Assembly (NCBI RefSeq): GCF_030611305.1 | Contig: NZ_JAUWQB010000002.1 | Span: 1 to 64,000 of the forward strand | Length of the DNA: 64,000 nt | Reading direction: 5' to 3' | Origin: Desulfobacula sp. | GTDB lineage: Bacteria; Desulfobacterota; Desulfobacteria; Desulfobacterales; Desulfobacteraceae | Shown: piece by piece, positions 1 through 64,000 of the stretch | Layout of the letters: each line of letters begins with the position of its first letter | Numbering within the stretch: the stretch's first letter is position 1 | The notes under the pieces: generated by a model | Seen by the model: the letters and a program-made list of their open reading frames with translations, nothing else | Database searches by the model: none | Told to the model about the DNA's origin: nothing | Program-made: the position numbers and the translations under genes

Positions 1-4
1 TATT

Positions 5-68
5 GCCTCTGTTTTTGTTTTATAATTTTTTGTTTTTGCGAATAAAAATAATACACGAAAACAGAGGC
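5..68. repeat. 11-bp perfect inverted repeat with long loop
   Basis: GCCTCTGTTTT (5-15) is matched exactly by AAAACAGAGGC (58-68) across a 42-nt AT-rich loop. It lies downstream, on the minus strand, of the cobalamin riboswitch terminator. It may be a protein site or a weak stem-loop; its role is unknown. The rest of 69-165 is AT-rich and shows no gene. Confidence 0.4.
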
Positions 69-170
69 TTTTGCAACACAACAATTTGAAATTATTATGT
101 AAATTCTGTAAATTATAAATTGATTTCAACACCCTTTATTAATTACAATAACGCGGGACAGGGCATAAAT

Positions 171-205
171 AAAAAATCCCACACCAGATTTTAATCTGAC
201 ATGGG
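171..205 (-). terminator. Rho-independent terminator of the cobalamin riboswitch
   Basis: On the minus strand a stem CCCA..CAGATT / AATCTG..TGGG is followed by a run of T interrupted by one A. It starts about 60 nt downstream of the riboswitch aptamer. This is the usual layout of a transcription-terminating expression platform, so the controlled gene should lie left of position 1. Confidence 0.75.
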
Positions 206-267
206 AACCGTTTTTATCCTCATTTTATTGATCTGCCCTCATCCTCGCAAGCAACATGACCAAATAT

Positions 268-433
268 TCAGGCAGATTTTCTGACTTCCGGATTTCTTTA
301 CTTGTCACGCCTTCCCATTAAAACAACCTAATTTAACAGTGGTAAATGTGACGTTCATCCCCGGTTACAGCGGCGGGTCCGTTCCTGACTCTCACAGGAT
401 TCCCTTTTACCTGCACCTTGCAGCACCTGAAAC
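268..433 (-). promoter_or_regulatory. Cobalamin (B12) riboswitch aptamer
   Basis: The minus strand carries the conserved blocks of the AdoCbl riboswitch in order: GGGAATCCTGTGAGAGTCAG, then CCCGCCGCTGTAACCGGGGA, then ACCACTG, GGGAAGGCGTGAC and a closing AGTCAG...CTGCC element. Position and order match the family. With the terminator at 171-205 it should switch off a gene outside the window when B12 is abundant, typically B12 uptake or a B12-independent isozyme (inference). It lies after the 3' end of fetB and reads away from it, so it does not control fetB. Confidence 0.88.
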
Positions 434-536
434 ATTTAATAAAATAGACGTATTATAGCCACGTGTCAAGAAAAATTTTTGATCGGCAATGCGGATAACC
501 TCAATATAATAAACTACTTATTGGAAAGAAAATATT

Positions 537-1343
537 TTATCCTTTGGAGATAAAAATATCCTGATTTAAAACATCAAGCTCACTAAATCCCACTTTTAAA
601 GAAAACAGAACAGACAACATAGTGCTGAAATATTCTGTGTAGAAAATTGAGAGCATGATAGCAATCTGGTATTTTATTGCCACAATCGGAATTGAACCCC
701 CAAGGATCTGCCCTGTCATCATGCCCGGAAGGGAGACAAGTCCGATGGTTGCCATGGAAGCAATGGTCGGAGTGATGGCTGCCAGAAAACTCTGGGTAAA
801 ATATGGTTTTAATGCCTGGATACGGCTATTAAATATTGATATGGAATACAGGTAGACTTTCTCATCCTTTTTAATTCCTGAATAAAAATTGTTCAGCCCG
901 ATGATAATACTTCTCAGGCAGTTACCAAGCAGCATACCACCGATCGGGATAAGATATTTTGCTTCAAACAGGTTGTCAATTCTTACCACCACTCCATTAA
1001 AGAAAATTAAGATAATGGTGAACGGAATAAGTAAAGAAAAGAATACAGGGATAAAAAAAAGTTTCACCTTGAGGTTGCTTGATCGTATGATGGACTGACA
1101 GGCAATGGATATCATTATCAAAAGATAAATTGTGTTTAAAACAGGTGAATTAAATTTGAATAAATATTTAAGATAAATTCCGACAAAACCCAATTGTACA
1201 CACATTCTGATGATTGAGGTGAACAGGGTTTTATTTATTGTAAACTTTAATCGTCTGTTGATATAGAAAACAGGGATAAGAAATACGAAGAGCGACATAA
1301 GCGATAAAAGATTAAGATCCTGAGCACCCAAATTTATAACCAC
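537..1343 (-). CDS. fetB: FetB/UPF0014-family ABC transporter permease
   Basis: Hydrophobic 268-residue protein with about seven membrane segments. It contains the family hallmark TIGLVSLPGMMTGQILGG near residues 200-217, as in E. coli FetB (YbbM), the membrane part of a putative iron exporter. The start is GTG at 1343. The restored frame of the upstream ATPase ends 8 nt inside it, at 1334, so the two are translationally coupled. It forms an operon with the ATPase and a PadR regulator. The transported ion is inferred from the family only. Confidence 0.85.
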   Translation of the reverse strand: MVINLGAQDLNLLSLMSLFVFLIPVFYINRRLKFTINKTLFTSIIRMCVQLGFVGIYLKYLFKFNSPVLNTIYLLIMISIACQSIIRSSNLKVKLFFIPVFFSLLIPFTIILIFFNGVVVRIDNLFEAKYLIPIGGMLLGNCLRSIIIGLNNFYSGIKKDEKVYLYSISIFNSRIQALKPYFTQSFLAAITPTIASMATIGLVSLPGMMTGQILGGSIPIVAIKYQIAIMLSIFYTEYFSTMLSVLFSLKVGFSELDVLNQDIFISKG

Positions 1344-1944
1344 CTTTCTATTTTGATTGTATTATTTTTTTTCCAGACAGTATCATGGGAAATAAGGACA
1401 ATTGTTTTTTCCTGATCAAGAACAAAGTCGGCTATTTTTTTTTCATAATATCGTCAAGTGCTGATGTCGGTTCATCCAAAAGCCAGACAGGGCGATCCAG
1501 AAGAAAACAGATTAACAGACCGATTCTCTGGCGCTCTCCACCGGACAGCTCCTTGACGGTTTGATCCAGAAGTTTTTCGCCCAGGTCAAGAAAATCCAAC
1601 AGCTCCGTAAAATGGGTCTTGTCTTGATTTTTTAATAAGTTATGCTCCCAAATTTCATCGAGAAGCTCACCTACCCTTCCATCCTTAAGATCAATATCCT
1701 GGCTTAGATAAAAAATCTGATGCCGGATATCCTTGATATGTTCTTTAACTATATCAAGATCATTAAAAGAGACTCTTCCTTTATCTATTGTTTCAAACCC
1801 AAGAAGAATTTTAAATAAAGTTGTTTTGCCAATACCTGATTTTCCCTGAATCAATACTTTTTCATTTTTTTGAACAGAAAAGTTCAAACCGGAAAAAATC
1901 TCTTTATCATTTCGTTTCAGATATACAGATTCAAAGTTAATCAT
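1334..1944 (-). CDS. fetA: FetA-like ABC ATPase, frame broken at an A9 run
   Basis: ATP-binding partner of FetB. Walker A GKSGIGKTT, signature LSGGERQRIG and Walker B WLLDEPTSALDD are all present. The zero frame stops at TAG (1432-1434), immediately after nine A residues (1435-1443 on the plus strand as T9), which would remove the H-loop. If one extra A is read there, the frame continues for 33 more residues with the switch histidine motif LISHD and ends with TAA at 1334-1336, overlapping the fetB start. The restored protein is about 203 residues, close to FetA length. The start chosen is ATG 1944, which overlaps the padR stop as ATGATTAA. Explanations are programmed slippage, a recent inactivation or a homopolymer sequencing error. 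Confidence 0.75.
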
Positions 1945-2257
1945 TTTGTCTGCCTTCAATTTCATGGAAAAGCTGACCAGCCTTTTTTCCTGCATCTTTG
2001 AAAACTTCCAGTCCCAATGGAGTGATGGAGTAATATTTTCTGACCTTACCGCTTACAATTTGTTTCTCTTTTGTAAGAAGACCGCTTTGTTCCATTTTAT
2101 TCAAGAGTGGGTATAAGGTTCCGGGACCGATGTTGTATCCATGTCTTTTCAGTTCTTCCATCATCCAGGCTCCGTAAACAGGGTCCTGTTTTGTGTGGTG
2201 CAGGATATGCAGCTGGACAAAACCGTGATAGAGTTTTTGTAATATCTTTTTTTTCAT
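1937..2257 (-). CDS. PadR-family transcriptional regulator
   Basis: A 106-residue winged-helix protein. The N-terminal half has the PadR signature, including YGAWMMEELKRHGYNIGPGTLYPLLNKM written in part here as GYNIGPGTLYPLL, followed by a basic wing (KVRKYYSITPLG) and a short C-terminal helix for dimerisation. It is the first gene of the padR-fetA-fetB operon and overlaps fetA by 8 nt. The palindrome just upstream suggests it represses its own operon. The inducer is unknown; control of a FetAB-type exporter by PadR would fit a metal or stress response (inference). Confidence 0.88.
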   Translation of the reverse strand: MKKKILQKLYHGFVQLHILHHTKQDPVYGAWMMEELKRHGYNIGPGTLYPLLNKMEQSGLLTKEKQIVSGKVRKYYSITPLGLEVFKDAGKKAGQLFHEIEGRQND

Positions 2258-2279
2258 TTGATAATCAGGGCCCTTTGGT

Positions 2280-2320
2280 TATCAGTTATCGATATTGAAA
2301 TTCGATATCGATAACTGATA
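2280..2320. promoter_or_regulatory. Perfect 16-bp palindromic operator upstream of padR
   Basis: TATCAGTTATCGATAT (2280-2295) is repeated exactly inverted at 2305-2320 with a 9-nt spacer. It sits 23 nt upstream of the padR start. PadR dimers bind inverted repeats of this kind, so it is the likely autoregulatory operator. Confidence 0.7.
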
Positions 2321-2487
2321 AAGTAATTCTGATCTTTAATTTTGTCAATAAAAAAGGATCAGATGATGCAAATTCAAGGGTAAATCTGTGTCAAGGGCAT
2401 TATCCAAATGTCGGAAATTCTGATATTGCATTTTAAAGGATTTGCCTGTATTTTAGGGCTTTAACCGTTAAAAGGCCAAAATATTTC

Positions 2488-3723
2488 ATGAAATTTGACA
2501 CATACCATATATCATCCGCTATCAAACGAAATCTGTCAGGGCTTGGATTTAAACGTCCCACAGATATCCAGTATAAGGCTATTCCTTCTATCATGAAGGG
2601 AGAGGATGTGCTTGCCATTGCCCAGACAGGTACAGGGAAAACAGCGGCATTTGCCATTCCCATAATTGATAAGATCCACAGGGCAAAGAGCTCAAAGCGG
2701 TCCTGGGGAATTAAATGTATTATTTTGGTACCCACAAGAGAGCTGGCCTTTCAAATTGGATCCGTGTTCGATAATCTTTCAAAACACACCAAGACAAAGG
2801 CATTTGCAGTTTATGGCGGGGTTGAGCAGGACCCCCAGATCAAAAAACTTGGCGATGGCATTGATGTGCTTGTGGCAACACCCGGGCGAATGTTTGATCT
2901 GATCAGCCAGGGGGCTATCACCCTGCAACGAGTGGATACCCTTGTCCTCGATGAAGCTGACCAGATGCTGGGCCTTGGATTTATCAATGATATCAAATCA
3001 GTAAAAAGAAAGCTTTTTAAAAAACATCAAACCCTTTTCTTTTCTGCAACTATTAATAAGGAGATTAAAAAACTTGCCTTTTCCCAGGTAAAATCTTCTG
3101 CCATCAGGATTCAAATTTCCCCGGAAGACCCGGTTTCCAAAAACGTATCCCATTTTGTCATGTTTGTTGAAATGGATGATAAGCGGTTTTTTTTACGAAG
3201 ATTCATCAGTGATAACCCGGAAGCAAGGATTATTGTTTTTGTCAGAACCAGGGTCCGGGCGGAACGGGTGGCAAAAGCCCTTGAAAGGGGTGATATAAAA
3301 GCTTCAACCCTTCATGGGGAAAAAGATCAAAAGGAGAGGACAGAAGTGATGCGCCTTTTTAAACAAGGCAAAACAAAGATTATGATTGCCACGGATGTCA
3401 GTGCCAGGGGTATCGATATTCCCGATATTCATTATGTCATTAACTATGACCTTCCGGAAAAGAGTGAAAATTATGTCCACAGGGTGGGAAGAACAGGAAG
3501 AGGGGTTAATAAAGGGATTGCCATTTCTTTTTGCAGCAGAGAAGAAAAAGAACGCCTTGAAGATATCCAGCAGTTTTTAAACAAAGAGATTCAAACCATA
3601 CCCGTCAGCAAAAAAGAGTATACCTATACCCTCTCCCTTTCCAATGAGACTCAAAGCATTCAGGAATTAATCCAGGGACAGGAAGACTGGGAGAAAAAAA
3701 AGAAAAAACGAAAAAAAAATTGA
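2488..3723 (+). CDS. DEAD-box ATP-dependent RNA helicase (RhlE-like)
   Basis: A 411-residue two-domain RNA helicase with every core motif: Q motif GFKRPTDIQ, motif I AQTGTGKT, Ia PTRELA, II DEAD, III SAT, and VI HRVGRTGR. The C-terminus ends in a lysine-rich tail (EKKKKKRKKN), a typical RNA-binding extension. It is transcribed alone, divergent from padR-fetAB. The likely role is RNA remodelling in ribosome assembly or mRNA turnover; the RhlE assignment rests on general resemblance and size. Confidence 0.9.
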   Translation: MKFDTYHISSAIKRNLSGLGFKRPTDIQYKAIPSIMKGEDVLAIAQTGTGKTAAFAIPIIDKIHRAKSSKRSWGIKCIILVPTRELAFQIGSVFDNLSKHTKTKAFAVYGGVEQDPQIKKLGDGIDVLVATPGRMFDLISQGAITLQRVDTLVLDEADQMLGLGFINDIKSVKRKLFKKHQTLFFSATINKEIKKLAFSQVKSSAIRIQISPEDPVSKNVSHFVMFVEMDDKRFFLRRFISDNPEARIIVFVRTRVRAERVAKALERGDIKASTLHGEKDQKERTEVMRLFKQGKTKIMIATDVSARGIDIPDIHYVINYDLPEKSENYVHRVGRTGRGVNKGIAISFCSREEKERLEDIQQFLNKEIQTIPVSKKEYTYTLSLSNETQSIQELIQGQEDWEKKKKKRKKN

Positions 3724-3741
3724 TCCTCTGAAAATATTAAC

Positions 3742-4290
3742 TTATACCCACAGATATAAGAAACACCCGATATAGATTATAGTAACAGATGTGGCAATAA
3801 ACATCTTGACTCGGGATAATTGAAAGGTCTCTTTAATCAACAGCACATTCACAGCAAAACCATATAAAGAAAAACAAATAGCCAGACCAATCATCAAAGG
3901 CATCTGACTGCCGGTTTGAAGGGCAGCTACAAATGGTGCCAACGGCCACAGGGAAATAGATGCAGCACCCATATTAAAGTATGACAGTATAAAATTTGCT
4001 TTTCCGCCGATAGCTTTTAGAAATACCCAGACAAAGAGTGCTGCACTGGCATGCATTAAAAACACTACGGGAATACCTGCAACAATAATTTTTAAGGCAT
4101 TAAAAGAAGACGCATCAAAGCCTTTTTCAACTAAAATGATCTCGCTGAAAAAAAAGGCGGAAAATCCGTAAATCAATCCCAGCATGGCCACATTAATGAT
4201 GCAGGAATATTGCAGCTGTTTTATGTCCAGCTTTTTTATGGGGGCTATATCAAATTGAAGAAGCCGGATCATGGGGTTAAAATAGTTCAT
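3742..4290 (-). CDS. Yip1-like multi-pass membrane protein
   Basis: A 182-residue integral membrane protein with five predicted membrane segments after a short cytoplasmic N-terminus. It resembles the Yip1 domain family, a poorly characterised group of small membrane proteins. The ATG at 4290 is preferred because AAGGAAA precedes it at a good distance; the in-frame ATG 27 nt upstream lacks a site. It follows the symporter genes on the same strand and converges on the helicase gene. No function is claimed. Confidence 0.6.
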   Translation of the reverse strand: MNYFNPMIRLLQFDIAPIKKLDIKQLQYSCIINVAMLGLIYGFSAFFFSEIILVEKGFDASSFNALKIIVAGIPVVFLMHASAALFVWVFLKAIGGKANFILSYFNMGAASISLWPLAPFVAALQTGSQMPLMIGLAICFSLYGFAVNVLLIKETFQLSRVKMFIATSVTIIYIGCFLYLWV

Positions 4291-4392
4291 ACGGGTTTCC
4301 TTTTTGTTTTGCAGCATCTCGGGACTTTATCGGCCCCGGGATGCTATAGTCAGGCTGAACTCAGTAAAAGAGTGCCTTTCGAAAAACAATAT

Positions 4393-6030
4393 TTAACTCC
4401 AGGGTTGGAGACCCCAGAAAAATATGCCGATACAGACAGCAGATATAATCAAAGGCCAGGTAATGCCGTTGTATCTGGTTTCTTCATAATCTGTTCCCCA
4501 GCCATGGATTCTGTCAATCACTTTTTTGTCTGTCAATGTGGGAGCATAGGATTGGAACATGGACATTCTGTTAAAGACAATGGACAGGATGATAAACATG
4601 GCAAAACTTAATGGTATAGTGACCATTCCGCCGGACATGCCAAGTGCTGCTACAAGGCCTTTGCCTACACAAATAGAGGGGAGAACATGGGGAGAGATCA
4701 GGATAAAAAGAAATCCGCAGAATAGTGAAGAGACGATTAATGCAAGCTTATTGGCTTCTTTCCACCACACACCCAGTAAAATGGCCGGGGTGGCCGTGGT
4801 TGCAAGGAGCCCGAACGCCCAGAGGATACTTGTCACCAAAAATTTCGGCGGGCTAAAAGCCATGAGAATGGCAGCGGCTCCACCCATGAGAAGGGCCGCG
4901 TATCCCCATTTCATTTTTTTGGAAGTCTCCATATCAGGGGCAATGATTCCTAAAAGGTCTGATCCCACAAGTCCTGCAATGGCCATGAGGTTGCCACCGA
5001 TGGTGGAAAGTCCTGCAGCCACTGCACCACCCATAACAAAAGCGGCAACAAGTGTAGGGTTGTAAAACACATTGAGAATTAAGAGGGTCTGGTCAGCCTT
5101 TTCAATTATCCTGCCTGTGGTGGCTGTAAAGAAGTTGCCTGCAAATCCGACCACATAGGTTCCTGAGAAAAGAAGACCCAAAAAGATGGCAAACCATACA
5201 ACTGCCCAGCGCGCACTTTTTACAGAGGAAGAAGTAAATACTTTCATGGCCAGATGGGGTAATGCAATTGGTCCTAAGGTAAACGCGGGAATCAAGGCAA
5301 AATACCATCTGAAATCATATTTCATATCAAAGAATGTAGGAATATTTTTAATCATTTCCGGAACCATGTCACCATAAGCCAATGGTGGGAACCACCATCC
5401 GGATGATCCCATGATTTTCATGATGGCACCCATGGGAACGATCATGGCAATGGTCATGACAACCATCTGGAAGGCTGCATTATAGGTGGCTCCGTACATA
5501 CCGCCGATAGTGATAAATCCGACAGTTGCAATTCCTGCAACAATGATGGCAATGTTATAAGGAACGCCGAAGAGAAGCTCGAATGCACGTCCAAGACCGA
5601 TCATCTGGCCCAGTGCATACATGATCATGATAAGGATCATCCAACAGACAATAACGACTGTAGAGGGTTTCCCATATCTTTGTCTGATAAAGGTTGCGGG
5701 AGTAAAGGCCTTCATACGCCTTAAACTGGTCCCGTATAAAAGGGTGAGCAAAGGAATGGAGATGGCCCATTGAATCCAGAGATAGACAAAAGGCACCTGG
5801 AGTTTTAAAATCAGGGCAATGACGCCTAAAAAAGTTGCAAGGCTAGCCCAGGTGGCTGCCATTCCAAGGCCGTTGGTAACAGGTCCGATGGAAAATCCTG
5901 CTGCGTAAAAATCTTCATCGGAAATGGTTTTACGACTGGCCATATAACCCACACTGTAGAAAATAACAAAAAGGATAAAAACAATACCGATTCCTATCCA
6001 TACATTACTTAACGCATATTCAGCTGGCAT
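4393..6030 (-). CDS. Sodium:solute symporter family permease
   Basis: A 545-residue protein with about 13 membrane segments and features of the SSS family, such as GLGMAATWASLATFLG in the first helices and AAGLSTIGGNLMAIAGLVGSD in a middle helix pair. It resembles acetate/monocarboxylate permeases of the ActP branch. A 95-residue two-helix partner is encoded 12 nt upstream, the usual arrangement for these permeases, and an acyl-CoA ligase precedes both. Together they suggest uptake and activation of a short-chain carboxylate, with the substrate inferred from context. Confidence 0.85.
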   Translation of the reverse strand: MPAEYALSNVWIGIGIVFILFVIFYSVGYMASRKTISDEDFYAAGFSIGPVTNGLGMAATWASLATFLGVIALILKLQVPFVYLWIQWAISIPLLTLLYGTSLRRMKAFTPATFIRQRYGKPSTVVIVCWMILIMIMYALGQMIGLGRAFELLFGVPYNIAIIVAGIATVGFITIGGMYGATYNAAFQMVVMTIAMIVPMGAIMKIMGSSGWWFPPLAYGDMVPEMIKNIPTFFDMKYDFRWYFALIPAFTLGPIALPHLAMKVFTSSSVKSARWAVVWFAIFLGLLFSGTYVVGFAGNFFTATTGRIIEKADQTLLILNVFYNPTLVAAFVMGGAVAAGLSTIGGNLMAIAGLVGSDLLGIIAPDMETSKKMKWGYAALLMGGAAAILMAFSPPKFLVTSILWAFGLLATTATPAILLGVWWKEANKLALIVSSLFCGFLFILISPHVLPSICVGKGLVAALGMSGGMVTIPLSFAMFIILSIVFNRMSMFQSYAPTLTDKKVIDRIHGWGTDYEETRYNGITWPLIISAVCIGIFFWGLQPWS

Positions 6031-6042
6031 ATTATGGTCTCC

Positions 6043-6330
6043 TTATTTATCAATCTTTTCGGTTTCAGAGGAAGGTGGAAGGGAATTGACATATTCTTCC
6101 ATTTCATCATCAAATTTATTACACATGATGGTCATGGCCAGACAGACTGCCGCAACACCAAACCATCCCAAAAGGATGGGAACAATGTATTGAATGGGAA
6201 AGCCCCATAATGTGCCTTGCTGGAGCCCTGGAAAAAGAACGAAAATAGATGCTGAGTGACCCACTAAAAGCAGTAAAACAGAAAACACAAGAGTGAGTGT
6301 AATTTCTTTTTTGTAGAGTTTTTCTTTCAT
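6043..6330 (-). CDS. Small two-helix subunit of the sodium:solute symporter
   Basis: A 95-residue protein with two hydrophobic segments (about residues 10-35 and 45-70) and an acidic C-terminal tail. Genes like this sit directly before SSS permeases of the acetate/monocarboxylate type and are described as small subunits. The gap to the permease is 12 nt, so the two are co-translated. The role is inferred from position and topology. Confidence 0.75.
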   Translation of the reverse strand: MKEKLYKKEITLTLVFSVLLLLVGHSASIFVLFPGLQQGTLWGFPIQYIVPILLGWFGVAAVCLAMTIMCNKFDDEMEEYVNSLPPSSETEKIDK

Positions 6331-6368
6331 AGAAAAGCTTCCTTATTTTATATGATATTTGATTTTTA

Positions 6369-6407
6369 CAGGCACCCTCCCCCAGTAAATCGGATATTGG
6401 GTGCCTG
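6369..6407 (-). other. Stem-loop between ligase and symporter genes
   Basis: CAGGCACCC (6369-6377) and GGGTGCCTG (6399-6407) form a perfect 9-bp stem with a 21-nt loop. No T run follows on either strand, so it is not a standard terminator. It lies between the ligase and the symporter genes of one operon and may set relative expression by RNA processing or partial termination. Confidence 0.45.
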
Positions 6408-6450
6408 CAGAATTAGCCTGTTTTAACCATTTTGATTATAGAAAGGGTTT

Positions 6451-8076
6451 TTATCTGCCCCACTCAGAGTCTCTCAAGTCAATTCGTCGTATCTTACCGC
6501 TAATGGTTTTAGGTAATTCTTCTACAAATTCTATTTTTCTTGGATATTTATAGGGTGCGGTGGTCTTTTTGACATAATTCTGCAATTCTTTAATCAGGTC
6601 GTCACTGGGCTTATGATTGGGGGCCAGAATGATAAAGGCCTTAACCACTTCACCACGGGTCTCATCCGGACTTGAAACAACAGCAGATTCTGCAACAGCT
6701 GGATGCTCGATCAGGGCGCTTTCTACCTCAAATGGCCCGATCCTGTAGCCGGAAGTTAAGATAACATCATCTGACCTTCCTACAAACCAGAAGTATCCGT
6801 CTTTGTCCACATAGGCTTTATCGCCTGTGAGATACCAGCCCGGAATAAATGCAGATGCTGTCCTTTCAGGTTCTTTCCAGTATTCTTTAAAAAGGCCGAC
6901 CGGTCTTTCCGGTACCACTCTTATAGCGATATCCCCCTCTTCGTCTGGCCCAAGGATGTTGCCTTGATCATCGATAACGTGTAGATCAATACCAGGGGTT
7001 GGTTTTCCCATGGAACCGAAACGCGGTTCAATGCACGGGAAACTTCCGGCAAGAAGAACCGTCTCGGTCTGGCCGTAACCGTCTCGGATAATACATCCGG
7101 TGGCTTTTTCCCAGACATCAATGATTTCCGGGTTTAATGGTTCACCTGCACCAACACAGTGTCGAAGTGTGGGGAACTTGTACTGGGACAGATCCTGCAA
7201 TACCAGCATCCTGTAGATGGTGGGAGCGCCGCACATGGTGGTAATGGGATGTTTGGCCAGTAAATCAAGGGTGGTTATTGGATCAAACCGGTCTGTGTGA
7301 TGGATAAACTGGGCAGATCCCTGGTTCCACGGGCCAAAATAGCTTGACCAGGCAGCTTTTGCCCAACCTGTATCAGATACATTCCAGTGCATATCATCAA
7401 GTTTCAGATCCAGCCAGTATTTTCCAGTTACCTGGTGTCCGATCGCATAGGAGTGGGTATGCAGAGCCATTTTCGGGAACCCTGTTGTACCGGATGTAAA
7501 ATAAACCAGACAATTGTCTTCAGCTTTTGTTTTGGCTGTTTCAAATTCATCAGATGCATCTTTCATGGCATCATCAAAAAAGAGCCATCCGTCTTTGGCA
7601 GCTTCAATAACAATTTTTGATTTTACAGTGTCACATTTGTCTTCCACTTCATCAAATGTTGCTGCAATGGCAGGATTGGTAATGATACAGGCAGCGTTGG
7701 ATTTGCTGGCACGGAACTCCAGATCTTTGGAGGTGAGCTGTGTGGTCCCCGGTGCAATAATGGCACCGCAGCGGATACAGGCTGTGAAAATGATCCACCA
7801 TTCAATGTTTCTGGGAAGAACAACAATGACAACATCACCCTGTCCAATGCCCTGGGCTTTTAAAACATTGGCCAGTTTTTTGGAGGCAACACTGATATCG
7901 TTGAAGGTTTTTTTGATCTGGGTACCATTGTCGTCCACCCATAGCATGGCAAGCTTTTCTTTGTCCTGGGCCCATTTATCAATAACTTCACCGGCAAAAT
8001 TGTAATATTCCGGAACATCCCATTTGAATTCTTTATACTCTTTGTTATAGTCAGTCATATTTGGTTGTATAGTCAT
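6451..8076 (-). CDS. AMP-forming acyl-CoA ligase (short/medium chain)
   Basis: A 541-residue ANL-superfamily ligase that activates a carboxylate to its CoA thioester via an acyl-AMP. Visible motifs are the P-loop YFTSGTTGFPK, the A5 motif YGQTET, YLTGD, and the catalytic lysine region ISGKIRRIDLR at the C-terminus. It resembles the ACSM/medium-chain and aryl-CoA ligase group more than classical 650-residue acetyl-CoA synthetase. AAGGTAAAA lies upstream of the ATG. It heads an operon with an SSS carboxylate transporter and is next to a Cache-domain two-component system, which points to carboxylate uptake and activation. Confidence 0.88.
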   Translation of the reverse strand: MTIQPNMTDYNKEYKEFKWDVPEYYNFAGEVIDKWAQDKEKLAMLWVDDNGTQIKKTFNDISVASKKLANVLKAQGIGQGDVVIVVLPRNIEWWIIFTACIRCGAIIAPGTTQLTSKDLEFRASKSNAACIITNPAIAATFDEVEDKCDTVKSKIVIEAAKDGWLFFDDAMKDASDEFETAKTKAEDNCLVYFTSGTTGFPKMALHTHSYAIGHQVTGKYWLDLKLDDMHWNVSDTGWAKAAWSSYFGPWNQGSAQFIHHTDRFDPITTLDLLAKHPITTMCGAPTIYRMLVLQDLSQYKFPTLRHCVGAGEPLNPEIIDVWEKATGCIIRDGYGQTETVLLAGSFPCIEPRFGSMGKPTPGIDLHVIDDQGNILGPDEEGDIAIRVVPERPVGLFKEYWKEPERTASAFIPGWYLTGDKAYVDKDGYFWFVGRSDDVILTSGYRIGPFEVESALIEHPAVAESAVVSSPDETRGEVVKAFIILAPNHKPSDDLIKELQNYVKKTTAPYKYPRKIEFVEELPKTISGKIRRIDLRDSEWGR

Positions 8077-8411
8077 AATATATTTTACCTTTTACCTTTG
8101 AAGTATAGTTAATTTTGGCTTCTTTAAGTGTTAAAACCGGTTAAAAAATGCTTCACCTCCTTTCTGCTCCGATAATATGGTCTTATAAAAAAAATATTTT
8201 CCAGCCTCAATCAGCTGGCCTTCTTAATTTAAGTATTTTCAACATGAGCTTCAAAATTTTCACAACATGAGATAGCGTGTTAACTTTGATGTATTAAAGT
8301 AGGAGGAATTAAACAATCGGTGAAAACCGGATTTTGAATGTAGGCGATTTTGCAGGATTTGTAGTTTAAAATGGTATTTCAATGTAGGTTTGCGAACCTA
8401 CAAGGATAGAT
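8077..8411. promoter_or_regulatory. Intergenic region upstream of the acyl-CoA ligase
   Basis: A 335-nt stretch without a gene. It should hold the ligase promoter. TGTAGGTT-TGCG-AACCTACA (8383-8402) is a perfect 8-bp stem with a 4-nt loop just after the response-regulator stop. No T run follows on either strand, so it may be a weak terminator or a protein site. Near 8154-8163 the minus strand has a strong Shine-Dalgarno-like AAAGGAGGTG without a matching reading frame. Confidence 0.4.
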
Positions 8412-9083
8412 TTAATCAAGCTGGGTGCTGATCTGGCCGGTCTTTTCAAAATGCACGGCGCATCTAATCAGTTCATTGGCGTGCTTTAAATTAAGTTTAT
8501 TTTTTATTCTTTCCCGATAGGTACCGATGGTTTTAATGCTTAAAAAGAGTCTTTCTGCAATATCTCTGGAAGAAAAGCCCCTGCCGATCATTTTAAAGAC
8601 TTGTAATTCTCTGTCTGTCAATCTGTCAATGGGTGTTTTCTTTTTGGTTTCCAGGGTGTCGGAAATATTGGAAAGAATATGCTCTTTTACTTTTTCAGTG
8701 AGATAGATTTTTCCTTCAAGAACATGGTGAATGGCTGTGACCACAGACTCCATGGCTTCCTGTTTCATGATATACCCTTTGGCACCGGCATGCAGTGCTC
8801 GTTCAGCATATAAGTATTCGTCGTGCATGGATAACACCAGAACAGGAATATTTTTGTGATATTTTTTGACATATTTTACAAGATCAATGCCGTCAGATTT
8901 TTTCAATGTGATGTCTGCAATAATGAGATCAGGTTTTAAGGTTTCTATTTCCTTAATGGCAGGCTCCACGTCTCTTGAATCACCAAAAGCAATAAAGTCG
9001 TCTTCCTGATTGATCAGTTCGGCAAGCCCCAGTCTGAAAATGGGATGATCTTCAACCAGTAGTATTTTATTTTTATTTGGCAT
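8412..9083 (-). CDS. NarL/LuxR-type response regulator
   Basis: A 223-residue regulator with an N-terminal receiver (KILLVEDHP acidic pocket; phosphoacceptor Asp in LIIADITLKKSDG; conserved Lys near YIMKQEA) and a C-terminal LuxR helix-turn-helix (LTDRELQVFKMIGRGFSSRD, then IKTIGTYRERI). It follows its likely partner kinase on the same strand with a 92-nt gap. It presumably binds DNA when phosphorylated; the adjacent ligase-symporter operon is the natural target (inference). Confidence 0.9.
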   Translation of the reverse strand: MPNKNKILLVEDHPIFRLGLAELINQEDDFIAFGDSRDVEPAIKEIETLKPDLIIADITLKKSDGIDLVKYVKKYHKNIPVLVLSMHDEYLYAERALHAGAKGYIMKQEAMESVVTAIHHVLEGKIYLTEKVKEHILSNISDTLETKKKTPIDRLTDRELQVFKMIGRGFSSRDIAERLFLSIKTIGTYRERIKNKLNLKHANELIRCAVHFEKTGQISTQLD

Positions 9084-9175
9084 AAATCATCTTTCAACGT
9101 TGGCTGAAAATACCACTTTTAAACCGTTCATGCAATGGTTAAACTATGATTGATATTAAGCGGAATTTCAGTGGA

Positions 9176-11377
9176 TCAGTTAAAGGCATTTAAAGGTAAA
9201 GCCAGATTTACCCGGGTACCTGAGATATCATCAGAATTGATCAACAAAGAGGCGCCGATAAGTTTGGCTCTGTAATTCATGATTCTCAAGCCCATGCCGT
9301 TTGTCTCCTTTGAGGGGTCCATTCCAGCCCCGTTGTCCTTCACACTGAGAAGAAATAGATCTTTCTGTATTTTTATTATGATCTCAATTTTGTCTGCCTT
9401 CCCGTGGCGAATGGCATTCTGAACAGCCTCCTGGGCAATATGGTACAGGTTGATGGTCACCACGGTGTCTCCTACAGGGATTTTTTTCCTGCAGTCAAGA
9501 CTGCAGTCCATTCGGTGCATGATCCGGGTATTGGTCACAAGTTCCTGCAATGAAGCCTCAAGGCCGTTGTTAAAATAAACCGGGCAAAGCCCCCGTGCCA
9601 GACAGCGTGTTTTGTAAGTGGCTTCCTTTATTAAATCCGTTATTTTATCCGACAACTGCCCTGCTTCTTCAGATTGTCCTTCAACCTTTCTTTTCAGTAC
9701 CTTGCTTAACCCTTCAATCCCGATTAAGTGGGGACAAAGATCATCGTGCAGATCATTCCCTATTTTTTGCCGCTCTTTTTCTCCTATTTCCATGATAGCC
9801 TTTTCAAGGCGTTTAACGTCTGATACATCCCTGTGTGTAATCACTGATCCCACGGGCTCTCCGTCCTTATTCCGGTAGACCGATCCCCTGGTGGTCACAT
9901 CAATGACCCTGCCGTCCTTTGCTGTCCTTTGAGTTTCGGTTCGCGGCAGCACTTTGCCCTGCAGGATCGTTCCGATTCCTTTCATGGTTTCTTTCCAGTG
10001 CCCCTTGGGAACAAAATGATCCATTTTTTTCCCAAGGCTGTCTTCCAGTGTATAACCAAACACCCTTGTAAATGCAGGATTCATATAGGTGACATTCCCT
10101 TCCATATCATAAACTACAATGGGATCAGGTGTTGCTTCCATAACAGACCAATACTTTTCTTCACTCTCCTGCAGGGCTTCCTGGGCCTGCTTACGTTCTG
10201 CAATCTGAGCTTTAAGATCCTTGTTATGGGTTTCAAGCTTGTCCATAAAGGAGTTATAGTAAAATGTGAGCTGACCCACCTCATCATGGGACTCCATTTT
10301 AACCAGGCGATTGGAAAATCCATCGATAATATCTTCATTAAACCGGTTCATCAGTTCCCGCAAGGGCTTTGTGATAGTGGAACTCAAGAGAAAGGTGATG
10401 GGAATAAAAATAATCAATGATGCAAATCCCACTATAATGATAAAGGTTTTAATGGTATTCAAAGGAGAGAAAAACTCATCCAGATAACTGGAGGAGGCCA
10501 CAATCCATTCATATTCCGGAATATAGTTAAAAAGAACCAGTTTTTTCCTGAACCGTTCATCCCTGGGATTTTTCCATGGATAAATCATTTTTCCATTCTT
10601 TTTTTCCAGCATTTTTTTAAAAAACCGACTGGAAAAGTCTTGGCCGGAAAACACATTGACCCCGGCAAGTTCGGGATGGATAATCATATTTCCTTTGGCA
10701 TCCATGATATAGGAATATCCGGTTTTCCCAAATTTTAAACTCAAGATACTTTCTTTAAAATCATTGATATTGACAAGCTTGCTGAATTCTTTTCGATAGG
10801 AGGATACAGTGATCATCCAGTCCCAGGGTTCAAAATAGCTCAGGTAAAGAGCCTTGGGTCTTGGCGTTGAATCATCCGGGTTTTTCCAATAATATTCAAT
10901 ATATCCGTTTTTTTTGGCAATCATTTCCTGTACAAATTTGTGGTCGGAAATATCCAAACCCTCCAAAGATTTTTTAGGATGCTTGAGTACCCTGCCCGTA
11001 CCGTCCAGAATGCAGATATAGCCGGTTGTTCCGATTTTCTGGGAAAGAATAATATCTGTAGCCCGCGCCTTGGCCTCTTCACGACCGATTTCTCCGGCTG
11101 TCTGTAGATCATAAAGGTGCTGAATGATTTCATGATTTTTCTCAGCCGTTGCCCGCAGATGATTTTTTATGGATACTGACACGGCAGTTTTTACATTATT
11201 CAATATAGCAGCAGTGGAGTTTTGAAGCTCGTTTTCAATATTTTTTTCAACATTTCGTTTGACAATGGAATAAATGATCAGGCTTGCAAGGGTCATGATC
11301 ACAAAAAATGTGGAAGAATAGATAAACAGCAGTTTATATCGGATACGGAAATTTTTAACTATATGGAACGGGTTCAT
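9176..11377 (-). CDS. Cache-domain sensor histidine kinase (NarX-type core)
   Basis: A 733-residue membrane kinase. Domains in order: membrane segment near residues 15-35, a long extracytoplasmic region with two similar Cache units (both contain KIGTTGYI or KFGKTGYS followed by DGTGRVLKHP or DAKGNMIIHP), a second membrane segment near 315-335, HAMP, PAS with TPDPIVVYDMEGNVTYMNP, a HisKA_3 box with LHDDLCPHL, and HATPase with DNGAGMD. ATG 11377 is preferred to an in-frame TTG 12 nt upstream. The double Cache sensor of this type commonly binds small organic acids, which fits the neighbouring carboxylate genes. Confidence 0.9.
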   Translation of the reverse strand: MNPFHIVKNFRIRYKLLFIYSSTFFVIMTLASLIIYSIVKRNVEKNIENELQNSTAAILNNVKTAVSVSIKNHLRATAEKNHEIIQHLYDLQTAGEIGREEAKARATDIILSQKIGTTGYICILDGTGRVLKHPKKSLEGLDISDHKFVQEMIAKKNGYIEYYWKNPDDSTPRPKALYLSYFEPWDWMITVSSYRKEFSKLVNINDFKESILSLKFGKTGYSYIMDAKGNMIIHPELAGVNVFSGQDFSSRFFKKMLEKKNGKMIYPWKNPRDERFRKKLVLFNYIPEYEWIVASSSYLDEFFSPLNTIKTFIIIVGFASLIIFIPITFLLSSTITKPLRELMNRFNEDIIDGFSNRLVKMESHDEVGQLTFYYNSFMDKLETHNKDLKAQIAERKQAQEALQESEEKYWSVMEATPDPIVVYDMEGNVTYMNPAFTRVFGYTLEDSLGKKMDHFVPKGHWKETMKGIGTILQGKVLPRTETQRTAKDGRVIDVTTRGSVYRNKDGEPVGSVITHRDVSDVKRLEKAIMEIGEKERQKIGNDLHDDLCPHLIGIEGLSKVLKRKVEGQSEEAGQLSDKITDLIKEATYKTRCLARGLCPVYFNNGLEASLQELVTNTRIMHRMDCSLDCRKKIPVGDTVVTINLYHIAQEAVQNAIRHGKADKIEIIIKIQKDLFLLSVKDNGAGMDPSKETNGMGLRIMNYRAKLIGASLLINSDDISGTRVNLALPLNAFN

Positions 11378-11443
11378 AATACACACCAAAATTATTTAAA
11401 TTAACTCATAACCAAAGAACTTTTTCAAAAACAGAGCCAATTG

Positions 11444-12439
11444 TCAATTGGAGATTTCTTCTTTGAGCATACAGCAGGCAATTTGATGTTCAGGATCGCC
11501 TTTTTTGTTGTAAGAAAGGTTTTGGGGCTGAATCATTTTATTCATGACGCAACCTTCCGGGACGGTAAGGCTGAACAGATCTTTTTCATTGATCTTTGGT
11601 GTGGAAATCAATTTATTGTTTCTTATTTCATATGAATGCAGGGGAAAGTCTTCGCAGATGGGACACTGGTACACCCTGCCATTGGGGAATATAAAATAAT
11701 TATCAGCCACATTGCCGGCGCATTGAAATATTTCATCATTGCCGAGAAACACCTTTGGGTAGGTTACAATAATGCCATGGCAGGCAATCGTTTCCGCCAC
11801 TTTGGGAATGGTGGAAAGCCAGATTTCTTTTGATACCTGGAGTTTTCCATCAGGATTTGATGACTCACCTCTCATGCCGATCACCTGGATAAAAAACCGT
11901 TTGATACCAAGATTTTTCACCATATCCGGTATTAACTCAAGTTCATGAATATTAATATCTGAAACCGTATAGATCATTGAACAGGAAAAGCCTTTTTCCA
12001 GGGCTTTTTGGATACCTTCCCTCACCTTGTCATAGCTTCCCTTCCCTCTGATGGCATCATTTGTTTTTTTTGTGGCACCATCCAGGGAAAATGAAAGAAA
12101 GTCAATGTCATCACAGGAAATTTTGTCCAGGATGTTATGAAATAAATACCCGTTGGTATCAATGGTGATGGATTTGAACCCAAGGCGTTTCGCCTCTTTG
12201 ACGGCCAGGTGAAGATCAGGGTGAAGGGTGGGTTCTCCCCCTAAAAAAATGACATTGGTCTGTCTGGTTTTTTTTGAAAAAAGAGCGAGCCAGTTCCGTA
12301 TGGTTTCAATATCAAGAGTGTTGGCTCCGTGTTGATTTTTATTAATATAGCAATGGGTACAGGAAAGGTTACACTTTGTTAAGATGTGAAAAAAGAGATT
12401 GGAAGAATCCTTCGAAAATGCAACGGTTCTGTTTGTCAT
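11444..12439 (-). CDS. Radical SAM protein with SPASM-like C-terminus
   Basis: A 331-residue protein with the radical SAM cluster motif CNLSCTHC (CX3CX2C), the GGEP motif (FLGGEPTLHP), and a cysteine-rich C-terminal region (CAG, YQCPIC, EGC, ACCM) typical of auxiliary cluster binding in SPASM/Twitch proteins. ATG 12439 starts one nucleotide after the purF stop, so it is the last gene of carAB-purF. An in-frame upstream start inside purF is less likely. The substrate cannot be deduced; SPASM enzymes modify peptides or act as anaerobic maturases. Confidence 0.85.
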   Translation of the reverse strand: MTNRTVAFSKDSSNLFFHILTKCNLSCTHCYINKNQHGANTLDIETIRNWLALFSKKTRQTNVIFLGGEPTLHPDLHLAVKEAKRLGFKSITIDTNGYLFHNILDKISCDDIDFLSFSLDGATKKTNDAIRGKGSYDKVREGIQKALEKGFSCSMIYTVSDINIHELELIPDMVKNLGIKRFFIQVIGMRGESSNPDGKLQVSKEIWLSTIPKVAETIACHGIIVTYPKVFLGNDEIFQCAGNVADNYFIFPNGRVYQCPICEDFPLHSYEIRNNKLISTPKINEKDLFSLTVPEGCVMNKMIQPQNLSYNKKGDPEHQIACCMLKEEISN

Positions 12440-12440
12440 A

Positions 12441-13868
12441 TTATCCCATACACTGCTTGGTAAAATTCGGATCAAAAGGAACCGGGTATTGTCCGTCAAA
12501 GCAGGCTTTGCAAAAATTTAGCTCCGGATTTTTCACTCCTGATGCTTCGAGCATACCTTTAATGGAAAGATAATGCAAAGAATCAAGACCCAGATACTCC
12601 CGTAGTTCATCTATGGGTTTTTGCGCTGCAATCAGTTCTCCTTTTGAAGAAAAATCAATGCCGTAATAGCAGGGAAATTTATGAGGCGGACATGAGATAC
12701 GCATATGTACTTTTTTAACCCCAAGTTCACGCAATGCTTTGACGCGGGTTTTTGCCGTGGTACCGCGAATGATGGAATCTTCAATAATGATAATCTCTTT
12801 GCCTTTGATAATCTCTCTGACAGGATTAAGTTTTACACGGACGGTAAAATCACGCATGGACTGGGTGGGCTGGATAAAGCTTCGACCCACATAATGATTC
12901 CTGATCATGCCCATTTCAAAGGGGATTCCTGATTCCCTGGCATATCCAATGGCTGCGTAATTGCCTGAATCCGGAAATGGCATGACAAGGTCTGCCTTCA
13001 CATGGGCTTCCTGTGCCAGTCGTTGTCCATGGGCTTTTCTCATTTCATAGACATTTTTTCCGTCAATGGTGGAGTCGGGTCTGGCAAAGTAGATATATTC
13101 AAATATGCATAAGGATTTATGTTTGGCGGCCTTGGGGTGTTTAATGCTTTTAATACCATCTTCATTAATAATGACAATTTCCCCGGGATCAAGTTCCCGG
13201 ATAAATTCAGCCTGGACCAGATCAAAGGCACAGGTTTCAGATGCCAGGACATAATGACCGTTGAGTTTTCCAAGAGCCAGAGGCCTGAATCCGTTAGGGT
13301 CTTTCATGCCGATGACTTCGCCCTTACAGGTTAAAAGGATCATGGAATAGGCGCCCTCAATTTTTGAAACAGCCTTTAAAATTGCACTCTCAATATCCCC
13401 TTTAATCAGGCTTTTAATAAAAAGATGGAGAAAAACCTCTGAATCCATGGTGGTCTGGAAGATGGAACCCTGCTCTTCCAGTTCTTCTTTCAGGATATGG
13501 GCATTCACCAGATTCCCGTTGTGGGCCACGGCATAGGAGCGGTGCCTGTGGTTGACAACAAAGGGCTGGGCATTGGTTAACACAGAATCCCCGGTGGTGG
13601 AATACCTGACATGGCCAATGGCAGAACCCCCTTCAATTCGTTCTAAGTCCTCAATGTTAAAGATGTTATGGACAAGCCCCATGCCTTTGTGGGAGAAAAT
13701 TTTATCATTTATACCCCGGTTTACCGAAATGCCGGCACTTTCCTGCCCCCTGTGCTGGAGGGCATAAAGGCCAAAATAAGTGATTTTAGCCGCTTCGGGA
13801 TGTTTATACAGCCCAAATATACCACATTCATCTTTGGGCCTTTTTCCCTTAATCATTGGATTGTGCAT
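12441..13868 (-). CDS. purF: Amidophosphoribosyltransferase
   Basis: First enzyme of purine synthesis, making phosphoribosylamine from PRPP and glutamine. The N-terminal nucleophile cysteine lies in DECGIFGLY after a short propeptide, and the PRPP loop is [12 protein letters not shown]. Cysteines in [13 protein letters not shown] and NFCKACF match the iron-sulfur (Bacillus-type) class, which also has a cleaved propeptide. ATG 13868 is chosen for its AGGAAA site; ATG 13856, overlapping the carB stop, is an alternative. About 475 residues. It lies between carB and a radical SAM gene in one operon. Confidence 0.93.
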
Positions 13869-16800
13869 GTCTGTTTTCCTGGTGATAGTCTTGAATGGGG
13901 TTAACACTAAGACCTTCTTTTTTAAGGGCCTGGATAGCACTGCAGATGGCTCTTGTCCCATCTGTAGTGGTGGCATAAGGGATTTTATATTTAATAGCAG
14001 CACGCCTTATTTCATATCCGTCCCGCTTGGTCTGGCTTGATGCACCCGTGTTTAAAATCAACTGGATTTCGTTGTTTGTCACTGCATCCACGACATGGGG
14101 CCGGCCGGCAGAAACTTTTTTGACAAATTTTGTGGGAACATCATTCTTTTCAAGGAAAATGGCGGTTCCCCGTGTGGCCATGATATTAAATCCCATTTCA
14201 TGAAAGCTTTTGGCAACCGGTAGAGCAGCCATTTTATCCTTGTCCTGGACACTGATAAAGACTGTGCCTTGGGTGGGAAGTTTTTGTCCGGCGGCAAACT
14301 GGGACTTGGCAACGGCAGCACCAAGATCCTTATCAATCCCCATAACTTCACCCGTGGATTTCATTTCAGGCCCGAGAACCGGATCAACATTGTCAAACCT
14401 GTCAAAGGGCATGACCGCCTCTTTAACACAATAGTAAGGCGGGATAATTTCCCTGGTAAAACCCAGTTCATCAAGGGTTTTACCCAGCATGACCTTTGTT
14501 GCAAGCTTGGCCAGGGGTACGCCAATGGCTTTGGATACAAAAGGAATAGTCCTTGAAGCTCTTGGATTGACTTCTATAATGTACACTTTTTCTTTCATGA
14601 TACCAAACTGGATGTTCATCAGGCCTTTAACGTTCAGTTCTTTAGCAATGGCTTTGGCTGCCTCTGTCATTTCGTCAATGTGTTTTTGAGAAATGGAGTA
14701 TGGTGGCAGTACGCAGGCAGAGTCACCGGAATGGATACCGGCTTCTTCGATATGTTCCATCATGCCGCCGATAACGGTTTTTTCACCGTCGCAGATGGCA
14801 TCAACATCCAGTTCAAAGGCCTCTTCAAGGAATTTATCAATGAGTACCGGCTTATCAGGAGAAGCCTGGACAGCCAGATAAAAGTATTCTTCAAGGTCGT
14901 TTTCATCATACACAATTTTCATGGCACGACCGCCCAGGACAAAAGAAGGACGAACCATGACAGGATATCCAATATCCCTTGCGATCTGCCTTGCTTCTTC
15001 ATAGGAGGTTGCAATACCGTTTTCAGGCTGTAGCAGTCCAAGTTTGTCCATCATTGCCTGGAAAAGGTCCCTGTCTTCAGCCCGGTCAATGCTTTCAGGG
15101 CTGGTCCCGATGATGGGCACACCTGCTTTCTGAAGATCCGAGGCAAGGTTCAGCGGGGTCTGTCCGCCAAACTGAACAATCACCCCATAGGGTTTTTCCT
15201 TTTCCACAATGTGAAGCACATCTTCCCGGGTTAAAGGTTCAAAATAGAGTTTGTCAGAGGTGTCATAGTCTGTGGACACGGTTTCAGGGTTGGAGTTGAC
15301 CATGATGGATTCCACCCCTTCCTCTTTCAGGGCAAAGGAGGCATGAACACAGCAGTAGTCAAATTCAATGCCCTGGCCGATTCTATTGGGACCGCCGCCA
15401 AGGATAATGACCTTTTTCTTGTCCGATACCCTTGCTTCGCATTCTGTTTCATAGGTGGAGTAGTAATAAGGGGTTGCTGCCCTGAACTCTGCGGCACAGG
15501 TATCCACCAGCTTATAAACCGGAATAATGCCAAGGTCTTTTCTTGTCTGTTCAATCTGTTTTTCCGTCAGATGGGTAAGGTGTGCCAGCTGTTTATCCGA
15601 GAAGCCGTATTTTTTGGCTTTTTCAAAGAGATCCCGGGGAAGATCCTTGCCGGCAAGCGTTATCTGTTTTTCAAGATCCACGATCTGTTTCATCTGGTTG
15701 AGGAACCAGGGGTCAATACCGGTCATTTCATAGATCGTAGTGATCGGCATGCCGTGTTCAATGGCATATTTTATATAAAACAGCCGTTGAGAATTGGGTG
15801 TGGAAAGCTTGTACTCTAATTCATTGCCGGCAACACTTCCGGGAAGCGGATCTTTTCCATCCCCACCAAATCCTGCCCTGCCTATTTCAAGGGACCGGAT
15901 TCCTTTTTGAAAGGCTTCTTTAAAGGTTCTGCCGATGGACATGGTTTCCCCCACAGATTTCATGGAGGTGGTCAGAATGTCTTGGGTTTCAGGGAATTTT
16001 TCAAAGGTCCATCTGGGGATTTTGATCACGCAATAATCAATGGAAGGCTCAAAACAGGCAAGAGTTTCACCGGTGATATCATTGGGAATTTCATCCAGAG
16101 TATACCCCACAGCCAGTTTGGCAGCAATTTTCGCAATGGGAAATCCCGTGGCCTTGGAGGCGAGAGCCGAGCTTCTGGAAACCCTTGGATTCATTTCCAC
16201 CACAATCATATCCCCGTTTTCAGGATTGATGGCAAACTGGACATTTGATCCGCCCGTATCCACGCCGATTTCTCTGATAATAGCGATGGAAGCATCCCGA
16301 AGCATCTGGTATTCCTTGTCCGAAAGGGTCTGGGCAGGGGCCACTGTGATGGAATCGCCCGTGTGTACGCCCATGGCATCCACATTTTCAATGGAGCAGA
16401 TGATGACCACATTATCTGCATGGTCCCGCATGACTTCCAGCTCGTACTCTTTCCATCCAAGGACCGATTCTTCCAGCATGACCTGGGTATTGAGACTGGC
16501 GGCAAGTCCTGCCTCTGAAAGGCGGACAACCTCTTCCATATTATAGGCAACCCCGCCGCCTGTTCCGCCAAGGGTGAAACTGGGTCTTACAATGATGGGA
16601 AAGCCGATTCGTTTTGAAACTGCTTCAACTTCCTGTATATTGGTGGCAAACCCGCTTTTGGGGATTTTCAAGCCGATTTTATTCATGGCATTCCTGAAAA
16701 GCTCACGATCTTCAGCCTTATTAATGGCCTCCTCAGAAGCCCCGATCATCTCAACATTATATTTTTTAAGAATACCCGTCTTCGCCGCTTCAAGAGCTGT

Positions 16801-17091
16801 GTTCAAACCGGTCTGTCCGCCCAGGGTGGGCAGCAGGGCATCGGGCCTTTCCTTTTCAATGACTTTGATAACGGTTTCAGGGGTGACAGGCTCAATATAA
16901 ACCTTGTCCGCTGTTTCAGGGTCGGTCATGATGGTGGCAGGGTTTGAATTGATCAGTATTACTTCATACCCTTCCTCTTTCAGGGCTTTACAGGCCTGGG
17001 TTCCTGAGTAATCAAATTCACAGGCCTGGCTGATAATGATCGGACCTGCACCAATGATCAGGATTTTTTTAATGTCTTCACGTTTTGGCAT
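13849..17091 (-). CDS. carB: Carbamoyl-phosphate synthase large subunit
   Basis: A 1080-residue enzyme making carbamoyl phosphate for pyrimidine and arginine synthesis. The two homologous ATP-grasp halves are visible: [20 protein letters not shown] opens the first, [20 protein letters not shown] opens the second near residue 555, and an MGS-like regulatory domain fills the last 140 residues. Full length. ATG 17091 overlaps the carA 3' end and is preferred to TTG 17097. The 3' end overlaps purF. Confidence 0.96.
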
Positions 17092-18220
17092 TTTCAATCA
17101 CTTTTGCAAATTGGTTAAAAAGATAGGCTGCATCATGGGGGCCTGGGGAAGCTTCTGGATGATATTGTACGGCAAAGGCCTTTAGGGCATCATTTTTAAG
17201 ACCCTCAAGGGAATCTTCATTCAGGTTAATATGGGTCATGGCACAATGATCTTTGCCAATGGTATTTAAATCCACGGCAAATCCATGATTCTGGGATGTG
17301 ATTTCAACCTTGTTGGTTGAAAGGTTTTTCACGGGCTGATTACCGCCCCTGTGGCCGAATTTGATTTTCATGGTTTTACCGCCCATGGCAATTCCGAGAA
17401 GCTGCATACCAAGACAGATTCCAAATATGGGAACAAATCCTAAGAGTTCTTTTATGGTATCGACGGCATAGGTCACAGGTTCCGGGTCTCCCGGGCCATT
17501 GGACAGAAAGATGCCGTCAGGGTTCAGATGTTTAATGGTCTTGGCACCTGTCGTTGCCGGAACCACAAGCACTTCACACCCTGCTTTTTCAAGGCATCGG
17601 ATAATATTGTATTTCAGTCCGAAATCAAGGGCGACAACAGAATGTTTTTTGCCTTTGAAATGCCAGATTAAAGGGTCTTCCAATTTGGTGGTATCAATAT
17701 AGTCCGGCCGGTTATACTTCCAGAAATAGGGTTTTTTTGTGGTTACACAGCCCACAAGATCACTACCCTGCATGGGAGGGATCTGTTTGGCCTTTTCAAC
17801 CAGGGAATCGGGATCAAGATCCGATGTGGATATGACAGCCCGCATGGCACCGGATTTTCTTATATGGCGGACCAGAGCCCTTGTATCCAAGTCTTCAATC
17901 CCCAGCACATGACCTTTGATCAAATAATCTGAAAGGGTTCCTCTGGATCTGAAATTGCTCGGAAAATCCTGGTATTCTTTTACAATAAATGCCGCCACCT
18001 GAATCCTGTCAGATTCAATGTCTTCAGGACAGACACCATAATTTCCGATCAAAGGATATGTCATGGTAACCATCTGACCATAGTAGGAAGGATCGGTCAG
18101 AATTTCCTGGTAACCTGTCATGCTGGTATTAAACACGACTTCCCCCTTTGCTTCTCCTGGTCCTGTAAAACTCCTGCAAGGAAAAATTCTGCCGTCTTCA
18201 AGGGCTAATAATGCTTTCAT
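17078..18220 (-). CDS. carA: Carbamoyl-phosphate synthase small subunit
   Basis: A 380-residue glutaminase subunit that supplies ammonia to CarB. The N-terminal CPSase domain is followed by a class I amidotransferase domain with the nucleophile elbow [11 protein letters not shown] and the His-Glu pair in [11 protein letters not shown]. It overlaps carB by 14 nt, as expected for a heterodimeric enzyme. It is the first gene of carA-carB-purF-radical SAM. Confidence 0.96.
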
Positions 18221-18585
18221 AAAAATTTACACCTGTTCACCATCGTGTTGATATAAATTAACTTATATAAATTTTTCGGGCCAGACCCGAATCGTTTTAC
18301 TTAACCTGCAAAATTTATTTGCAAATCAGGTTCGTTTAAATAACACAACCGGACTGATTTTTGCAAGTCAGTTCTGTCTGCTTCTCAAGGCAATTGCCTG
18401 TAAGTTGAAAAGTGATTTTATTATCAATTTATTCTGAACCGGCTATTTCAAATATGATGTTGCCACTCCTCCTTTTTTTGATACGAATTGGATCTTATCC
18501 GGCAAGCGGAGTTCAACAGTGTTGGGCTACAGCATGACGTCATACACAGCATTTGACCAATGCAGCCCGCTGATAAATTTTAGCA
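18221..18585 (-). promoter_or_regulatory. carA leader and promoter region
   Basis: A 365-nt gene-free stretch upstream of carA. On the minus strand it holds two stem-loops: TTCGGG/CCCGAA (18275-18291) and a nested AACCTG/CAGGTT structure (18303-18332). Neither is followed by a T run. A 10-bp palindrome ATGACGTCAT lies at 18534-18543. Attenuation or repressor control of carAB is possible, but no known leader motif was recognised. Confidence 0.35.
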
Positions 18586-18750
18586 CTAAATACCTGAAAT
18601 CGTCACTTCAACAATTCTTTTTCTGGCATGGTTGTCATGATTGATCACCACAATCTGCTGCCAGGTGCCGAGCCTGGCTTTACTATCTCTGACAGGCACG
18701 ACAATGGAAGGCCCGATAATGGTATCAAAAAATGTTTTTGTGGCATTCAT
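18586..18750 (-). CDS. Truncated YjbQ/UPF0047-like mini-protein
   Basis: A 54-residue reading frame matching the C-terminal third of the YjbQ/UPF0047 family. The segments IIGPSIVVPV, RLGTWQQIVVI and ARKRIVEVTISG align with the usual GPS-VPV, LGTWQ and R-R-V-VQ blocks near the end of the roughly 130-residue family. The N-terminal 80 residues are absent: only 172 nt separate it from glnE. It nevertheless has its own ATG, a strong AAGGAGAT site 5 nt upstream and a promoter-like region, so it may be an expressed fragment and not just debris. Function unknown; full-length homologues have been linked to thiamine-phosphate metabolism. Confidence 0.6.
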   Translation of the reverse strand: MNATKTFFDTIIGPSIVVPVRDSKARLGTWQQIVVINHDNHARKRIVEVTISGI

Positions 18751-18762
18751 AGGGATCTCCTT

Positions 18763-18801
18763 AAAATGAATTCATTTTATTGAAACCCCTTTTCAAGTCA
18801 A
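18763..18801 (-). promoter_or_regulatory. Promoter-like site with palindrome before mini-YjbQ
   Basis: The minus strand has a good -35 (TTGACT, 18796-18801), a 17-nt spacer and a weak -10 (18773-18778) overlapping the perfect palindrome AAAATGAATTCATTTT (18763-18778). The palindrome abuts the ribosome binding site of the mini-YjbQ frame. The layout suggests a repressor-controlled promoter, though the -10 is poor. Confidence 0.4.
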
Positions 18802-18922
18802 GAGAAAATTGTGTTCTTGATAAAATTTGTCGGCAATATTATGGTGCTGTTTAGTGGTTGAACGAAAAGTTGGTGGTTTTTGATCGGGCACTATTTATTT
18901 AACCTGAAATAATAGGGTATAA

Positions 18923-21814
18923 ATGGATCATAGCGTAATTGACAAGGTCTTCCCCGGGCTTGATACAAATCTTTTAAAAACGGTAAAAAACAGGGTTGAT
19001 TCTTTTAAGGCAAGCCTGAAAAGGGATGGGCTTCAAATTAATCTGAATCCTGATTTAAAATCTGATCTTATAAAGATTTTTCTTTACAGTGAATTTATTG
19101 CATCAAGTTTTACTAGAAATCCAGGTATTTTTAAAGATCTTGTCGACTCAAAAGATCTGTTCAAATCATATTCAAAACATACGATTGTGGCAAGGCTTGA
19201 AAAGAAAATTTCCAAAGACATGGATGTGGCAACGGTCAAGGAAATTCTTTTGCAGATCAAGTTGTACGAAACCATTAGAATCGCATGGCGTGATTTAACA
19301 GGGAAAGCTTTGCTTTCCGAAACGCTTTTCGATCTTTCAAATCTTGCAGATGCCATTGTTGATACGACCATGGCGGCTATATATGATGAGGTCTGTGAAA
19401 GCTATGGCCTTCCCGTGGACAGCGAAGGAAATTTCCAGGGCATGATTGTACTGGGCATGGGTAAGCTGGGTGCCGGAGAATTAAATTTTTCTTCGGACAT
19501 TGATCTTATTTTTGTCTATCCTATATCCGGGTATACAAACGGGGAGAATATCATTTCCAATGAAGAATTTTTCACAAAAGTATGTCGCAGGTTTTTAAGA
19601 TTTTTTTCAGCAGGCTCCCATGGTATTAATTTTTACAGGATTGATACCAGACTAAGGCCCTATGGCGATGGCGGACCCCTGGTGATGAGCAGTTTTGCCT
19701 TTGAAGAATATTATCAGGCCCAGGGAAGAGGATGGGAAAGATATGCCATGATAAAAGCAAGGCCGGTTGCCGGTGATATTGAGGCAGGCGTTAAACTTTT
19801 AAAAACTTTGAATTCCTTTATTTACAGGCGGTATTTTGATTACGGGTCTTTTGATTCCTTCCGGGATATGAAGCACAGAATTACGCTACAGGTAAAAAAT
19901 AAGAAATTAAAAAACAATATCAAGTTGGGTGCCGGAGGCATCAGGGAAATAGAATTTTTCGGGCAATTGTTTCAAATGATCAGGGGCGGGGTTGAGCCCA
20001 AACTCCAGGAACGAAAAATCTTAAAGGTTCTGGATCTGTTAGAAAGCCATTCTTGTATTAATGAGGCAACAAAAAAAGATCTGAAAGAATCTTATGTGTT
20101 TTTAAGAATGGTTGAAAACAGGCTTCAGGCCTATGCAGACCTTCAAACTCATGATATTCCTGAAAAAGAAGATCAAAGAAAAGTCCTGGCGCTTTCCATG
20201 GGATGTGATGCATGGGATAATTTTGCACAAGACTTAAATGATCACATGCAAAGAGTTCATTATCATTTCAGTCAATTGCTGGTTTCAGAGGAACAGGAGA
20301 AACCAGACAAAGAAATGCTGGATCTTAAAGAATTATGGGTCAATATTAATGATCCCCAGTTTGCCGCAGACTCCATAGCCATTGGTCGCTTTAAGGAACC
20401 TGACAGGGTATTAAATATTTTAAGATCCCTTGAAGAACATCCAAATACTAAAAGGCTGACATCCAATGGAAGGAAAAAACTGGCAAGACTGATTCCGGTA
20501 CTGATCAGGAAAATCGGTGAGCAAAATGATCCCGATGCTGTCTTAGTCAAATTAATTGATCTGATCATAACCATTGAAAGAAGAACCTGCTATCTGTCTT
20601 TGCTCATAGAAAACAAACGCGCACTTGAAACATTGATCATACTTGCCCAAAAAAGTCCCTGGATCATTACATTCCTTTCAAAGCATCCGGCATTGCTGGA
20701 TGAACTCATGCATCCTGCCACACTCTATTCCCCTCCCGGCAAACAGGCCCTGGAAAAAGAGATGGAGATCCGCATGGCAGGTGTTCCATCAGGTGATATA
20801 GAATTCCTGATCGAGGAATTGTGTGTTTTCCGACAAGTCAATTACTTGCGGGTTTCTGCTGCAGATGTAAGCGGAAATTATCCATTGATGAAAGTCAGTG
20901 ACCATCTGACATATATTGCAGAGACTGTTCTTTCTCAAGTGCTTCTAAGTTCATGGGATATTGTGGCACAAAAATATGGTATTCCACAAGGCTTATCGGA
21001 TGAAACCCTTGATCATTGCGGGTTTGCCGTTATTGCATACGGAAAAGTCGGCGGGCTGGAAATGGGATATAAATCAGATATTGACATTGTTTTTTTACAT
21101 AAGGCAGAATCAGGCCTTACAAAGGGAAAAACAAAGAGCATTGATAATATCAGGTTTTATTCAAATTTGGGCCAGAGAATCATCAATGCTTTAACCATGC
21201 ATACGCCTGCAGGGACTCTGTATGGGGCAGATATGAGGCTGAGACCGGGGGGCAATTCGGGAATGATTGTCTCCCACATTGATGCCTTTGAAGATTATAT
21301 GAAAAATCAGGCCTGGACATGGGAGCATCAGGCATTGATCAGGGCCAGACCTGTTGCAGGTGACAAAGGGCTTTGTTCAAAGTTCAATGAGATCAGGAAG
21401 AGTATTCTGATAGAGAAAAGGGATACCAAAGCGTTAAAAAGAGAAGTCGGTGATATGCGGGAACGAGTGCGGGATGAGCACTTAAAGTATACGAAAGATT
21501 TTTTTGATTTAAAGCAGTCCAGGGGCTGTATTGTGGATATTGAGTTTCTGGTTCAGTATTTAATTTTAAAAAATGCCCATGCCTGTCCTGATATAATCAT
21601 TTGGACAGATAATATGAGGCTCCTGGAAAGCCTTGATGCAGAAGGGATTATTACGGGGTGCGAAAGCGAACGGCTCCAAAATGCCTATCTTGTCATGCGA
21701 AAGGCCATACACAGATTCAACCTCCAGGAAAAGAGCCTTGAACTTCCTCAAACTCATTTTTCAGAGGTAAGAGAACATGTCATCGATATGTATGATCAAT
21801 ATTTAGAAGGTTAA
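18923..21814 (+). CDS. glnE: Glutamine synthetase adenylyltransferase/removase
   Basis: A 963-residue bifunctional enzyme that adds and removes AMP on glutamine synthetase according to nitrogen status. Both nucleotidyltransferase halves are intact: GMGKLGAGELNFSSDIDLIF (about residues 175-194) for deadenylylation and AYGKVGGLEMGYKSDIDIVF (about 698-717) for adenylylation. Length is near the family norm of 940-1000. It is transcribed alone and its TAA overlaps the stop of the converging TRAP permease gene. No glnA or glnB is in the window. Confidence 0.95.
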   Translation: MDHSVIDKVFPGLDTNLLKTVKNRVDSFKASLKRDGLQINLNPDLKSDLIKIFLYSEFIASSFTRNPGIFKDLVDSKDLFKSYSKHTIVARLEKKISKDMDVATVKEILLQIKLYETIRIAWRDLTGKALLSETLFDLSNLADAIVDTTMAAIYDEVCESYGLPVDSEGNFQGMIVLGMGKLGAGELNFSSDIDLIFVYPISGYTNGENIISNEEFFTKVCRRFLRFFSAGSHGINFYRIDTRLRPYGDGGPLVMSSFAFEEYYQAQGRGWERYAMIKARPVAGDIEAGVKLLKTLNSFIYRRYFDYGSFDSFRDMKHRITLQVKNKKLKNNIKLGAGGIREIEFFGQLFQMIRGGVEPKLQERKILKVLDLLESHSCINEATKKDLKESYVFLRMVENRLQAYADLQTHDIPEKEDQRKVLALSMGCDAWDNFAQDLNDHMQRVHYHFSQLLVSEEQEKPDKEMLDLKELWVNINDPQFAADSIAIGRFKEPDRVLNILRSLEEHPNTKRLTSNGRKKLARLIPVLIRKIGEQNDPDAVLVKLIDLIITIERRTCYLSLLIENKRALETLIILAQKSPWIITFLSKHPALLDELMHPATLYSPPGKQALEKEMEIRMAGVPSGDIEFLIEELCVFRQVNYLRVSAADVSGNYPLMKVSDHLTYIAETVLSQVLLSSWDIVAQKYGIPQGLSDETLDHCGFAVIAYGKVGGLEMGYKSDIDIVFLHKAESGLTKGKTKSIDNIRFYSNLGQRIINALTMHTPAGTLYGADMRLRPGGNSGMIVSHIDAFEDYMKNQAWTWEHQALIRARPVAGDKGLCSKFNEIRKSILIEKRDTKALKREVGDMRERVRDEHLKYTKDFFDLKQSRGCIVDIEFLVQYLILKNAHACPDIIIWTDNMRLLESLDAEGIITGCESERLQNAYLVMRKAIHRFNLQEKSLELPQTHFSEVREHVIDMYDQYLEG

Positions 21815-23091
21815 GAAATCAATACAAGGCTGAGCCAGGGCCAGTAGGTAATGATAAGGACGGCCAGAAGCAGTACCAGCATAAACGGGATGGTGGCTTT
21901 GTAAATGTCAATAATGGGTTTATTAAACCGGTACCCGGCAATGAACAGGTTCATCCCCACAGGCGGGGTAAAGTATCCGATCTGCATATTAGCAAGAAAA
22001 ATGATGCCCAGATGAACGGGATCAACGCCATATTCCAGTGCAACAGGCAGCATAAGAGGGACCATGATGATAATGGCTGAAAAAATATCCAGCATGGCCC
22101 CGAGAATCAAAAGAAAGATATTTAAAAGAATTAAAAAAACGAGCTTACTGGTTATATAGGTCTGACAGAGGTCAAACAACTTCATGGGCACTTCAGCATC
22201 AATCAGGTAATTTGTAAAGCCTAAGGAAACCCCCAGTATTAAAAGGATTCCTCCCACCATTACCATTGAATCCCTGACGATGCCGGTAAGTCGAGACAAC
22301 CGGATTTCTTTATAAATAAAGACTTCCACGATTAATACATACATTGCTGTCGCGGCAGCCGCTTCGGAAACGGCAAAAAATCCTGAGTAAATGCCGGTAA
22401 ACACAAATACAGGCAGAGGAATTTCCCAGATAGATTCCCTGACGGCTGATAAGGCCTTTTTTAAAGAAAAAGATGTTAAGGGGACAGGGGCTTTCCGGTT
22501 GGCCCAGATACTCCATAAGGAGAGAAGGAGTATCATTAAAATGGCAGGCAGGATGCCGGCAATAAACAATTTTTCAATTGAGATATCTTCTCCCGAACTC
22601 ATCTGCTGGGCGATAACCCCATATAGAATCAGAGGAAGGGATGGGGGAAGCAAAAGTCCTAAGCTCCCAGAAGTCGTTACAAGCCCAAGGCTGAATTTAT
22701 CTTTGTATCCGGCCTCTTTCAAAGCAGGATACAGCAACGCCCCCATGGCTACAATGGTGACGCCTGACGCCCCGGTAAAGGCTGTAAAAAGGGCACAGAC
22801 AATAAATGCAACAATGGCAAGCCCTCCCGGCATCCATCCGAAAAAGGCCTGGGTCAGCCTGACAAGACGTCCCGAGGTGTTGCTCTCTCCAAGCATATAT
22901 CCGGCAAAGGTAAACATGGGCAATGCCAGGAGAATCGGGGTGTCTGCAATGCGATACAGCTCTATGGCCATGACGGATAAATCAATATCGCCAAAATAAA
23001 AACCCGTCATGGCGGCAGCAATGATAATGCTGAAAAGCGGTGCCCCCAGAAGAGCAAGAAGAATCAGTATAGCGATGATTAAATATATCAT
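21811..23091 (-). CDS. TRAP transporter large permease (DctM)
   Basis: A 426-residue membrane protein with about 12 segments and the DctM signature ALLGAPLFSIIIAAA at the start and GFTNYLIDAEVPMK in the middle. It is the ion-coupled channel subunit of a tripartite TRAP transporter. The start overlaps the DctQ stop by 4 nt (ATGA type). The stop codon overlaps glnE from the other strand, leaving no room for a terminator. Confidence 0.93.
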   Translation of the reverse strand: MIYLIIAILILLALLGAPLFSIIIAAAMTGFYFGDIDLSVMAIELYRIADTPILLALPMFTFAGYMLGESNTSGRLVRLTQAFFGWMPGGLAIVAFIVCALFTAFTGASGVTIVAMGALLYPALKEAGYKDKFSLGLVTTSGSLGLLLPPSLPLILYGVIAQQMSSGEDISIEKLFIAGILPAILMILLLSLWSIWANRKAPVPLTSFSLKKALSAVRESIWEIPLPVFVFTGIYSGFFAVSEAAAATAMYVLIVEVFIYKEIRLSRLTGIVRDSMVMVGGILLILGVSLGFTNYLIDAEVPMKLFDLCQTYITSKLVFLILLNIFLLILGAMLDIFSAIIIMVPLMLPVALEYGVDPVHLGIIFLANMQIGYFTPPVGMNLFIAGYRFNKPIIDIYKATIPFMLVLLLAVLIITYWPWLSLVLIS

Positions 23092-23597
23092 TGCGGGATG
23101 CGCTTAAATCGTTTAAGCAAGCAGGTGAAAGAAAAGAAGATATACCTGAGACTGATAATGGCAAATGCAACCGGGATAATGCTTTCACAGATCCAGGCCG
23201 GGATATTTGTAAATGCCATAAGACCGTCCTGTCTTTCCATCATCACAAACTTCAGACTGAAATATGCCATCACAGCACAAACCAGTGCTGTGAAAATATA
23301 AATAATAAAAGTTGTCTGTTCTTTTATCTGATCAGGAAGATACCGGGATATAACGTCAATACTGATGTGATGGTTGTTTCTGCTGGCAACCATTGCACCG
23401 ATAAGGCCGATCCATAAAACCAGTACCCTGATAAGCTCGTCACCCCAGAGAATTCCGGAGTCAAACAGGTTTCTTAAGACAATTTGCAGTACGGCCATGA
23501 AGATCATTGAAAGCAGAAGTCCGATAAGAATACTGTCCTCAATTTTTTGAAGAATCGTAATGATATATTGGGAGAAAGACGTTTTTTTACTGATCAT
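23088..23597 (-). CDS. TRAP transporter small permease (DctQ)
   Basis: A 169-residue protein with four membrane segments and the DctQ pattern LRNLFDSGILWGDELIRVLV followed by SRNNHHISIDV. It is the small membrane subunit that pairs with DctM. It overlaps the binding-protein gene by 11 nt and DctM by 4 nt, so the three are translationally coupled. Confidence 0.92.
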   Translation of the reverse strand: MISKKTSFSQYIITILQKIEDSILIGLLLSMIFMAVLQIVLRNLFDSGILWGDELIRVLVLWIGLIGAMVASRNNHHISIDVISRYLPDQIKEQTTFIIYIFTALVCAVMAYFSLKFVMMERQDGLMAFTNIPAWICESIIPVAFAIISLRYIFFSFTCLLKRFKRIPQ

Positions 23598-24606
23598 TGG
23601 TTAGGTCTGCTTTTGAATGAAAATTTTTTAGATGCGCATCCAGTTGATCAACCACATCCTGGGGCAGGATCCCGGATTCGATCATTTTTTTTGATGCATT
23701 CCCGGCTACTCTGTGCCAGTCGTTCAAGGCGTCCTGTGAAGGTGTGATAAATATTATCCCTCTGTTTTTTAACGCCTGGATTGCTTTGATATCATCATCT
23801 CTGTTTTGAATATCAATTTCCTTTAATGCTTTGGTCATGACGAGTGTGACAATTTTTCGGTCCTGTTCTGCGATTGATAAAAATTTCTTTTTATCAATCG
23901 CAAGTACGGCATAAAGATAAATCAGGGGTATGTCCGTTACATATTTAATCTGGGTATGCCATTGCAGGACAATAGCGCCAACAGGAGAGGTTGCCACCGT
24001 GTTAATCAAACCGGACTGGAGGCTGGTCCGCACATCTGCAATGGGCAGGGGAATAGGAGTGAGACCAAAGGCCCTTATGGAATCCCGGCTGATTTTATCA
24101 TTGTCCGGAATCCATACTTTCTGATTTATTAGATCCTGTACCGTCTCTACGGGTTTTTGTGACATAATGTATGCGAATCCACCGCCCATGAGCCCGAAAG
24201 TCACAAATCCGGCTTTATCAAGGCCGTCAATGATATACTGGTCCATATATTTTCTGACATAGCCTACTTCTTCAAGACTTTTAAATTTCAAAGGTTGTGC
24301 ATATATCTGGTTTGCCGGGAAAAACTGAGAAAGGCTTCCTCCCACAACAGCTCCACCGTGCAGCTGGCCAATACGGATTTTTCTTAAAACCGTTTTATCA
24401 TTGCCCATGACACCGCCGGGATAGAATTTGAATATCACACGATTATCGGTTTCTTCAGCAACCTGTTTTGCGCCCATCCGCATTTTTTCCATCCACATGG
24501 AGCCTTCGGGCGACAGGGTGGCAATTTTCAGTCTGATGGCATAGACATTATCTGTTATGAGCATAATAAACAGTATCAACACCAATCGTTTAAGGATTTG
24601 AATCAT
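23587..24606 (-). CDS. TRAP transporter substrate-binding protein (DctP)
   Basis: A 339-residue periplasmic protein with a signal peptide (residues 1-23, cleavage near NVYA). The mature part begins with LKIATLSPEGSMWMEKM and contains FYPGGVMGND and the conserved arginine segment IADVRTSLQSGLINT that normally binds a carboxylate. This supports an organic-acid substrate. GGAGATATCC precedes the ATG. It is paired here with a TatT lipoprotein gene, which marks the TatP/TatT subclass. Confidence 0.92.
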   Translation of the reverse strand: MIQILKRLVLILFIMLITDNVYAIRLKIATLSPEGSMWMEKMRMGAKQVAEETDNRVIFKFYPGGVMGNDKTVLRKIRIGQLHGGAVVGGSLSQFFPANQIYAQPLKFKSLEEVGYVRKYMDQYIIDGLDKAGFVTFGLMGGGFAYIMSQKPVETVQDLINQKVWIPDNDKISRDSIRAFGLTPIPLPIADVRTSLQSGLINTVATSPVGAIVLQWHTQIKYVTDIPLIYLYAVLAIDKKKFLSIAEQDRKIVTLVMTKALKEIDIQNRDDDIKAIQALKNRGIIFITPSQDALNDWHRVAGNASKKMIESGILPQDVVDQLDAHLKNFHSKADLTNDQ

Positions 24607-24629
24607 GGATATCTCCGGTTTAACATCAT

Positions 24630-25529
24630 TTAAAAATAGTCATCTGCATCATCTATCAATTCTTTGGCCTGTATTTGAGCCCGGGTATTTACAAGGGTAT
24701 AGCCCGGCACATAGGGGTCGGCAGCTATTACGTCTTTTAGCAATTGATCATGAAGTTTTCTGTCAAATACCATCTTTGCATACAATTTTGCATAAAGAAC
24801 CTTTGCCATCAGATTTTTCCCCCGGGATAATTTGATAGCGCTATCAAAATAATGTTTCCCCAGCTCGGGTTTGCCCCCAAGAGCAGGCGGCAGCAAGGTT
24901 GCCAACGTTCCCATGTATAAATATGCAGCCCCGTCTTTATACGTCTCATCAAGTTCAATTACTCTTTGCATGATCATTTCAATATGTGACATGTCTGCGA
25001 TGGCATTAAAGTCATTCTTATTGGCCATGATCCACCCTGCCCAGGCATTGCCGAGGGCAAAAAGGGCGGGGACATGTTTTTTCTCCATAGTTGACATGAT
25101 TTTTTCAAATTCTTTAAATGTTTCTGATTTAAGCATACAGGCATTGTTTTTTTCAAGACAAATGGCCTGATTGGCATAATTCAAGGCTTTGGCAGCCATT
25201 TTTCGGGATCGGCCAACATCTTTTACAAACAGGTCTGCATAGGCAGTGTATAACATGCTAGCCGTGAACAGCAGGGTTTCATTTTTCGGGTCTTTGCTGA
25301 TCAGGCTGTCGATCATCAGCAAATATGCCGGGGCTCCGGTTTTTACCATGGATAAATCGTCATTGTTTAAAATCGTGTCGGAAAGATGTTCCATCATGTC
25401 TGATGTGGCGGATGATATGATGACCGCGCATCCTGACGAGAGAAAGAGACTGATTATACAAAAAACAAAGACAACAGCAGATGATACGGATTGTTTGAAA
25501 TTATGGTTCACCAACCGAAGAAGAATCAT
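24630..25529 (-). CDS. TRAP-associated TatT-like lipoprotein
   Basis: A 299-residue predicted lipoprotein: hydrophobic signal followed by the lipobox LSSGC near residues 31-35. The rest is helical and repeat-like (YADLFVKDVGRSRKMAAKAL, then GAAYLYMGTLATLLPPALGG), as in the TatT family described from Treponema (Tp0956), where a trimer of tetratricopeptide-like subunits binds the TRAP binding protein. It is first in the operon tatT-dctP-dctQ-dctM. It probably channels a hydrophobic or carboxylate ligand to DctP. ATG 25529 is chosen over an adjacent TTG. Confidence 0.82.
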   Translation of the reverse strand: MILLRLVNHNFKQSVSSAVVFVFCIISLFLSSGCAVIISSATSDMMEHLSDTILNNDDLSMVKTGAPAYLLMIDSLISKDPKNETLLFTASMLYTAYADLFVKDVGRSRKMAAKALNYANQAICLEKNNACMLKSETFKEFEKIMSTMEKKHVPALFALGNAWAGWIMANKNDFNAIADMSHIEMIMQRVIELDETYKDGAAYLYMGTLATLLPPALGGKPELGKHYFDSAIKLSRGKNLMAKVLYAKLYAKMVFDRKLHDQLLKDVIAADPYVPGYTLVNTRAQIQAKELIDDADDYF

Positions 25530-25642
25530 CAATAAATCAAATCCTTTATCTATTTGGAGATTTTAATAACAGCAATTTATTATTCAGATTGAAAATTAAC
25601 TTGTTTGATAAAAAAAAGCAACTAGGGATTCACGGTAAATCA

Positions 25643-26482
25643 TTAAAATGCAGATATAAGCGCGATACCTGTTATGGCGAGAATGATTCCGGAAAACTGG
25701 ATTTTCTGTATTCTCTCACCTGCGATAATCATTGAAAGAATAATAGTAACGGCAGGATACATGGAGCTTATGACAGCAACCTGGCTGAGCATTCCTTTTG
25801 AGGTCGCCAAGGCAAAGCAAAACGCAGCCATGGTGTCCATGAAGCCCATTAGAAGAATATAGGGTAGTTGAACTTTTCCGACGTTAACGCTAACTTTTGC
25901 AAAAAAGAGCGAAGGGATCAAAAGGATGAGTGCGGATGATCTCATGATCATGGATGCCCAGATCGGGTGACTGGTGCAGGCCTTGTCCATTGTTATGAAA
26001 TAGAATCCCACTAAAAATGCCGAGCCGACAGCAAGCCCGACTCCTTTGGTGAGTTTCCCTCCGGTTTTCCCCGAATTATTCTCCATGACAGCCATTAACG
26101 AACCCAAAATGGCAATGACAATACCCAACAGGCTTAAACCGGACAGGGTGTCTCCAAAAAAAATTCCCCAGATGACCGGCAGAATAACGCCTGTCGCACT
26201 AATGGGAGCCAGGATGGACATGGTCCCCACAGCAAGGCTGCGATATAATAGAAATATGGCGACAACCCCTATGATACCTGCCGGAATGGCCCAGAAAAGC
26301 AGCGGATCATTGGGCAGGGGTTTGTTCAACAAAAAAAGAATACCGCCAAGAAGAAAAGTCCCCACCAACGAGGAGATCATCAAAATGCTGAGTGTAGGCA
26401 GGTTACGGCTTTTAAGCCCTCCGATAAAATCTGCGATGCCCCAGCCGAAACAGGCAAATATGGATAATGTAATCGGTAACAC
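25643..26482 (-). CDS. EamA/DMT-family transporter
   Basis: A 279-residue protein with ten predicted membrane segments in two EamA repeats (the second starts near ITMDKACTSHPIWASMIMRS). The start is a GTG at 26482. Members export amino acids, nucleosides or other metabolites; the substrate is unknown here. It is divergent from the adjacent LysR gene, the classical arrangement for LysR control. Confidence 0.85.
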   Translation of the reverse strand: MLPITLSIFACFGWGIADFIGGLKSRNLPTLSILMISSLVGTFLLGGILFLLNKPLPNDPLLFWAIPAGIIGVVAIFLLYRSLAVGTMSILAPISATGVILPVIWGIFFGDTLSGLSLLGIVIAILGSLMAVMENNSGKTGGKLTKGVGLAVGSAFLVGFYFITMDKACTSHPIWASMIMRSSALILLIPSLFFAKVSVNVGKVQLPYILLMGFMDTMAAFCFALATSKGMLSQVAVISSMYPAVTIILSMIIAGERIQKIQFSGIILAITGIALISAF

Positions 26483-26551
26483 TTGCTGGCCCTCATGGGT
26501 GTTCGTAATTAAATGGTTCTTTTTCTTGTTTTAAAAGTAGATTAAAGTTAT

Positions 26552-26570
26552 AGATTAGTAAAATTAATCT
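26552..26570. promoter_or_regulatory. Candidate LysR operator in divergent promoter
   Basis: AGATTA-N7-TAATCT forms a perfect inverted repeat with a T-N11-A core, the usual LysR half-site layout. It lies 28 nt upstream of the lysR ATG in the divergent promoter shared with the EamA gene. A further AGATTA occurs just upstream near 26539. Confidence 0.5.
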
Positions 26571-26597
26571 TTATTATCGATTGGATAAGTATTGATT

Positions 26598-27533
26598 ATG
26601 TTACCCGATTTAAACAGATTAAGAGTATTTTACCATGTCTATTCATTGCAAAGCATTAATATGGCGGCAAAAAATCTTCATCTTACCCAGCCAGGCGTAA
26701 GCCAGCATATAAAAAAACTTGAATTTGAAATAAAAATCCCTTTGTTTATCAGACGTCACAAAAAAATTATTCCCACCCGGGCAGCAGATAAGCTGTTTGA
26801 CATGGTCAAACCATTTATGGAAACCTTAGGCAGTGAAATTAAAAATATTGCAAAACCAATGGATCACCCCTACGGACTGCTCAGAATTGGCGCACCTCTT
26901 GAATTTGGAAAGACATATTTCCCGGCCATTTGTCAAACCTTTAGAAAAAAATACAATCAGGTGACCTTTAAAATAAGGCTTGAAGAGCCGGACCAGCTCT
27001 TGGATATGTTAAATAGGGGGTCGCTTGATTTTGCGGTGATTGATTATTTTTCAGCCAAAGACCAGTTTTTGGGAAGACCGGAACAATACAAAATAGATCC
27101 CCTGGCAGAAGAAACCTTTGTTCTGGCAAGTTCAAAAGAGTATTTTGAAAATACGATGAAAAAAAATATTTCTTTTGAAACCCTTATGTCAATGGACTTT
27201 ATTACAGACGAACATGAACCCTTTATTTTGAAACACTGGTTCTGGCATTATTTTAAAAAATCAATTTCAAAGTTTAATATCATCATGGCCATTGAAAGCC
27301 ACCAGGCACTCTTAAATTGTGTAAGACTTGGAATGGGGCTGGCCATTACAGCAGATCATCTTATCTGGAATGAAATTGAAACAGGAAAAATAGTTCCGAT
27401 TTTTCCCACTAAAGAAAAAGTGATTAATGAAATTTCTTTTGTACAACTCAGAGACAAGAAGCCCACGCTGACTGAAGAAACGTTTCAAACCTTTTTTAAA
27501 AAACAGATAAAGACAAAAGAGAGTTTGAAATAA
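26598..27533 (+). CDS. LysR-family transcriptional regulator
   Basis: A 311-residue regulator. The N-terminal helix-turn-helix reads LQSINMAAKNLHLTQPGVSQ with the usual HIKKLE continuation, followed by a periplasmic-binding-like effector domain (GLLRIGAPLEFGKTYFP onward). ATG 26598 is preferred to TTG 26592, with GGATAAG upstream. It is flanked by two EamA transporter genes, divergent from one and 6 nt before the other, so it probably controls both. Confidence 0.92.
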   Translation: MLPDLNRLRVFYHVYSLQSINMAAKNLHLTQPGVSQHIKKLEFEIKIPLFIRRHKKIIPTRAADKLFDMVKPFMETLGSEIKNIAKPMDHPYGLLRIGAPLEFGKTYFPAICQTFRKKYNQVTFKIRLEEPDQLLDMLNRGSLDFAVIDYFSAKDQFLGRPEQYKIDPLAEETFVLASSKEYFENTMKKNISFETLMSMDFITDEHEPFILKHWFWHYFKKSISKFNIIMAIESHQALLNCVRLGMGLAITADHLIWNEIETGKIVPIFPTKEKVINEISFVQLRDKKPTLTEETFQTFFKKQIKTKESLK

Positions 27534-27539
27534 TCAGAT

Positions 27540-28397
27540 ATGGGTCATTCATTGGGAATAGGTTTAATATTGATTTCAGCGGCATCCTTTGGTGCCATGG
27601 CCATTTTTGCAAAGTTCGCATACTTGTCCGGGATCAGTACCCATTCCCTGCTTTTTTTCAGGTTTGTCATTGCAGTGATGGTCATGCTGCCCATCGCAGT
27701 GTTACAAAAAAGAAAATTTCCAAAAGGAAAAGACCTTTATATACTCATTGCCATGGGAGCCATAGGATATGCGGGGCAATCATATTGTTATTTTAAGGCA
27801 CTTACACTCATTCCACCATCACTTGTGGCAATTTTGCTTTACTTATATCCGGTCATTGTTGCGATCCTGTCTGTTTTTTTCCTGGATGAAATCTTAACAA
27901 AAAATAAGCTTTTTGCTTTATGTATTGCCATTTCAGGGGTCATACTGGTCATTGGGGTTGATACCAATGGAAACATGAAAGGAATCATGCTCGGAGTTGG
28001 TGCTGCATTGATTTACTCCGTCTATACCATTGCCGGAGCCAGAGTGATGAAAAGAAATGACACATTTACATCCAGCCTTGTTGTCATTGCTTCTGCTGCA
28101 TGCTTTTATCTTCTCTATAATATAAAGGCAGGGTTTTTTTTCCCAACAGCAGGGTTCTACTGGATGAACATCATGGCCATTGCCATTCTTTCAACCGCGG
28201 TTGCAATATATGCCTATTTTCAGGGAATAAAATTGTCCGGTGCCATTAATGCATCCATGCTGTCCACTTTTGAACCGGTAACGACAATGGTCCTTGCATC
28301 ACTCTTTTTAGGACAGCATATCGGATGGTTGCAGATGGCAGGAACAGCATTGATTTTATCTTCCGCCGTTCTTGTAGCCCTATACTCAAAATCTTAA
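27540..28397 (+). CDS. EamA/DMT-family transporter
   Basis: A 285-residue membrane protein with ten predicted segments in two EamA units; typical stretches are ALTLIPPSLVAILLYLYPVI and INASMLSTFEPVTTMVLASL. It starts 6 nt after the lysR stop and is co-transcribed with it. It is only distantly similar to the divergent EamA gene, so this is not a recent duplication. Substrate unknown. Confidence 0.88.
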   Translation: MGHSLGIGLILISAASFGAMAIFAKFAYLSGISTHSLLFFRFVIAVMVMLPIAVLQKRKFPKGKDLYILIAMGAIGYAGQSYCYFKALTLIPPSLVAILLYLYPVIVAILSVFFLDEILTKNKLFALCIAISGVILVIGVDTNGNMKGIMLGVGAALIYSVYTIAGARVMKRNDTFTSSLVVIASAACFYLLYNIKAGFFFPTAGFYWMNIMAIAILSTAVAIYAYFQGIKLSGAINASMLSTFEPVTTMVLASLFLGQHIGWLQMAGTALILSSAVLVALYSKS

Positions 28398-28505
28398 TAA
28401 AAAGTCGCTTTCCCCCAAAAAGATTTAATTTTGTAACAATGGGCTTGATATTTTAATACACCATGCATTATATAGTTGCGCATAATATAACTACGAACAA
28501 GCAAT

Positions 28506-28637
28506 ATGATCAAAAAGGAAATGAAAATGGAAACATCTGTTTGTGCATCCTGGTTCTCCACCGCCACCTTTTTTCGATATTTCAATCCAGGCCAAATGGT
28601 ACTTGCAATCCCATATCGTATGGCTTACCTTAGATAA
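28506..28637 (+). CDS. Possible 43-residue small protein
   Basis: A short frame in the 288-nt gap before the CBS gene. It contains three in-frame ATGs (28506, 28521, 28527); the last has AAGGAAATGAAA upstream. The predicted peptide is neutral with aromatic residues and no recognisable motif. Support is weak; it could be chance. Confidence 0.2.
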   Translation: MIKKEMKMETSVCASWFSTATFFRYFNPGQMVLAIPYRMAYLR

Positions 28638-28685
28638 ATTATTCAGGAGGTTTGATTTTGTGGATTAATATTCGTGGAGGAAACC

Positions 28686-29147
28686 ATGAAAACATTTGTT
28701 AAAGATATTATGGTCACTGAATTTGATACAATCCGTTCTGATGAAACTGTTGAAAAAGCCATTCAAATGATTTTAAATGGCAAAATCAGAGAAACAGGTG
28801 ATAAGACCATCAGCCTTATGGTGCTTGATAAAGTGATGATGTTTGTGGGGATAATAACAATGGCTGATATTCTTTATCATCTGCGGCCCGCTTTTTTAAA
28901 TTATGGGATAAGCGGGGAACACGTATCATGGGATGAACAATTTGATATAGCCATGAAAAATCTTAAAGAAAAAGAAGTACGTCAACTTATGAGCATCAAT
29001 ATAGTTGGAGCTTCAGTTGATGAACATCTCATGGTTATACTGGATCGCATGGTAAAAAATAAATACCATAGACTTCCTGTATTAAAGGGTGGGAGGCCTA
29101 TTGGTATTGTATATCTCTCTGATATTTATTTTCATTTTTTTTCATGA
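28686..29147 (+). CDS. CBS-domain pair protein
   Basis: A 153-residue protein made of two CBS motifs: KDIMVTEFDTIRSDETVEKA at the start and VRQLMSINIVGASVDEHLMV in the second half, ending in LPVLKGGRPIGIVYLSDIY. Such pairs bind adenine nucleotides and act as energy sensors. ATG 28686 follows GGAGG, so the in-frame GTG at 28674 is rejected. It precedes the sigma-54 regulator but shares no overlap; a link to that system is possible but unproven. Confidence 0.85.
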   Translation: MKTFVKDIMVTEFDTIRSDETVEKAIQMILNGKIRETGDKTISLMVLDKVMMFVGIITMADILYHLRPAFLNYGISGEHVSWDEQFDIAMKNLKEKEVRQLMSINIVGASVDEHLMVILDRMVKNKYHRLPVLKGGRPIGIVYLSDIYFHFFS

Positions 29148-29180
29148 ATTTCAATTTATCATAGGAGATAATAAAGAATC

Positions 29181-29366
29181 CTGAAAGCACAATCCTCAGG
29201 GGTTGTCCTTGTCCTTGTCCTGGAACTGATCTTTTTTACCAGTGTATGTGCCAGACTTTTTGCTTTAGCACTCTTCAGAGCAACCTTATGGCTTGTTGCA
29301 TGCAGTTTTGCAGCGGCTTCCTGTTTGATCGCACATATCAGCTCACATGATTTGCACCCTGATTGA
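29181..29366 (+). CDS. Possible small membrane protein, non-standard start
   Basis: A 61-residue frame after the CBS gene. It is strongly hydrophobic (VVLVLVLELIFFTSVCARLF, then LWLVACSFAAASCLIAH), consistent with two membrane helices, and ends with TGA at 29364. An AGGAGA site lies at 29164-29169, but the only plausible start is CTG 29181 (stops lie just upstream). It is either a real small protein with a rare start, or a decayed gene. Confidence 0.35.
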   Translation: MKAQSSGVVLVLVLELIFFTSVCARLFALALFRATLWLVACSFAAASCLIAHISSHDLHPD

Positions 29367-29483
29367 TATGGTAGAATATTTACAGGTGATAAACTTTGTT
29401 TGACAACAAGTATTTAATATTTATATACTTTCTTTAATATTTGTCTTTATTTTCGAATCGTGTCAACAAAGAAGGAGACTTGG

Positions 29484-30836
29484 ATGGAACAAACAAGAAT
29501 TCTGGTGGTTGATGATGAGTTGATTATTCGCGAATCCCTTTCCGGCTGGTTGAGAAGAGACGGGTATCATGTAAGCAGTGTGTCAAGTGGTGAAGAAGCT
29601 ATTGAAACGCTAAAAATTAATAGCTTTGACATACTCTTGCTGGACATTCAGATGGATGGCATCAGTGGAATGGATGTCCTTACGCATGTAAAGGAACACT
29701 ATCCCGATATTGACGTGATTATGATCACGGCTTTCGGCTCCATCCCTTCGGCAGTCCAAGCCATGAAATCCCATGCTTTTGATTATCTTCTTAAGCCGTT
29801 TGATCCGGATGAACTCGGGGTGCTCATCCAGAAATTGATTGATCACAGGGCCAGAATAAAAGAAAACCTGTTTTTAAAGGAAGAGTACGAGCAAAGAACC
29901 CGGTTTGAAAGTATGATCGGTCAGTCCCGGCCCATGCAGGAAATTTTCAACATGATAGAAGATGTCAAGGACACGGATACCACGGTTCTGATCACGGGTG
30001 AGACCGGAACGGGAAAAGGCCTTGCCGCCAAGGCCATTCATTCCAATAGCAGGGTTTCCAACGGCCCGTTTGTCAGTGTGAATTGCGGCTCAATTCCAAA
30101 ACATATCATGGAAAGCGAACTCTTCGGTCATCAGAAAGGGGCCTTTACAGATGCCAAGGAAACCCGGAAAGGCCGCCTGGAAATGGCTAGCGGCGGGACA
30201 TTGTTTCTGGATGAAATCGGTGAGATCAGCATGCGGATGCAGATTGATCTTCTCCAGGTTCTGGAGGATAAAATATTTTACAAGGTTGGGGGTACCCAGC
30301 CCCTTTCAGCCGATTTCAGGGTGATTGCGGCGACCAATGCGAGCCTTGAACAGGCCATTAAAAATCGAACATTTCGGGAAGACCTGTATTACCGCCTGAA
30401 TGTCATTGCTTTTACCATGCCGACTTTACGGGAACGAAAAGAAGACATTCCTTTGCTGGCCGAGCATTTTTTGATGAAGACCACCCAGGAGATCAACAGG
30501 GGGGTGGAAAGAATCAGCAGGGATGCCATGGATGAACTCATGCTGTATGAATGGCCCGGAAATGTAAGGGAGCTTTCCAATGCCATTGAAAGAGCGGTGG
30601 TGGTCTGTAAAACCGGTACCATTACCCCATTGGATCTTCCCATTGTAAAGACGCTGGAAAACGAACTGAAAAAGAAGTATTTCTCACTGACTGATGTGGA
30701 AAAACATCATATTACCAAAATTTTGGATGAAACCAGTTGGAATATTTCCAAGAGTTCCACCATCCTTGGTATTGACAGATCAACCCTGTACAATAAGATC
30801 AAACGATATGGCCTGAAAGACTATCGTGACAAATAG
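29484..30836 (+). CDS. Sigma-54-dependent response regulator (NtrC family)
   Basis: A 450-residue regulator with three domains: receiver (ILVVDDELI; phosphoacceptor in ILLLDIQMDG), AAA+ core (Walker A GETGTGKGLA, GAFTDA loop for sigma-54 contact, Walker B GGTLFLDEIGE) and a Fis-type helix-turn-helix (WNISKSSTILGIDRSTLYNK). ATG 29484 has AAGGAG upstream; GTG 29460 is rejected. It probably activates the -24/-12 promoter at 33279 and partners with the PAS kinase at 33605. It is 21 nt upstream of the archaemetzincin gene. Confidence 0.94.
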   Translation: MEQTRILVVDDELIIRESLSGWLRRDGYHVSSVSSGEEAIETLKINSFDILLLDIQMDGISGMDVLTHVKEHYPDIDVIMITAFGSIPSAVQAMKSHAFDYLLKPFDPDELGVLIQKLIDHRARIKENLFLKEEYEQRTRFESMIGQSRPMQEIFNMIEDVKDTDTTVLITGETGTGKGLAAKAIHSNSRVSNGPFVSVNCGSIPKHIMESELFGHQKGAFTDAKETRKGRLEMASGGTLFLDEIGEISMRMQIDLLQVLEDKIFYKVGGTQPLSADFRVIAATNASLEQAIKNRTFREDLYYRLNVIAFTMPTLRERKEDIPLLAEHFLMKTTQEINRGVERISRDAMDELMLYEWPGNVRELSNAIERAVVVCKTGTITPLDLPIVKTLENELKKKYFSLTDVEKHHITKILDETSWNISKSSTILGIDRSTLYNKIKRYGLKDYRDK

Positions 30837-30857
30837 CGATGGTCACAGCATTGGCAA

Positions 30858-31406
30858 ATGAATAATATTGATACCATTATTGTTTCGCCCATTGGGGATA
30901 TCCCGCTCTGGATGACTGACACCATTGCAACGGATGTAGGGGGGTTTTTCAAGTTCAACGCCAGGGTGGAGAAGGTTTTAGATGATATCTTTTTTGCGTA
31001 TGATGCAGAGCGCAATCAGTATCATTCAACAAAAATCCTTGATAAGCTTGCGAAAAATGCACCCAATGATTGCACCAAGATTATTGCCGTGACCAAGGAA
31101 GACCTTTTCATCCCTATTCTCACCCATGTCTATGGTGAGGCCCAGCTTGGGGGAAAAGCCTGCATCATATCGATTGCCAGGCTGATTGCCGACCTTGAAG
31201 TTGAGATTGTAAACAAGGGGTGCAAAAGGATTGTAAAGGAAGCTATCCATGAACTTGGGCATACGTTTGACCTTCGGCACTGTGAAGATGAAATGTGCAT
31301 TATGCACTATTGCAGAAGGCTTGATGATGTTGACAGGAAATCAAGCCAGTTTTGCCGGTATTGCAACATTTTTTTGGCCGACAACATCAAGGCTCTTTGC
31401 AGATAA
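30858..31406 (+). CDS. Archaemetzincin-family zinc metalloprotease
   Basis: A 182-residue predicted protease. The active site reads HELGHTFDLRHC (H131, E132, H135, H141), followed by C142-x4-C147-x-M149-x16-C166-x2-C169, which is the archaemetzincin signature with its structural zinc cluster. The position normally held by glycine (third residue after H135) is Asp138 here. No signal peptide, so it is cytoplasmic. It sits 21 nt behind the sigma-54 regulator and overlaps the converging GcvH-like gene by 20 nt. The substrate is unknown. Confidence 0.9.
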   Translation: MNNIDTIIVSPIGDIPLWMTDTIATDVGGFFKFNARVEKVLDDIFFAYDAERNQYHSTKILDKLAKNAPNDCTKIIAVTKEDLFIPILTHVYGEAQLGGKACIISIARLIADLEVEIVNKGCKRIVKEAIHELGHTFDLRHCEDEMCIMHYCRRLDDVDRKSSQFCRYCNIFLADNIKALCR

Positions 31407-32304
31407 AGAGCTTTAAGAGCCTGTTCCATGAAATTTTTGGCAGGTTCCCAAAAAGATCGGAGCCCAGCCTTCCACCGTCTGCTGCCGCAAGCTGCGTTTC
31501 TTCTTCTAAAAATGCATACAGCCTGTCTACTTCTCTGTTCATGAACGATTTGTTTGAATCCATAAACATCAATTGTTTCAGGTCTTGTTTCAGATTCGGG
31601 CAATAAAGACTTAATACCCATCCGTCTATATACGGATCATGGTTGATCAGGCCCGGGTTTTGATTCACCTGTGAATTGACTTCGGTGATAACCCCGCTGA
31701 CAGGTGAAAAAAATGATGCCTTATGCCCGTTCCTGGATATATGAATGGCATTTTTTCCCTGGAAAACCTGTTTGCCCATCAGAGGAGTTTTAATGGTGGT
31801 AAATTTCCCCAAAACCCTTGAAGCAAAGTCATCAATGCCGATACGAACAGTGTTGTGGTCTTCTATTTTCACCCATGTATGTCCCGAATGGAGATAATAC
31901 CCTACAGGCAGGGATACTCCACTGATATCATTGAACTCTACAGGTTTTAAGACCGTATATACTTTAAACTGATCATGGAAGTATTGATCAAATTCACAAT
32001 CAATACAATTATAGGTTTTGGGACATGTTTTAAAGTCAATGCGGCCTTTCATATGGTGGATGCACGGCCTTCTCGCCAAGGGCTGTTTTTTAAGCTTTTC
32101 TTTCCAGAAAACAAGATTGTCCTTTTTTCCTTGTAAGATCGCACTTTGTTTTTGATGATGTTCGTTTTCGTGGCAGACTTTTCTTAAAGCCCGGTCAAAT
32201 CTGCAGGTTGTACACAAAAAATCCCTTATACATTTTTTTTGTTTAACCACTCCTGCCTGCATCCAGAGACAGGCAGGAGTTTTTTCTTTTAATCTTGTTT
32301 CCAT
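31387..32304 (-). CDS. Cys-rich GcvH-like protein with putative lipoyl lysine
   Basis: A 305-residue protein. The N-terminal 110 residues carry two cysteine modules of identical spacing, C12-x12-C25-x5-C31-x2-C34 and C81-x12-C94-x5-C100-x2-C103, each followed by [RE]-F-D. Residues about 125-235 resemble glycine cleavage H protein (GYYLHSGHTWVKIEDHNTVR; FFSPVSGVITEVN). Lys195 (in GHKASFFSP) sits where H protein carries its lipoyl lysine. The C-terminus has a conserved ADGGRLGSDLFGNLP block shared with its neighbour. AAGGAGG precedes the ATG. It is second in a two-gene operon with its paralogue. No gcvT or gcvP is nearby, so glycine cleavage is unlikely. Confidence 0.8.
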   Translation of the reverse strand: METRLKEKTPACLWMQAGVVKQKKCIRDFLCTTCRFDRALRKVCHENEHHQKQSAILQGKKDNLVFWKEKLKKQPLARRPCIHHMKGRIDFKTCPKTYNCIDCEFDQYFHDQFKVYTVLKPVEFNDISGVSLPVGYYLHSGHTWVKIEDHNTVRIGIDDFASRVLGKFTTIKTPLMGKQVFQGKNAIHISRNGHKASFFSPVSGVITEVNSQVNQNPGLINHDPYIDGWVLSLYCPNLKQDLKQLMFMDSNKSFMNREVDRLYAFLEEETQLAAADGGRLGSDLFGNLPKISWNRLLKLFICKEP

Positions 32305-32319
32305 TTACAGCCTCCTTTT

Positions 32320-33225
32320 TTAAGTTCTAAGAAAGGTGCGGGTCAGGTTATGCCAGCCAAGCGTCGGCAGATTTCCGTATACATCTGCCTTTAACAGACC
32401 GCCATCTGCGCTCAAAGGGCCTGTTACTTTTTCAATCATGCTTTCAAGGGTGGTCACTTCCTCTCCCAGCCATTCCATGCTGTCGTTGTCGGCCATAAGA
32501 TTTTTTACGGCTCCTTTTATATCGGAGTTGTGAATGGTAAAGAGCCATCCGTCACCATAAGGATGATTTTTTGAAAGATCCGGCGATTTTCTGATATTGT
32601 TGTTGACCTCAGTGATGACCCCGTTCACAGGGGAAAGAATATCGGCCAGGTTTTCTTTTCTTTTCAAGCCCCAGCCTACCTTGTCTTTGTTCAGTTCCTG
32701 GCCGGTCAGGGGCAGGTCAAAGGCGTCCGGGCCACCCAGCACCTTGAAGGAGAAGTCATCAAGCCCGATACGGATAAGGCCGCCGCTGTCGATGCTGGCC
32801 CATGTGTGACCGTCGTGAAAATAATATCCGTCGGCAATATCAAAGCCTTTGACATCTTTCATAACCACCATGGAATGACCGGTTTTCGGGGAAAGGATGT
32901 CTTCAAAATACTGATCAAAATCACACCGCTGACAATTGTAGTTCATGGGGCAGATCTTGTTTTCGGTCCTGTTGGTCAGCGCATGCCTGCAGGTTCTGTC
33001 CGTGCTGTCCCTGTTTCTCAAGGCCTCCTGCCAGGAGATGTGTTTGCCGGCCTTTGCCATTTTGGCCATGGAATCATCGTACTTGCAATTGGTGCAATCA
33101 TAAAAATTATTACAGTTTTTTTTCTTTGCAACGCCTGCCTGCATCCAGATACAGGGATGATCGTTTTTGTCTTTTTGGGCTTTCCAGATGTTTTCGGATT
33201 TTTTGGTTCTCATTAATTGTGTCAT
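32320..33225 (-). CDS. Cys-rich GcvH-like paralogue lacking the lipoyl lysine
   Basis: A 301-residue paralogue of the downstream gene, with the same plan: C25-x12-C38-x5-C44-x2-C47 and C79-x12-C92-x5-C98-x2-C101, then a GcvH-like domain (GYYFHDGHTWASIDSGGLIR; ILSPVNGVITEVNNN) and a shared C-terminal block (ADGGLLKADVYGNLP). At the lipoyl position it has Leu193 (ENLADILSP) where the other copy has Lys195, so it probably cannot be lipoylated. The cysteines suggest zinc or iron-sulfur binding. It follows a sigma-54-type promoter at 33279-33294. Confidence 0.8.
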   Translation of the reverse strand: MTQLMRTKKSENIWKAQKDKNDHPCIWMQAGVAKKKNCNNFYDCTNCKYDDSMAKMAKAGKHISWQEALRNRDSTDRTCRHALTNRTENKICPMNYNCQRCDFDQYFEDILSPKTGHSMVVMKDVKGFDIADGYYFHDGHTWASIDSGGLIRIGLDDFSFKVLGGPDAFDLPLTGQELNKDKVGWGLKRKENLADILSPVNGVITEVNNNIRKSPDLSKNHPYGDGWLFTIHNSDIKGAVKNLMADNDSMEWLGEEVTTLESMIEKVTGPLSADGGLLKADVYGNLPTLGWHNLTRTFLRT

Positions 33226-33278
33226 TGTCTTTTCTCCTTTTTATGATTTATTTTTTTGTTCTTTTGCCTATTTAAGAG

Positions 33279-33294
33279 AGCAAAAAGAATACCA
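33279..33294 (-). promoter_or_regulatory. Sigma-54 (-24/-12) promoter of the GcvH-like operon
   Basis: The minus strand reads TGGTATTCTTTTTGCT, with GG and GC at the spacing of the sigma-54 consensus TGGCACG-N4-TTGCW. The -12 GC lies about 55 nt upstream of the first GcvH-like gene. An NtrC-type activator is encoded 2.4 kb away and a kinase gene begins on the other side. Confidence 0.7.
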
Positions 33295-33478
33295 GCCTGA
33301 AAAAAAAGACAAATTTAATATTGATACCCGCGCGAGTTGAGGGATTTGAGATGTGCTGACAAATAAATGCAGCAGATTACCGACATTTTAAATTGTAGAA
33401 TTTTACCACAGCCCATAATGTTCCTTGCGAATCAAGGCGATGAAATCCATTCATCAGCAGGCGTTTTCAATGCCGTTG

Positions 33479-33512
33479 AATTTTCCAACACAGGATTCTA
33501 ATTTTCCAACAC
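33479..33512. repeat. 13-bp direct repeats, candidate activator sites
   Basis: AATTTTCCAACAC occurs exactly at 33479-33491 and 33500-33512, a 21-bp phase equal to two helical turns. They lie about 185-220 bp upstream of the sigma-54 promoter and about 95 bp before the kinase gene. That is a normal distance for enhancer sites of an NtrC-type activator. The rest of 33226-33604 shows no gene. Confidence 0.5.
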
Positions 33513-33604
33513 TTTATTTTTTATCAGAACCTTGCTTTCATAATTCATCCCGTGTTAAAAATTAACTATATTTCCGATTGCTTATAACCCTTTTTTAAAA
33601 GGAT

Positions 33605-34831
33605 GTGATTGTAAAAATGCCTCAAAAAGAGTTACAAACCATTCTCAGTGGTATTAAAGATTTTGTATTAATCATATCCCCGGAAAGGGAGATCCTGGAA
33701 ACAAATGCGGCTTTTTTAAAACATATGAGATGTTCCAGAGAGGATGTCATCGGCCGAAAATGTTTTGAAGTGCTAAAGGAGGATAAAAGGAAACCCAGCA
33801 ATTGTCACAATATATGCCCCCTTGAAGAAGTTATCAGGAATAAAAGACGTTGCCAGATTGAGCTGACAAGGCTGGACAGTGATAACAAACCCCGGTACAC
33901 GGAGTTGACCATATTCCCCATCTGGGAAAAAAAAGGAAAGATTGCTAAATTCATTGAAATCAGCCGGGATATTACCAAGCGTAAGCTGGACGAAGCCTAT
34001 CTTGTCAAAATAGTGGAGGAAAGAACCCGCCAGTTGAAAGAAACCCATGAAAGGCTTCTTCACCAGGATAAAATGGCCTCTTTGGGCAAATTATCCTCGT
34101 CTGTTGTCCATGAAATCAACAACCCCGTTGCCGGCATATTAAATCTTGTGATACTCAGCAAACGGATATTAAAAGAAGACACTATTGATCAAAAAATGAT
34201 TGATCTTTTTTTACAATACCTGGAACTGATGGAGACTGAAACACGAAGGATCAGCCGTATTGTCAGTAATCTTCTGGTGTTTGCGCGTCAGTCGAAAATT
34301 GAACTGACCAAATTTGATGTCAACGATCTGATTGAACAGACTTTGCTATTAAATTCCAACCTTCTAAAAATAAGCCACATCCGTATCATAGAAGAACTTG
34401 AACATAACCTGCCTTTGATCAGCGGTTCTGAGGATCAGTTAAAGCAGGTGCTGATGAACCTGATTTCCAATGCTGTGGAAAGCATGTCAACCTCCAGGAC
34501 AAAGTACCTGACTATTAAAACCTTTAGTAAAAAAAATCAAAAAGCCATTGGATTGCAGATTAAAGATACCGGGTCTGGTATCCAAAAGGGAACCGAATCA
34601 AAAATTTTTGAACCTTTTTTTACCACAAAGAAAAAAAGCAAAGGTGTGGGGCTGGGCCTTTCTGTGGTATATGGGATTATCCAGGAACACGGTGGGAAGA
34701 TTTATGTGGATTCTGTATCAGGAGAGGGAACCTGTTTTTCAATCACCCTTTACCAGGAGCTGGATCCCCAAAAAATAAAATCAAATCTCCCTTTGTCCAC
34801 GGGCACGCCACCGGATAAATTAACCACCTAA
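33605..34831 (+). CDS. Cytoplasmic PAS sensor histidine kinase
   Basis: A 408-residue kinase without membrane segments. An N-terminal PAS domain (about 10-125) carries several cysteines (C53, C67, C71, C83), a pattern that could hold a metal or redox centre. A short coiled linker leads to the HisKA box with H169 (SSSVVHEINNPVAGILN) and HATPase motifs (ISNAVES, DTGSGI, GVGLGLSVVYGI). It starts at GTG 33605, with ATG 33617 as an alternative. It is the obvious partner of the NtrC-type regulator at 29484, and is divergent from the GcvH-like operon. Confidence 0.9.
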   Translation: MIVKMPQKELQTILSGIKDFVLIISPEREILETNAAFLKHMRCSREDVIGRKCFEVLKEDKRKPSNCHNICPLEEVIRNKRRCQIELTRLDSDNKPRYTELTIFPIWEKKGKIAKFIEISRDITKRKLDEAYLVKIVEERTRQLKETHERLLHQDKMASLGKLSSSVVHEINNPVAGILNLVILSKRILKEDTIDQKMIDLFLQYLELMETETRRISRIVSNLLVFARQSKIELTKFDVNDLIEQTLLLNSNLLKISHIRIIEELEHNLPLISGSEDQLKQVLMNLISNAVESMSTSRTKYLTIKTFSKKNQKAIGLQIKDTGSGIQKGTESKIFEPFFTTKKKSKGVGLGLSVVYGIIQEHGGKIYVDSVSGEGTCFSITLYQELDPQKIKSNLPLSTGTPPDKLTT

Positions 34832-34856
34832 TATCTATGATGGCACGGATTACTAT

Positions 34857-35342
34857 TTGGAAAAAGAAATTAAAGATAAAGCAAGATGTCTTATCAGGGA
34901 AACAAGGGTCCTAACCCTTGCTGTTTCAGATAATGATATCCCGTGGTCATCCCCGGTCTATTTTGTGTTTCACGACAATGCCTTCTATTTTTTTTCCAAT
35001 GAAAATTCCAGGCATATACAATACGCAAAAGATCAGAAAATCATTTCTGCTTCTATTTTTCAGGACTCAGACCGGATGGACCAAATTTTTGGATTCCAGA
35101 TGTCAGGGGGGGTTGAGAAAGTATCAAAAAAAAAATTATATCTCACGATTGTCAAAAAATATGTCGCCAAGTTCAGTTTTTTAAAGCAGATATTCGGTCA
35201 CCAGATAATTGAAAACAAGCACTTTTTTTTAGAAAAATTCAAATCACATCTCTATTGCTTTCATCCGGATAAAATTTTTCTGTCAGACAATTCCAGAACA
35301 ACCGATAAGAGAATAAAAATAGATTTGAACAAAATAGTCTGA
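34857..35342 (+). CDS. Pyridoxamine 5'-phosphate oxidase-fold protein
   Basis: A 161-residue protein with the split-barrel flavin-binding pattern: VLTLAVSDNDIPWSSPVYFV, then FYFFSNENSRHIQYAK, typical of PNPOx-like or heme-utilisation-like proteins that bind FMN or F420. The frame has no ATG; TTG 34857 is the likely start although its ribosome site is poor. It lies 25 nt after the kinase and may be in the same transcript. Its activity cannot be predicted. Confidence 0.7.
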   Translation: MEKEIKDKARCLIRETRVLTLAVSDNDIPWSSPVYFVFHDNAFYFFSNENSRHIQYAKDQKIISASIFQDSDRMDQIFGFQMSGGVEKVSKKKLYLTIVKKYVAKFSFLKQIFGHQIIENKHFFLEKFKSHLYCFHPDKIFLSDNSRTTDKRIKIDLNKIV

Positions 35343-35556
35343 CCATTTTTGTAAAGCTCACAAGTTTTATTTCTTAATGAGCAAGACAGCGTCTTTTTAA
35401 TCTTGACTTTTATTCCGGTAAAAAATAACTATTCTAAAATTAACTTATATTTTTTGTTTCAAGGTCGTGGTGGTAGGTATTATCCCGGTCAAAAGCCGGT
35501 TCAAATAATATGGGAACGATGGAAAATGAAATTTTAATAGTATAATGAGAGGATGT

Positions 35557-36609
35557 ATGCGTATTTTTCAAGCTCTGTTGGTTCTGGTCATCATTAATGG
35601 CTCCATGGTTTACGCCCGGGAGCAGCCCCCTGCCAGGGTGGTCATTTCAAAAATTGTTTTTCAAAAGGTGGCCCAGAATCGGTCTTTTATCGGTACGCTT
35701 TATTATGAACGGATCAGTCATGTCTCTTCAGAAGTCTCCGGACTGGTAACCCAAATCGATGTCAAGGCCGGCGATCGGGTTAATAAAGGAACGCCTCTGG
35801 TATATCTGAACACTGAAATACTTGAAAAAGAAATTTTAATTCGCAAAAACCAGATTGATCAGGCTGAACTTTATATAACCCATTCAAAAAAGAATTATGA
35901 ACGAATGGAGTCTTTATATAAAAAAGGCGGGATCAGTGAAAAAGATTATGATGATGCCAGGTTTGTTTATCAAGAGGCCCTTTTAAAAAAAATGTCTGCC
36001 AAAATAATTCTGGAAAAATTGATGATTCAAAAAAGAAAAAGTGTGATTAATGCTCCTTTTGACGGCATTATTCTTGAAAAAAATGTGGATTCAGGAGACT
36101 GGGTCCAGCAGGGGAAACCACTTGCCAGTATCGGGTCCATAAATGACCTTTTTATAAAAGTACCTGTGGCGGAAACTTTGTTGAAGTTTGTTTCCATCGG
36201 TCAAAGCGTACCGGTAACCATCAACGCCTATAACAAAGAAATGACTGGAACCATTGATAATCTGTCTCCGATAGCGGATGCAAAAACCAAAAATGTTTTC
36301 ATAAAAATACGGATTCCCATGTTAACCAAGGTGGCGCAGAACATGTCGGCCACTGTGTTTATTTCCACTGGCAGCAGACAAAAATTGGCCATTATCCCAA
36401 GAGACGCATTAATCAAGTTTCAGGGGAAGGATTTTATTTATACGATAAAAGAAGAAAAGGCGGTTCAGTTGCCGGTAAATATCGTGACCTATCTGGGTAA
36501 CAGGATCGGTGCGGATAATAAGCATTTTACAGAGGGTCTGCCCGTAATAGTTGAAGGGAACGAACGATTGCGCCCTGGTCAGTCCGTTACCATTGTTGGA
36601 GAAGATTAG
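35557..36609 (+). CDS. RND efflux membrane-fusion (adaptor) protein
   Basis: A 350-residue periplasmic adaptor. A signal peptide (MRIFQALLVLVIINGSMVYA) is followed by lipoyl-like halves (GLVTQIDVKAGDRVNKGTPL and DGIILEKNVDSGDWVQQGKP) around a coiled-coil hairpin, and a beta-barrel. ATG 35557 has AGAGGA upstream; ATG 35545 does not. It links the RND pump to an outer-membrane channel that is not encoded here. The pump gene starts directly after its stop codon. Confidence 0.9.
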   Translation: MRIFQALLVLVIINGSMVYAREQPPARVVISKIVFQKVAQNRSFIGTLYYERISHVSSEVSGLVTQIDVKAGDRVNKGTPLVYLNTEILEKEILIRKNQIDQAELYITHSKKNYERMESLYKKGGISEKDYDDARFVYQEALLKKMSAKIILEKLMIQKRKSVINAPFDGIILEKNVDSGDWVQQGKPLASIGSINDLFIKVPVAETLLKFVSIGQSVPVTINAYNKEMTGTIDNLSPIADAKTKNVFIKIRIPMLTKVAQNMSATVFISTGSRQKLAIIPRDALIKFQGKDFIYTIKEEKAVQLPVNIVTYLGNRIGADNKHFTEGLPVIVEGNERLRPGQSVTIVGED

Positions 36610-39600
36610 ATGGATATTATCCGTTTTTTTATCCATAAACCCGTAACTGTGGCAGTGGGCGTCATCCTGACGGTTCTGTTCGGTCTTATCGGGTTTCAAA
36701 AGCTTCCGGTCCAGCTTACGCCTGATGTCGAAACCCCGCTGATTACCGTGAACACGGCCTGGTATGGTGCCACACCCTATGAAATTGAAAAAGAGCTCAT
36801 TGAAAAGCAGGAAAAAGTTTTAAAAGGACTGCAGGGTCTCACCAAAATGGAGAGTTCCAGTTACAACGGCCTGGGTACCATCACTCTGTCCTTTAAAATC
36901 GGAACTAACCTTGATGACGCTTTGCTTAGGGTGTCCAATAAAATGTCCGAGGTGGGCAATTATCCGGAAAACGTAACCCGGCCGACCATAGAGTCTTCCG
37001 GGGCCAATAGTTCTCCCATTATCTGGATGGTCTTAAAGACAATACCAGGCAACACAGAGCCTATCAATCAATTCAAGACTTTTTTTGAAGATAATGTCCG
37101 GCAGCATCTGGAGCGGGTTAACGGAGTTGGCTCTCTCCTTGTATTTGGAGGCACTGATACCACTCTGGATGTGATCATTGATGCCCAGAAAATGGCCCGT
37201 TATAATGTGTCCATCAACCAGATCATTGCATCCATCCGCAGAGCAAATCAGAATATTTCCGCAGGAATTCTGGGCATGGCCAAGAAAAATTATCGCATCC
37301 GGACCATAAGCCAGTTTCAAACCCCGGAGGATGCCCTTGATGTGGTCATTTTTGATGATGGAATAAATCGGGTATACCTTGGAGACGTGGCACAGGTTGA
37401 AAAAGGCTATAAAAAAGAAGATGCCTCAGTACTGCACAGTGGAGAACAGGTGGTTGTGGTTGCAGTGAGAAAGGAAAAGGGAGCCAATGTTCTTAGCATG
37501 ACAGATGCCGTGGAAAAAGCGGTTCATGATTTGAATAAAACCATCCTTGCTGACAACAAGCTGATTTTGAAAATGGTTTATGATCAACGGCCATACATTA
37601 ATACTGCCACCAACCTGGTTAAACGCAATATCCTCATCGGCAGCCTACTGGCCATCTGTGTTCTTCTGCTGTTTTTAAGAAGTGTAAGGACCACATTGAT
37701 CACGGGCATTGCCATTCCCATTTCTGCCATTGGCTGTTTTGTTTTTCTATGGCTGCTGGGAAGGAACCTGAATGTTGTTAGTATGGCAGGGATTTCATTT
37801 GCCGTGGGCATGCTGGTGGATAACTCCATTGTGGTATTGGAAAATATTGACCGGCACCGCAAGACTGGCAAAAGCGCTTTTGATGCTGCCTATGAAGGGA
37901 CAAAAGAGGTGTGGGGGGCAGTCCTTGCTTCCACTGCAACCACTGTGGCTGTTTTTTTGCCGGTCATTTTTATCCAGGAAGAGGCAGGGCAATTGTTCCG
38001 GGATATTGCCATTGCCATTACTTCTTCCATTTTTTTAAGCCTCATTGTTTCCATTTCCGTGATTCCAACCCTGTTTAATCTGTTTTACAGGAAAAAAAAC
38101 AATATCAAAACCGGGTGGCTGCAAAAAAGCGTTGTGGGTTCCCTTCTGGCCGGCGGGATTTTGAAATTAAGCACCCTGTGCATGAAAAATACCCTTACCC
38201 GGCTGGCAACCATTATTTTATTTACAAGTCTTTCCATTGGTTTGACCTTCTATCTTTTGCCAAGTGCCGAATATCTGCCCCAGGGCAACAGAAACCTTAT
38301 TTTAAATATTCTCATTCCACCGCCTGGCTATTCTGTAGAAAAACTCAAAAGCATGGGTAAATATATATACAAAGAAACAGAACCTTATTTCAAAGAAGAT
38401 GGTAAAGATGGGTTCCCCCAGATTAAACATATGTTTTTTGTGGGCGCTGATCGTATCACTCTTTTTGGCGGGATCAGCACCCATGAAACCCGTGCCAAAG
38501 AGCTCATCCCCCTTTTCAGCCGGGTAATGGGCTCAATTCCCGGGGTCTTTGGCGTGAGCATTCAGGCGGGAATTTTCGAGTCTGGTATTGGAAAAGGCAG
38601 AACAGTGGATGTCAATATTTCAGGAAAGGGTATGGATGATATTATCCAGGCAGCATATGCTCTTTTCGGGACCATAACCGCAAAAATGGAAAACACCCAG
38701 GTCCGCCCCGTGCCATCCCTTGAAGCCAGTTATCCTGAAGTAAAAATCATTCCAAATAAGGAAAAACTGGCTGCCAATGGTCTTACAGCCCAAGATTTGG
38801 GTGTATATGTCGATATTCTGATGGATGGCCGTAAAATTGAGGAATATCGTCCCGAGGGAATCAAACAGGTTGACCTGGTACTCAAAGGCCGGCCCTCTTT
38901 TGCCAGCTCGCCGGAAGATATTTTAAACTCCACCATTGTCAACAGCTTTGGAGATCTGATCCGGGTCAGGGATGTGGCAGGGATAGAATATGGAGAGGGC
39001 ATGCCCCAGATAAATCACCTGGAGCGCAGCCGTACCATTACCCTGCAGGTTACCCCGCCTGCCGATCTGGCCCTACAGAGTGCCATGGAGCTGATTGAAA
39101 ATGATATTATCCCTTCTTTGGAAAAGACAGGAAAACTCAAAAATGTCAGGGTGGGTGTGGGCGGCAATGCAGACAAACTTGTGGAGACACGGCAGGCTCT
39201 TCAGTGGAACCTTCTTCTGGCTTTGATCATTACCTATCTTTTGATGGCAGCCTTGTTTGAAAACTTTTTATATCCCTTTATCATTCTTTTCACCGTACCC
39301 CTGGCTGCGGCTGGCGGTTTTGTCGGGCTTTATGCGGTTAACACCTTTATTGCTCCCCAGGGGTTTGATGTCCTGAGCATGCTGGGGTTTATTATTTTAA
39401 TCGGTACAGTGGTAAACAATGCGATTCTTATTGTCCACCAATCATTGAATAATGTCCGTTATAACGGCCTCTTCGGAAAAGAAGCAGTGGCAAATGCTGT
39501 CAAAATCAGAATCAGACCTATTTTCATGAGCGCCACAACCAGCCTTCTGGCCATGCTGCCCATGGTATTGTCTACCGGTTCAGGCAGCGAACTGTATCGT

Positions 39601-39732
39601 GGACTGGGATCGATTCTGCTTGGCGGTATCGCCATGTCAACGGTCTTTACCCTCTTTGTGATCCCTTCCCTGCTCGTTTTTGTCATTGATTCCGAAACAG
39701 ATAAAATCAAGAACTCAGAACAGCTCTCTTGA
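36610..39732 (+). CDS. RND-family efflux transporter, inner-membrane pump
   Basis: A 1040-residue AcrB/MexF-type pump. It has the N-terminal helix and PN1 start (QLTPDVETPLITVNTAWYG), two large periplasmic loops and two blocks of membrane helices. The proton-relay region in helix 4 reads GISFAVGMLVDNSIVVLENI. The second half repeats this with MLGFIILIGTVVNNAILIVH, where one of the usual charged residues is absent as in many RND pumps. It begins immediately after the adaptor stop. Substrate unknown. Confidence 0.93.
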   Translation: MDIIRFFIHKPVTVAVGVILTVLFGLIGFQKLPVQLTPDVETPLITVNTAWYGATPYEIEKELIEKQEKVLKGLQGLTKMESSSYNGLGTITLSFKIGTNLDDALLRVSNKMSEVGNYPENVTRPTIESSGANSSPIIWMVLKTIPGNTEPINQFKTFFEDNVRQHLERVNGVGSLLVFGGTDTTLDVIIDAQKMARYNVSINQIIASIRRANQNISAGILGMAKKNYRIRTISQFQTPEDALDVVIFDDGINRVYLGDVAQVEKGYKKEDASVLHSGEQVVVVAVRKEKGANVLSMTDAVEKAVHDLNKTILADNKLILKMVYDQRPYINTATNLVKRNILIGSLLAICVLLLFLRSVRTTLITGIAIPISAIGCFVFLWLLGRNLNVVSMAGISFAVGMLVDNSIVVLENIDRHRKTGKSAFDAAYEGTKEVWGAVLASTATTVAVFLPVIFIQEEAGQLFRDIAIAITSSIFLSLIVSISVIPTLFNLFYRKKNNIKTGWLQKSVVGSLLAGGILKLSTLCMKNTLTRLATIILFTSLSIGLTFYLLPSAEYLPQGNRNLILNILIPPPGYSVEKLKSMGKYIYKETEPYFKEDGKDGFPQIKHMFFVGADRITLFGGISTHETRAKELIPLFSRVMGSIPGVFGVSIQAGIFESGIGKGRTVDVNISGKGMDDIIQAAYALFGTITAKMENTQVRPVPSLEASYPEVKIIPNKEKLAANGLTAQDLGVYVDILMDGRKIEEYRPEGIKQVDLVLKGRPSFASSPEDILNSTIVNSFGDLIRVRDVAGIEYGEGMPQINHLERSRTITLQVTPPADLALQSAMELIENDIIPSLEKTGKLKNVRVGVGGNADKLVETRQALQWNLLLALIITYLLMAALFENFLYPFIILFTVPLAAAGGFVGLYAVNTFIAPQGFDVLSMLGFIILIGTVVNNAILIVHQSLNNVRYNGLFGKEAVANAVKIRIRPIFMSATTSLLAMLPMVLSTGSGSELYRGLGSILLGGIAMSTVFTLFVIPSLLVFVIDSETDKIKNSEQLS

Positions 39733-39798
39733 CCTTAAAGGGAAAATTATTTATCTTGTAAAATAAGGTAGTCCTTTATTTTAAAGAGAAAAGCTCAA

Positions 39799-41259
39799 AT
39801 GAATCAAAAAAAATATTTAATTTTTATCCTGGCCGGTTTTTGGTTTCTTTTTTTGGGAAACACTATTTATGCTTCTCAAAACAAGCAAAAAATCTATATC
39901 ATCCCTGTTTCAGGAACGGTGGAACCGGGCATGGCTGCCTATGTCAAAAGAGCATTGGAAGAGATCAAAAACGAAACAGATGCTGTTTTTGTGTTTAAAA
40001 TGGATACATTTGGCGGAAGGGTTGATTCGGCACTGGAGATTGTGGACACGATTTCCAATGTCCCAAAAGGTAAAACCATTGCATTTGTGGAAAAAAGAGC
40101 CATTTCCGCAGGCGCCCTGATTGCGCTTTCCTCAAATCTGTTATTTATGAAAGATAATACCATCCTGGGGGATTGTGCTCCCATCATCCAGACCCAGGAA
40201 GGCCAGAAAATGGCCGGAGAAAAAATTCAAACTGTTCTCAGGGCAAAATTTCGTGCCCTGGCAAAGAAAAACAATTATCCTGTAGTTCTGGCAGAGTCCA
40301 TGGTCACTATTGATATGGAAGTCTATGAGGTGGTTATGGACGGCCAAAAAAGTTTTATGAGGAAAAAAGCCTATGACGACCTGACAGAAGATGAGAAAAA
40401 AAAGATCACATCTAAAAAGACAATTGTGGCCAAGGGAGAGCTTTTAACCATGGATGATATTGAAGCCGTTGATCTTGGATTTTCTCAAAAAAGTGTTAAC
40501 GATATAGAGGAAGTGCTTTCAATTTTAGGCTATGAATCAACCCAGATCATTACTATTGAAGAATCCTGGTCTGAAACCTTTGTAAGGTTTTTGCAGCCGT
40601 TTTTACCAATACTTATGCTCATAGGAATCGGTGCCATATATACGGAAATAAAGGCCCCCGGGTTTGGCATACCCGGAATTGTCGGTATTACATGTCTTGG
40701 CCTGGTCTTTTTTGGTCAATACCTGGTGGGTCTTGCCGACTATACGGAATTGCTGCTCCTGATGATCGGTGTTCTGCTTCTTGGTGTAGAGGTGTTTGTC
40801 CTTCCCGGATTTGGTGTGGCAGGTATTACCGGTTTGATAGTGATTGCGGCAGGTCTTGTTCTTTCTTTTCAGGGGTTTGTGATTCCTGATCCTTCCTTTC
40901 CCTGGGAAGGCGCCTTGTTGATGAAAAATCTGGCCCAGGTATTGGGATCTTTTATGCTTGCCTTTTTAATTTCTCTGTTCATGATTCGTTTTGTTTTGCC
41001 AAGAGTTTCAAAAATAGTAAAAGGACCATATCTTGAGGCAACTTTATCGAATTCTCATGTAGACTCCACAACGCCTTTAGGTTTGAAAGCGGGAGATACA
41101 GGGATTGCCCATACATTTCTTCGTCCCTCAGGAAAGGTAATGATAAACAATAAAAAAATCGATGCCATCACCCAGGCTGAATTTATTGACCGGGGAACAC
41201 CGGTTGTGATTGACAGGGTTGAACATAATCGTGTAATAGTTAAACTCAAAACGTCTTAA
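39799..41259 (+). CDS. NfeD-family membrane-bound serine protease (long form)
   Basis: A 486-residue protein with a signal peptide (about 1-26), a ClpP-class protease domain (MDTFGGRVDSALEIVDTI; catalytic Ser-Ala-Gly in KRAISAGALIALSS; GDCAPI), a set of membrane helices (about 260-400) and a C-terminal soluble NfeD/OB-fold domain. This is the NfeD1b layout. It heads an operon with a short NfeD protein and flotillin FloA, a well-known partnership in bacterial membrane microdomains. Confidence 0.9.
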   Translation: MNQKKYLIFILAGFWFLFLGNTIYASQNKQKIYIIPVSGTVEPGMAAYVKRALEEIKNETDAVFVFKMDTFGGRVDSALEIVDTISNVPKGKTIAFVEKRAISAGALIALSSNLLFMKDNTILGDCAPIIQTQEGQKMAGEKIQTVLRAKFRALAKKNNYPVVLAESMVTIDMEVYEVVMDGQKSFMRKKAYDDLTEDEKKKITSKKTIVAKGELLTMDDIEAVDLGFSQKSVNDIEEVLSILGYESTQIITIEESWSETFVRFLQPFLPILMLIGIGAIYTEIKAPGFGIPGIVGITCLGLVFFGQYLVGLADYTELLLLMIGVLLLGVEVFVLPGFGVAGITGLIVIAAGLVLSFQGFVIPDPSFPWEGALLMKNLAQVLGSFMLAFLISLFMIRFVLPRVSKIVKGPYLEATLSNSHVDSTTPLGLKAGDTGIAHTFLRPSGKVMINNKKIDAITQAEFIDRGTPVVIDRVEHNRVIVKLKTS

Positions 41260-41275
41260 AATATAAAGGCCCTGA

Positions 41276-41752
41276 ATGAAACCCTATATCTTTCCCATTC
41301 TTCTTCAGATAATTGGAATTTTGGTCGTCATTGCTGAAATTTTTATTCCATCATTGGGGCTGCTGTCGGCAATTGCACTCAGCGTGTTTTTTTATTCCTT
41401 ATACCTTGTATTTACAACCATATCCACGACAACTGGATTGATTTTTATTGGCCTGGACATTGTCCTTGTGCCCCTGTTAATTATTGTCGGATTGAAAATA
41501 CTGGCCAAGTCCCCTTTGGCACTGAGGCGGAAATTATCAAAACAGGACGGGGTGGTTTCACAAAAACAGGGGCTGGAAGCATATATTAATATGAAAGGAA
41601 AATCAGTCACCAATCTTCGCCCGGCAGGAATAGCCAAGATAAACTCACAACGTTTGGATGTGGTGACTGATGGGGAATATATTGATGCGGATACAAAAAT
41701 TGTTGTCACAGGTGTCACAGGTAATCAGATTATAGTAGGAAAACAACTTTAA
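41276..41752 (+). CDS. Short NfeD-domain membrane protein
   Basis: A 158-residue protein with two or three N-terminal membrane helices and a C-terminal OB-fold NfeD domain (GIAKINSQRLDVVTDGEYID then IVVTGVTGNQIIVGK). It starts 16 nt after the long NfeD gene and 18 nt before floA. The same gene order occurs in the yqeZ-yqfA-yqfB operon type. It likely helps place flotillin in the membrane. Confidence 0.88.
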   Translation: MKPYIFPILLQIIGILVVIAEIFIPSLGLLSAIALSVFFYSLYLVFTTISTTTGLIFIGLDIVLVPLLIIVGLKILAKSPLALRRKLSKQDGVVSQKQGLEAYINMKGKSVTNLRPAGIAKINSQRLDVVTDGEYIDADTKIVVTGVTGNQIIVGKQL

Positions 41753-41770
41753 ATATAGGAGATAGGTACA

Positions 41771-42757
41771 ATGGATATTATGTTCGTTTTGTTAATTATT
41801 GCAGGAATTATCGGCCTGGCACTGTTTTATTTTATTTTTTCATATATAGCTTTGTGGCTACAGGCATTGGTGTCCGGTGCAAAGGTCGGGCTGCTAAATA
41901 TTATCTTTATGAGGCTTAGAAAGGTTCCGCCAAAGCTGGTTGTTGAATCCAAAATCATGGCCGTCAAAGCTGGTATTGAAATACCCACTGACAGTCTTGA
42001 GTCCCACTTTCTTGCCGGTGGTAATGTCGGTCGTGTTGTCCAGGCACTCATTGCAGCTGACAAAGCCAATATTGAACTTACTTTTAATCGGGCTGTTGCC
42101 ATAGATCTTGCCGGCCGGGATGTGCTTGAGGCCGTCAGGATGTCCGTCAATCCAAAGATTATTGAGACCCCCCTTGTGACAGCCATGGCAAAAGATGGCA
42201 TTCAGCTGAGAGCCATCTCAAGAGTCACTGTTCGGGCCAATATCGACCGCCTTGTAGGTGGGGCTGGAGAAGAAACCATTCTTGCAAGGGTGGGAGAAGG
42301 TATTGTGACCACCATCGGGTCGGCTGTAACCCATAAGGAGGTGCTTGAAAATCCTGATTCGATATCAAAAACAGTTTTGAAAAAAGGCCTGGATGCAGGA
42401 ACTGCCTATGAAATCTTATCCATTGATATTGCAGATGTGGATGTGGGTAAAAATATAGGGGCCGAACTTGAAACTGACCGGGCCGAGGCAGACAAGAAAA
42501 TTGCCCAGGCAAAAGCCGAGGAAAAGCGTGCCATGGCCTTTGCCCAGGAACAGGAGATGAGAGCCCGGGTTCAGGAAATGCGTGCCAAGGTAGTAGAAGC
42601 AGAGGCCCAGGTGCCCCTGGCAATGGCAGAAGCCTTTAGAAGCGGTAATATGGGTATTATGGATTATTACAGGATGCAGAATATTTCCGCAGATACCAAA
42701 ATGAGAGACCAGATTGCAACACCTGAGTCAGACTCAGACCAGGACCCTAAAAAATAA
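41771..42757 (+). CDS. floA: Flotillin-like protein FloA
   Basis: A 328-residue SPFH-superfamily protein. The N-terminal hairpin region (about 1-30) anchors it. The FloA signatures [20 protein letters not shown] and [20 protein letters not shown] follow, and the C-terminus has an EA-rich coiled coil ([20 protein letters not shown]) for oligomerisation. AGGAGATAGGT precedes the ATG. It scaffolds membrane domains; the two NfeD genes upstream support this call. Confidence 0.93.
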
Positions 42758-42766
42758 CTCAAACAA

Positions 42767-42803
42767 ACCGGTCCCTTCACCTTTTCAAAGGGCGGGGACC
42801 GGT
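42767..42803 (+). other. Stem-loop after floA
   Basis: ACCGGTCCC (42767-42775) pairs with GGGACCGGT (42795-42803). No T run follows. It sits between floA and the next gene and may be an RNA-processing or partial-termination element. Confidence 0.4.
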
Positions 42804-42823
42804 GACCAATAAAGGACTGATCC

Positions 42824-43315
42824 ATGGATTTTGATAAAATCATTGTCTTTCTTTTTGTCATGGCCTTTTTTGTATTGCCGTCACTTATAAAGCAGATTCT
42901 GGCCAGAAAGAAAAAGACGGCTGCACCAAAAACAATTAAAAAAAATCCATCCATAATTGATCGGATCGGTGAGCAGATCCGCCAGTTTGTCAAGGACCTT
43001 GAAGAACAGGCCCGGCAACAAAAGGAAGGGATTAAGGAACAGGATACGGGTTGGGAAACTCTTGCAGAAGATGAAGAATCCCCCCCTGTCTTTGAAAGTG
43101 TCGGTGAGGATGCTGATTTCAGGGAGCCTGAACCTAAAGAAGTAGACCGCCCGCTAAAAAAGAGGATTCACTCTCGAAGATCCGTACAAGAACCTTACAT
43201 TAAAGAGCCTTTGTATCCTTTGCGGGAAAAGTATTGTTTTAAATTCAATCCATTACAAAATGCCGTTATCTGGTCTGAAATCCTGTCCAAACCCTTGGCA
43301 TTGAAGGATAAATAG
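42824..43315 (+). CDS. Hypothetical single-pass membrane protein
   Basis: A 163-residue protein with one N-terminal membrane helix (IIVFLFVMAFFVLPSLIKQI), then a highly charged cytoplasmic part rich in Lys and Glu and a less charged C-terminal end (about 125-163, including YCFKFNPLQNAVIWSEILS). AAAGGACTGATCC precedes the ATG. It follows floA by 66 nt across a stem-loop, so it may be a fourth member of the flotillin operon. No family recognised. Confidence 0.65.
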   Translation: MDFDKIIVFLFVMAFFVLPSLIKQILARKKKTAAPKTIKKNPSIIDRIGEQIRQFVKDLEEQARQQKEGIKEQDTGWETLAEDEESPPVFESVGEDADFREPEPKEVDRPLKKRIHSRRSVQEPYIKEPLYPLREKYCFKFNPLQNAVIWSEILSKPLALKDK

Positions 43316-43332
43316 AAAAGTTTTTCGGGATG

Positions 43333-43458
43333 TTATCTTGCCATATAGTTTTTAAATATTTTTTCATGGGAGATATATATTTCCCTGTCAGGATCTGTAA
43401 GATATTGGCGAATGGCATCGACCCGTTTTAATAGTTCACCTTCTGCCCGTTTCCTCAT
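43333..43458 (-). CDS. Small basic protein or gene remnant
   Basis: A minus-strand frame whose ATG-initiated part is 41 residues (MRKRAEGELLKRVDAIRQYL onward, ending IFKNYMAR). The frame is open for another 25 codons upstream but has no start there, so it may be the 3' end of a decayed gene. Amphipathic and basic. The rest of 43459-43713 shows nothing else. Confidence 0.3.
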   Translation of the reverse strand: MRKRAEGELLKRVDAIRQYLTDPDREIYISHEKIFKNYMAR

Positions 43459-43713
43459 TTCCTTTTTTGTCCGGATAATATTTTCTTTAAGATTTGGTGT
43501 TCTTTTTGCTGATCCTTTCTTATTGATAAATGCTAGGTGTTATATAAAAAAGTTATGAGTTTATAAAACGTTAACTATTTGAAGTTATTACTGAATTTGC
43601 GATCAAATGAAAAAAGAATAGTATGAAGCTCAATATATAATGCAAGTATACATCAAGGTATATAACCAGTCAAAAATTATTTACTGCAATTCGTTTAAGA
43701 AAGAAGAGGAAAA

Positions 43714-45129
43714 TTAAGTTGTGGCCGCACTTCGGATTGATGAGATCAATTTTTTGATATCATTCATTTTTGTTGCAGGATTGATAATAACAATTCTAAG
43801 ATACCGTTTAGCATTTAACTCAGTGGAAGAAATATAAAAGCTGCCCTCTTCAATTAAATGATCTCGCAACATGATCTGGACATCATCGGGCGCCTTAAAT
43901 CTGAAACAGAGAATATTGCTTTCAGGTCGCACAGGCACTTCAAAATCAGGTTGTGCAGTTATGTATTCAAAAGCCTGCCGGGTAAGATCATATGTGTTGT
44001 CAATATAGACTTCCATTCCTTTTTCACCAATGGCTGCAAGTGTCATATAAAATTTTAAACCAAGTCCCGCCTTTGTACATTCAATCACCTGCCCGATAAA
44101 ATCAAACCCAGGTTGTTTTTTTTCATGAAAAAGATAGCTGGCCTTGTGTTCAAATGTATGGTCCAGGGCAGCAGCATTTTTTACCAGCAAAGCAGCACAT
44201 ATACCAGGGGTTCTTAACATCTTATGAGCATCAATGATCATGGAGTCTGCTTTTAGGATGCCATGAAGATATGTTTTGTATTTATTGGAAAAAAGCGCAT
44301 TTCCGCCATGGGCACCGTCAACATGGAACCATATATCTTTTTCTCTGCAAAAATCAGCAATTTCATCAATGGGATCATAAAGGCCCGTGCCCGTGGAACA
44401 GGCATTGGCAACAAGAGTGACAATCCGCTTTCCATTGTTGACGGCTTTTTGAAAGGCGTTGTCTATTTTTGAAACCATCACACGGCCATGGATATCTGTC
44501 TCAAGGCGAATCACGTTATTTTCACCAATTCCGATAATCCCCGCAGCCTTTGCAATTGAGTAATGGGAGGATTCAGGGGCAAGGATAACAAGATCAGATG
44601 GATTGCCGTTTTCTCTAACGGTGCTGTCCAGATGATTTCTGGCGGTTAAAAGCGCGGTCATATTAGCAAGAGAGCCCCCATGGGTTAACACGCCGCCACC
44701 ATGAAAAAAAGACAGTCTTTTTTCAATATCATTGGGCATGGGTTTCCACCCGATTTTTTCCAATAAATAGTTGATCATAAAAAATTCAATGGCCGCTGCC
44801 GCCGGACCCATTTCGTAGATGGCCATGGCATTGTTGGTAAATCCGTCAATCAATGATCCAAGAGCTCCAGTTGGATGGGATATCCCTACTTGGTGGGCCA
44901 AATACCCCGGATGATGCAGCCTTGTTGTATTGTCAAGATAGTCTTTTAAGAAAGAATCAAGCCTTCCACCGGACAAATCCCCGTTTTCCAGGTGGGTGGC
45001 AAGGCTTAGCTTTTCATGAAGTTCGCTGATGGTCAGTTGTCTGATGACCGGTTTTTCTATATTAATACTTTGATTATAATATTCATCGAGGTGACTTAAA
45101 ACACTTTTTCCGTCTTCATAAAAACTCAT
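43714..45129 (-). CDS. PLP-dependent group II decarboxylase
   Basis: A 471-residue enzyme of the aromatic-amino-acid / glutamate / diaminobutyrate decarboxylase group. Visible are HVDGAHGGNALFSNKY (cofactor Asp) and the PLP lysine in IDAHKMLRTPG. The N-terminal half has TRLHHPGYLAHQVGISHPTG and LGSLIDGFTNNAMAIYEMGP. It should convert an amino acid to an amine. The substrate is not decided by sequence alone. It is preceded, on the same strand, by an O-methyltransferase-like gene 72 nt upstream, so the amine or its derivative may be methylated. Confidence 0.87.
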   Translation of the reverse strand: MSFYEDGKSVLSHLDEYYNQSINIEKPVIRQLTISELHEKLSLATHLENGDLSGGRLDSFLKDYLDNTTRLHHPGYLAHQVGISHPTGALGSLIDGFTNNAMAIYEMGPAAAAIEFFMINYLLEKIGWKPMPNDIEKRLSFFHGGGVLTHGGSLANMTALLTARNHLDSTVRENGNPSDLVILAPESSHYSIAKAAGIIGIGENNVIRLETDIHGRVMVSKIDNAFQKAVNNGKRIVTLVANACSTGTGLYDPIDEIADFCREKDIWFHVDGAHGGNALFSNKYKTYLHGILKADSMIIDAHKMLRTPGICAALLVKNAAALDHTFEHKASYLFHEKKQPGFDFIGQVIECTKAGLGLKFYMTLAAIGEKGMEVYIDNTYDLTRQAFEYITAQPDFEVPVRPESNILCFRFKAPDDVQIMLRDHLIEEGSFYISSTELNAKRYLRIVIINPATKMNDIKKLISSIRSAATT

Positions 45130-45201
45130 ATCTTACTCCATTTTGCAGATCATATCGTTTCTTTTAGCCATTGTTGATGAAGCCAGAACCTAGGCTTTTA
45201 T

Positions 45202-46206
45202 TTATGAAGTAATACCGCTTAAAATACCGGATTGCGTCGGCCCCTCAAAAGAAAGTCGTTTAATGTTTTTTACCCCATGTGCTTTGAGCATGTCGGATAT
45301 TTGGGGTTCACTGTATGACTGGCCTTCTGGTGTTCCCAAATACATATTGATGGAAAAAAGAGCCGGAAATAACGGGCCGTCCATATTGTCATTCAGGATA
45401 AAATCATGGATATAAATTTTGCTTTTAGGCTTTAAAGCCGAAACTGCCTTTCCAATGATTTCTTGAGCCTGTTCCGGTCCTTCCCCATGGAGGATGTGGG
45501 AGAGCCAGGCAGCATCAAAGGCACCGGGGTAAGTAAATCCATCTTCGATATAATTTCCTGATATGAAATCGACCCGGTCTGAAACATTAAATTTATTGAT
45601 TGTTTTCTCAGCAAAGGGACGGGTGGTCTCAAGGTCATAGACAGACGCGCTTAATTCAGGGTTGGCAAGGCAGAAATGAATAGCATAGGTTCCGGGGCCT
45701 CCGCCAAAATCAAGAAGTCTTTTACAACTTGAAAGGTCAAGCTCTTTTGACAGCTTGGGCGCAACGGCCATGCCGATATTAAACATGCCCATTAAAAAGC
45801 TTTCCCGCCGTTTTTCATCGGAAAAGGAAGACCTGCGCCTGGTTTGCCTTCCTTCAATAATGGCCGTGTCCATTTTATGCCATGACTCCATCAGATGATG
45901 GTGGTGCATGATCATAAATCCGAGATATTGCGGGGAGTCTTTTGAAAGAAAGGTTAAGGCTGGGGGAGAATTGGAATATGTCCCCTCTTTTTTTACAAGG
46001 AGCTCTAATGCAGACAGCGCATTTAACAGCATGGAAAGGCCTCTTCTGTCTACCTTCAGCTTTTCATTGATGTCATCAACAGATAAGGCATCTGATCCGA
46101 TAGCTGTGAAAATATCAAGTTTTACACCGGTGTGAAGTGTGCAGGTTTTCCAGTAATATCCTGACATTTCAAGAAGACTTCCCGGATTCCAGTTAAACTG
46201 TTTCAT
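45202..46206 (-). CDS. SAM-dependent O-methyltransferase-like protein
   Basis: A 334-residue methyltransferase of the plant/ASMT-like Methyltransf_2 type: an N-terminal dimerisation helix-turn-helix (KLDIFTAIGSDALSVDDINE) followed by a Rossmann domain with the SAM motif LLDFGGGPGTYAIHF and LSHILHGEG. ATG 46206 follows GGGGAATAC; the upstream in-frame start is rejected. Catalytic residues cannot be confirmed. It lies before the decarboxylase on the same strand. Confidence 0.83.
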   Translation of the reverse strand: MKQFNWNPGSLLEMSGYYWKTCTLHTGVKLDIFTAIGSDALSVDDINEKLKVDRRGLSMLLNALSALELLVKKEGTYSNSPPALTFLSKDSPQYLGFMIMHHHHLMESWHKMDTAIIEGRQTRRRSSFSDEKRRESFLMGMFNIGMAVAPKLSKELDLSSCKRLLDFGGGPGTYAIHFCLANPELSASVYDLETTRPFAEKTINKFNVSDRVDFISGNYIEDGFTYPGAFDAAWLSHILHGEGPEQAQEIIGKAVSALKPKSKIYIHDFILNDNMDGPLFPALFSINMYLGTPEGQSYSEPQISDMLKAHGVKNIKRLSFEGPTQSGILSGITS

Positions 46207-46527
46207 GTATTCCCCTTTCTTTAAAAAATATGGATTGTCAATTACGTTAATCCCGATGCTCGCTTTGTCATAAGAATGGAACAAAAGGATTATACCGGAC
46301 AATCCGGTTTCAAACAAGACGGAATGTGGGAAGACTTCAGGATTTGAAAGTAAAGACTTGTATTAAAATCCTTGGAGTTTTTACAATTAAAGTCAAATAT
46401 AAGATGCTGGGCTTCCCAACATTTTTTTGTTTTGTAAATTTGATTTAAAAGTGATAGGAGATTTTATAATCATGCTTGACTGGAAGTTAAGGATTTTTTT
46501 AATCATCCAATTTTTTAAGAGGTAAAG

Positions 46528-48423
46528 ATGTTAGGTGATCTAATTGCCCAGAATATTCCTCTGGGAGTGGTTTTGACACAGGATGGCAATATTTGCCATA
46601 TGAATGAATGGGCATACAAATTTACAGGATATTCAGCTACAGAAGTCGAAAAAAAATCTTTTTTTGAATTGATTCACCCTGAAGACCATGAAAAAATTAT
46701 CACCAGACAAAATGATATAATGACAGGCCAGTACCATTCTAAGAAACTCAGGTATAGAATCATAGGTAAAAAAGGGGATATCTTTTGGATCCGAATCAGG
46801 TCTCGGATTGTTGAATATTGCGGAAAGCCGGCCCTGATTTCATTTCTGATTGATGAAACTCAAAACAAAGTACATGAGGAATCATTAAAAAAGAGTGAAG
46901 AAAGATATCGGGAGCTAGTGGAAAATCTTGCTGAAGGCATCGTTGTAGTAAGAGATAGTAAAATTTGTTTTATCAACAAAACTTTAAGAAACAAACTGGG
47001 ATTAACGCTGGAAAGCATTGTTGAAACTTCTTTTTTAGACTTTATACATCTTGATGATATGGCAAATGTACTCGACAGATACCAACGGCGGATAAAAGGG
47101 GAAAAAATATCTGATGCCTATGAAGTAAGGTTGGTAAAACCAGATGGGGAAGAGATAATTTGTGAGATAAGATCTTCTTTGATTTCATGGGAAGGTAAGC
47201 CTGCTACCCAGACGGCAATCCTTGATATCGCTGACAGAAAAAAGGCTGAAAAAGAAAAAAAACAATTGGAGAAACGACTTGTTCACATGGAAAAAATGGA
47301 GGCTTTAGGTCTTCTGGCTGGTGGTGTCGCCCATGATTTGAATAATGTTCTTTCAGGGATTGTATCTTATCCCGAGATTTTGTTGATGAGCCTTCCCAAA
47401 GATCATCGTCTTAGAAGGCCTTTGGATTTGATTCACACCTCCGGGTTAAAGGCATCTGCCATAGTTAGCGATCTTTTGACTCTTGCACGGCGAGGGGTGA
47501 TGGCTACCGAAGTAATAAACCTGAATAACATTATTGTGGATTACCTAAAGTCTCCCGAACATCATAAACTGTTATTATATTATACTAATATTAGGATAGA
47601 AACCAACCTTGCTCAAAATTTGATTAACATAAATGGGTCCGAGATCCACTTGCGAACAACAATCATGAACCTGGTCTCCAATGCTGCAGAAGCCCAACCG
47701 TCCGGAGGGGAAATTATAATCTCTACCTGGAATCAGCATATTGATAAACCCATACAAGGATATGAATCGATAAAAGAAGGAGAGTTTGTTGTTGTTACCA
47801 TTGAAGACAAGGGGATAGGGATCGATGGTAAAGATCTGCAAAGGATATTTGAACCATTTTATACAAAAAAAATAATGGGACGTAGTGGAACTGGGCTTGG
47901 CATGGCAGTCGTGTGGGGAACTGTTCAGGATCATTACGGTTATATTAATATTGAAAGCATCCAAAACAAAGGCACAAAATTTTATCTGTATTTTCCAATT
48001 GTAAGACAGCAAATTGTAAAGAAAAATGAACCAGTCCCTATCGAAGAATACATGGGCAATCAAGAAACCATACTGATTGTAGACGATATAAAAGAACAAA
48101 GACAGATTGTAAAAACCATTTTGACCCGGCTGAACTACACAGTTGAAACTGCTTCAAGCGGAGAAGAGGCTGTTGAATATTTGAAAAATTATTCTTATGA
48201 CCTCTTGTTATTGGATATGATAATGGACCCCGGTATTGACGGGCTTGAAACTTATAGGAGAATTATAAAGCTAAAACCCGGTCAAAAGGTTGTCATTGTA
48301 AGTGGTTTCTTAGAGAGCGAGAGGATAAAAGAGGCCCAGAAACTAGGGGCAGGCCAATATATAAAAAAACCATATTCCGTTGAAAAAATCGGCCTTGTGA
48401 TCAAAGAAGAACTTGGGAAATAA
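46528..48423 (+). CDS. Hybrid histidine kinase, PAS-PAS-HisKA-HATPase-receiver
   Basis: A 631-residue soluble kinase. Two PAS domains (about 5-125 and 130-245; WIRIRSRIVEYCGKPALISF marks the first PAC) lead to a HisKA box (LLAGGVAHDLNNVLSGIVSY), HATPase motifs (SNAAEAQPSGG; DKGIGID; GTGLGMAVVWG) and a C-terminal receiver (ILIVDDIKEQ; LLLLDMIMDPGIDG). No output domain or partner is adjacent, so it probably feeds a distant phosphorelay. It is divergent from the decarboxylase-methyltransferase genes, whose regulation it might influence. Confidence 0.9.
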   Translation: MLGDLIAQNIPLGVVLTQDGNICHMNEWAYKFTGYSATEVEKKSFFELIHPEDHEKIITRQNDIMTGQYHSKKLRYRIIGKKGDIFWIRIRSRIVEYCGKPALISFLIDETQNKVHEESLKKSEERYRELVENLAEGIVVVRDSKICFINKTLRNKLGLTLESIVETSFLDFIHLDDMANVLDRYQRRIKGEKISDAYEVRLVKPDGEEIICEIRSSLISWEGKPATQTAILDIADRKKAEKEKKQLEKRLVHMEKMEALGLLAGGVAHDLNNVLSGIVSYPEILLMSLPKDHRLRRPLDLIHTSGLKASAIVSDLLTLARRGVMATEVINLNNIIVDYLKSPEHHKLLLYYTNIRIETNLAQNLININGSEIHLRTTIMNLVSNAAEAQPSGGEIIISTWNQHIDKPIQGYESIKEGEFVVVTIEDKGIGIDGKDLQRIFEPFYTKKIMGRSGTGLGMAVVWGTVQDHYGYINIESIQNKGTKFYLYFPIVRQQIVKKNEPVPIEEYMGNQETILIVDDIKEQRQIVKTILTRLNYTVETASSGEEAVEYLKNYSYDLLLLDMIMDPGIDGLETYRRIIKLKPGQKVVIVSGFLESERIKEAQKLGAGQYIKKPYSVEKIGLVIKEELGK

Positions 48424-48486
48424 TAATTTTTAAAAGTAAAGGTTAAAAGCTTACTGTGATAGCCCTGGAATAGTGGTCGTTCAAGC

Positions 48487-49533
48487 TTACAAGCTCAGCA
48501 TATTTTCAAGTGCGGTAAAGGCATCCTTTTTTATTGTTTCATCAACCTTGACAATGTTTTTTTTCCCAATGTTTTCAAGGCAGGCTAAAAGATTTTTTAA
48601 ATTGATTTTATACATGTTGGGACAGAGTGAATCCTTTAATGGAAGAATCTGTTTGTCTGGATATTCCATGGCAAGCCGTTTGATCAGGTTGATTTCGGTG
48701 CCAATGATGATCGTGGAACCTGTTGGGGCATCGGCCACATAGGTGACGATAAAACTTGTAGAACCCACTGCATCAGACGCCTTGACAACTTCCTGTGTGC
48801 ATTCCGGATGTACAACAATTTTTGCGTCAGGGAAGCTTTTTCGAATGGTTTCCATGTCATCGATGGTAAACCGTGTATGAACCAGACAATATCCTTTCCA
48901 CAAAAAGACTCTGGCCTTTTTAATATCTTGTTCAGTATTGCCACCCAATGGTTTTTCAGGGTCCCATACAATCATTTCATTTTCCGGGATCCCGAGATGG
49001 TTTCCTGTGTTCCTGCCAAGATGCTCATCCGGGAAGAAAAAGATTTTTTCTCTTTGTCTAAATGCCCATTTAAAAGCTTTGGGCGCGTTGGAAGAAGTGC
49101 AGACAGCCCCCTGGTTTTTCCCGCAATGGGCCTTGATAAAGGCGTCAGAGTTCATGTAAGCCAAGGGAGTTACAATATCGTTTCCCACAATGGCTGCAAC
49201 GTCATTCCAGGCCTTTTCAACCAGGTATGCATCTGCCATATCCGCCATCCAGCAACCGGCATTCATATCAGGGATTTGTACGGTCTGGTGGTCTTTGGCA
49301 AGAATAGCCGCACTTTCTGCCATAAAATGGACCCCGCAAAAAATAATGTATTGAGCCCTCTCGTCCCCGGCCGCCTGCTGGGAAAGGCCAAAAGAGTCTC
49401 CCCGGTGGTCCCCGAGATCAACGACCTCTTTTCTTTGATAATGATGGGTCAAGATGATAAGCCTGTTTCCAAGTCCCTGTTTGATTTTGATGATTTTATC
49501 AATTATTTTTTTGTCTGCTTTAGTGTTTTCCAT
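48487..49533 (-). CDS. nadA: Quinolinate synthase A
   Basis: A 348-residue iron-sulfur enzyme condensing iminoaspartate with dihydroxyacetone phosphate to quinolinate in NAD synthesis. The family order is present: IILTHHYQRKEVVDLGDHRG, FCGVHFMAESAAIL, IPDMNAGCWMADM, and later HPECTQEVV and SLCPNMYKINLKNLL, which include the cluster cysteines. It begins 2 nt after the metW stop, so NAD and methionine synthesis genes share a transcript. nadB and nadC are not in the window. Confidence 0.93.
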   Translation of the reverse strand: MENTKADKKIIDKIIKIKQGLGNRLIILTHHYQRKEVVDLGDHRGDSFGLSQQAAGDERAQYIIFCGVHFMAESAAILAKDHQTVQIPDMNAGCWMADMADAYLVEKAWNDVAAIVGNDIVTPLAYMNSDAFIKAHCGKNQGAVCTSSNAPKAFKWAFRQREKIFFFPDEHLGRNTGNHLGIPENEMIVWDPEKPLGGNTEQDIKKARVFLWKGYCLVHTRFTIDDMETIRKSFPDAKIVVHPECTQEVVKASDAVGSTSFIVTYVADAPTGSTIIIGTEINLIKRLAMEYPDKQILPLKDSLCPNMYKINLKNLLACLENIGKKNIVKVDETIKKDAFTALENMLSL

Positions 49534-49535
49534 GT

Positions 49536-50150
49536 TTATTCCTTACCGATTAAAAAGATGCCATAGGTGGCAAACAGGTTGGGCAAAAAGTTTACCATTT
49601 TGCCTTGGCGATGGTTGTTCCTTGTATTAATGGCAGCCCTTTTCAGAATTTTAAATCCGACCTGACTGGAAAATTTTTCAAAATCATTCAGGCTTAAGAC
49701 CCGGATATTAGGGGTGTCATGCCATGAATAGGGAAGCTCTTTTGTCACCGGTGCTCTGCCGGTAAATGCCAATTGCATCCTGACCTTGATATGTCCAAAG
49801 TTCGGGAAACTGACCACACCCATTTTTGCCACCCGCATCATGGAATGGATCAGGCTTGGCGGTTCATAGACCTGTTGAAGGGTCTGGGAACAGATGGCAT
49901 AGTCAAAGGCATTGTCCGGGTAATCTTCAACTTCCTCATTAATGTCTCCCTGTAAAACCGAGAGCCCTTTTTCAATACATTTTACGACCTTTGCCTCTTC
50001 TATCTCTATGCCCCTTTCCTTGACATTTTTCTCTTTTTTAAGCCAAAAAAGCAGATCTCCTTCTCCACAACCAAGGCCTAGTATTTTGGATTCAGGTTCA
50101 ATCCAGGAGGCAATGATTTTCAAGTCATATCTGAGCTGATCAGGTTTCAT
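49536..50150 (-). CDS. metW: Methionine biosynthesis protein MetW
   Basis: A 204-residue methyltransferase-fold protein. SAM motif ILGLGCGEGDLLFWL and the family end block SFPNFGHIKVRMQLAFTGRA followed by PYSWHDTPNIR are typical of MetW, which assists MetX in many bacteria. ATG 50150 follows AAGGAG at a good spacing; GTG 50159 is rejected. It overlaps metX by 11 nt. Confidence 0.92.
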   Translation of the reverse strand: MKPDQLRYDLKIIASWIEPESKILGLGCGEGDLLFWLKKEKNVKERGIEIEEAKVVKCIEKGLSVLQGDINEEVEDYPDNAFDYAICSQTLQQVYEPPSLIHSMMRVAKMGVVSFPNFGHIKVRMQLAFTGRAPVTKELPYSWHDTPNIRVLSLNDFEKFSSQVGFKILKRAAINTRNNHRQGKMVNFLPNLFATYGIFLIGKE

Positions 50151-51306
50151 GGGATGCACTCCTTAAAAAGCCTTTGATCAGATTATCAAGCCTGTCACTG
50201 GGAAGCAAAAATGCATCATGCCCCCATTGAGCATCAATTTCACAAAAGCTGACATCCAGATTATTTTTTTTCATAGCTTTAACCATTTCTTTTGACTGAT
50301 AGGTAGGGTAGAGCCAGTCAGAGGTATAAGAGACGACTAGAAATTTTGATTTACATTTTGAAAAAGCCTTAACAAGAGACCCTGAACCATATTGTCTTGC
50401 CAGATCAAAGTAATCTGCAGCCTTGGTGATATATAAAAAAGAATTGGCATCAAACCGTTCGATAAACTTGTTGCCCTGGTGTTGAAGATAGCTTTCCACC
50501 TGGAATTCGGCACCAAATTCAAAACTTAATGCAGATCTGTTTTGAAGCTTCCGGCCGAATTTCAGGCGCATGGACTCATCGGAAAGATAAGTAATATGTC
50601 CGATCATCCTGGCAATGGTAAGACCCATATCCGGTTTTTTGCCTGAATAATAATGTCCGTCATTCCAGTTGGGATCAGCCATGATGGCCTGCCGTGCAAC
50701 TTCATTAAAGGCAATGGCAAGGGCTGAATGTTGTGTGGTTGTTGCGAGGGGAATGGCTGATTTGACCATATCCGGATACCGGACACACCATTCAAGAACC
50801 TGCATGCCCCCGATTGATCCGCCAATCATTGATAAAAGAGATTTAATTTCCAGATGATCGATCAGAGCTTTTTGAGTTTCAACCATGTCGCCAATGGTAA
50901 TGAGGGGGAAATGAGTTCCATACGTTTTGCTGGTTTCAGGATTTATGGATGCCGGACCCGTTGATCCGGAGCAGGAGCCGATAATATTGGAGCAGATCAC
51001 AAAATACTTGTCCGTATCTATTCCTTTTCCAGGGCCCACCATGATATCCCACCAGCCCGGTTTGGTATCTTTAGGATCATAATATCCCGCCATGTGGGAA
51101 TCTCCTGAAAGTGCGTGGAGTACGAGAATGACATTGTTTTTATCCTTGTTCAAAGTCCCGCAGGTTTCATAGGCAATGGTGAGAGGACCGATGCTGGCAC
51201 CGCCTTCAAGCTTCAGCCTGCCAGGTGGGGCAGCAAAGGTAAAGAATTGTTTTTCAACAATGCCCACACTAGCTCCGGTCTGATCCTGGTCGATATACTC
51301 ACTCAT
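50140..51306 (-). CDS. metX: Homoserine O-acetyltransferase (MetX)
   Basis: A 388-residue alpha/beta hydrolase-fold enzyme acylating homoserine for methionine synthesis. The nucleophile elbow is GGSIGGMQVLEW, the early motif is LHALSGDSHMAGYYD, and the C-terminal Asp-His pair is in SDWLYPTYQS and WGHDAFLLPSD. Acetyl versus succinyl specificity is inferred from the family. It lies between metY and metW, 3 nt after the former. Confidence 0.94.
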   Translation of the reverse strand: MSEYIDQDQTGASVGIVEKQFFTFAAPPGRLKLEGGASIGPLTIAYETCGTLNKDKNNVILVLHALSGDSHMAGYYDPKDTKPGWWDIMVGPGKGIDTDKYFVICSNIIGSCSGSTGPASINPETSKTYGTHFPLITIGDMVETQKALIDHLEIKSLLSMIGGSIGGMQVLEWCVRYPDMVKSAIPLATTTQHSALAIAFNEVARQAIMADPNWNDGHYYSGKKPDMGLTIARMIGHITYLSDESMRLKFGRKLQNRSALSFEFGAEFQVESYLQHQGNKFIERFDANSFLYITKAADYFDLARQYGSGSLVKAFSKCKSKFLVVSYTSDWLYPTYQSKEMVKAMKKNNLDVSFCEIDAQWGHDAFLLPSDRLDNLIKGFLRSASHET

Positions 51307-51309
51307 CTG

Positions 51310-52563
51310 TTAAACAGCCTCCAGAGCCTGTGCCAGATCATTGCAAATATCCTGGGCATGCTCCACTCCAAGGGAAAACCGCAGTAGTTTAGGATCGGCA
51401 AGTTTATTTTTCAGGTCTTCGGGAAAGGAGATGTACTGGGATGAGTAGGGATGAATAATTAAGGTTTTGCAGTCCCCGAGATTGGCCAGGTTTAAAATCA
51501 TATCAAGATGATCGATGAGCCTGAAACAGGATTCCTGGTCCTTTAGCCCGAAAGTAAGCATGGCACCAAAGCCCTTATTATTGAACTGAGTTTTGGCGAT
51601 TTCATGACATTTATGGTCTTCAAACCCAGGAAAATTGACCCATTCAACCTTTGGCTGTTCTTTTAGAAAACGGGCAACCTTAATTGCATTATCCATGTGG
51701 CGTTCCATGCGAAGGCCTAATGTGTTCAATCCAATGGCGGTAAGAAAAGAATGAAACGGAGCGGGAGTGGTGCCAAAGTTGACATGATACTCTTTAAACA
51801 GTCTGTGCAGAAAAGCAAGATTCCCTTTTTGTTCAACAAAAGGAGCAAAATCAGAAAATTTTTCCCGAGCCCAGTCAAAGTTTCCGGCATCCACCACCAC
51901 ACCCCCCAGGGCAGCACCATGGCCGGACAGGTACTTGGTTGTTGAATGCAACACAATGTCAGCACCCAGTTCAATGGGCCTGCAAAGCCAGGGGGAAGCT
52001 AATGTATTATCAATCAGAAGTGGTATTCCGCTTTTATGGGCAATGTCAGCAATACTTTTGATATCGGCAATTTCCATTCCCGGGTTGGTGATGGTTTCCA
52101 TATAGACAAATCGCGTCTTTTCGTTGATAGCCTGCTCAATCTCATCAAGGTTCAGCGGATCAACAAGCTTTACACGGATACCATATTTTTTAAAAATGTT
52201 TGTAAAAAGCGTATATGAAGACATAAAAAGCGATCTGCTGGCTACAAATTCATCTCCGGCGGAAAGCAGGGTCATACAGGCATTGTTAATGGCTGCCATT
52301 CCGGAGCCGGTCACAACAGCGCCTGCTCCTGATTCCAGGGAGGCCAGTTTTTGTTCAAGAAACCGGTTTGTGGGATTGCTCAACCGCATATAAATATGGT
52401 CCTGGGTCTGGCCGGCAAATGTTTTGCTTAAGCTGTCCGCACTCTCATGGTAATGGGCCGCAGTCTGAAAAATGGGTGGGAGGGTGGCTCCTTCCCAGGG
52501 GGTGTCTTTTAACCCTTCATGAATCGCTCTTGTTTCAAAATGATAATCTCCTTTTTTGTTCAT
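51310..52563 (-). CDS. O-acetylhomoserine sulfhydrylase (MetY type)
   Basis: A 417-residue PLP enzyme of the Cys/Met metabolism family converting O-acetylhomoserine and sulfide to homocysteine. PLP lysine region LHSTTKYLSGHGAALGG; typical FETRAIHEGLKDTPWEGAT at the start and GDCKTLIIHPYSSQY near the end. ATG 52563 has AAGGAAAACGATC upstream, so the 35-residue longer reading is rejected. First gene of metY-metX-metW-nadA. Direct sulfhydrylation fits a sulfide-producing organism. No SAM or SahH riboswitch was recognised upstream. Confidence 0.92.
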   Translation of the reverse strand: MNKKGDYHFETRAIHEGLKDTPWEGATLPPIFQTAAHYHESADSLSKTFAGQTQDHIYMRLSNPTNRFLEQKLASLESGAGAVVTGSGMAAINNACMTLLSAGDEFVASRSLFMSSYTLFTNIFKKYGIRVKLVDPLNLDEIEQAINEKTRFVYMETITNPGMEIADIKSIADIAHKSGIPLLIDNTLASPWLCRPIELGADIVLHSTTKYLSGHGAALGGVVVDAGNFDWAREKFSDFAPFVEQKGNLAFLHRLFKEYHVNFGTTPAPFHSFLTAIGLNTLGLRMERHMDNAIKVARFLKEQPKVEWVNFPGFEDHKCHEIAKTQFNNKGFGAMLTFGLKDQESCFRLIDHLDMILNLANLGDCKTLIIHPYSSQYISFPEDLKNKLADPKLLRFSLGVEHAQDICNDLAQALEAV

Positions 52564-52736
52564 GATCGTTTTCCTTAATTCGTCAGGTTGTTTAAAGAAG
52601 CAATAAGTATCACATTGTGGTAGGCTTTTGTCAAGATTTACTTGATTTTTTAATAAATCAAGTGACATCGTGTTAGGACAATAGTATACTTATCCTATAT
52701 CTATGCTGGCCTGACAAACAGGCTGGAAAGGAGGAT

Positions 52737-53165
52737 ATGATGGAGATAAAAACAATACTGAACCCTGTCGACGGGTCAGATCATTCAATCCGTTCAACCG
52801 AGTATGCCATTAAACTTGCAAAACTTTTAGATGCCGAAATTATTCTGCTGCATTGCCATGCCAGGTTCCCGATTGTCTTGGCAGAACCCTATTTCCAGCA
52901 GGCAATTAATGAAATCAACAAAGCATCTGAAGAGCTTGTTGAGCCGTTTATAACAATGCTTGAGCAGGGAGAAGTGAAGTTTGATGTGCGTATTCTTGAA
53001 GGGACTCCTGGAAACATAATAACTGATGTGTCAAAAATTGAGAAAATTGACCTGATTGTTATGGGGTCAAGAGGTGTTACGAATTTTACCGGATTGTTTC
53101 TTGGCAGTGTTGCGCACCAGGTGCTTCATAAATCAGACTGTCCTGTTTTTATAGCAAAAGGCTGA
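52737..53165 (+). CDS. Universal stress protein (UspA family)
   Basis: A 142-residue cytoplasmic protein with the ATP-binding pattern GSRGVTNFTGLFLGSVAHQV (G-x2-G-x9-G-S) and the N-terminal ILNPVDGSDHSIRSTEYAIK strand. Such proteins bind ATP and support survival under stress. AAGGAGGAT precedes two adjacent ATGs. It is transcribed alone, divergent from metY. Confidence 0.92.
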   Translation: MMEIKTILNPVDGSDHSIRSTEYAIKLAKLLDAEIILLHCHARFPIVLAEPYFQQAINEINKASEELVEPFITMLEQGEVKFDVRILEGTPGNIITDVSKIEKIDLIVMGSRGVTNFTGLFLGSVAHQVLHKSDCPVFIAKG

Positions 53166-53240
53166 TGATCTTTCACTATAGTTCAGATGCTGCTAAGGCA
53201 CCGAGGATCTTTGCAGGGATTGTTTACAAAACAGATCAGA

Positions 53241-54455
53241 TCAAAAAGACTGCTCAATTGTTTTAACGGTCAATTGTAAAGATTTGTTCCGATTAATTGA
53301 TTCTCCTTTTTTTTTAGCAGTTTGTTTAATTTTTGGGTTGCAGAGGCAATTTTCCAGCGCCGCGACTAATTTATCTGCGGTTAATTTTGCACGCCAGATA
53401 GATTTCGGTCCCATCTTGGACCTGTAAATTTTTTGTCCGTGAAAGTATTGATCCAGGATATGTGGGACAATCACTTGAGGAACGCCTGATATGGCTGCGG
53501 CGGCTGTTGTTCCGGCGCCTCCGTGATGGATGACTGCGGCTGTTTTTGGGAAAAGTTTTAAATGGGGATAGTTTTTAATAAAAAAGACATCCCGGGAAAA
53601 TTTATGTTCTGACGATTCTTCCCAGAACTTAGCAATAATAATTCGTTTGCCAACGCGCCTTGCTGCTTTTACAAGCAAAGGGATATTTTTGGCCTGGTCT
53701 TCAGGGGGCATACTTCCAAATCCTGCATAGATTGGTTTGGAACCATTTTCAAGGAACCGGTCAAGATCCGGTTGGGGCTCACTGGGTAAATCCAGATGCA
53801 GATATCCGGTTTGAACAAAGGTCTTTTTAACATCCAATGGTACCCTGGCAACCTCTTTGTCGCAGGCAACAATGGTATGGTCTCCCAAAATATGGTCCCA
53901 TGCATTATCAATGGGTGCCAACCCCATTTTTTTTCTGTGCCGGTTTATCAAAAAAGTGATATTGAACTTGTCCAGCAGGCTGGCAGTTTTCCAGGATATC
54001 TCATTGCACCATCGAGGGAACGTTTGAGTTTTTATGGTTAAAAACGGATGGTCGCCTGAAGGGAAAAGCTGTGGAGTAAAGGCAATATATCGATACTTTA
54101 TGTTCATGGCCTGGGCAATTGAAGACAAAGCAAACATTAAAGATGATCCAATTACCAGATCCGCGTTTTTAATAATTGGGGGCAAAATTTTAAATTGAGA
54201 ATATAGTTCCTGCCGTACAAAAAATATGGCAGCCATGTTCGTGCGAAGGCTGATGGCATCCTTCATATTGTTTAAGAAAGCGGTAACATTCCTGCCGAAT
54301 TTCATGTATGAACATCCCAGTTGCCTTGCCCACAGAGCTTTTTCCGGGGGGCCCACAAGAAGAACATCATGTCCTGCGGATTGTAAAGCCAGGGAAAGAG
54401 CGATCATGGGCTGAACATCTCCTCTGGACCCACAGGTTGCAAGTACTATTCTCAT
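53241..54455 (-). CDS. UDP-glycosyltransferase-like (GT1) protein
   Basis: A 404-residue GT-B enzyme resembling sterol/macrolide glucosyltransferases. N-terminal MRIVLATCGSRGDVQPMIAL and the C-terminal nucleotide-sugar motif VIHHGGAGTTAAAAISGVPQ with VIVPHILDQYFHG are clear. ATG 54455 follows AAAGGTGATTTCA; the GTG 9 nt upstream is rejected. The acceptor could be a lipid or hopanoid-type molecule, but this is not decided by sequence. Next gene upstream is a LysE exporter. Confidence 0.88.
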   Translation of the reverse strand: MRIVLATCGSRGDVQPMIALSLALQSAGHDVLLVGPPEKALWARQLGCSYMKFGRNVTAFLNNMKDAISLRTNMAAIFFVRQELYSQFKILPPIIKNADLVIGSSLMFALSSIAQAMNIKYRYIAFTPQLFPSGDHPFLTIKTQTFPRWCNEISWKTASLLDKFNITFLINRHRKKMGLAPIDNAWDHILGDHTIVACDKEVARVPLDVKKTFVQTGYLHLDLPSEPQPDLDRFLENGSKPIYAGFGSMPPEDQAKNIPLLVKAARRVGKRIIIAKFWEESSEHKFSRDVFFIKNYPHLKLFPKTAAVIHHGGAGTTAAAAISGVPQVIVPHILDQYFHGQKIYRSKMGPKSIWRAKLTADKLVAALENCLCNPKIKQTAKKKGESINRNKSLQLTVKTIEQSF

Positions 54456-54504
54456 TGAAATCACCTTTAGGATTTGGTATCCGGATTATTACCCAGGAAG
54501 AGCT

Positions 54505-55137
54505 TCAGTCCCTTGATGCTGCGGCGAGCAATACTCCAAAACTAATAAAAACAGATCCGGTGGCCTTTCTAAACAGATTTATCCTTGAGGGTTCTATTAG
54601 CCAGTCTTTTATTTTGTGTGCGACAATGGCATAGAACATTAAAAAGCAGAATGAAGAGGTCATCAGCACAGATACCAAAATGAAAAATTGCGGGGCCAGA
54701 GCTTTACTTACATCAAGAAACTGTGGGAATAAAGCGGTCAAAAATATAATGGCTTTTGGATTGCTGACAGCAACGCCCAGTGCCTGAAAAAAGATTTTCC
54801 CGGATGCAACAGACTTTGCGGTTAAGGGGGTGTCTGCCAGGGCATTATCAGAGTTTTTGGTGAAAAATTGTACCAGCCCTAAATAGATCAGGTAGGCAGC
54901 ACCTGCGAATTTCACCATATCAAATATAATCGCAGAGGTTTTTAAAATTGCCCCAAGACCGGTGACTGCAATAATCCCAAGGCAAAAAAGGCCGGTAATA
55001 TTTCCAAGAGCAGCAAAGCTTGCCTTTCTCCATCCATATAATGTTGATTTTGTCATGATGAAAAATACAGCGGGGCCGGGTGTGAAGGTTGCCACAAAGA
55101 CCAGAGTCAGGTAAATCAGCCAGGATTGAAATGTCAT
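54505..55137 (-). CDS. LysE-family exporter
   Basis: A 210-residue membrane protein with six predicted segments and the family start TFTPGPAVFFIMTKSTLYGW followed by GNITGLFCLGI and GVAVSNPKAIIFLTALFPQF. Members export amino acids or related metabolites such as lysine or homoserine. It begins 15 nt after the CoA-transferase fusion gene and is co-transcribed with it. Confidence 0.9.
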   Translation of the reverse strand: MTFQSWLIYLTLVFVATFTPGPAVFFIMTKSTLYGWRKASFAALGNITGLFCLGIIAVTGLGAILKTSAIIFDMVKFAGAAYLIYLGLVQFFTKNSDNALADTPLTAKSVASGKIFFQALGVAVSNPKAIIFLTALFPQFLDVSKALAPQFFILVSVLMTSSFCFLMFYAIVAHKIKDWLIEPSRINLFRKATGSVFISFGVLLAAASRD

Positions 55138-55152
55138 TTTTATTGTCCTATT

Positions 55153-57021
55153 CTAGTTTTTTGGGCCAGTTAAATCAATGGTTAATTCATAAATGCCTTG
55201 TTCTACCTTGGCCTGAACCGGGAAATCGCCTTTTTCAAATACTTTGAGCATGGCCCGGTTCGATGCCAGAACATCAGCGGTCATGCCCTGTGCACCCCTG
55301 TCTTTTGCCAATCTTGCCAGCATCTGATACAGATAGGTGGCAATCCCGTATCCCTGATATGCTTCATCAACGACAAATGCAGTATCCACAAAGGGTTTGT
55401 TCTGATGTTTGACAAACCTGGCTTCGGCGATAATGGTCTGTTGTCCCGGTTCGCCTACAAGGGCAACAATGGAGAGCGCATCCCGATAGTCAACGTTCAC
55501 GTATTCCTGTGTTTTTTCATGGGGCATGGTTTTTATGGGGCTGAAATACCGGTAGTAGATGGCCTTATCGGAAAATCTGTAAAATAACCGTCTCATCTGG
55601 TCTTCATCAGAGGGTTTGATCGCCCTGAAACGCACGTCAATGTTATCCCTGAACCTATGCCGGGTTTCAATATCAGCAGGATAAAAATGAGCGCTGTCTG
55701 CCAGAAATATTTGGTCTTTGTACAGGATATTGGTTTTTTTGGCCCCTTCAACAAGTGCAGGCCGGTCCTCGGGATGTGCAATTTCAATAAGGGCCTGGGC
55801 CCGTTCTCTTAAGGTTTTCCCCCGTAGATGGGCGATCCCCTGTTCTGTTGCCACAAGATCAATGGATTCGGGAAGACTTAATAAATCAGGAGAGTCCTCC
55901 ACTGAGAGGCGGATATTGGGAGCTCCCTGACGGTTTCGGCTGGGAAGGGCAACAATGGTATAACCGCCCTGGGAGATTTCTGCCCCGTTAAAAAAGTCGG
56001 CCATCTGTCCGGGGCCTGCTGTGACATGCCCTTTGGTGCTATGAAGGACCACCCGGCCTGAAAGATCAACTCGTCTTACCGGGATAATAAAGACAAACCG
56101 ATGATTTTTTCCGATTTCCAGGGGATGGAAGACTTTGTCAATGCTTTGAAATTCAACAATGGGATTTTTGTCAAGAAATTGCATTAACTCTTTACTGCCA
56201 AGGGCATAGGCAGTTAAAGACTTTCCCCTGAAAAGGCCTTTTTTCCGATTGGAAACGGCACCGCTTTTTACAAGTTCCATTAATGCATCAGTAAAAAAAG
56301 GGGTATGAATACCCAGATCTTTTTTATTGGCAAGATGTCTGGGCAGAGCCTCGAAAATGGGACCAAAGGTAAAGGCAAGGCAGCTACCATCCTCAATGAC
56401 CGATGCAACATTGGCAGCCAGCTTGTCAAATACAGGCTCCACCGGAAACCTGGGGAAATAAAACGGCGGATCAGTGGATTCAATAACCATGTCAAAGGAA
56501 TCAAAGGGAACAAAGGTGTCTCCAAAAGTAAAAGGGATTTCCTGATTGATTTCACCCACCACAAGATCAGCCTGGGCCATTGCCCTGCGGGCCACATCAA
56601 CTCCTACACCCAGGCTGCAGTAACCAGCCTTGTTGGGAGGTGTTATCTGAATAAAGGCAACATCAATGGGAATCTGTCCTTCCTTCATAAGCAGGGGGAT
56701 GGCTGAAAATCTTGAGGGGACCAGATCGACCTGGCCGGCTGAGATGGCTTCAGCCGATACCCATCCGGAAAAAAAGGTTTTAAGGCGGTACCGTTTGGAT
56801 TGTAATGCTTTGTATGAGATGGCATCCCCGAAACTGACAAGCTGGATCAGGGTCAGGTCCTGCAGGCGGTATCCCTTTGCATGCATGAGGCAGTTCACAA
56901 GGGTTCGGGGTTCAGCAGCACCCGTGCCGATAAAGATGTTCATTCCCGGTTCAATTTTTTTTAAGACATCGCCCGGAGAGACGATCTTTTTCTTCCATGA
57001 TGGTGTTTTTTTAAGCATCAT
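55153..57021 (-). CDS. Acetyl-CoA hydrolase/transferase fused to GNAT domain
   Basis: A 622-residue fusion. Residues 1-430 form a two-part CoA-transferase of the acetyl-CoA hydrolase/4-hydroxybutyrate CoA-transferase family (GTGAAEPRTLVNCLMHAKGY; SIDLVATEQGIAHLRGKTLR). Residues about 470-615 form an N-acetyltransferase (GNAT) domain with the acetyl-CoA loop VVDEAYQGYGIATYL. The combination is known in bacteria, where acetylation may regulate CoA enzymes. It suggests handling of acyl-CoA pools. It is first in an operon with the LysE gene. Confidence 0.9.
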   Translation of the reverse strand: MMLKKTPSWKKKIVSPGDVLKKIEPGMNIFIGTGAAEPRTLVNCLMHAKGYRLQDLTLIQLVSFGDAISYKALQSKRYRLKTFFSGWVSAEAISAGQVDLVPSRFSAIPLLMKEGQIPIDVAFIQITPPNKAGYCSLGVGVDVARRAMAQADLVVGEINQEIPFTFGDTFVPFDSFDMVIESTDPPFYFPRFPVEPVFDKLAANVASVIEDGSCLAFTFGPIFEALPRHLANKKDLGIHTPFFTDALMELVKSGAVSNRKKGLFRGKSLTAYALGSKELMQFLDKNPIVEFQSIDKVFHPLEIGKNHRFVFIIPVRRVDLSGRVVLHSTKGHVTAGPGQMADFFNGAEISQGGYTIVALPSRNRQGAPNIRLSVEDSPDLLSLPESIDLVATEQGIAHLRGKTLRERAQALIEIAHPEDRPALVEGAKKTNILYKDQIFLADSAHFYPADIETRHRFRDNIDVRFRAIKPSDEDQMRRLFYRFSDKAIYYRYFSPIKTMPHEKTQEYVNVDYRDALSIVALVGEPGQQTIIAEARFVKHQNKPFVDTAFVVDEAYQGYGIATYLYQMLARLAKDRGAQGMTADVLASNRAMLKVFEKGDFPVQAKVEQGIYELTIDLTGPKN

Positions 57022-57203
57022 ATATCCTCTGCCTTCACAAATTCAGACCTTCAAGCGGACTCCATGACGTGATGTCTTCGTTCCCGGCCCTGATCCATCA
57101 ACTTGAGCTTTGGATTGGGACTAAATTTTGGTTTGTTTTCTATGTCTGATATGATAATAGCATTATAAATGGAAAAAATAAGCAAAATTTTATAGGGGCG
57201 CAG

Positions 57204-57291
57204 AATTTTCCATATTTTTAACTTATTATCAAAATAAGTGGAAAATTATAGTATCTATTACAATCAATATCATGGAAAGTTTCCACTTATT
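57204..57291 (+). promoter_or_regulatory. Overlapping inverted repeats before the zinc-ribbon gene
   Basis: AATAAGTGGAAA (57233-57244) pairs perfectly either with ACTTATT (57221-57227, 5-nt loop, with AATTTTCC/GGAAAATT outside) or with TTTCCACTTATT (57280-57291). The two folds exclude each other, as in a regulatory leader. A further palindrome TGGAAAGTTTCCA lies at 57273-57285. The gene starts 60 nt downstream. 57022-57203 shows nothing else. Confidence 0.4.
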
Positions 57292-57351
57292 AACACTGTT
57301 CGATTCAAGAAGAATCTAGCACGGGCAATAACACTACTAGGAGGAAAGACC

Positions 57352-57543
57352 ATGGGTAAATGTAAAGGATGTGGCGATGAACTTGAAGATGGTTTCGAAT
57401 TTTGCACTTCTACTTGTCACCACAAGTACGACGAAAAGAAGGGCGTCAAGTTTGAAAATAAATGGAGCCCCGCAGAATACAGAGCTAATGTAGCCGCAGG
57501 GCAAAGAGATCAAATATTCCGAGCAATTGATGGCTTGAAATGA
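57352..57543 (+). CDS. Small zinc-ribbon protein
   Basis: A 63-residue acidic-to-neutral protein with a Cys4 cluster near its N-terminus (CKGCGDELEDGFEFC then TSTC), the pattern of a zinc ribbon or short zinc finger. A strong AGGAGGAAAGACC lies before ATG 57352; the longer in-frame reading from 57238 runs through the inverted repeats and is rejected. It ends in a helix with QRDQIFRAIDGLK. Function unknown. Confidence 0.75.
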   Translation: MGKCKGCGDELEDGFEFCTSTCHHKYDEKKGVKFENKWSPAEYRANVAAGQRDQIFRAIDGLK

Positions 57544-57560
57544 GGATATTGCACTTTAGA

Positions 57561-57590
57561 TAGCAGCGTTTGACAAATCAAACAGCGCTA
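57561..57590. other. Stem-loop between zinc-ribbon gene and intron
   Basis: TAGCAGCGTTTGA (57561-57573) and TCAAACAGCGCTA (57578-57590) form a near-perfect stem with a 4-nt loop. No T run follows on either strand, so termination is unlikely. It lies 18 nt after the zinc-ribbon gene. Confidence 0.35.
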
Positions 57591-57663
57591 GATTAACTTG
57601 ACTATAGGGCAGCATTGTTCTTTCTGATATATCCCCTTGGCATAGGCCGATATGGGACATCGA

Positions 57664-59628
57664 ATCGGGTAGCCGGGGGTTTTAATCCCCCAGCCCCCAC
57701 AACACCCTGCATGCGGGTCCGCACAGGGCGTTTCACCAAGATTACCGGGCCGAGGCCGGGTAATGAATTTTCACCCACTGATCTTTGACAGATATTAACC
57801 CTTGTTCCGATAGCCATTTATTAGTCATACCGACTTGTGTTGCCATGGTTCTGGCAAGATGCCACGGTCCCCTGCGACTAATCGCTGTCATGATGGCTTG
57901 TCTTTTAGAAGTTCCCAGTTTGAGGAGGTTGCGTACTTTGGTCCGGGCATAGCGCCACTGTTTCCAGTAACACATCCGTATCCGGCGGCGGAGCCATTCA
58001 TCTAAACCCGGGATGGGACGATAATACTCCGATATCCCATAATAGTTCATCCAGCCGCGTACGTATTCCGCTAACTTCTTGTAACGGTACCCCATGGAAA
58101 CAAACCAACTCCTCCCGGTAAAGCGACGTAACCGTCGCTTAAATTCCAGGAAGGATTTATCGCTCCACCTGATTTTACCTTTTACAAAGACAAAACCAAG
58201 GAAACCGCACTCCTCCACCGGAGCCACCTTGCTTTTCTTCTCGTTGACTTGGAGCCGCAGCTCCCGTTCGAGGAACCTTCGGATACTCGCCATCACTCGT
58301 GTGCCGGCACTAAGACTTTTCACCATAATGATGAAATCGTCTGCATACCTAACAAAATGGTGGCCGCGTCTTTCCAGTTCCTTATCAAGATCATCGAGAA
58401 GAATATTAGCTAACAATGGAGAAAGTGGGCCACCCTGGGGAACGCCAGTAGGCGTTGCCTGAAGGCAGCCTTTGACCATAACACCAGCCCTGAGATATTT
58501 ACCGATAAGCTTAAGAACCCGCTTATCCTTTATCTGACGGGAGACTCTACTCATCAAGACATCGTGATTAACTTTATCGAAAAATTTCGATAAATCAGTA
58601 TCAACGGCTACAGTGTAGCCCTGCCCTATGAATTGTTTTACCTGCCGGACACCATCATGGGCTGATCTGCCAGGCCTGAAACCGCAACTTGATTCTGAAA
58701 ATAAAGGATCAAATATTAATCCCATGACCTGGGCAATGGCTTGCTGGATCATTCTATCCAGCACTGTTGGAATACCAAGTGGACGTTTACTTCCGTCCGG
58801 TTTCGGTATCTCAACCCTTAGAACAGGAGAAGGGGCATATGTCCCTTCAAAAAGGTTTGAACGTATTTGGGGCCATAACTCGCGAAAGGTGTCTGGAAAT
58901 TGTTCAACGGTTACACCGTCGATTCCAGGGGCACCCTTATTGGCCCGCACCTGTTTCCAGGCACGACGTATATTTTCTGCCGAAAGAATACGCTCCAGTA
59001 GATGACTCTTTGAAAATGGTACTTCCACAGCGCGCCTGTACACTACTCCTCCATTCGGATTCACTGTATATACAAAGCTCATGGATACCTCCTTTTCGTT
59101 TGATGTTCGGTCCTTCACCCTGTCCGGGGCATTACCCCCGGCATTTGGCTACTATGACGTCTGCTGACTTCTGCCCTATCACCCTTCAGGTTACCCTGAC
59201 AGGCGCAATGAAACTTCTTTTGCATGTGCTGCCCATTGTTCGTGTTTCACCACCGTCGGCAACAGCCGGTGATGCCTGGACCTTGGCGACCCGGTATGGT
59301 CCAAGCCGGGATTTATTGCAAAAGATGCTCAATGCATGCAAGGCAGATCTCCCCGGATAAGAACGTGAACTTTCACTACACAACCGCAGCATTTACCCTG
59401 TCTCCTGAATCCTGGGCTTTGTCATGTTGTGCTGACTTACCCGGAGACCAGGCCTTATATGCTGTTTCTGTTCGTCGGCTCATAGTTTTGCACTCCAACT
59501 TCCTTCGGACGGTCCCTCGCGGTTCCGCCCTTGTTTTCGGCTAATACTTGTGTTAACAAAACACATGTTAACAGGACTCACGTATAGGGGACTTTCACCC
59601 CATAAGTTCACGCCCGTGCCGGGCGTAC
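57664..59628 (-). mobile_element. Group II intron with its maturase
   Basis: About 1.96 kb. The likely 5' end on the minus strand is GTACGCCC (59621-59628), a variant of the GUGYG start, followed by a structured region of about 540 nt (GGGTGAAAGTCCCC, GGACCGTCCGAAGG). After the maturase comes a domain V-like hairpin at 57702-57731 (CGCCCTGTGCGG / CGCATGCAGGGTG) and a domain VI-like stem at 57668-57698, ending in CTACCCGAT at 57664. The DNA is clearly more GC-rich than its surroundings, which points to recent transfer. Both boundaries are estimated by eye. Confidence 0.8.
57742..59082 (-). CDS. Group II intron reverse transcriptase/maturase
   Basis: A 446-residue LtrA-like protein. Reverse transcriptase blocks are clear: RRPLGIP-type fingers (KRPLGIPTVLDRMIQQAIAQ), SSCGFRPGRSAHD, TGVPQGGPLSPLLANILLDD and the active site RYADDFI. 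A maturase X domain follows (RYKKLAEYVRGWMNYYGISE). No HNH endonuclease domain is visible at the C-terminus, so mobility would use nicks at replication forks or hairpin targets. ATG 59082 follows AAGGAGG. It looks intact. Confidence 0.93.
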   Translation of the reverse strand: MSFVYTVNPNGGVVYRRAVEVPFSKSHLLERILSAENIRRAWKQVRANKGAPGIDGVTVEQFPDTFRELWPQIRSNLFEGTYAPSPVLRVEIPKPDGSKRPLGIPTVLDRMIQQAIAQVMGLIFDPLFSESSCGFRPGRSAHDGVRQVKQFIGQGYTVAVDTDLSKFFDKVNHDVLMSRVSRQIKDKRVLKLIGKYLRAGVMVKGCLQATPTGVPQGGPLSPLLANILLDDLDKELERRGHHFVRYADDFIIMVKSLSAGTRVMASIRRFLERELRLQVNEKKSKVAPVEECGFLGFVFVKGKIRWSDKSFLEFKRRLRRFTGRSWFVSMGYRYKKLAEYVRGWMNYYGISEYYRPIPGLDEWLRRRIRMCYWKQWRYARTKVRNLLKLGTSKRQAIMTAISRRGPWHLARTMATQVGMTNKWLSEQGLISVKDQWVKIHYPASAR

Positions 59629-59640
59629 CCAAACAAATTA

Positions 59641-59666
59641 CACTGGACGCGCAAAAGCGCGCCGGT
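59641..59666. other. GC-rich hairpin in the intron 5' exon
   Basis: CACTGGACGCGC-AAAA-GCGCGCCGGTG forms a long stem with one bulged base and one mismatch. It lies about 13 nt from the estimated intron 5' end. Some endonuclease-less group II introns insert next to terminator-like or bulged hairpins, so this may be the target motif. Confidence 0.5.
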
Positions 59667-59964
59667 GAATTGAGCGTTCAACTATATTTTCTGACAATCT
59701 TAATCAAACCCATTCTTCCAGATTCAACTCTTTAATATAAAAACCGAGCTATCAGCAGGCATTGGTCATTCAACTTTTTAGGATAGAAAGATTAATCACT
59801 CGATTTGTCCGACTCAAGTATTATTATCCTAACGGACATTGCCATAAGATCTTCAGAGTATCAATGATATCGGTTCAAATCTTAATTAAATTTTTGAAGA
59901 TATGACTTAAAACAGCCGTCTGCCCTTTTCCAATGCTCGAAGTACCTTGTCTCGGTCTTAGGAG

Positions 59965-60010
59965 AGCAAAGTGTCGATATTGCAAATATTGGCATTTCCG
60001 ACACTTTGCT
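59965..60010 (+). terminator. Terminator-like stem with 12-bp perfect arms
   Basis: AGCAAAGTGTCG (59965-59976) pairs perfectly with CGACACTTTGCT (59999-60010) around a 22-nt loop, followed by TTTTTC. No gene ends just upstream on the plus strand, so it may end a non-coding transcript. The surrounding 59629-60322 (694 nt) shows no protein gene. Confidence 0.5.
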
Positions 60011-60076
60011 TTTTCAGAATGTTTCCGAAATCTGTTTAATGACTAAGGGCAAATATTGAGTTTTGGCTATATCCGA

Positions 60077-60118
60077 CCATTTACTCAAAATGCCAGGATT
60101 GGCATTTTGGATAAATGG
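60077..60118. repeat. Long 19-bp hairpin with 4-nt loop
   Basis: The two arms match in 17 of 19 positions around GGAT; the inner CAAAATGCCA/TGGCATTTTG (60086-60109) is perfect. It has the look of a small palindromic repeat unit (REP/MITE-like) or a structured RNA. No T run follows. Confidence 0.5.
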
Positions 60119-60322
60119 CAATTTATCGAAAGGTATTGCAGGTTCCACAAGTTGAGCAAAAGCACGACTGTACTTGCTATCATGACCATATTTTTTTTAA
60201 AGTCTGTTGTGGTGGATACAAAAAAATAGGGGATAATCCATTGACACAAGATATATCATGTGCTTATTCTCAATAATCATAAAAACTTGATTCAGGCACT
60301 TGATTAAGATTAAAGGGGCAAA

Positions 60323-61069
60323 ATGAAAAAAGCCATATTGATCCTTGGAATACTTTTCTTTGCACTGGACTCACAGGCCCGGATGACGGCCGAAACAATA
60401 GTAAAAAAAGCCTTTGATTACTGGCGGGGTTAAGCCTCTGTTTCAACCATAATCATGACCATCCACCGTCCTGACTGGGAGCGCAGCATGACAATCAAAG
60501 CCTGGACCCGGGGTGAATCCGATTCCCTGTTTGTTATCACCAGACCTGCAAAGGATAGAGGGAACGGCACCCTTAAAATCGACAAAGGAATGTGGATGTA
60601 CAATCCCAAGGTAAACAGGGTCATCAAGCTTCCCCCTTCCATGATGTCCCAAGGCTGGCAGGGATCTGATTTTTCCAACAACGACCTTGCAAAAAGCGAC
60701 AGCCTTATCAAAGATTATGTGCACACCCTGGAAGACACAAAAATCGTTCAGGGCAAAAAAGTCTATTCTATAAAATCAATGCCCAAACCCGAGGCCCCGG
60801 TTATCTGGGGCATGATCAAACTTACAATATGTGAGGACAATATCCTTTTAAGTGAAGTGTTTTTTGATGAAGACCTTGCGCCTGTTAAGATAATGACGGC
60901 ATGGGATATCCAGATGGCAGGTGACAAGCTTTTCCCCTTAAAATGGAAAATGCAGAAATCTGATGCAATTGATGAGTATACTTTATTTGTATATGAGAAG
61001 ATTAGCTTTGAAAAAAGCTTGAGCAAAAGTATTTTCACCCGGACCAATCTTAAAAATCCAGGGCTATAA
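60323..61069 (+). pseudogene. Outer-membrane lipoprotein-sorting protein, internal stop
   Basis: The frame starts at ATG 60323 (AAAGGGGCAAA upstream) with a signal peptide (MKKAILILGILFFALDSQA), then TAETIVKKAFDYWRG, and meets TAA at 60431-60433 (codon 37). After it the same frame continues uninterrupted to 61069 with the expected family sequence (TIHRPDWERSMTIKAWTRGE; NPKVNRVIKLPPSMMSQGW). The total of 248 codons matches LolA/LolB-like sorting proteins. One nucleotide change (likely AAA to TAA at a Lys codon) breaks it. The ABC genes 11 nt downstream look intact. Confidence 0.8.
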
Positions 61070-61080
61070 GGGATTATTGC

Positions 61081-62319
61081 ATGTCAATAGAATTAAAAAT
61101 GGCGTGGCGCAATATATGGCGAAACCCTCGCCGGACACTTCTTACCATTGCAGCAATTGCCTTTGCAAGCATGATCCTTGTGTTTATGCTCTCTTTCCAG
61201 CTGGGTTGTTATGAAACCATGATTAATACTTCTGTTAAAATCAGTACGGGTCATCTGCAGATCCAGGCAAAAGGATATCTTAACGACAAAAAAATGCGTC
61301 TTGTCATTAAAGACCCTGACAAGATAGCAAAATTTCTTGACACGGTAAAAGGCATTGATACTTACACCTTCAGGACCAATGGGTTCTCACTTGCATCGTC
61401 TGATAAAAGAACTTACGGGGTTATTGTAACCGGAATAGACCCCATGAGGGAAGCCCATGTTTCAAGCATAAAATCCCTTGTTCGTAAAGGCAGTTATCTA
61501 AAAGAGGATGACGAGTATGCAGCCCTTATAGGAGAAAACCTTTCAAATAATTTGAAAGTGGATATCAATGATGAGCTTACCATACTGGGACAGGGGCGGG
61601 ACGGTTCAATTGCAGCTGCAGTTCTTACCATAAAAGGCATTTTTAACTCCGGCATTGATGAATTTGACCGGAATGTTATCATGATGGGGCTTAAAGGATT
61701 CCAGGAAATCTTTTCCATGGGAAAAAGTGTTCATGAAGCCGTTATAACAGCAGATTCCCTTGGGGATGTCTCCATGGTTAAACAGGAAATCCAGAATCAT
61801 TTTTTAAAAGTCAAAGGGGATGAATCTCTTGCAGTACCGGATTGGATGGAAATTATGCCGGGGCTGCTGCAGGGGATACAAATGGATCTTGTCAGCGGCA
61901 TCATCATGTATATCATCCTTATCATTGTTGTAGCCTTCAGTATTTTTAATACATTTTTAATGGCTATTCTGGAGAGAACCCGGGAATTCGGCGTCATGAT
62001 GGCCATTGGAACAAGTCCTTCAAGGATTACAAAGCTTGTCATGTTTGAATCTATTTGCATGACCATTGTGGGGATTGTTCTGGGAATCATCATCGGAAGC
62101 CTTGTAACGCTTTATTTTCAAAAACATGGGATCTTTATTGCCGGCACCGAAGAAATACTTAAACAATACGGGATTCCCGAAAGACTATACCCGAGGCTGT
62201 CCCTGATTTCTGCCGCAGCAGGGCCTTTGGTGGTGTTTGTTATTACTTTTGTGTCTTCTGTTTTTCCTGCTTTGAAGATCAGGAAACTCAAACCTGTTGA
62301 GGCCATGAACACTGTATAA
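61081..62319 (+). CDS. FtsX/MacB-type ABC transporter permease (LolC/E-like)
   Basis: A 412-residue permease with an N-terminal membrane segment after AWRNIWRNPRRTLLTIAAIA, a large periplasmic domain (about 40-270) and three C-terminal segments (IILIIVVAFSIFNTFLMAIL onward) with the FtsX motif ERTREFGVMMAIGTSPSRIT. It forms an operon with a second such permease and an ATPase, and with a lipoprotein-sorting gene upstream, so a role in lipoprotein or envelope transport is likely. Confidence 0.9.
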   Translation: MSIELKMAWRNIWRNPRRTLLTIAAIAFASMILVFMLSFQLGCYETMINTSVKISTGHLQIQAKGYLNDKKMRLVIKDPDKIAKFLDTVKGIDTYTFRTNGFSLASSDKRTYGVIVTGIDPMREAHVSSIKSLVRKGSYLKEDDEYAALIGENLSNNLKVDINDELTILGQGRDGSIAAAVLTIKGIFNSGIDEFDRNVIMMGLKGFQEIFSMGKSVHEAVITADSLGDVSMVKQEIQNHFLKVKGDESLAVPDWMEIMPGLLQGIQMDLVSGIIMYIILIIVVAFSIFNTFLMAILERTREFGVMMAIGTSPSRITKLVMFESICMTIVGIVLGIIIGSLVTLYFQKHGIFIAGTEEILKQYGIPERLYPRLSLISAAAGPLVVFVITFVSSVFPALKIRKLKPVEAMNTV

Positions 62320-62331
62320 AGATAAGAAATT

Positions 62332-63567
62332 ATGTATATAATATTAGCGTGGAGAAATATCTGGAGAAACCCGAGAAGAACCATTGTGATTCTGCTGGCA
62401 GTGATCATAGGTGTCTGGAGTATGATTTTTCTGGGCGCACTCATGCGGGGAATGGAAACCGAAATGGTAAGGAACTCCATATCCACCCTTACCGGAAGTA
62501 TCCAGATCCATCACAGGGATTATCGTAATGACCCTGTTGTTGAAAATTCCATGGATGGTATTGATAAACTTGACCAGGCCCTTTCTACAATCCTTGGACA
62601 GGATGCCCTCTGGGCAAAAAGGATAAGGGTAAATGCAATTGCTTCCAATGCCAGGCACACAGGCGGCGTTACCCTTGTGGGGATAGAGCCTGAAAAGGAA
62701 GCAAAAATTTCGTTCATTGGCAAAGCCATGGTATCTGGGCGGTTTCTTTTAGCGGAAGACAAAAATAAGATTATTGTGGGAAAGGCATTTCTTAAGAAAT
62801 TTAATACAAAAATCGGGAATAAGCTGATTCTCATGTCCCAGGACACCCAAAACGAGATTGCTTCAAAAGCTTTCAGGATTGTAGGGATTTTCAGTGCGGA
62901 ATCTCAAGCTGTTGAAAAGCAATTTGTTTTTGTCCCAATATCACAGGCTTCCAAAATGCTTAAAATGGGAAATTCGATATCAGAAGTTTCCATTATGCTG
63001 CCCAGGCTTGATATTACCGGCAAAAAAGAAACCCGGGCTGCAAAGAAATTAATTGCCGCTATCAATGATGATACCTTTGTTATTGAAACATGGCAGCAGC
63101 TTTTACCCATGATAAAGGCATATCTTAAGATGTCAGGATTTTTCCTTTATATCTGGTACTTTGTGGTTTTTGTTGCAATGGGTTTTGGTATTGTCAATAC
63201 GACCCTTATGGCCATCTTTGAAAGAATGAGGGAGTTTGGTTTGATGAAGGCCCTTGGAATGAGACCCTTCCAGATCATTAAAGGGGTTGTGACAGAGACT
63301 TTTTTCCTTTTGGTTTTAGGGATATTGGCGGGGAATATACTGGGATTTTTAAGTGTTGCAGCCATTGCAAGAAACGGGATTGATTTATCAGCCCTGGCAG
63401 CAGGTGCGGAAATGTGGGGAATCCCGAGAAAACTGTACCCGGAAATCTGGGCACAGGATGTTGCTGTGGCAGGACTTGTGGTGCTTGTTTTAGGTCTTTT
63501 AGTCAGCTTGTATCCGGCTTTTAAGGCTGCCAGGTTTACCCCGACCCAGGCCATGAGAAAGAATTAG
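62332..63567 (+). CDS. FtsX/MacB-type ABC transporter permease, second copy
   Basis: A 411-residue permease with the same layout as the preceding gene (LAWRNIWRNPRRTIVILLAV at the start; FERMREFGLMKALGMRPFQI in the FtsX domain). It starts 12 nt after the first. The two probably form a heterodimer like LolC-LolE. Sequence drift between them is considerable, so the duplication is old. Confidence 0.9.
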   Translation: MYIILAWRNIWRNPRRTIVILLAVIIGVWSMIFLGALMRGMETEMVRNSISTLTGSIQIHHRDYRNDPVVENSMDGIDKLDQALSTILGQDALWAKRIRVNAIASNARHTGGVTLVGIEPEKEAKISFIGKAMVSGRFLLAEDKNKIIVGKAFLKKFNTKIGNKLILMSQDTQNEIASKAFRIVGIFSAESQAVEKQFVFVPISQASKMLKMGNSISEVSIMLPRLDITGKKETRAAKKLIAAINDDTFVIETWQQLLPMIKAYLKMSGFFLYIWYFVVFVAMGFGIVNTTLMAIFERMREFGLMKALGMRPFQIIKGVVTETFFLLVLGILAGNILGFLSVAAIARNGIDLSALAAGAEMWGIPRKLYPEIWAQDVAVAGLVVLVLGLLVSLYPAFKAARFTPTQAMRKN

Positions 63568-63628
63568 TGAAAAATTAGATGTCCTTAAAATAAAAAACAG
63601 ATAAGATCAATTTACATGGAGACATGAT

Positions 63629-64000
63629 ATGGCAATTGTTGAAACAAAAAATATCAAGAAAACATATCGCCAGGGAAAAGTAAAAGTTGAGGCCCTTTGC
63701 GGTGTTGATCTTAAAGTACAAAAAGCTGAATTTATTGCTCTTGCAGGCCCGTCAGGGTCAGGCAAAACCACAATGCTGAATATCATTGGCGGCCTTGATC
63801 TGCCGGATTCAGGAATTGTAATAGTTGACAACAATAAATTTGCAGACATGAACCAGGCAAGTCTTGCCTCTTTAAGACTGCATAAAATAGGGTTTGTTTT
63901 TCAAGCCTTTAATCTTATCCCGGTTTTGTCGGCTATTGAAAATGTTGAGTATGTCATGCTTTTGCAGGGCGTGCCTCAAACTGAACGCCACCACAGGGCA
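63629..64000 (+). CDS. ABC transporter ATP-binding protein (LolD/MacB-like), partial
   Basis: The first 124 codons of an ATPase cut by the window edge. It starts MAIVETKNIKKTYRQG and has Walker A GPSGSGKTT, the Q-loop FVFQAFNLIPVLSAIENVE typical of the LolD/MacB branch, and GLDLPDSG. GGAGA lies upstream of the ATG. It completes the two-permease transporter operon. Confidence 0.92.
   Translation, partial: MAIVETKNIKKTYRQGKVKVEALCGVDLKVQKAEFIALAGPSGSGKTTMLNIIGGLDLPDSGIVIVDNNKFADMNQASLASLRLHKIGFVFQAFNLIPVLSAIENVEYVMLLQGVPQTERHHRA

Follow-up and report, generated by a model that had tools for sequence, protein, structure and literature searches.

The Gene Pair and Its Four-Cysteine Modules

This locus, from a bacterium related to Desulfobacula, raises the question of why two adjacent genes should encode proteins that combine a domain of the glycine cleavage H-protein (GcvH) type with tandem four-cysteine modules, and what such proteins might do. 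Both genes lie on the reverse strand of the 64,000-nucleotide stretch of DNA that was analyzed (the window). P0002 (P2-type, 32320..33225, 301 amino acids) is the first gene of the pair; P0001 (P1-type, 31387..32304, 305 amino acids) lies 15 bases downstream and has the same architecture, that is, two four-cysteine modules, a degenerate GcvH-fold domain, and a C-terminal block. Our best explanation, held tentatively and at slightly less than an even chance, is that the two genes encode a metal- or Fe-S-binding adaptor or electron-transfer pair, induced by a two-component system and built on a degenerate H-protein scaffold.

Fifty related loci were obtained from one scan of genome contigs with a single-protein query, which reached close relatives; they are named as Desulfobacula, Desulfotignum, Desulfobacteraceae, Desulfobacterales, or broader groups. 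P1-type and P2-type genes occur together in 49 of the 50, the exception (L052) being a locus that starts within P1 at a contig edge. The orthologue set comprises 49 P1-type and 45 P2-type open reading frames (ORFs) of at least 270 amino acids, the window included and shorter or broken ORFs left out. In a tree of 72 proteins the P1-type and P2-type sequences form two groups of 17, so P1 and P2 are likely to be paralogues from one duplication; support is 1.0 for the P2 clade and for P1 plus P2, and only 0.32 for the P1 node when the tree is rooted at its midpoint. The conserved C-terminal block claimed in the original prediction is real, with D276, G277, and G278 invariant in all 94 orthologues and P289 and F300 nearly invariant. 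No export signal is evident in P0001 or P0002 when the sequences are read by eye. A mobile origin of the pair was considered and rejected: of the 13 plasmid records found by tblastn of P0001, not one spans 80% of the query, and in the eight listed the similarity is confined to the GcvH part of the protein, or to a portion of that part.

Each protein contains two C-x12-C-x5-C-x2-C modules, and every module continues C-x-[FY]-D. Calculated by hand from residue numbers, the modules of P0002 occupy 33076..33153 (C25-D50) and 32914..32991 (C79-D104) and those of P0001 occupy 32194..32271 (C12-D37) and 31987..32064 (C81-D106), all on the reverse strand. None of the 94 orthologues departs from Cys at any of the eight module positions or from the 12-5-2 spacing; the original prediction of an invariantly spaced cysteine unit in both ORFs is borne out, in its coordinates and its cysteines alike, and orthologues have not lost the spacing. 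The inter-module linker is 46 residues long in 48 of 49 P1-type proteins and 31 residues long in all 45 P2-type proteins. A wider set of 81 proteins, collected by a module HMM and hence biased to the motif, holds 141 modules: 133 are exactly 12-5-2, three are 13-5-2, three are partial or degenerate, and two, both within receiver-domain fusions, are 12-5-3.

No named four-cysteine, zinc-ribbon, or Fe-S domain in Pfam or NCBIfam matches significantly over the modules; the best match (E 0.012) is of zf-CHY to one of 37 module segments, and the others are weaker. PHROGs offers phrog_30325, a family of unknown function, over 18 residues of P0001 (E 0.0028, 18.6 bits). PDB sequences give no significant match to the modules (best E 0.18). 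Foldseek returns one match of the module region to PDB folds (E 3.3), a missing match not being proof of a new fold, and with VIA-align neither of two chains reaches Z 2. That the module fits no named motif, as had been suspected, therefore holds in the libraries searched, where it is not an already defined domain either; these comparisons support its description as an apparently undescribed unit that matches no named domain in Pfam, NCBIfam, or PDB. An AlphaFold model of the P0002 double-module fragment is of middling confidence (pLDDT 77.1, pTM 0.67), and both modules in it show a short helix, a strand-like turn, and a longer helix past the last cysteine, in that order. Structure prediction, which had been proposed as a check, thus yields a clear GcvH fold in P0001 (below) but a module fold without a significant match. 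Judged from sequence, the modules are most likely putative sites for a metal ion or an Fe-S cluster.

A Degenerate H-Protein Fold

The GcvH-like domain of the original prediction is likewise real. It lies at 32467..32823 in P0002 and at 31540..31890 in P0001 (reverse strand), and Pfam GCV_H (PF01597) matches the pair at 2.7e-23 and 3.4e-17. The H-protein fold is clear in the AlphaFold model of P0001 (pLDDT 82.7), and the ten best solved H-proteins found by Foldseek have TM-scores on target of 0.83-0.91. The hairpin alignment of P0001 and P0002 with solved H-proteins is ungapped, and columns 193-201 are without gaps in 94 of 94 orthologues. The place of the lipoyl lysine is taken by Glu191, preceded by Lys190, in P0002 and by Gly193 in P0001; only 4 of 49 P1-type proteins, and 0 of 45 P2-type, have Lys in this column. 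Arginine stands two residues earlier in 47 of 49 P1-type and 42 of 45 P2-type proteins. Lysine one residue before the lipoyl column is found in 36 of 45 P2-type and 0 of 49 P1-type proteins, and the P1-type proteins have no lysine in common within columns 191-195. Across the wider family, lysine occupies the lipoyl place in 7 of 77 proteins with module and H domain and in 2 of 20 with the H domain only, and lies one residue past it in 19 of 77 and 9 of 20, respectively.

The reading of the pair as lipoyl carriers is not supported by these counts, and as the main reading it was rejected on the lipoyl column, the neighboring lysine of the P2-type proteins being kept as a reservation; because 36 of the 45 carry it, lipoylation of P2 is unlikely rather than impossible. 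P0001 and P0002 appear instead to be built on a degenerate H-protein scaffold, with the lipoyl lysine gone from its place. The true GcvH of this genome has its lysine in place and is encoded on another contig (C113), directly before GcvP, and the one match to GDC-P in the genome is on that contig, adjoining it. The earlier statement that the pair occurs without any glycine cleavage genes thus holds for the immediate surroundings inspected but not for the genome.

Kinase, Regulator, and Archaemetzincin

Three neighboring genes on the forward strand complete the locus. Divergent from the pair is a histidine kinase (HK; 33605..34831) with a PAS domain bearing a Cys motif, HisKA, and HATPase; profile matches identify a sigma54-dependent response regulator (RR; 29460..30836) with REC, AAA+, and Fis-type HTH domains. 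The third gene, convergent with the pair, encodes an archaemetzincin (AMZ, Peptidase M54; 30858..31406) with the motif HExxHxxxxxH; the 3' ends of this gene and of P0001 share 20 bases. Among the 50 loci, RR lies beside the pair in 38 (at least 50% identity), AMZ in 39 (at least 45%), and HK in 37 (at least 50%). One or another of the three is not found in 11-13 of the 50, several of these loci lying at contig ends; the set is also missing from L044 and L053 in spite of their long flanks, so the linkage is not obligatory. A CBS gene (28674-29147) was also considered as a member and rejected, a similar gene being present in 1 of 50 loci.

The HK cluster was formed by single linkage and may include unrelated kinases; 21 of its 44 members match the PAS Cys-motif pattern, and 12 show a glycine motif of Rossmann-like type close to their start, which makes a redox or nucleotide signal for the putative sensor plausible. 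The archaemetzincin motif HExxHxxxxxH is kept in all 85 AMZ ORFs (the window gene counted three times), 55 of which have the metzincin glycine replaced by D, N, S, or K. An NCBIfam model of non-proteolytic archaemetzincin-like proteins matches the window AMZ below its cut-off. Of the 297 genomes from the phylum, 110 have an archaemetzincin gene: 56 of the 63 with the module versus 54 of the other 234, a difference whose p-value cannot be taken at face value since the genomes are related.

Promoter and Upstream Sites

A sigma54-type -24/-12 promoter (TGGTAT-N5-TTGCT) is located at 33279..33294 on the reverse strand, and the P0002 start codon follows 54 bases downstream. Taken alone, the match in the window is not beyond chance (0.48 expected per 64 kb). 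Scores of at least 14 out of 15 within 350 bases upstream are found for 39 of 43 P2-type genes and 1 of 48 P1-type genes; upstream of neighboring genes the figure is 3 of 378, and upstream of RR (49 genes), AMZ (43), and HK (43) it is zero. Of the module genes in the wider set, operon second genes included, 39 of 79 reach a score of 14.

A candidate palindromic enhancer (UAS), a pattern match with two mismatches to TGTTGGAAAATCCAACA, lies at 33474..33490, and a second, weaker candidate, TGTGGTAAAATTCTACA, at 33394..33410, about 80 bases nearer the promoter, where many orthologues have their UAS (neither is assigned a strand). The window holds two TGTTGGAAAATCCAACA-like matches with at most three mismatches, against 0.72 expected, and many loci have such a palindrome upstream of the -24 element, at a distance of about 117 or 196 bases. 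Of 37 P2-type regions with a promoter score of at least 14, 34 contain a UAS-like palindrome at a shuffle p of 0.05 or less, by a consensus taken partly from the regions under test and with shuffles that keep only base composition. The promoter and the candidate UAS upstream of P2 are conserved among orthologues.

This genome contains 38 UAS-like sites with at most three mismatches, compared with 10 for the reversed pattern. Three of the 27 sites examined have a sigma54-like score of at least 14 within 350 bases: that of this operon, one at L163 (18 bases apart), and one at L167 (87 bases apart); L195, near L167, has only an RR-like match. A second clear pairing of UAS and sigma54 site was not found among these 27 of 38 sites. 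From conservation and position, we infer that the neighboring RR binds the candidate UAS, and the HK and RR encoded beside the pair probably switch it on together.

Contexts and Fusions in the Wider Family

The module HMM search that had been suggested with the original prediction finds matches in 63 of 297 genomes of the phylum, a few of them weak (E above 1e-3). From the module genomes, 68 stretches, part of all matches, were inspected. By similarity clustering RR is present in 48 of these loci, AMZ in 43, and HK in 41; 30 loci have the three together. Some contigs belong to both locus sets (L044 and L125, for example, agree in gene sizes and in the length of the contig), so the counts from the 50 and the 68 loci are not independent. 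HdrA-like genes occur in 17 of the 68, HmcB-like in 9, HdrB in 7, HmcC/NrfD-like in 6, and HdrC in 4, the HdrA, HmcB, and HmcC examples scoring below the curated NCBIfam cut-offs; 28 loci have at least one Hdr or Hmc gene, and 40 have none in reach. No such gene was seen beside the pair among the part of the window's ORFs that was covered.

Domain fusions add to this picture. In L116 and L120 the module stands between [2Fe-2S]/[4Fe-4S] ferredoxin domains and the degenerate H-protein (pseudo-H) domain, beside Nuo51-type NADH subunits; L116 also has the module pair alone, in a 189-amino-acid ORF ahead of genes of the NADH-dehydrogenase type. A pseudo-H domain in L098 is fused to a large Fer4/FAD protein, read as HdrA-type, and L100 and L112 encode receiver-module-module proteins. 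To judge by the surroundings of relatives, a part in Hdr-, Hmc-, or NADH-linked complexes, as adaptor or in electron transfer, is favored. Signaling, rather than electron transfer, is what the receiver fusions suggest; with the gene pair of this locus, which stands alone, they leave room for a role in signaling or metal buffering. The suggestion of a "redox or sensing device" is compatible with the adjoining two-component system and with the Hdr, Hmc, and Fe-S contexts of relatives, which do not show it.

Among 31 genomes that have archaemetzincin and lack the module, 10 have a GCV_H ORF of about 230-320 amino acids that shares a contig with AMZ and lies no more than about 10 kb from it. In all seven module-negative loci fetched, the pseudo-H protein nearest to AMZ has one or two copies of another Cys motif (CPFL...FC...C...C) at its N terminus, and HK and RR are near. 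What is constant therefore seems to be a Cys unit, a pseudo-H domain, HK, RR, and AMZ, and within this set the Cys unit would be exchangeable.

Proposed Role and Alternatives

In the mechanism that we propose, the HK would sense a redox or metabolic state and phosphorylate the sigma54 activator RR, which would bind the palindromic UAS and fire the -24/-12 promoter upstream of P2; locally, the pair would be what this two-component system chiefly drives. P2 and P1 would be co-transcribed, and their paralogous products probably act together, perhaps as a heteromer. The Cys4 modules would hold a metal ion or an Fe-S cluster, and the H-protein fold, its lipoyl lysine lost, would now be a docking scaffold. 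P1 and P2 might then serve Hdr- or Hmc-type flavin/Fe-S complexes as subunits for docking partners or transferring electrons; genes of such complexes would be unlinked in this genome, whereas relatives have them in the same operon or as fusions. Having an intact zinc protease motif, the archaemetzincin may turn over or mature P1 and P2. A broader version, which we regard as possible but rather doubtful, is an undescribed redox module found throughout the phylum, in which an H-protein scaffold has swapped its lipoyl arm for tandem metal- or Fe-S-binding Cys4 units of more than one type (C-x12-C-x5-C-x2-C and CPFLE-type) and which is delivered when needed by a dedicated sigma54 two-component system, kept in check by archaemetzincin, and connected to Hdr-, Hmc-, or NADH-linked complexes.

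The same circuit could serve a metal or redox buffer. ZraSR-ZraP consists of a two-component system with a sigma54 activator and a neighboring sigma54-controlled metal-binding product, and the layout here is alike in outline, with a divergent or neighboring sigma54-controlled Cys-rich product; a pair of this kind would, once induced, bind metal or react with a stressor and damp the kinase, with no role in an enzyme complex. AtoC and ZraR are among the NCBIfam neighbors of the RR, and the receiver-module-module proteins and the lack of a second clear UAS-sigma54 pair among the 27 genomic sites count on the same side. Such a buffer would leave unexplained the conserved H-protein fold and C-terminal block, as well as the occurrence, in relatives, of Hdr/Hmc operons and fusions to Fe-S domains, and the pair has no evident export signal; we consider it unlikely, if still worth keeping in view. 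A lipoyl carrier whose lysine has been displaced by one residue would account for the fold and for the lysine of the preceding column in most P2-type proteins. Relatives adjoining HmcB- or HmcC-like genes often have a lysine one residue later, and Hdr-linked LbpA proteins are lipoylated relatives of GcvH (PMC6067878). The scarcity of lysine at the lipoyl column, in the orthologues and in the wider family, speaks against it, as do the ungapped columns 193-201 and the P1-type proteins, with no shared lysine near the site, and we regard this alternative as very improbable.

The archaemetzincin might, alternatively, be the effector of a protease-controlled stress device, with the Cys4 modules as zinc-dependent folding switches and P1 and P2 as its substrates or regulators. 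Its gene adjoins the pair in 39 of 50 loci and 43 of 68 wider loci, the catalytic motif is universal among the ORFs compared, and it adjoins a pseudo-H protein even where the Cys module is of the other type (all seven fetched loci). Proteolysis is nevertheless a prediction from a motif, the metzincin glycine is replaced in most of the ORFs, and a model of non-proteolytic relatives matches the window protein, if below its cut-off, so that this device seems distinctly unlikely to us. The adaptor or electron-transfer pair accordingly stays our preferred, if tentative, reading.

Comparison with Known Systems

P0001 and P0002 share with GcvH (PF01597) the fold and most conserved core residues; they differ from it in having no lysine at the lipoyl place, in their extra Cys modules and C-terminal block, and in having no P, T, or L partners beside them, GcvP adjoining the true GcvH elsewhere. 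Their scores (82.7/73.2 and 62.9/64.1 bits) fall below the NCBIfam GcvH cut-offs of 117/115.85. An identity with GcvH or LbpA was rejected on the lipoyl column, and that with GcvH also on these scores. In circuit the pair may be likened to a ZraP-type product and in context to LbpA; unlike ZraP, it is unrelated in fold and presumably cytoplasmic, and an archaemetzincin is added.

LbpA, of the Hdr-like sulfur-oxidation pathway, is likewise a GcvH relative, and its description reports a strictly conserved lysine (95 of 95) together with one N-terminal and one C-terminal cysteine (PMC6067878); in P0001 and P0002 the corresponding place is not lysine and Cys4 modules are present. Hdr linkage is seen here in relatives (HdrA in 17 of 68 loci) and not beside the window pair in the ORFs covered. 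LarG of Pelobacter carbinolicus is described as GcvH-like and lipoylated, and its authors propose an electron carrier beside a membrane complex (PMC3543383); the likeness to our pair comes from that description rather than from sequence comparison, and the lipoylation sets LarG apart.

Full-text searches of open-licence papers found no description of this gene set. Databases label such proteins as glycine cleavage H-protein through their sole known domain, a label that would be wrong in function. If the proposed role is correct, anaerobes of this phylum would have regulated adaptor or carrier proteins for energy-conserving complexes, undescribed in the papers searched; there would be a new Cys4 domain and a bacterial role for archaemetzincin, and a cofactor-carrier fold would have been retained after loss of its cofactor site. 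A further GcvH-like fold match, at Foldseek rank 22, is GcvH-L of Streptococcus pyogenes (PDB 5a35), which has no Cys modules and is of ordinary length (112 residues in the structure).

Pseudo-H Proteins and Associated Kinases in Related Loci

Pseudo-H proteins, which have the GcvH fold and mostly lack a lysine at the lipoyl place, also occur in membrane-anchored form without Cys modules in eight stretches from relatives in the same phylum (L104, L107, L108, L118, L119, L121, L122, and L123). HmcB/HmcC-like genes (of an Hmc-type electron-transfer complex) adjoin these proteins, several of which carry a lysine at the lipoyl place +1 residue. Histidine kinases from six of the stretches (L104, L107, L108, L119, L121, and L122) contain CxxCH-type motifs flanked by two hydrophobic stretches; they are possibly periplasmic heme sensors.

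Another group of kinases (L089, L095, L101, L129, and others) has an N-terminal Rossmann-like GGG motif ahead of the PAS domain; this part may be a dinucleotide sensor. In the one such kinase scanned (L129), it matched no Pfam family.

At the archaemetzincin loci of genomes without a match to the C-x12-C-x5-C-x2-C module (L188–L194), the pseudo-H proteins bear an N-terminal tandem Cys motif (CPFLE...FCKAFPVKKMIP...C...C) distinct from the window-type module. Genes for archaemetzincin, a histidine kinase, and a response regulator adjoin them; HmcB/NrfD-like genes are also present in several of these loci.

Other Genes in the Window

Of two forward-strand ORFs (35545–39732), one appears from its sequence to encode an efflux membrane-fusion protein and the other an RND pump. 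The window also encodes a flotillin-like FloA (41771–42757, forward strand) and a group II intron reverse transcriptase/maturase (57742–59118, reverse strand; RVT_1 and GIIM domains).
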